From positions 1 through 21,156 of IMG/VR virus record IMGVR_UViG_3300032820_002479: a stretch of DNA of 21,156 bases. One strand, 5' to 3'. This document shows, piece by piece, positions 1-21,156 of this stretch; the first letter of the stretch is position 1, and each line of letters starts with the position of its first letter. The notes beneath the pieces are model-generated. The model did not search any database. It was not told the DNA's origin and saw only the letters and a list, made by a program, of their open reading frames with translations. This DNA comes from a virus. The position numbers were made by a program, and so were the translations under genes.

Positions 1-1810
1 CCCGAAAGGTACAATCGTTCTTAGGGAAATCAAACACAAGTTCGTCATGGACTTGTAAGCAGATGTACGGACTTTGATACTCGCGCTTGTGCACGCTCTT
101 AGTCTTTAGGTACTTGTGACAATCCACCATAGCCATCTGGACTATTTCCCCTTCGGTACCCTGAATAATATAGTTGGTGCCTTTATAGGGTTTATCCCTT
201 GGCACCCAGAGCCGATACCCACCTAGAGTTTTTACGTATCCATGCTTACGTACTTGGCGAGTATTAAGAGACATGTACTTGTCGACGCTTGGGAAGAGGT
301 TGCGGAAAGTCTGATACAAACCAGGGACTCCACAAGTTGCATCTATCTTTGCTTCACCCGCGCCAAAAACGATACCAAAGTTAACGTTCTTGCCAATTCT
401 TCTTTCCTGCCTTGTTATTTGATCAGGTTCTTTGCTGAAAATGCGAGACGCCACATACGAATGAAAATCATACCCATGCTCGAAAGCTTCAATTAAAACC
501 TGATCTTCTGACGCATAAGCTAAAATTCGTAATTGAAGCTGATTGTAATCTATCGAGAACCAGATACGGTTATTCATGGGGCCAAAGATATCTCGTACCG
601 TGAAGTCACTATCTGTGCCGTCTTTAGTTTCCCACTCATCACCCTTACCTACGTTTTGGGAATTGGGATTGGATGAAGAAAAACGGGTAGTCTTGGTCCC
701 CGTAATATTTACTGATGGGAAAAGACGCATACCCAGTTCTCGTTTGGCATACGAAGCGTAATTCCGCAAGTATCGGAGTGACGTTTCGTGTTTCTTCATC
801 TCAAGCAAGTTCTGTAAAAACTTTTTTGCTTCTGTATGAGAAGGAACATGTTTCTGTAGCTCCAATAAGGTTTCTCTATCAACGGAGGGCATACCAGTCT
901 TCGTGTAGTACAGTTCCGGAAGATCATAGTGGTTGTATAAAAGGTCAATGAGTTGCGGACCAGAGTTAGGATTAAATCCGCCATCACCAAGAGCAGCAGC
1001 ACCTAGCTTTTGGAGATAGGTATGCTTCTCACGCGATACTTTTCCGTATCGCAGAATTTCACTATCCAGGCGAGATTTGGATATACTAACTCCCCTACGT
1101 TCCATGCAGTACACGACGGGAACATTATCCATTCGACTGTTATACTGCGTCACAAGATTGCTCTTTTGGATCTGGGCGGAAAACATACTCCACAGAAGGG
1201 CAGTGTTAACCGCGTCCTGCTCTGCATAATTCTGGAGAGTGGTAGACGCCGGATCTACCATGTTGCACATCCAGTAGTCACGAGGAACTTCCGCCTTGCC
1301 CTGAGGAGAAGTTCCCAGAGTCCATCCCCTTCGTTTACCTTCTGCCCTAGCGCGTATTGTTTCTGTTCGCAACTCGTCTTCCAAGGGCGTAACTTCCAAA
1401 TAGGTATCAGCTAAGTCATCTAGTCTGTGAGACTCAGCATTGTCCAAGACATGGTGCGCTATGATTGTGTCTTGCACTTTCTCGAATGGGACAGAAATTC
1501 CGATTCGGGAGAGAGCGGCTATGTCGAATTTTGCGTTGTGGAAAACAACGTACTCGTGCGTATCAATCAAAAGCTGGATATAAGAAATGTCAGATTTAGT
1601 GCCAGCACGAAATTCTGATATCCCTTCTGCCAAATCTAGCTCCCTAGTAACTGGATCTACTTTCCACGCCCAAAAATGTATATTACCTCTGTAGTCACAA
1701 GCTGAGACAGCAAAAGGCATATCTCCATGATGGAAATCTAGCCCCGTGCATTCCGTATCAATAGCGATAAATTCACCATACGGTGTGAGATTGCTGAATG
1801 AAATTCCCAT
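1..1810 (-). CDS. polA: DNA polymerase I (family A) with 3'-5' exonuclease domain, C-terminus cut by window edge
   Basis: Replicative family A polymerase of the phage; about 603 codons are visible and the frame runs off the left edge. The N-terminal half is a complete DnaQ-like proofreading domain: Exo I with D18 and E20 (IDTE), Exo II with N92 and D96 (HNAKFD), Exo III with Y195 and D199 (YAEQD). The polymerase half has motif A at 421-428 (DYNQLQLR), motif B at 470-483 (R470, K474, F478, F482) and motif C H588-D589-E590. Only the last few dozen residues should be missing. F478 matches E. coli position 762, where Phe is common in lytic phages. Two substitutions stand out: Gln426 replaces the usual Glu710 (steric gate) and Phe482 replaces Tyr766. 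There is no 5' nuclease domain. ATG at 1808-1810 has a GGAG site 6 nt upstream. It lies last in the replication operon, behind a terminator-like hairpin. Confidence 0.96.
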   Translation of the reverse strand, partial: MGISFSNLTPYGEFIAIDTECTGLDFHHGDMPFAVSACDYRGNIHFWAWKVDPVTRELDLAEGISEFRAGTKSDISYIQLLIDTHEYVVFHNAKFDIAALSRIGISVPFEKVQDTIIAHHVLDNAESHRLDDLADTYLEVTPLEDELRTETIRARAEGKRRGWTLGTSPQGKAEVPRDYWMCNMVDPASTTLQNYAEQDAVNTALLWSMFSAQIQKSNLVTQYNSRMDNVPVVYCMERRGVSISKSRLDSEILRYGKVSREKHTYLQKLGAAALGDGGFNPNSGPQLIDLLYNHYDLPELYYTKTGMPSVDRETLLELQKHVPSHTEAKKFLQNLLEMKKHETSLRYLRNYASYAKRELGMRLFPSVNITGTKTTRFSSSNPNSQNVGKGDEWETKDGTDSDFTVRDIFGPMNNRIWFSIDYNQLQLRILAYASEDQVLIEAFEHGYDFHSYVASRIFSKEPDQITRQERRIGKNVNFGIVFGAGEAKIDATCGVPGLYQTFRNLFPSVDKYMSLNTRQVRKHGYVKTLGGYRLWVPRDKPYKGTNYIIQGTEGEIVQMAMVDCHKYLKTKSVHKREYQSPYICLQVHDELVFDFPKNDCTFR

Positions 1811-2002
1811 AGTTATCTCCACGAAAAAAAAGCACCTACTCTTAGTCCACCGTTAGAGTAGGTGCTCCCCCAACGACATCGTTGCCATCAGGTATAAAGG
1901 AGTTATGGGCAGGGCTAACCGCAGCGTGATCCCACCCTACCCGCCCACTTTCTCAAGGACAGTGGATGCCAGATGGAAAGTGCCATTATGACCAGGACCA
2001 CG
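1811..2002 (-). promoter_or_regulatory. Structured untranslated leader of the polymerase gene (candidate attenuator RNA)
   Basis: The gap between the SSB-like gene and the polymerase is 192 nt, long for this tightly packed genome. In the minus-strand RNA several stems can be drawn: CACTTTC/GAAAGTG (1976-1982 with 1946-1952), GGGCGGG with CCC-T-GCCC (1940-1946 with 1907-1914), a near-perfect palindrome CAACGA/TCGTTG (1871-1884), then the terminator hairpin. Segment 1933-1940 (GTAGGGTG) can also pair, with one bulged G, to CACCTAC (1858-1864) in the 5' arm of the terminator and so could act as an antiterminator. The stems are seen in the sequence; the regulatory role is inferred. No clear promoter was found inside it. 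Confidence 0.45.
1824..1866 (-). terminator. Intrinsic terminator directly upstream of the polymerase RBS
   Basis: On the minus strand a perfect 12-bp stem (arms 1855-1866 and 1831-1842) closes a 12-nt loop and is followed by eight T residues (1824-1831 read on the minus strand). There is no T-run on the other side, so it acts on minus-strand transcripts coming from the SSB-like gene. It ends only about 10 nt before the GGAG of the polymerase gene, so polymerase mRNA from upstream must pass through it. That suggests a partial terminator or attenuator that lowers polymerase expression relative to SSB. Confidence 0.85.
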
Positions 2003-2824
2003 TTAATCGTCGTACAGTTCTACAATATCCTTCCAAGAGATTTCTGCAAATGTTTTGTCGTCAGTATCCCTACGCAGGGTAGCTGTCTTTTTATCAGCAT
2101 CGACGACCATTATCTCAAAGTCAGCCGGTTCTTTCATGCGGTTGGATTTCCATAGGCAGAACATACCTACCTCTGGATCGACATCCTCTCCCTCTTCCTC
2201 CTTTTCCTCTGCTACTTCTACTTCCGGTGTAGTAGTTTCTTCCTCCTCTTCCGTATCATCCTCGTAGACAGCTCCGTTAGATTCGTACTCAGCAACTTCG
2301 TTGTCCGTCAGGGGCTTATTTACAAACAGGTTAATGTACCCGCTACGATAGGAGACTCGTATCTTTACTCCTGGTTTGGTCTTGGTAATGTCTTCCGCAA
2401 TTTCTTCCAGATCCTGCACAGAGAAAGAATCACCATCGGTTTCGTAACCCATCCTCTTTAGGTCGATGAAAAATCGCTCCTGCTTGTCTTCGCTGGTGAT
2501 AGTATCTCCCTTCCGGTCACCTGACTTAATCACAGTGTCCGAAAAGAAATGACCCTTAGGCACAGTAACGCCTTTTCCCGCGCCACCGATACCGACGAAT
2601 GAAAGATTGGCGTATGGATTGCTGTTGCGATCCACTCCTAATTTGCAGGCATTGACTCTCGCGGGGAAATTTACTGAATCACCGTCTTCAAGTTTTAGGG
2701 ATTCTGCGATCTCATCATTGTCCGGTATACCTCCAGTATCTTTTACCTTCCTGGCTCTGTCCCAGGCGTCTTGTTGTTTCGCCATAACGCTGGCGAAGGT
2801 CGCTTTTTTGGCTCTTTTTGCCAC
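2003..2824 (-). CDS. Single-stranded DNA-binding-like protein with acidic linker
   Basis: A 273-aa protein, probably the phage SSB that coats ssDNA for the neighbouring polymerase and Sak4-like ATPase. A basic N-terminus (1-30) leads into a beta-rich core at about 48-170 that could be an OB fold (FPARVNACKLG near 53-63, NPYANLSFVG near 69-78, IRVSYRSGYINLFV near 155-168). A strongly acidic linker follows (188-217, mostly Glu, Thr and Val), then a small beta domain (218-268, VGMFCLWK then FEIMVVDADKKTATL) of Tudor/KOW-like appearance, and an acidic C-terminus (ELYDD). An acidic tail is typical of phage and bacterial SSBs, but the extra C-terminal beta domain is not. The start is GTG at 2822-2824 with AGGAG about 6 nt upstream. 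The assignment rests on context plus architecture; no diagnostic catalytic motif exists for this family. Confidence 0.65.
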   Translation of the reverse strand: MAKRAKKATFASVMAKQQDAWDRARKVKDTGGIPDNDEIAESLKLEDGDSVNFPARVNACKLGVDRNSNPYANLSFVGIGGAGKGVTVPKGHFFSDTVIKSGDRKGDTITSEDKQERFFIDLKRMGYETDGDSFSVQDLEEIAEDITKTKPGVKIRVSYRSGYINLFVNKPLTDNEVAEYESNGAVYEDDTEEEEETTTPEVEVAEEKEEEGEDVDPEVGMFCLWKSNRMKEPADFEIMVVDADKKTATLRRDTDDKTFAEISWKDIVELYDD

Positions 2825-2871
2825 AGTACTCTCCTGTTGGTAAGGGGGGGTAGTAAATAAGTCTGAGTCCT

Positions 2872-2900
2872 AGTTTATGGCTCGTAGGGATACGTGTCAA
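2872..2900 (-). promoter_or_regulatory. Sigma-70-like promoter of the SSB-like gene
   Basis: On the minus strand TTGACA (2895-2900) is followed after 17 bp by TAAACT (2872-2877), a perfect -35 and a 4/6 -10 box, leaving a leader of roughly 40 nt before the GTG start. The -35 begins four bases after the stop codon of the Sak4-like gene. The 12 bases around it (GGTATTGACACG) are identical to those around the -35 of the plus-strand promoter at 6314-6342. It would give SSB transcripts independent of the operon start. Confidence 0.6.
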
Positions 2901-2904
2901 TACC

Positions 2905-3756
2905 TCATTTGGAAATTTTTAGCTTGTTGTCGAATGCTAGCATCAGATTCTCGTAGCCTACTTTGGCAGAGTTGCCCATGGGGATAATCTCGATGGGGTT
3001 TTTCTTGGAGTCAAGGAAATGCTCCTCAGGCCCGCAAGCAAGCCAATATCGTTCCTCGCTACCTCTGAGTCGGAGGACTCTCTTTGATCCCAGATACCCG
3101 TAAAAAAATGCGTAATCTCCCGCAGCTTTGAGAATGTTCCACATTGCGGGTTTACATGTTGGCGCGTAAAACTCAGTTCCCTGTTCATCTTCTTCGTTCT
3201 CGCGCAACTTGGTATGACTCGTAATCATGCAACCCTTGGAACTGTACAGGATCTTATTTAGCGTTTCTTCAACATCCCATCTGATCTTGTCCCAGGTCTG
3301 ACCGTAGTCGTTGCATTCGGAGGGATTTTCTACACCCTTCCGCACGCAGTGATAGATAAACGCAGCGTCGTAGAACCGATCAGCAGTATCTATAGTTATG
3401 TGCTTAACGGTTTTGTCTTTCAAAGCGGCATCTACAAACTCTTTGATTTCCAACCAAGGGGATGTACTGAGTCCAGCTATCTCTAGTTCTTTGACTGACA
3501 TTGGTCGGACTTCGTATTGCCTGATCCGAAGATTACGGCGTCTAGGTTCGAGTTGCAGTACGATTGAACCAGGGAACTGGGCAGCGAGAGAGGTCTTACC
3601 AACACCCTTAGCGCCAAACAGTACCGTGCAGTAATCCAAGAAGTTGGAGGGAGGTTCAATTGGTCCGTTAGGGATTACTACCTTTTCTGGGGAAGAGTTG
3701 GTTGCTTTAATAAGTGTTCTTTTTCCTCTGACTTTTTGGGTTCTAATGACCATCAT
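2905..3756 (-). CDS. Sak4-like RecA-fold ATPase (phage single-strand annealing/recombination)
   Basis: A 283-aa P-loop ATPase of the AAA_24/Sak4 type found in phage recombination modules, where it works with SSB to anneal or exchange ssDNA. Walker A is G48-AKGVGK-T55. Walker B is HITIDT with D123. A sensor-like segment ITSHTKLRE lies near 195-205. The C-terminal half (WNILKAAGDYAFFYGYLGSKRVLRLRG) is typical of this family. The start is the first of two adjacent ATG codons (3754-3756), with AAGGA about 5 nt upstream; it overlaps the TGA of the upstream nuclease gene by 4 nt (ATGA). Position between a RecB/Cas4-like nuclease and an SSB-like protein matches the usual nuclease-annealase-SSB set. 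A replication-loader ATPase is a less likely alternative. Confidence 0.85.
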   Translation of the reverse strand: MMVIRTQKVRGKRTLIKATNSSPEKVVIPNGPIEPPSNFLDYCTVLFGAKGVGKTSLAAQFPGSIVLQLEPRRRNLRIRQYEVRPMSVKELEIAGLSTSPWLEIKEFVDAALKDKTVKHITIDTADRFYDAAFIYHCVRKGVENPSECNDYGQTWDKIRWDVEETLNKILYSSKGCMITSHTKLRENEEDEQGTEFYAPTCKPAMWNILKAAGDYAFFYGYLGSKRVLRLRGSEERYWLACGPEEHFLDSKKNPIEIIPMGNSAKVGYENLMLAFDNKLKISK

Positions 3757-4796
3757 ATTTTCCTTGCTCTACGTAGTCCTTGATAATTTCCTTTGGTGAG
3801 GGCGTCGAAGTAATTGCTTCGTCCGTACCTCCCAAATAGCCCTTCGGGGTCTGTGAAATGCTCGGGGGATTTTGATGGGTCGAAGGGGTTACCTGCAATG
3901 GAATCCCACCAACGGATAACCTGGATAACTATTGGGTTGAAGCAGTTTTCTACCCATCGGTCTAAGTCCCCTGGAGAAAAATCTACTCGCCAGCGCATGA
4001 AATACCACTGAGGTCGACCATGTATGTCCTCCCGGACTCGCGAAAGGAACTGGTCTACGGTTTCTTTCTTCCTTTGCTTAAGTCCAGGTCTGCGGATAAC
4101 GTTGTATAAAACCTCCGCAGGCGCAGTGCCGTGCATGTACCGGAGGGCTAGACAGTACATCATGGTCTGCATGTCCATGTGCAAAGCAGATTGAATACCA
4201 TCCTCATCAATTTTACCTTTGGTTTTGTTCTCTTGGAGGCAGAATATACCGTCAGACTTTCTGGTGAAGGCAGCGTCTATGCGGCCACGGATAGGTATAG
4301 TCTTTTCCTCACCGTAATAATTGATTTTGTGCTGTACCTTAAAAGCTTCTTCTTGGAGAACATATTTGAAGTCAGCATCTTTAGCCTTCCAGTATTCGGC
4401 GTAGAGAGGAAAGACCACCTTCACCATACCCACAAGCATGTCAAGTTGCTTACGTTCGTCAGTACGCAGCTTTGTATTGCTGAGTTTGGATTTCTGGTAG
4501 CTGCTTAGTGGTTGAGATATTCGGTCTGGCGAATTTCCTGATGCCACCCATTCCAGGCAGTCATGAAATGCAAGACCGAAGTCCAGGGGCATCGCAAGAC
4601 CTTCCGTGTACCATCCCTCCACATACTGGAGTCGAGCAGACTCACGGCAGTTGTGAAATTGAGATAGGAAGGAATAAGTAATTCCATCCTCGTAGAGATT
4701 CCTGTATGGTACTTTCTTAGCTATGTTTTTCTTTGGTTTTAGGTTGTTTCCTGATGTACGTCTGTTTAGCCCTTTCCCTCTCCGCTTAACTACCAT
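3753..4796 (-). CDS. RecB/Cas4-like PD-(D/E)XK exonuclease
   Basis: A 347-aa nuclease of the PD-(D/E)XK superfamily (PDDEXK_1/Cas4-RecB branch). Visible motif residues are H78 (AFHDC), E150 (QEEAF), D174 in GRIDAAF, E189 and K191 in QENKTK, and the QxxxY motif Q210-Y214, in the expected order. Cysteines are scattered and do not form a Cas4-type Fe-S cluster. The family resects or trims DNA ends; next to a Sak4-like ATPase it probably produces the ssDNA used in recombination-dependent replication. The N-terminal 30 residues are very basic. ATG at 4794-4796 has a strong GAGGAGG site 7 nt upstream, placed inside the 3' end of the glycosylase gene, which it overlaps by 11 nt. Confidence 0.87.
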   Translation of the reverse strand: MVVKRRGKGLNRRTSGNNLKPKKNIAKKVPYRNLYEDGITYSFLSQFHNCRESARLQYVEGWYTEGLAMPLDFGLAFHDCLEWVASGNSPDRISQPLSSYQKSKLSNTKLRTDERKQLDMLVGMVKVVFPLYAEYWKAKDADFKYVLQEEAFKVQHKINYYGEEKTIPIRGRIDAAFTRKSDGIFCLQENKTKGKIDEDGIQSALHMDMQTMMYCLALRYMHGTAPAEVLYNVIRRPGLKQRKKETVDQFLSRVREDIHGRPQWYFMRWRVDFSPGDLDRWVENCFNPIVIQVIRWWDSIAGNPFDPSKSPEHFTDPEGLFGRYGRSNYFDALTKGNYQGLRRARKI

Positions 4797-5358
4797 CCTG
4801 TACCTCCTCTATAAATTGGGTTAGCTGGTTTGCGAACCGTGTTTCTTCTGATAATTTTTGCTCTCCTGACAGCCTGAGTAGGTATGCGGGATGCTTTAAT
4901 GCGACGGATGGGATCTTCCTCAAACGGGAGTCTTTGGATGCAAACCGTTCCGCTACTCGGCCAAGATAGACTAGCCCTATCGGACGTGCCATTTCCAAAA
5001 GGTCTATAATACGGGGGCGGCAAGAAGTAGATTCTTCTCGTGTCGGTTCCCTGATTTCATCTCGGTCTTTATCAATCCTAGGGGTGCAGGCAACTACGTT
5101 TGTGATGGCGTACGAAAACGGTTTGTCGATTTCGCCTAAGAGTTTATCCAGTCTTTGTCCTGCTGGACTAACGAAAGGGAACCCCAGGATATCTTCAATG
5201 CTACCTGGAGCTTCACCGATGAAAAGGAAATCGCACGGAAGCGTTCCCCTGACTAGAACATGCCTAGAGGTAATCTTGTGGAGGCCGCATTTCTGACAGT
5301 TATTCCATTGCTTTTCGTGTGACTTCCACTCTCTTTGCATTCCTCTTACGAGCAACAT
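4786..5358 (-). CDS. Uracil-DNA glycosylase, family 4-like, with 4Fe-4S cysteines
   Basis: A 190-aa protein that would remove uracil from DNA. Motif 1 is G48-EAPG with ED at 55-56 and PFVSPAG at 61-67; motif 2 is HPAYLLR near 157-163. Four cysteines C21, C24, C91 and C113 fit the CxxC...C...C Fe-S pattern of family 4 enzymes; ITNVVACTP is the usual third-Cys context. The KRRIH loop of UdgX is absent. ATG at 5356-5358 overlaps the upstream gene by 59 nt. An in-frame ATG at residue 7 (5338-5340) has AGAGGA directly against it, too close to be a good site, so I keep the longer start with some doubt. It lies in the replication operon, so it probably keeps uracil out of progeny DNA or processes host DNA. 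Confidence 0.88.
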   Translation of the reverse strand: MLLVRGMQREWKSHEKQWNNCQKCGLHKITSRHVLVRGTLPCDFLFIGEAPGSIEDILGFPFVSPAGQRLDKLLGEIDKPFSYAITNVVACTPRIDKDRDEIREPTREESTSCRPRIIDLLEMARPIGLVYLGRVAERFASKDSRLRKIPSVALKHPAYLLRLSGEQKLSEETRFANQLTQFIEEVQDGS

Positions 5359-5674
5359 CGTAACCTAGCCCTTTCAGGTATTTGATGCAGATGACTTTGA
5401 AATCTTGCGAATGAAAAACTATCAGAAACCCTTGTCTATTCGACTTCGACATCGCAAGTACGGGGATTTTACTCTCCTTTTTTGCCCTCGGCAATGCTTC
5501 TTCATACAGGGACCATATCTTGTGTCGTTTAGCGTGCTTGGCCTCAACATATAGTGTGTCGTGGCAAGAATCCGAACGAGTCAGCTTTGAGTTGCCTCCA
5601 GAAAGTGAATTACGAACGGTGCCAAAAAATTGCGCAATCTGCCGCTCTCGTTGCTTCCAGGTTTTGTCAGGCAT
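5300..5674 (-). CDS. Small PD-(D/E)XK nuclease, Holliday-junction-resolvase-like (Hjc type)
   Basis: A 124-aa protein with the layout of archaeal Hjc and related phage nucleases: an N-terminal helix with E10-R11, then S34-D35, then V43-E44-A45-K46 (the ExK pair) after a short hairpin. Downstream, KIPVLAMSKSNRQGFLIVF (about 70-88) looks like the next strands of the fold. The size fits a homodimeric resolvase. It would act on branched intermediates made by the recombination genes downstream. ATG at 5672-5674 overlaps the stop of the upstream gene by 8 nt and has only a weak Shine-Dalgarno, so translation may be coupled. The fold is well supported; the exact substrate (Holliday junction or other branched DNA) is inferred. 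Confidence 0.7.
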   Translation of the reverse strand: MPDKTWKQRERQIAQFFGTVRNSLSGGNSKLTRSDSCHDTLYVEAKHAKRHKIWSLYEEALPRAKKESKIPVLAMSKSNRQGFLIVFHSQDFKVICIKYLKGLGYDVARKRNAKRVEVTRKAME

Positions 5675-6221
5675 TGACTCGCTTCGGCACGTAGGGTTTT
5701 ACCGGCGGTGTACCTTCTCGATCAAAACCGTATCGAGTCAGGTACGATTTAGTATCTACCGCGTCTATGACTTTATCGGCTGACCTACTGGAAACTTTTT
5801 CTCCCTCAATGTTGTACCTAAATGAACAGAGAGGGGGCGTACTGTTCTTAACGAGCTTCCCAATATTGAATAAATACCGATAGTAATTGATGCTGTTTGG
5901 ATCGGGAGGTCTTCGCCCACCAGCTTTACGAGTTTTCTCCTCCAGGATGTCTTTCCTAGTCGCCATGTACTCAGGAAACTCTCGGTACAGTTGCCGTTTG
6001 ATTTCTTCGTTGGTCATCTTGTTGTGTCGCGGTAGTTTTTCGTTCAGCAGAAACAGGTTGAACAAGAACTGCATCATTCCCAGGTCAGTCACCTTACCTT
6101 TGGTTTTCTGTATCTGAGGGGGAAGATCAGGGGTTTTCAGCGGCTTGATCTTCTTGGCGAACTCGGTAAGTGACTTGGTTTTCTTACGGGGTTCTGGTCT
6201 CCGAGACTTGGTTTTTGGCAT
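5667..6221 (-). CDS. Basic putative DNA-binding protein, first gene of the replication operon
   Basis: A 184-aa protein not recognised with confidence. The first 45 residues are rich in Lys, Arg and Pro with no obvious fold. Residues about 48-120 look helical (MMQFLFNLFLLNE, NKMTNEEIKRQLYREFP, then NSINYYRYLFNIGKL); this spacing resembles helix-turn-helix domains of small phage DNA-binding proteins in which the last helix carries a YYRxLFN-type motif. The C-terminus is polar with no motif. ATG at 6219-6221 has GAGGAG 7 nt upstream. As the promoter-proximal gene, facing a divergent unit, it could regulate the operon or take part in replication, but function is unproven. Confidence 0.6.
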   Translation of the reverse strand: MPKTKSRRPEPRKKTKSLTEFAKKIKPLKTPDLPPQIQKTKGKVTDLGMMQFLFNLFLLNEKLPRHNKMTNEEIKRQLYREFPEYMATRKDILEEKTRKAGGRRPPDPNSINYYRYLFNIGKLVKNSTPPLCSFRYNIEGEKVSSRSADKVIDAVDTKSYLTRYGFDREGTPPVKPYVPKRVNA

Positions 6222-6253
6222 GGTATCTCCTCAGGTGCTAGGGCGTTGCTCGT

Positions 6254-6282
6254 ATGTTGTCTGAGTTTGGACGAAAAGTCAA
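6254..6282 (-). promoter_or_regulatory. Probable promoter of the replication operon
   Basis: Minus-strand TTGACT (6277-6282) is followed after 17 bp by CAACAT (6254-6259), 33-38 nt upstream of the first gene of the operon. The -35 is 5/6; the -10 is weak (3/6, but keeps the key second A and final T). It sits back to back with the strong plus-strand promoter in the same 160-bp gap. A weak -10 would fit a promoter needing an activator. Confidence 0.45.
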
Positions 6283-6308
6283 CCCTGAGATAAAAAATAA
6301 TTTCTACT

Positions 6309-6327
6309 GGGTATTGACACGGGTATT
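6309..6327 (+). repeat. GGGTATT direct repeat around the -35 box
   Basis: Two exact 7-bp copies start 12 bp apart at 6309 and 6321, on either side of the -35 hexamer of the plus-strand promoter. The spacing is near one helical turn and would suit a regulator bound beside RNA polymerase. It is short enough to be chance. Confidence 0.3.
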
Positions 6328-6342
6328 TACGCTATATATAAT
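6314..6342 (+). promoter_or_regulatory. Consensus sigma-70 promoter of the peptidase-helicase unit
   Basis: TTGACA (6314-6319) and TATAAT (6337-6342) are both exact consensus hexamers with the optimal 17-bp spacer. The start of transcription would fall near 6349-6351, about 30 nt before the ATG at 6382. Such a promoter is expected to be active early, or in a prophage, without phage factors. Two direct repeats GGGTATT (6309-6315 and 6321-6327), 12 bp apart, flank the -35 box and could be an operator. Confidence 0.85.
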
Positions 6343-6381
6343 TAGCTTCTGTAAACCATCCTACCTTAAAGGAAAGCGGCC

Positions 6382-6768
6382 ATGAATTACGGGAAGCTCC
6401 AGCGAGACATCAGCAGGTTTCGTGACTCCAAGAGTTGCGCTCTAGTGGCTGTGTGTGCACTTACGAAGAAGCCATACGAGGAAGTCTATGACGACTTCCG
6501 CGACCATGGCAGGAAGCGCGGAAAACCAACTCCGACATGGATGACGCGCCAAATACTCGCGCAGTACGGGTATACCTTGCTGCCCATGATCCGGATTCCA
6601 AAAAGTGTAAACCAATGCGAGACAAAGCTCGCTAAGTCCGGGAGGTACTTGATCCAAATACGAGGCCATATACTCGCGTGCGTCAATGGAAGGGTCGAAG
6701 ACTGGACAAGAGGCAGGAAGCATAGACCGATTAAAATTTATCGAGTAGTAAAAAAAAGGAGAACGTAA
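6382..6768 (+). CDS. Small papain-like (C39-like) cysteine peptidase-like protein
   Basis: A 128-aa protein with a possible Cys-His-Asp triad in papain-fold order: C19 at the start of a helix (DSKSCALVAVCALT), H96 in a strand (YLIQIRGHILACVNG) and D107 (VEDW). The N-terminal helix plus a hairpin carrying His resembles small C39-like proteins in phages. It has no signal peptide and a very basic C-terminus (KKRRT), so it would act in the cytoplasm, perhaps near nucleic acid. An AAAGGAAAG site lies about 5 nt before the ATG. Its stop TAA shares one base with the helicase ATG, so the two are co-translated. Substrate unknown; targets could be host proteins, virion proteins or a peptide. An inactive, structural member of the fold is possible. 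Confidence 0.6.
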   Translation: MNYGKLQRDISRFRDSKSCALVAVCALTKKPYEEVYDDFRDHGRKRGKPTPTWMTRQILAQYGYTLLPMIRIPKSVNQCETKLAKSGRYLIQIRGHILACVNGRVEDWTRGRKHRPIKIYRVVKKRRT

Positions 6769-8300
6769 TGGCTTGGTCAAAACGAAGTAGCGTTGAAAAT
6801 AATGTGCCGCATCTGTCTTGCAGAGCAGGCGCGGGATGTGGAAAAACATCGACTGGGATTGCAGGACTCAACCTGATGCGGGGTAAGAGGCCTGACTTCA
6901 ACGGGACGGATCAGCAGGAAGCTATCTGGGAGGCTATGAGTCAGGAGGGTGCTCAGGATATAGCATGCGTTGCATTCAACAAACCAATTGCCCAGGAATT
7001 ACAAAAGAAAGTTCCTGCCGGTGTCGAAGCCAGCACCTTCCACGCTATGTGCTTCCAGGCAATCAATGATGCATTGGGGCGGGTAAAGGTTGACAATTTC
7101 AAGGCTGATAACATCCTGGAGAACGAAGTAGATGGGGTGAGTTTGCGGAAGAAAAATCCAGTCCTGTTTGCTGGCACTAAGAAGCTGGTGTCGTTGGCTA
7201 AAGCTACGCTTTGGGATGCTGAAGCCGGTAGCGAGGGTCTGCGAGATATTGTTGATCACTACAGCATCGACCTAAACGGGGAGCTACCACAAGCGCTAGA
7301 TCTAGCGCCCCGCATCTTGTCACGATGCCTGGAACAACAGGATGTAATCGACTTCGATGATATGATCTGGTTTGTCCATGCCCTAGATCTACCAATCCGT
7401 AAGAGAGATCTGCTGCTGGTGGATGAAGCGCAAGACCTGAACCGAGTGCAGCAGGAGGTCGCTCTGTCTGCTGGTGATCGCTTGATTTTGATTGGTGATC
7501 CATACCAGAGCATATATGGGTTCCGGGGCGCGGATTCACAGTCGATGTCAAGGATGTATGACATCCTTTCGGAGACTGATAGAGGTGTGAAAGATCTACC
7601 TCTGATGAAGACTTTCCGATGTCCTCAATCGCATGTGGAACTTGTACAGAAGTACGTCCCAGATTTCGCGGCATACGATCCGACTAGAGAAGGGATTATC
7701 AGGAACCAAGCTGGCCTGGGTACTCCCCAGGATGGATCGCTGGTGCTCTGCCGGGTTAATGCCCCCCTGGTATCTGCTGCGTTCCGCTTAATTAGGGGTG
7801 GGGTGAAAGCAAACATCCAAGGACGGGACATAGGAGCTAATCTAACGAGCCTCATTGACAAGCTTATCGACACTCCCCAGTACAAGATGGGGGTCGGAAA
7901 CGAGGTCTGTGGGCTTCTGAGAGCACTTGAGGATTATTCAGGGAAAGAAAGGGCTAGGATTCTATCGTCCAAGTTCGCTAGTGGGTCAAAGCTAGTAAAC
8001 CTGGAAGACAAGGTGATGTGCATACAGGTCTTCTGCGCTGGGGCTGACTCGGTCAAAAACATCAAAGGGAAAATCAAAGCCCTGTTCCAGGATGGGTCCA
8101 ATGGTCGGGGTGGGGTGCTTCTATCGAGTATTCACCGCGCCAAAGGTCTGGAAGCTGACTCGGTGTACATCCTGCAACCTGAACTGATGCCCCATCCTAT
8201 GGCAACAGTTTCGTGGGAGAAGGAGCAAGAAAGGAACTGTCAGGTAGTAGCATATACTCGGAGCAAGAATGAACTGGTTTTTATCGGAGAACCCGGTTAA
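6768..8300 (+). CDS. UvrD/Rep-type superfamily 1A DNA helicase
   Basis: A 510-aa ATP-dependent 3'-5' DNA translocase/helicase by family. Motif I is G21-AGCGKT-T27, Ia ACVAFNKPIAQEL (66-78), Ib ASTFHAM (88-94), II VDEAQD (218-223), III LIGDPYQSIYGFRGA (241-255), IV TFRCP (282-286), V LLSSIHRAKGLEAD (451-464), VI ERNCQVVAYTRSK (488-500). All nucleotide-binding and coupling motifs are thus present. The N-terminus is short: Walker A starts at residue 21 and no clear Q motif precedes it. The protein is smaller than UvrD (about 700 aa), implying reduced 1B/2B accessory domains. ATG at 6768 has AAAGGAGA upstream. It may serve phage replication, or with the peptidase form an accessory cassette. The gene ends inside the 3' end of the convergent gene (20-nt overlap). 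Confidence 0.93.
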   Translation: MAWSKRSSVENNVPHLSCRAGAGCGKTSTGIAGLNLMRGKRPDFNGTDQQEAIWEAMSQEGAQDIACVAFNKPIAQELQKKVPAGVEASTFHAMCFQAINDALGRVKVDNFKADNILENEVDGVSLRKKNPVLFAGTKKLVSLAKATLWDAEAGSEGLRDIVDHYSIDLNGELPQALDLAPRILSRCLEQQDVIDFDDMIWFVHALDLPIRKRDLLLVDEAQDLNRVQQEVALSAGDRLILIGDPYQSIYGFRGADSQSMSRMYDILSETDRGVKDLPLMKTFRCPQSHVELVQKYVPDFAAYDPTREGIIRNQAGLGTPQDGSLVLCRVNAPLVSAAFRLIRGGVKANIQGRDIGANLTSLIDKLIDTPQYKMGVGNEVCGLLRALEDYSGKERARILSSKFASGSKLVNLEDKVMCIQVFCAGADSVKNIKGKIKALFQDGSNGRGGVLLSSIHRAKGLEADSVYILQPELMPHPMATVSWEKEQERNCQVVAYTRSKNELVFIGEPG

Positions 8301-8556
8301 CCAAGTTAGATAAGAACAAAGTAGATAACTTTGTCTTTGCCAGTAACCGGAACCCCCTCTGGTTGCTGGCATTTTTTTGTATCATTGAGACAATCTCAGG
8401 TATATTGTTTCTGCACCATTCGATGCCCTTATGATTTAGGTAGACTGCTGCTGAATCGCAGTCGGAACAACCAGAAATTTTTAATCGTTTTAGCGCTATA
8501 GCAATTTCATCTCCAGGAAGACGGTTCAATTTGTGACTATAGGTTAGGTTGTTCAC
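8281..8556 (-). CDS. Small Cys-containing phage protein, last gene of the virion operon
   Basis: A 91-aa protein. Residues 28-60 hold C30-x2-C33 and C48 in the pattern GCSDCDSAAVYLNHKGIEWCRNN..., similar to short conserved segments found in or after phage tail genes (pattern GC-x-C...A..MN..G...C..N...I). It may bind metal or form disulfides; no enzyme motif is seen. The start is GTG at 8554-8556, overlapping the TGA of the upstream gene by 4 nt (GTGA), so translation is coupled; there is no good independent Shine-Dalgarno. The last 30 residues are encoded by DNA that also forms the opposite-strand terminator and the helicase end, so this tail is probably not conserved. Function unknown; context suggests a virion or assembly role. 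Confidence 0.68.
   Translation of the reverse strand: MNNLTYSHKLNRLPGDEIAIALKRLKISGCSDCDSAAVYLNHKGIEWCRNNIPEIVSMIQKNASNQRGFRLLAKTKLSTLFLSNLVNRVLR
8339..8378 (+). terminator. Intrinsic terminator of the peptidase-helicase unit
   Basis: A 10-bp stem (8339-8348, GCCAGTAACC, with 8361-8370, GGTTGCTGGC; one G-T wobble) and 12-nt loop is followed by A and seven T (8372-8378). It lies 39 nt past the helicase stop. It points only rightward; no T-run follows the stem on the minus strand. It lies inside the 3' end of the convergent minus-strand gene. Confidence 0.87.
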
Positions 8557-10661
8557 TTTGTTTTAAACCGTATCTTAGCATCTTCTCCAGAGTAGATAGC
8601 ACAATTGGGGTTTGATGGTCCGGGAAAGATTTCCGTTCTCCAGGGGATACTAACCCACCCCGAAAAGTAATCTTCAGGATCTATTGGAAGATCTACTATA
8701 TTCTCTGCTTCCCAAATTGCGCTGGTATTGAAGGAGGCAGGAATTGTCACAGCTATCCTAACAGTTAAAGATCCTTCATTGTTTACAAATCGCGCATACA
8801 CCTGTGGGTCCCAGGAGTTAGATGCATTCGTCCATGTTAGATGCCGATCCGTATAATAAAGGTAACCGTACTGGGGATCTGCGTGAGACACTCTTAGTAT
8901 ACGTGTTCCGCGAAGAGAGTTAAGATAATCATAACAGGGTGGAGCAGTATATTCAGGGGGCCTTTCAGTAAAAATACTTTCTCCATCAATTTCTATTTCA
9001 AACTCCCAGGGAGCTAATGATCTGGCTGTTTCTGGAGGAGTTATGTCAGCATTTATTTCGTCAGAAAATATGTCACTGGCTAGGTTACGAGGATAGGGTA
9101 TCCCGGTACACCCTTCATACTCATTAGTATTTAATTGTCCTGATATGGTCTGAAACGTTACTCTACTTCCTCCATGAGTTGGGCCAAGACCAACACCACA
9201 CTTAGTTCCTGGCGGTTTATCGTCATAGTAGGCAAAGAAAACTTGACCTGAAGATCCTATAACATCGGGGAGTGTGATACTAGGAGCTGATGCATGTCCT
9301 TTATTTATAGTCACATAGCTCGTATTTAGCTTCGCAAAGTCTTGGTCCTCCCATCTATTGGAGAATTTTAACTCTCTTAGAATAGTATCTGTGCCTTCTA
9401 CTCTTTTAGCAAAACGGTATCTATAATCTCGGTAAGTACGAGGGCCTAAGACTGGGTGAGGCACATCATAATAGATTCTTTCTAGTTTTTTTTCAAAGTA
9501 GTTGTAATTGTTTGAGTCTTTATAACCCCAGATAGTTCTTATCTCGTTTCCTGGAGTGGAATGATATACTTCCTGCCTACTACTCCCTATGTACTGACCA
9601 TTAGCCATACCAGTAGTAGGCAGGCTGTCTCTGGTTATCAACAGTGCTCCTGGGTCAGCGCAGGTTAAACTGGAAGTTCTGACATGGTAAAATGGAGGTT
9701 CGGTATCTTGTTCTCCTAAACCTGCCCAAGTACCAGATATAGGATCTACGCGAGGAGGAGTTATAGTAAACGGACCGATGTATCCTTCATTTACGCACCC
9801 AAGGCATACCTCACAATTTTTAAGCGTCCCTGAATACTGTGCGACATCCTCAACCTCTGAACCCGCGAAATCGTATTGGTGACGGGGAAAATATGCACTC
9901 CAACCTTCATGCCAGTTTGACCAACCATAGAATTGTTGTACTTCAACCCCGTTTAAGTTAGCTAGGTAGTCTGATATTCCTATCATTGGTCTAGGAACCA
10001 CGCGGAGCCCTCCACCTGTATCTGCGATATACGAGCAATCCAAACCAGAAGTTAAATCAAAATCCAAATCGTTTGGGCCTCTAGTAATGGATATATTTAC
10101 ATAGCGGGAGTCTGCTCTCTCAAGTTCGTAACGAGCGGTTAGAGTATCATACCGTCTTGTACACCAAGTTAACCAAAAGAATTCTCCAACATTAACTGCT
10201 CCAGTTAGTGTGAAGTCTCCTATTACCTCATACTCCCACCCTCCCAACGTCCATCGGTTACTGATTAAATTTATCAGTAGACCACCACCACCATCAGCTA
10301 TCTTGACGGCTACATTTTGTTTCTCAGAGGGGTGACCTAGCACAATCCAATCAGAATCAGATAGCAGTCTTATATAGGCTTTGTTAATTCCGCGTCGTAG
10401 GTACTGTGGACTACTATACCAGGAAGCCTCTTCGGTTCGTATTAGTTCCCCGTGGGTTAGAACAGCACCAGCAGACATAGCTTTAGCAGCACCGTCTTGA
10501 ATAAAGAATCCTTTTGTACCAGCTCTATGCCCCGCATAGTAGAAAGTATTGGTAACTGGGAGATTCTCTGGATGATCTTTATCTCTAGAGAAGTCATGCG
10601 CAAAATCAAGACATTTAAGCCTTTTACAAGGAGAACAACAAGGATACCAAGAGGGTGCCAT
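8553..10661 (-). CDS. Large Cys-rich-N-terminus tail/virion structural protein
   Basis: About 702 aa, no enzyme motif. The N-terminus carries a tight cysteine cluster (CCSPCKRLKC, about residues 8-17), with more Cys pairs further on (CEVCLGC around 280-290). The rest looks beta-rich with many Trp, Tyr and Gly and repeated short strands, as in tail-tip, fibre or receptor-binding proteins. I chose the ATG at 10659-10661 because it forms TAATG with the upstream stop and has GGTGG about 7 nt upstream; an ATG 8 codons earlier (10685) is also in frame. It is downstream of the hub-like gene and coupled to the small Cys protein, so it is probably a distal tail component. The cysteine cluster could bind metal or cross-link subunits. 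Exact role unknown. Confidence 0.7.
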   Translation of the reverse strand: MAPSWYPCCSPCKRLKCLDFAHDFSRDKDHPENLPVTNTFYYAGHRAGTKGFFIQDGAAKAMSAGAVLTHGELIRTEEASWYSSPQYLRRGINKAYIRLLSDSDWIVLGHPSEKQNVAVKIADGGGGLLINLISNRWTLGGWEYEVIGDFTLTGAVNVGEFFWLTWCTRRYDTLTARYELERADSRYVNISITRGPNDLDFDLTSGLDCSYIADTGGGLRVVPRPMIGISDYLANLNGVEVQQFYGWSNWHEGWSAYFPRHQYDFAGSEVEDVAQYSGTLKNCEVCLGCVNEGYIGPFTITPPRVDPISGTWAGLGEQDTEPPFYHVRTSSLTCADPGALLITRDSLPTTGMANGQYIGSSRQEVYHSTPGNEIRTIWGYKDSNNYNYFEKKLERIYYDVPHPVLGPRTYRDYRYRFAKRVEGTDTILRELKFSNRWEDQDFAKLNTSYVTINKGHASAPSITLPDVIGSSGQVFFAYYDDKPPGTKCGVGLGPTHGGSRVTFQTISGQLNTNEYEGCTGIPYPRNLASDIFSDEINADITPPETARSLAPWEFEIEIDGESIFTERPPEYTAPPCYDYLNSLRGTRILRVSHADPQYGYLYYTDRHLTWTNASNSWDPQVYARFVNNEGSLTVRIAVTIPASFNTSAIWEAENIVDLPIDPEDYFSGWVSIPWRTEIFPGPSNPNCAIYSGEDAKIRFKTK

Positions 10662-12724
10662 TAAGCTACCACCGGTTCTGCACATTCCATATTTATGATT
10701 CTATATATGCCTTCTCCAACTTTATCCCCTTCTTCTCCCAAGCTTTTTGCACGATCATACATAGCTATTCCAAAAACTCCATTTTCCCCTGAGAACAAAT
10801 AAGCATGTCCTTCGGACGTTGGTGCATTTTCAACAACAATCAAGGTCGTATCTATTTCTCCAAAACCTAAATCCACTTCTATCTTTGCGTCTGCAAACTT
10901 ATCTCCAGTGGCTAGGTCTTCCGTTAGCTCAAAATAAATTACTCTGGACGTACCACCACCACCAGGAAGTATTGCGTGTCTTCCCAACAACCAGTTGTAG
11001 TAAACAAACTTTATGGAACTTTCACTGGCGGTATGGGGGGTTCCTTGTTGATCCCAAATTTCTATCTCTTCTGCATTAGTAGAGGAGATCTGTTGCCAAG
11101 CAAAAGTCTTAGTAATTTCGTTAGTATTTGGGTCTTCACTTTGTACGATGTCGGTGGGATACATCCTCCTTGCCATCCCTTGTCCAAAGGGAGGAATAGA
11201 TGTCGTTACTACTACAGGAATTACATCTACCCGTGACTCTCTGTTGTTCGTTGGATCGGGGTAGGGAGGGATAGGATACCCCCTTTGTTCGTCGGGAATA
11301 CCTACTGGGGGAAAGAAACAGTCGTTATCAAACGGAATCTGTTTGGGAGAAGTGCCCGTATAAGCAACGGTATATAATCCCGATCCTACATCAAAGATAA
11401 CGTAAGACTTTAAGCTAGGTCCGTGGAACACATTGGGCATTCCAGTAAACATACCTTCCCTGGATGACTCGGTTTCGTAGATACTGAGAAAGTCTGCTAA
11501 TAGTTCATCCCTTCTGTCCTCTATTTCCTTTATATTGCTTGGGGCTTCTCCAGAAACACCCCAGTGAGCTTCCATGTTGTCTCTGATAATCTTTTTGGTC
11601 TTAGCAAGAGGCGTTGGCAGTAATTCTGAAGTAAGCTCTATCTCTTCTACATGAAACGGATTAACACGGGCTAAATCAGAAGGATATATCTGAGCGTCGT
11701 CTTTGTTGTTCTTCAAGTCGTAATTCAGTGTCGGGAACAGTATTACTAGCGTCTCAGGCAATGCGGTAATATGGCCCTTAGCTCTTACTATCGGTTCTGG
11801 TGCTGCGAAAGTATTTAAGGCATTTATCGTGTCGGCATCCACATAAGCAGCGGCTACTATTTCAAACGTAGGCTTTAAGTTGTTTATGTTATCCCCTGAG
11901 GGATTGTAGGTAATGAAGTTACCTGAGAACCGTATTACATAATCCAGGGCATCCCAAGCATTCATTCCATAGAACTCAAAGTCCCTAGGGTTTCCCACCG
12001 GAAAATCAGCCGCAGTAAGATTTGGTACCTCCCCCATATCAGTGGGTAGAGATTCCCATATATCTTTTATCATGGCCTCCCAGGTCCATTCAACTCGGTC
12101 CCCTTCCTCTGGTGATGTACTTGAGGCATCGTCATCGGGTTTAGACAATGATTCCTGGTAGAACTCATTATCAGGAGTCGCGGCATCAGGAGTATCGGTT
12201 GGTGTAAAACCTGGGGAAGGCGAATCAAGCTCAGGAGTTTCGTTAACAAAAGCTCTACGAACAACCACGTTATATCCACGGTTAATAAAAGACATCTTTC
12301 CCAGGATACGAGCATCTCTTAGAGTCACCATGATCGTACATTTAGGATTTACATTTTCTTTCTTCTTTTCCTTAGCAACTTTCTTCTTTGGAGCAGCTTT
12401 CTTTTTTGGAGCAGCTTTCTCCTTGGGGGAATAAGCTATAGTCTTGGCTTCCTCCAAGTACATATCCATTGTGATTTTAACTAGCTTGGTGGTTTCTCCT
12501 TCGGTACCGGTTATCTCAACCTTAATAGCTTTATCTGTGTCGATAGCCTCAAAGTCTTCATAAGAAAGCAGGAAGGTACCTACACCTGCTTCCTTACCTC
12601 TGGGGAAAGTAATAGAATTAGCACGTCCAGCCCACCAGGATATATCTAGACCTACCCTGATACATTCCCTTTCCAGGATAGCTGGATCTCTACAAGGAGT
12701 ATCACCTACTCGGAATTGTGACAT
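10661..12724 (-). CDS. Tail hub/baseplate-like structural protein with Lys-Ala-Pro linker
   Basis: A 687-aa protein. Residues 1-98 form a compact N-terminal segment, followed by a very basic linker (101-123) with two AAPKKK units. Then comes an Asp/Ser/Thr/Pro-rich linker (about 160-210) and a long mixed domain. The segment NAWDALDYVIRFSGNFITYNPSG (about 265-290) resembles a motif seen in phage hub/tail-tip proteins, where NAW-x-ALD precedes a short hairpin. This and its place between portal and Cys-rich tail protein suggest a hub or tail-tip component. ATG at 12722-12724 has no clear Shine-Dalgarno; the preceding gap is 22 nt. The linker DNA contains an A AAA AAG slippery heptamer with an upstream AAGGAG. 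Role assigned by motif likeness and context only. Confidence 0.6.
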   Translation of the reverse strand: MSQFRVGDTPCRDPAILERECIRVGLDISWWAGRANSITFPRGKEAGVGTFLLSYEDFEAIDTDKAIKVEITGTEGETTKLVKITMDMYLEEAKTIAYSPKEKAAPKKKAAPKKKVAKEKKKENVNPKCTIMVTLRDARILGKMSFINRGYNVVVRRAFVNETPELDSPSPGFTPTDTPDAATPDNEFYQESLSKPDDDASSTSPEEGDRVEWTWEAMIKDIWESLPTDMGEVPNLTAADFPVGNPRDFEFYGMNAWDALDYVIRFSGNFITYNPSGDNINNLKPTFEIVAAAYVDADTINALNTFAAPEPIVRAKGHITALPETLVILFPTLNYDLKNNKDDAQIYPSDLARVNPFHVEEIELTSELLPTPLAKTKKIIRDNMEAHWGVSGEAPSNIKEIEDRRDELLADFLSIYETESSREGMFTGMPNVFHGPSLKSYVIFDVGSGLYTVAYTGTSPKQIPFDNDCFFPPVGIPDEQRGYPIPPYPDPTNNRESRVDVIPVVVTTSIPPFGQGMARRMYPTDIVQSEDPNTNEITKTFAWQQISSTNAEEIEIWDQQGTPHTASESSIKFVYYNWLLGRHAILPGGGGTSRVIYFELTEDLATGDKFADAKIEVDLGFGEIDTTLIVVENAPTSEGHAYLFSGENGVFGIAMYDRAKSLGEEGDKVGEGIYRIINMECAEPVVA

Positions 12725-12746
12725 GGGGTGATATTAGAGAATAAAA

Positions 12747-14003
12747 TTACGCAGCCTGAGCAGCGGGTTCAGGCTTTGTGGGTGGATTCTTTTGGCTAGT
12801 AGGAACTTGATTATTTTGCTTCTCAAAGTTCTTTTCGGAGGTACTTACCGGTTGTGGTTCTCCTCCTGGACCTATAGCCATAATCTCACCAGCTATCTTT
12901 AGTAAACTAAAGGGGATAATCTCATACCTAGGGTCGGGAAAAGATAGCTTGGCCACAGGTCGTAAGATCTGAGTGTCGAAGTCAGATATCAACCATTGGA
13001 GAACTTCCTGGAGAGTAGAGAAAAATGCCATCTGTGGTATGGCCCTGCCAGTGGAGGAGCCGAAACCCTCACTACCTGATGATTCAACGACTTCCGGAGG
13101 TATGCCCATACCTTCCAGAATTTCTTCTCTGAGACTTACCCCATACTCCCCTAGACCAGAGGGTACGTCATTAGCTCTAGGAGGTTCGTATTCCCATGCC
13201 CTAGAGCCATCTGCGGTCGTCATATTCGGAAATGCTATGACCCCGCCAGTACGTTTCTTCTCTATCATCTCACGGGCTAGGTCTTTGTTAGAAATTACCG
13301 TACCGTCGTTGGTCCTGGTGATGCCTGGAGGGTGGTACATCACTCCCCCCTCGTAGGCATTCTTATAAAACCACAGTCGTCTGATGTCCCTGTAGCCACC
13401 GTCAGACCATTGCTCCCACCAGGGCACAAAGGAACCAAAAAGTCGAGAAAGACCGTACCAAGGATTTCTCTCGCGCTGATGGACATGGAGAAACGCTTTA
13501 GGACCACCAACAAAGACACGTTGGCGAGAACGGAAATCTTTCCCGGAAGTGAATTTAGAATTACGGACTGTGATCCCTTGCAAACGACCACGACTAGTAA
13601 CTACGTTTATGTCTGGGGGGTCTAAGTCACGGAGAGTATCAAACATGATACGCCCCTCATCCACCTTGTAGATTACTTCTGAACCAGAGTATCCCCACTC
13701 TACAGCTTTCAGTGCACGTACAGCGCTAGTTCTCCAGAACCGTTCAATAGATCGAACTAGGTACTTCTTTAACTCCTCGTCTTCTGTCTTTACGAAGAAG
13801 CGTGCGTTAGAAATCAATGGACCTTTTATCAACCAAAGACCAAAAGTAACACGAGGGTCCGTAAGCATCTCACGAACATGTACTCGTGAAAAGAACGGAC
13901 GATGCTTAAATCCCGCAGAGATAAAACCTGAATGGCTAGAATGAGGAGTGTACTCTGCGGTACGGGGTTCACTTAAGAGGTCTTCCCCTGTGAACGTTGC
14001 CAT
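12747..14003 (-). CDS. Portal protein (DUF935/Mu gp29-like)
   Basis: A 418-aa portal, the dodecameric channel through which DNA is packaged and ejected. Family features in order: LTDPRVTFGLWLIKGPL (about 47-63) matching the 'DP.v...L..r' helix, ALKAVEWGYSGSEVIY (about 96-111), a beta section with FVGGPKAFLHVHQRERNPWYGLSRLFGSFVPWWEQW (about 162-198), KNAYEGGVMYHPPG (about 212-225), and the C-terminal helix region with GIPPEVVESSGSEGFGSS. The C-terminus is Pro/Gln/Ala-rich and disordered-looking. ATG at 14001-14003 has GAGGAG 8 nt upstream and overlaps the end of the -1 frame chaperone reading frame by 31 nt. In known phages portal is usually beside terminase and capsid; here it follows the tail genes. 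Confidence 0.82.
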   Translation of the reverse strand: MATFTGEDLLSEPRTAEYTPHSSHSGFISAGFKHRPFFSRVHVREMLTDPRVTFGLWLIKGPLISNARFFVKTEDEELKKYLVRSIERFWRTSAVRALKAVEWGYSGSEVIYKVDEGRIMFDTLRDLDPPDINVVTSRGRLQGITVRNSKFTSGKDFRSRQRVFVGGPKAFLHVHQRERNPWYGLSRLFGSFVPWWEQWSDGGYRDIRRLWFYKNAYEGGVMYHPPGITRTNDGTVISNKDLAREMIEKKRTGGVIAFPNMTTADGSRAWEYEPPRANDVPSGLGEYGVSLREEILEGMGIPPEVVESSGSEGFGSSTGRAIPQMAFFSTLQEVLQWLISDFDTQILRPVAKLSFPDPRYEIIPFSLLKIAGEIMAIGPGGEPQPVSTSEKNFEKQNNQVPTSQKNPPTKPEPAAQAA

Positions 14004-14517
14004 TTCATTTTCTCCTCTGCTAATACCCTATTAGCATGCGCGGTTTCTGCACTATTAACATCGTCGGTAAGGCTCAATACCAAAGAGTATAGCTTATCCG
14101 CTGTCATTTCCGAATCAACAGATCTAGCATTCCATTCCCGTAAAGCTCGAACGTAAGGCTTCAAAAAATGTAAAGCTGATCTTTCTTCCTTGGTTAAGTC
14201 TCGGAAGGGGCTTCCGTAGTAGACGATGAACTCCGCAAGGTTTCTATGCTTTTTTTTAGCAGTTGCCCAACCGAATCAATCTTTTGGGAAAGGAGGTATG
14301 CCATAGAAGGGGACACCTCTTTCTTAAAAGTTTCGCTAAGTACCTTGGCAAAATTGATGATGAAAAACCTTTGGTCTTGTCTTTTACCCATGTTCAACCC
14401 TTCTTGGGCTTCTGCCATGAGTAAATCCAGCGACACTACATCGTCTTCCAGAATCATGTCTCCATTTTCTTTTACCAGTCGGAGGGTCTGGGTTTCGGGG
14501 ACTACAACGTCGTTCAT
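13973..14517 (-). CDS. GT-type tail assembly chaperone made by -1 ribosomal frameshift (fusion product)
   Basis: The -1 frame is open without interruption from the A8 run at 14250-14257 to the stop at 13973. A frameshift after K89 of the short protein would give about 181 aa: 89 shared residues plus 92 from the -1 frame. The new part starts KHRNLAEFIVYYGSPF, then DLTKEERSALHFLKPYVRALREWNARS, a helical text similar in style to T domains of lambda-like gpGT chaperones. The -1 frame has a TGA just upstream of the slip (14276-14278), and no ATG with a ribosome site, so it cannot easily be made alone; the only in-frame start is a TTG at 14164. Role by analogy: coats the tape measure and recruits tube subunits. 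A sequencing indel in a plain gene is the main alternative. Confidence 0.72.
14194..14517 (-). CDS. G-type tail assembly chaperone (zero-frame product)
   Basis: A 107-aa protein, mainly helical after residue 25 (VVSLDLLMAEAQEG, RFFIINFAKVLSETF, SPSMAYLLSQKIDSVGQLLKK), ending in a Ser/Thr-rich tail (SSSSTTEAPSET) that looks like non-conserved read-through past the slip site. That is the pattern of lambda gpG-like proteins, where the short form is made most of the time. ATG at 14515-14517 overlaps the TGA of the upstream gene (ATGA) and has GGAG 8 nt upstream. It shares its first 89 codons with the fusion product. Tail assembly role is by analogy; sequence similarity cannot be checked here. Confidence 0.72.
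   Translation of the reverse strand: MNDVVVPETQTLRLVKENGDMILEDDVVSLDLLMAEAQEGLNMGKRQDQRFFIINFAKVLSETFKKEVSPSMAYLLSQKIDSVGQLLKKSIETLRSSSSTTEAPSET
14251..14257 (-). promoter_or_regulatory. Probable -1 programmed frameshift site (A AAA AAA)
   Basis: On the minus strand the zero frame reads CTA AAA AAA AGC, so the heptamer A AAA AAA (14257 down to 14251) is in slippery phase. The usable window runs from the -1 frame TGA (14276-14278) to the zero-frame TAA (14194-14196), and this heptamer lies in it. A 6-bp hairpin CGGAAG/CTTCCG with a CCC loop (14202-14216) follows, but 34 nt downstream, farther than usual stimulators. No strong Shine-Dalgarno-like stimulator is seen upstream. Confidence 0.7.
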
Positions 14518-16313
14518 TGAAATTTCTCCACATCTGCCCCTGTTTGTACAGCAATATGCAAGTCAGTAAGTGGCGCTGATTCGAGTCGGTATTCTATCCT
14601 CCATTTGAGTCTATGTATAGAACACTTTCCTGATTTAAGTATTCTATCTCTTGCGTACTTTTTTATTGGAATTGCTTTAACACCCCCTACTGAGGCTAGA
14701 CCTGGAGGGTCAATTTTATACCCCAACCTAACTGCCCAACCGTATAGGACTACCTTATACCTCGGAGAAGTTCGTACTTGGGATTCTTCTACTTCTCCTC
14801 CGGTATCGGTAGTGAAAGTAAAACCTATAGTCCTACTAGGGTCCGGGTCTATATTTTCTGTATCAACTAGATCTTCCGCTGATTTATCTACCAGCGGCTT
14901 ATGAAAGATTACATCCGTATCCTCAGTGACATCCATCCAACTGTGATAGTCTATCCAACTAGCTTCTGGAGGAGGGCAAGGCGTTTCAAAAACTGCGGTC
15001 AATCTCTGATCAGAAACCGTAGTGGGATCAGATCCTTTAACAGGTAAGTTATTATCGCAGAGCGTTATTTTTATGTCATCGGCGGTGGTATGACCTAGTT
15101 GAGCATAACCTCTCGCGTTATGCACTTGGTTATATACGGACGCATTCCATTCTACCCAAGTTGTACTCAAAGGCTGAAACAGGCCACTCAATCCTTGAGA
15201 ACCAAGCATCTGATCAGGTGATCCATAAAGTAGAAAACCAACAGAAAAGGATACGCTTCTACCAAATACTTCTTCGGTAAGACTTAGATTAAGCAGAAGG
15301 AAAGACTTAAGTTTTGTTTCTTTCTCCCCGGTTGTGGTGTATGTGCTGTACAAGGCGTGACGTAATCTATCGGTTACTATAGCTGTGATAGCCCACCAAG
15401 CTAATTCCTTAGGGTATCCTGGTGCCACTTCTACAGTACCAAAAATAGTAGAATTCCATTTAACGAATCCTCCAGTACCAGTAATTTCACCGACAGGCAT
15501 TAAAGATGTTTTAAGGGAATGACTAACATTCATGTCTATCATTCCGGGGTGGTATGCGTTGTCCGATGGAATTTCTCTATCCAGAATAGTAAAGGTGAGA
15601 ACACTCCTATCTTTACTTAAGTTCAATAAAGGATGACTACGAGCGTATCCAGCAAGTACTGGAACCCTCTCCAATATATGGCGGTACCTATCTGCCGTAT
15701 CGGTTAATTTATTGTTTGTGCCCCAGCTAACAGGTATTTCAAATTCTCCAATAATTCTACGCTCAGTCATACCAGATTCATTAATTGCCCATTCCACCTC
15801 GTACTCAAAGTTCATTAACGAATGTGCGTATTGGGGTGTCCCGACTTCCTTCTTGCACTCCGGTATTGAAGTTTCACAAGCCCATACAATACGAACAGCT
15901 TTGTTTGATCCTATAGGTTCCCACGCAAGTATTCTTGGTTTAGGGCCAAACTTTATATCCCTTACCCCCCCTGCGGATTCATTTATTTCAAAATCACCAA
16001 ACCCCTGGGCCGTAAAAGATAAAAACTGCCCAGGTTCAGAAAGCCTTTTTCTAATGTCCTCTATATTATCTTTAACGATAGAATTAGGACTGCCCGCATC
16101 TTCATTAAGTATAGGATCGGACCCTACTACGACCGTAGTTATTTCTATATCGTAGGTTACGTATTTAACTATTCGCTCCGCACTATCCATTACCATACGA
16201 GCTGAAATCTTAGCGTTTATAAGATTGGGAAAAGTATACCCATTGTATGATACTACTCCCACCTGAAAGGCATTAGGAGGTGTGCCCTTGTCTCTACTAG
16301 TTGTAATGGCCAT
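14514..16313 (-). CDS. Large phage tail structural protein, unassigned
   Basis: A 599-aa protein, not recognised by motif. It is beta-rich throughout (for example VGVVSYNGYTFPNLINAKISARMVMD at the N-terminus, WAITAIVTDRLRHALYSTY near 330-350, and YKVVLYGWAVRLGYKIDP near the C-terminus). It has no signal peptide, transmembrane helix or enzyme motif. ATG at 16311-16313 overlaps the stop of the tape-measure-like gene by one base (TAATG) and has no clear Shine-Dalgarno, so coupling is likely. In standard tail clusters the gene after the tape measure encodes a distal tail or baseplate protein, which is the best guess here. It is followed by the G/GT pair with a 4-nt overlap. Confidence 0.65.
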   Translation of the reverse strand: MAITTSRDKGTPPNAFQVGVVSYNGYTFPNLINAKISARMVMDSAERIVKYVTYDIEITTVVVGSDPILNEDAGSPNSIVKDNIEDIRKRLSEPGQFLSFTAQGFGDFEINESAGGVRDIKFGPKPRILAWEPIGSNKAVRIVWACETSIPECKKEVGTPQYAHSLMNFEYEVEWAINESGMTERRIIGEFEIPVSWGTNNKLTDTADRYRHILERVPVLAGYARSHPLLNLSKDRSVLTFTILDREIPSDNAYHPGMIDMNVSHSLKTSLMPVGEITGTGGFVKWNSTIFGTVEVAPGYPKELAWWAITAIVTDRLRHALYSTYTTTGEKETKLKSFLLLNLSLTEEVFGRSVSFSVGFLLYGSPDQMLGSQGLSGLFQPLSTTWVEWNASVYNQVHNARGYAQLGHTTADDIKITLCDNNLPVKGSDPTTVSDQRLTAVFETPCPPPEASWIDYHSWMDVTEDTDVIFHKPLVDKSAEDLVDTENIDPDPSRTIGFTFTTDTGGEVEESQVRTSPRYKVVLYGWAVRLGYKIDPPGLASVGGVKAIPIKKYARDRILKSGKCSIHRLKWRIEYRLESAPLTDLHIAVQTGADVEKFQ

Positions 16314-17572
16314 TAGTTAAAAACACCCCTAACCCCAGTAGGACGTGGTCTAGCCTCACCAAGTAAAGCGTTGGGATCTAAGTCTTCACCGGTAATGAAG
16401 TCCGTAAATTCTTTTTGGGCCTCCATATTCCCATCCGTAGCTTCCTCAGCTTCCCCTCTCTCCCACCACCTTAGTACCCTCCCAAGAAGACGTAGACTGG
16501 AATTACTGTTGTAAAATAGAGTCTTCAAAAGCTCCGGATTATCGCCTATAAGGTTTATTAAAGGTTCAATAGCCCGCAATATGGCACTTATGTCCTCTGT
16601 TATTTGTGTAGCAAGAGGAAGTATTCCCTTAACTAGACTAGTTTCTATCTTAATTAAAGCGCGGTCTACCCCTGACCGTGCGCCCTGATACTCTGACAAA
16701 GGACCAGATAATTCTTGTGCTTGCTCCATTCTAGCAAACATCTCGTTGATCTCTCTTCCAACAACAGCCATAGCCAACTCCGCAGAAAAAGCAGAACCAG
16801 TTTCTGACAAATCTTGAAGCATGCTATCTACGGCGCGTATAGTATCGCCTAACGTTTTAAAGGCAACACCAAGCGTGGCAGCAGTGAGTGCGACAGCTAT
16901 ACCCGCAGGGCCAAATAGCTTCGTTACGATAGGAACCACAGCACCAAAGGCTTTTCCAAAATTACCGCCAAAAGTTCCTCCGCCATCTCCACCTCCGCCT
17001 CCGCCTCCACCACCAGGAGGAGGACTGATGGGAACCGCACCGCCAGGAGGAGGAATAACGCCACCAGAACCGGAAGATCCAGAACTGCCTGGAGGTGGTG
17101 GTGGGGGTGTAGAAGAAGGGGGAGGAGGTACGTTACCGAACCCATACGAAACGGGAGGAGCTTCAGAATATCCGAAGGGAGGTCCAGCATCTGTGACAGT
17201 TGTTCTACCTACCCCAGACTTACTCCCCATGGCGTACTTAGCGCCCCAGTGATCGGCTCCACCAGCAGAAAAACGACCGGCGTAGTTGAACGCGCCACTA
17301 GGAAGATCTGAAGCTTCTCCTGCAATATTTAGCGCAGATCCAATAGCTTTTATACCTTGGGTAAAAGAATTAGCTATAAGATCGGTCTTAGCTAGAACTT
17401 TACCAGAGGTATATCCAGGAGCTTGTTGGCTAGACCTACGGTCCTGTTGATTCCACTGTTGGGTGGTAAGCCCATATTTCGGAGAAGAACCCCCTGCGGA
17501 TTCTGATTGGGCAGCGGAAGGTGGTTGCTCCTCCCGGAAAACTACAGTCAGGGTTTGGTTTTCGTTTGCCAC
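16313..17572 (-). CDS. Short tape-measure-like tail protein with poly-Pro/poly-Gly linker
   Basis: A 419-aa protein. Residues 1-148 are polar with low complexity. Residues 149-203 are a Pro/Gly/Ser linker with runs of six Pro and nine Gly. Residues about 205-240 (KAFGAVVPIVTKLFGPAGIAVALTAATLGVAF) are strongly hydrophobic, as in tape measure proteins that insert in the host membrane. The remainder is helical (ELAMAVVGREINEMFARMEQAQEL, ATQITEDISAILRAIEPLINLI). It follows the tail tube gene directly. If it is the tape measure, its length implies a short tail, roughly 60 nm at 0.15 nm per residue, less if the linker does not extend. The start is GTG at 17570-17572 without a clear ribosome site. 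A tail-tip or membrane-acting minor tail protein is the alternative. Confidence 0.6.
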   Translation of the reverse strand: MANENQTLTVVFREEQPPSAAQSESAGGSSPKYGLTTQQWNQQDRRSSQQAPGYTSGKVLAKTDLIANSFTQGIKAIGSALNIAGEASDLPSGAFNYAGRFSAGGADHWGAKYAMGSKSGVGRTTVTDAGPPFGYSEAPPVSYGFGNVPPPPSSTPPPPPPGSSGSSGSGGVIPPPGGAVPISPPPGGGGGGGGGDGGGTFGGNFGKAFGAVVPIVTKLFGPAGIAVALTAATLGVAFKTLGDTIRAVDSMLQDLSETGSAFSAELAMAVVGREINEMFARMEQAQELSGPLSEYQGARSGVDRALIKIETSLVKGILPLATQITEDISAILRAIEPLINLIGDNPELLKTLFYNSNSSLRLLGRVLRWWERGEAEEATDGNMEAQKEFTDFITGEDLDPNALLGEARPRPTGVRGVFN

Positions 17573-17610
17573 ACTATGTTTGAAGTGCTGTTATGCCCAG
17601 GGCTATGTTA

Positions 17611-18168
17611 TCACGCATCATTAGGAGTTACTTCGTACCAACAAGCTTTATTTAGTCCGTCTGGTATATAAGGTAGCAATTGAAACCTAAGAGGAATTTT
17701 TCTATGTCGATTGCTAAAATTTATACGAGTAGAAAAACCGGGGGCAAGCATTGCTACGCTTGCTGTCAGCACTGCCGGTTTATCTTCGGCGGTCGTACTA
17801 GTGTCAGCCGTCAGTATCAATTCAGTCGGACCGCCTTCACCAGCCATCTGACTCCATTGATTGCCTACATCTCCTACGTAACCGCCCTGTATATCATAAG
17901 CCTTCTCAGTGGTACTTTCACTAAACATAGTCAGAGCTTTAAGGGTACCAATAGACCACTCAACGCAAACAAAGCTTAAAAAGCAATTACCCCCTCTGTA
18001 AACAACATCCTGTACAGTATCCGCTCCATTATCTCCGACCAGTTCTTCACCGAAACGCACAGTCTCTAATTCGTAACCATCCTCTGTAGCCCCAATATAA
18101 TTCTCCTCGTGGCCAAACGAACACACATAACGACCGGCTATAAACGTGGAAGCAAAACTAATAGCCAT
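17611..18168 (-). CDS. Major tail tube protein
   Basis: A 185-aa beta-rich protein of the size usual for tail tube subunits. The N-terminal strand MAISFASTFIAGRYVCSFG, the loop with NYIGATEDGYEL, and a final long strand pair (KIPLRFQLLPY near 160-170) fit the tube fold. It would form stacked hexameric rings around the tape measure. ATG at 18166-18168 shares one base with the stop of the preceding basic protein. A 38-nt gap to the tape-measure-like gene leaves no room for a chaperone gene at the canonical place. Identification rests on size, fold style and gene order. Confidence 0.65.
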   Translation of the reverse strand: MAISFASTFIAGRYVCSFGHEENYIGATEDGYELETVRFGEELVGDNGADTVQDVVYRGGNCFLSFVCVEWSIGTLKALTMFSESTTEKAYDIQGGYVGDVGNQWSQMAGEGGPTELILTADTSTTAEDKPAVLTASVAMLAPGFSTRINFSNRHRKIPLRFQLLPYIPDGLNKACWYEVTPNDA

Positions 18169-18377
18169 TACAGTTTCCCCTTTTTACTATTTCTCTTGTT
18201 AGCGGCGGCTGTTGCTTTCTGTTTGGCAGCGGATACCTTAGACTGAGAAAGCGCTCTACCTTGTCTTCTTACTTCTCCAACCTGCCTAGCTTTAGAAATA
18301 ACCCTAGCAAATGCTTTGGATGGCGAAAGAGCATTTGCTATTTTTTTAAGATTCCGGCCTGGAGGTCTAATAGCCAT
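18168..18377 (-). CDS. Small basic phage protein, function unknown
   Basis: A 69-aa protein from the ATG at 18375-18377, two bases after the upstream TGA. It is rich in Lys, Arg, Ala and Ser (KKIANALSPSKAFARVISKARQ, then AKQKATAAANKRNSKKGKL), with no hydrophobic core and probably helical or disordered. A longer version would need a TTG start at 18422 inside the preceding gene. It lies between the probable tail terminator and the tail tube. It could be a small assembly factor or nucleic-acid-binding virion protein. Confidence 0.6.
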   Translation of the reverse strand: MAIRPPGRNLKKIANALSPSKAFARVISKARQVGEVRRQGRALSQSKVSAAKQKATAAANKRNSKKGKL

Positions 18378-18378
18378 A

Positions 18379-18927
18379 TCACACCATATTGGTTGTGGAC
18401 TGATAACGAGTCGCTTGATCAAAACGTACTTCCATGACGTAAGCTACGTCTGAATCTGGACGTTCCGACCCTAACCAAGTTCCATCCTCTAAGCGGGGTT
18501 GGGGATCAGTCCCCGCCCAACGAAAGTATTCTACGATCCGATCCGTACCAGTCATAGCATTACCAGCGCTCTCGCCTATTGTAGTGTTCTGGTGAACAGA
18601 AGTCATTATCGTTCTACAAAGGCTATCAAGGCTCAAAGTAGCTTCTATATAGAGATTTAATCCTGCGGACTCCCTGGGTATTGCGGACTGCCGCATAGTC
18701 ACGGTGACTCCCATCCCATAGACCTCCTCGATTCCAGAGTTAGGATCGAAGTTCCCAGGCCTCCAGGAAGTACCGTAAATGGCAGCAAACCACTTACCCA
18801 TGGTGGGTTTAGGCCGGGGATCAGGCATGATATCAATGTGATAATCACTCAAAGTCTCAGTTAGGAGAGTACCGATATCCGCAGTCAGCTTGGTTTTAGT
18901 CTCTACCAGGAGCTTGGCTAGGCTCAT
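18379..18927 (-). CDS. Probable tail terminator / head-tail joining protein
   Basis: A 182-aa alpha/beta protein. The N-terminal helix (SLAKLLVETKTKLTADIGTLLTETLSDY) leads to a strand pair (IDIMPDPRP, KWFAAIYGTSW), a central strand set with VYGMGVTVTMRQSA, a helix SLDSLCRTIMTSV and a C-terminal strand VAYVMEVRFDQATRYQ. This matches tail terminator/minor-tail proteins that cap the tube at the neck. The order connector, GpG/gp10-like, this gene, tube is the usual one. ATG at 18925-18927 overlaps the upstream TGA (ATGA), with GGGGAAG upstream. Function comes from gene order and fold style rather than a signature. Confidence 0.6.
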   Translation of the reverse strand: MSLAKLLVETKTKLTADIGTLLTETLSDYHIDIMPDPRPKPTMGKWFAAIYGTSWRPGNFDPNSGIEEVYGMGVTVTMRQSAIPRESAGLNLYIEATLSLDSLCRTIMTSVHQNTTIGESAGNAMTGTDRIVEYFRWAGTDPQPRLEDGTWLGSERPDSDVAYVMEVRFDQATRYQSTTNMV

Positions 18928-19631
18928 TTTCGCTTCCCCCGAGCTAATGCCTTCGCAGAGTCCTCCAGAGCGTCCCTAACAGCCGATCTGAACCAGGGTG
19001 ATATATCCGCTGGCCAGAACTTTCGGACCTTATGGAGCTTCTTAGCGTATGGTACGGAGGTACCAATCTCCATGGAATTCTTAGATGGCTTAAATACTTG
19101 ATCCTGAGGGGGGGAATAAGATCCGGACAGCAATCGACCTGGACGCAGAGATTTCTCTAGACGGTGGGTATCTATCAGAATAGGAACCTTACGGTCTCCG
19201 TACTTGCTGAGTCTGGTTTCCGCCCCATCCCGTTTCAAAATGCCCCAAGCTATAGATGCCGCTTGAGCAGAAGCAGCTTGTATCGACATGTGCTGAGATA
19301 ACCGGGTGAGATTGCTGGAGAAAATTCCTTTCCACTTTTGATTTTGTAAGGGTGTAAGGAGTCCTCGCCCCGTTCGACCGCGCCTACTAAAGGCGAGAGA
19401 CCCCCGTCCCCGGATTTTGCGTGCCGCAATGGTTGACCTTTTCAGAGGTTTCCATTGCAGCCCTTGGTCGTCTGCGTTCCCCTTTGATTTGATAATAAAA
19501 GCTTTGTGAATCCTCTGGAACAATCCTTGAGCAAGTTTAGCTGAGAACCTGGAGTGTAAAGGTCCACTAAGGCTCTTCATAGAACTTTTCAGTTCTAAGA
19601 CCGCTCTCTTATTAAGGGTTACTGTAGCCAC
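18924..19631 (-). CDS. Phage virion morphogenesis / tail completion protein (Mu GpG, HK97 gp10-like)
   Basis: A 235-aa basic protein. Diagnostic-looking text is LQWKPLKRSTIAARK (about 58-72), then VPILIDTHRLEKSLRPG (about 149-165), GSYSPPQDQVF (about 170-180) and IGTSVPYAKKLH (about 188-199), all in the order seen in GpG/gpS/gp10-type tail completion proteins (the W.PL..STI..R, ILxDTGxL..S and YA..H elements). It would join the neck and tail. It is longer than usual because of a basic insert around 73-148 (SRRGRTGRGLLTP and following). The start is GTG at 19629-19631, 15 nt after the upstream stop, with a weak ribosome site. Confidence 0.75.
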   Translation of the reverse strand: MATVTLNKRAVLELKSSMKSLSGPLHSRFSAKLAQGLFQRIHKAFIIKSKGNADDQGLQWKPLKRSTIAARKIRGRGSLAFSRRGRTGRGLLTPLQNQKWKGIFSSNLTRLSQHMSIQAASAQAASIAWGILKRDGAETRLSKYGDRKVPILIDTHRLEKSLRPGRLLSGSYSPPQDQVFKPSKNSMEIGTSVPYAKKLHKVRKFWPADISPWFRSAVRDALEDSAKALARGKRK

Positions 19632-19646
19632 TTGTATACCGGATCA

Positions 19647-20201
19647 TTAAAGGAACCCATTGGTCAATGAGTAAGTTATGAAAAGGTATGCGATACTAAG
19701 CCATTCCCAAGGATAAATAGGAGCTATATCCTGGTTCTTCCCGCCACCTCCAGTAGAAATGGATGGATGAACCCGAAGTTTATGAACATTGAAATAGTCA
19801 TTAACCACTATGTTAGACATCGCAGGAGTAAAGTTTTCGCGGGTAGGTAAGCGGGGAATAATTATCTTACCCTCTGCTACACGTTGTAGCTCGTCTGTTA
19901 TTTCATCAAACCTATTAACAAATAAAGCAGGATTGCCCCTTCTCTGGGAGAGAAAGTACGCTCCTACCCAAGTAGAACGAGACCTTACCCAACGAGAATC
20001 AGCCATGTCTACTGGATCGTAACGTAATGAAGCAAATTCGTTGATAAAATCTGTGGCGTCCTCTGTAAGTTCTACCCAGAAAGTAGATTCTTCTCCGGGG
20101 GTGATGTCGTCAACTATTAACGGCACTCCGTCTTCCCCGTAAGCTATTCTCTCTATTTCGGCTTGGGTGGTGTATACACTAGTAAGGGTTTCAACAGCCA
20201 T
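19647..20201 (-). CDS. Head-tail connector protein (DUF1320/Mu gp36-like)
   Basis: A 184-aa protein. An N-terminal segment YTTQAEIERIAYGEDGVPLIVDD, then helix TEDATDFINEFASLRYDPVDMADSRWVRSRSTWVGAYFLSQRRGNPALF (about 46-93) with the helix-rich RRGNP motif, and a strand or loop GKIIIPRLPTRENF, match small neck proteins that bind below the portal. ATG at 20199-20201 has AGGAG 8 nt upstream. The 39-nt gap upstream contains an imperfect palindrome. It sits before the GpG/gp10-like gene, as in Mu-like gene order (gp36, gp37). Confidence 0.65.
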   Translation of the reverse strand: MAVETLTSVYTTQAEIERIAYGEDGVPLIVDDITPGEESTFWVELTEDATDFINEFASLRYDPVDMADSRWVRSRSTWVGAYFLSQRRGNPALFVNRFDEITDELQRVAEGKIIIPRLPTRENFTPAMSNIVVNDYFNVHKLRVHPSISTGGGGKNQDIAPIYPWEWLSIAYLFITYSLTNGFL

Positions 20202-20240
20202 AGATTAAACTCCTAACTATAACGATCATAATTAGAGTCC

Positions 20241-21156
20241 TTACTGCCCTTTGAGTCGCGCACGAATTGCTTTGCCCCGAGTTATATACGGTAACTCCGG
20301 TTTGATGACGAAATCATCAGGGCGTATCTCCTCGAATGGTGTTGGCGCTAATAAACTCGGTGGCTGCCTGATCGTGAATTCTTCAGGTGGTGGGTCAGTA
20401 AAGTCCACTGGACTGGCTGCCTTCTCCGCTTCCCATGTTGCCATTTCGTCTGCTGATGCTTGACGCAGTATTTTCCAAGCAGCTTGTTCCCGATCACGTT
20501 CAGCCTTTAGCGATGGATAGGCTAGTATTTTGTCTTCGCTCACAGTCTTTCGCAGTTGCCAAGCGGCTATTTCCACATCCCTCTTCGCCTTGTACATAAG
20601 CTGAGTTTCATCCCAGTCCGCCATCTCTTCGTCTGAAAGCCACTTATGTGTCGTCTGGACTACATGTGTGATGGGATCGGTATAAGAAATTTGAGTGCAT
20701 CCCATAAACACATTCGTTGTCATTTCGATGCGCGGCATAGGGTCGTCAGCATTTACAACGATTCCGTACTCATCCAAAAGCGTTTCGCTGGGCATATGTG
20801 GAGAAATCGGAGAGGAATTCCCACCTTCATCCATAACATGAAGTTCCGAAGAAGTGGAAATATCTTTCGCAAAAATATAGCATTGTCCAGCAGTTCCGGC
20901 TGCCGGTTCTGTTCCATTCGCTATGGCCAGAACTCCCACTGCCGATCCATCAAAACTGCCTGTCCCTACGCCGACATTTTGGGCGTCGTCGATAGTGAGT
21001 GCACGAGTCAGAACGGTGGTGGCAGCATCGGTTCCTGTCCACACCGATAACTCAGAAGGAATTCTATTCGAGCCAATCGTCCCAGACGAAACTACCTTTA
21101 TCGCAGCGCTTTGGGTTACAAGGTCAGCGCCGTCGTCGCCAAACCACGCTAGGTCG
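20241..21156 (-). CDS. Tail-fibre-like structural protein, N-terminus beyond window edge
   Basis: The frame stays open to the right edge, with 305 codons visible; the GTG at 21044 is therefore unlikely to be the true start. The visible N-terminal part reads as beta repeats of tail-fibre type (GTIGSNRIPSEL, NVGVGTGSF, VLAIANGTEPAAG, SSELHVMDEGGNSSPISPH), a text style common in phage fibres and their attachment domains. From about 110 residues before the C-terminus the protein is helical and Trp/Glu/Lys-rich (ADWDETQLMYKAK, EIAAWQLRK, EQAAWKILRQ, MATWEAEKA; AW appears at regular spacing, suggesting a coiled coil), then Pro-rich. No S74 peptidase motif is visible. It precedes the connector genes, an unusual place for a fibre gene. 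Confidence 0.62.
   Translation of the reverse strand, partial: DLAWFGDDGADLVTQSAAIKVVSSGTIGSNRIPSELSVWTGTDAATTVLTRALTIDDAQNVGVGTGSFDGSAVGVLAIANGTEPAAGTAGQCYIFAKDISTSSELHVMDEGGNSSPISPHMPSETLLDEYGIVVNADDPMPRIEMTTNVFMGCTQISYTDPITHVVQTTHKWLSDEEMADWDETQLMYKAKRDVEIAAWQLRKTVSEDKILAYPSLKAERDREQAAWKILRQASADEMATWEAEKAASPVDFTDPPPEEFTIRQPPSLLAPTPFEEIRPDDFVIKPELPYITRGKAIRARLKGQ

Follow-up and report, generated by a model that had tools for sequence, protein, structure and literature searches.

What does the stretch of overlapping reading frames directly upstream of the portal gene in this viral DNA encode: one protein interrupted by error, or two proteins made from one message, and if two, what do they do? 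We analysed a complete IMG/VR record of 21,156 bases (the window), on whose minus strand an earlier note, made from the letters alone, had placed a programmed -1 frameshift encoding a pair of tail chaperones of the G/GT type, perhaps of a divergent family.

Reading frames of the pair

The zero-frame ORF (14194..14517, minus strand) begins with an ATG overlapping the stop codon of the 599-aa gene that precedes it, and encodes a short, G-like product of 107 aa. Its first part, an N domain of 89 aa common to both products (14251..14517), is followed by an A8 slippery run (14250..14257), where the heptamer A_AAA_AAA lies in phase at 14257-14251 and the codons around the slip read CTA AAA AAA AGC. 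The zero-frame tail beyond the slip (14197..14250) is the Ser/Thr-rich SIETLRSSSSTTEAPSET, and this tail is variable or missing among relatives. The -1 frame ORF (13973..14275, minus strand) is closed upstream by a TGA at 14278-14276 and is open through the slip for 92 codons, to a stop at 13975-13973 that falls within the start of the portal gene; a -1 slip thus gives a fusion of 89 + 92 = 181 aa. Within the window, the -1 frame has no ATG and its sole listed start is a TTG at 14164; the -1 ORFs of some relatives contain starts upstream of the slip. The boundaries given in the earlier note were all confirmed (zero-frame end, heptamer, -1 closure and stop, and the 92 open codons), as were its remarks that the -1 frame lacks its own ATG and that the short form ends in a Ser/Thr-rich sequence.

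From this layout, a single region of mRNA would yield two proteins. The majority of ribosomes would stay in the zero frame and make the 107-aa protein, that is, the N domain with a short, disposable tail; a minority would slip back one base at the in-phase heptamer, here A_AAA_AAA, and make the 181-aa fusion, in which the N domain is joined to a helical C domain.

Two further A8 runs occur in the window. One (6750-6757, plus strand) also contains an in-phase A_AAA_AAA, near the stop of a 128-aa ORF, and a UvrD-like helicase gene (start 6768) lies in the -1 frame relative to that ORF and is open through the run. We rejected this run as another -1 site, as no such run precedes eight relatives of the helicase; it probably belongs simply to the Shine-Dalgarno stretch AAAAAAAAGGAG. 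The other (9486-9493, minus strand) lies within a 710-aa ORF (10685-8553). The window also carries recombination and repair genes between 2905 and 5674 on the minus strand, encoding a Sak4-like ATPase (AAA_24), a PD-(D/E)XK exonuclease and a uracil-DNA glycosylase (PF03167, E 1e-19), and a weak match to a Holliday junction resolvase falls in the same interval.

Relatives, slippery sites and the mechanism of recoding

A direct search of viral contigs with the 181-aa fusion found no relative, and neither did a portal-profile search of genome contigs. Relatives were reached only through the downstream gene for a Mu-type portal protein (PF06074, E 4.6e-8; 12747..14003, minus strand), which led to 47 viral loci; two of these, L032 and L042, contain the pair incompletely and were left out of the count, leaving 45 readable across the junction. 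In all 45, the portal gene is immediately preceded by the N-domain and C-domain ORFs, the second displaced by -1 relative to the first, and both domains can be aligned across the junction. Window and relatives together hold 38 distinct portal sequences, so that 37 or more other, distinct phage genomes share the arrangement. The earlier note had proposed aligning homologous loci, and had named relatives with a single uninterrupted frame as evidence that would count against its reading: none was found among the 45, the -1 relation is exact in every one, and the slippery site is kept, though not always as an A-run. Judged by this recurrence in sequence, the pair is real, far beyond chance.

Slip types were scored in 35 representatives, the window included. 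Thirty have A-runs (A9 in 21, A8 in 7 and A7 in 2), and each A-run contains an in-phase heptamer; the other five have no A-run of 7 or more and carry instead G_GGA_AAC (L009 and L015, in both cases with a TGA immediately after), A_AAT_TTT (L018), T_TTT_TTC (L021) or G_GGT_TTT (L029), all in phase and all at the end of the N domain. Thus an in-phase X_XXY_YYZ heptamer is found where both frames are open in 35 of 35 representatives. Parsimony on the portal tree gives four changes of slip type, and branches with good support require two or more changes between A-runs and other sites. For a single locus, the chance of meeting an in-phase heptamer at some point of the permitted stretch is not very small (shuffle P 0.03 to 0.39), and the weight therefore rests on recurrence at the same place. 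The pair's strand carries 35 A-runs of 8 or more in the 34 relatives among the representatives; 27 of them stand exactly at the slip, and eight are spread over the remainder of 403 kb. A scan for stimulators, covering pseudoknot-free downstream structures as well as internal Shine-Dalgarno sites, revealed no consistent or common element (mean z -0.6); individual strong hairpins and SD-like sites were seen in a few loci.

Selection on the -1 frame was assessed beyond the zero-frame stop, where coding is in the -1 frame only: here every locus has one or more stops in the zero frame, and all loci but one have a stop in the third frame. Five closely related pairs of loci differ there chiefly at third positions, and the codons with a single change are synonymous in 93 cases vs 22 nonsynonymous (L012/L013, 10 and 1; L019/L020, 23 and 4; L011/L014, 23 and 9; L035/L036, 15 and 0; L004/L006, 22 and 8). 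By these counts, the -1 frame is evolving under purifying selection.

These data bear on three accounts of the junction. The simplest, that a single frame has been broken by a homopolymer error or has decayed, draws on the fact that the site is a homopolymer, where assemblies err; the same -1 relation, however, is found across many metagenomes (the 38 distinct portal sequences), some of the heptamers are of mixed bases, and purifying selection acts on the -1 part. We give this account a negligible probability, and the recurrence of the -1 relation, together with the non-A-run heptamers at the same place, excludes an indel artefact for the family. Alternatively, RNA polymerase might slip on the A8 or A9 run and produce mRNAs with one extra A, either instead of or together with slipping by the ribosome. 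The abundance of runs of exactly A9 (21/35) or A8 (7/35), beyond the length that a ribosome needs, and the occurrence of A9 runs in all three codon phases are what such slippage would lead one to expect. Against it, the five representatives without an A-run use a canonical tandem heptamer, in phase, at the corresponding position, both A7 runs are in the phase required for ribosomal slipping, and no A-run lacks the in-phase heptamer. Polymerase slippage leaves the tandem heptamers unexplained and we consider it unlikely as the general mechanism, but it may add to the A9 cases. Ribosomal -1 frameshifting is by far the best mechanism, and is strongly supported by (i) the conserved -1 relation, (ii) the interchangeable X_XXY_YYZ heptamers, and (iii) the purifying selection on the -1 frame. 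That the recoding is -1 frameshifting appears nearly certain on these comparisons, which bear out the programmed -1 frameshift first proposed for this locus.

Domains, setting and putative function of the two products

The two domains were folded separately with AlphaFold2, using 35 sequences. The N domain is predicted to comprise two strands and three helices in the order beta-beta-alpha-alpha-alpha (pLDDT 94.7, pTM 0.83), and the C domain five helices (pLDDT 91.6, pTM 0.62), in keeping with the earlier description of the fusion part as structured-looking and helical. Neither domain had a significant match in PHROGs (a search that the earlier note had suggested), Pfam, PDB sequences or structures, or sequenced phages, nor did the N domain in BFVD; Foldseek and VIA-align likewise gave nothing above background. 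The N domain's weak matches in BFVD include two entries named “tail assembly chaperone”, but at E 0.35 and 0.83 these do not count as evidence. These results support the view that the family is a divergent one, and known chaperone pairs themselves resemble one another poorly in sequence (PMC5009743).

We compared gene maps of 16-20 kb from seven relatives with the window, where the following genes, all on the minus strand, precede the pair: a tail completion or Neck1-like protein (18924..19631; phrog_26, E 3e-4), a tail-tube-like protein of 185 aa (family F3, 17611..18168), recognised by place and look only, a tape-measure-like protein of 419 aa (family F4, 16313..17572; weak match to TMP_2, E 0.1), and the 599-aa gene without an assigned function (family F5, 14514..16313), which stands directly upstream of the pair and is kept there in the mapped relatives. 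The window and six of the relatives share the order neck, terminator-like, tube-like, tape-measure-like, F5 (600-840 aa), pair, portal; only the pair and the portal gene were recognised in the seventh (L054). Upstream, relatives have recognisable genes for terminase and major capsid protein. In the window, L049-L053 and L055, the portal gene is downstream of the tail genes and a long way from the terminase and capsid genes, which is not the usual gene order of tailed phages. In three relatives (L049, L052 and L053), a small ORF that is rich in Cys and resembles a zinc finger (family F12) separates the terminator-like gene from the tube-like one.

Two-product frameshifting in the tail module is the mark of tail chaperones and of the G/GT system (PMC5009743). 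That feature, together with our seeing no other gene of the module that fills the role, makes it likely, by analogy, that the pair are tail assembly chaperones resembling G/GT. The pair does not have the usual position, between the tail tube and tape-measure genes, in either the window or the six mapped relatives, as far as the weak labels allow this to be read. In the window the gap between these two genes is 38 nt, which leaves no room for a chaperone gene, and in the mapped relatives the interval mostly has no space for another gene, although an ORF of 103 aa fits into it in L053. Both labels, tube and tape measure, were assigned by position, appearance and weak matches (TMP_2, E 0.1; phrog_167, E 0.13), and the emptiness of the usual slot is accordingly just as uncertain.

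In layout and setting, the pair is like lambda gpG/gpGT in having a short zero-frame product and a longer -1 fusion, with the slip near the end of the short gene, within the tail module; it differs in its position next to the portal gene, beyond the tape measure and F5, and in having slip sites that are mostly A8 or A9. HK97 gp13 (PDB 2ob9) is likewise a small chaperone with a -1 frameshifted extension, but its gene keeps the slot between the major tail subunit and the tape measure, and a profile comparison indicated no similarity to the pair (probability 0.7%). Mu gp41, an annotated tail assembly chaperone, likewise comes from a small chaperone-type gene in the tail module, of a phage whose portal type the pair's phages share; that gene lies between tail tube and tape measure, and a profile comparison again indicated no similarity to the pair. 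The earlier assignment to the G/GT type is plausible as regards layout, size and tail-module setting. It gains no support from similarity, as no tail chaperone matched the pair significantly in sequence or fold, nor from position, as the pair lies outside the presumed tube/tape-measure slot. Because the position differs and no kinship was found, we describe the pair as likely to work in the manner of G/GT, without classing it as a member.

If the analogy with lambda is followed, the N domain would coat the tape-measure protein, the rarer fusion would recruit the tail-tube protein via its C domain, and both products would leave before the virion is completed. These roles are inferred from the layout, the tail-module setting and the lack of another candidate in the usual slot.

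The frameshift may be real and yet serve another end, in that the products would act in the assembly of the head or portal, or with the F5 protein, and the shift may also set the dose of portal through translational coupling. The pair always abuts the portal start: the -1 stop lies from 32 nt inside the portal gene to 43 nt before it (-32 to +43 nt) in 35 of 35 representatives, with portal starts picked by rule, and the two are joined as ATGA or TAATG in nine; the overlap in the window is 31 nt. The zero-frame stop, by the same measurement, is 112-305 nt upstream of the portal start, and F5 stands between the pair and the tape-measure-like gene. Frameshifted ribosomes, terminating at the portal start codon, could therefore aid translation of the portal, and such coupling is possible. 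(The portal ORF of some relatives has about double the length, 844-873 aa in L009, L010 and L015 and about 1,000 aa in L048/L054, as if fused to a second protein.) Close packing of genes is, however, ordinary in phages. Two-product frameshifting in the tail module marks tail chaperones (PMC5009743), moreover, and no other such pair was seen in the slot where one would usually lie. On balance, we think a head or portal role rather unlikely. More specifically, a non-chaperone pair might govern assembly of the head-tail junction, the shift setting the amount of the long form and, through the -1 end on the portal start codon, that of the portal; this we consider more doubtful still. The full explanation, a frameshift-made pair with a G/GT-like chaperone role, is in our judgement reasonably probable when both parts are taken jointly.

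Significance of the family

With this pair, a deep and previously unlabelled family from uncultivated phages joins the protein pairs made by programmed frameshifting. Its interchangeable slippery sites form a natural series with which the determinants of slipping at bacterial sites could be tested. If the products are tail chaperones, such a pair can stand away from the tape-measure gene, and annotation rules based on position would miss it.
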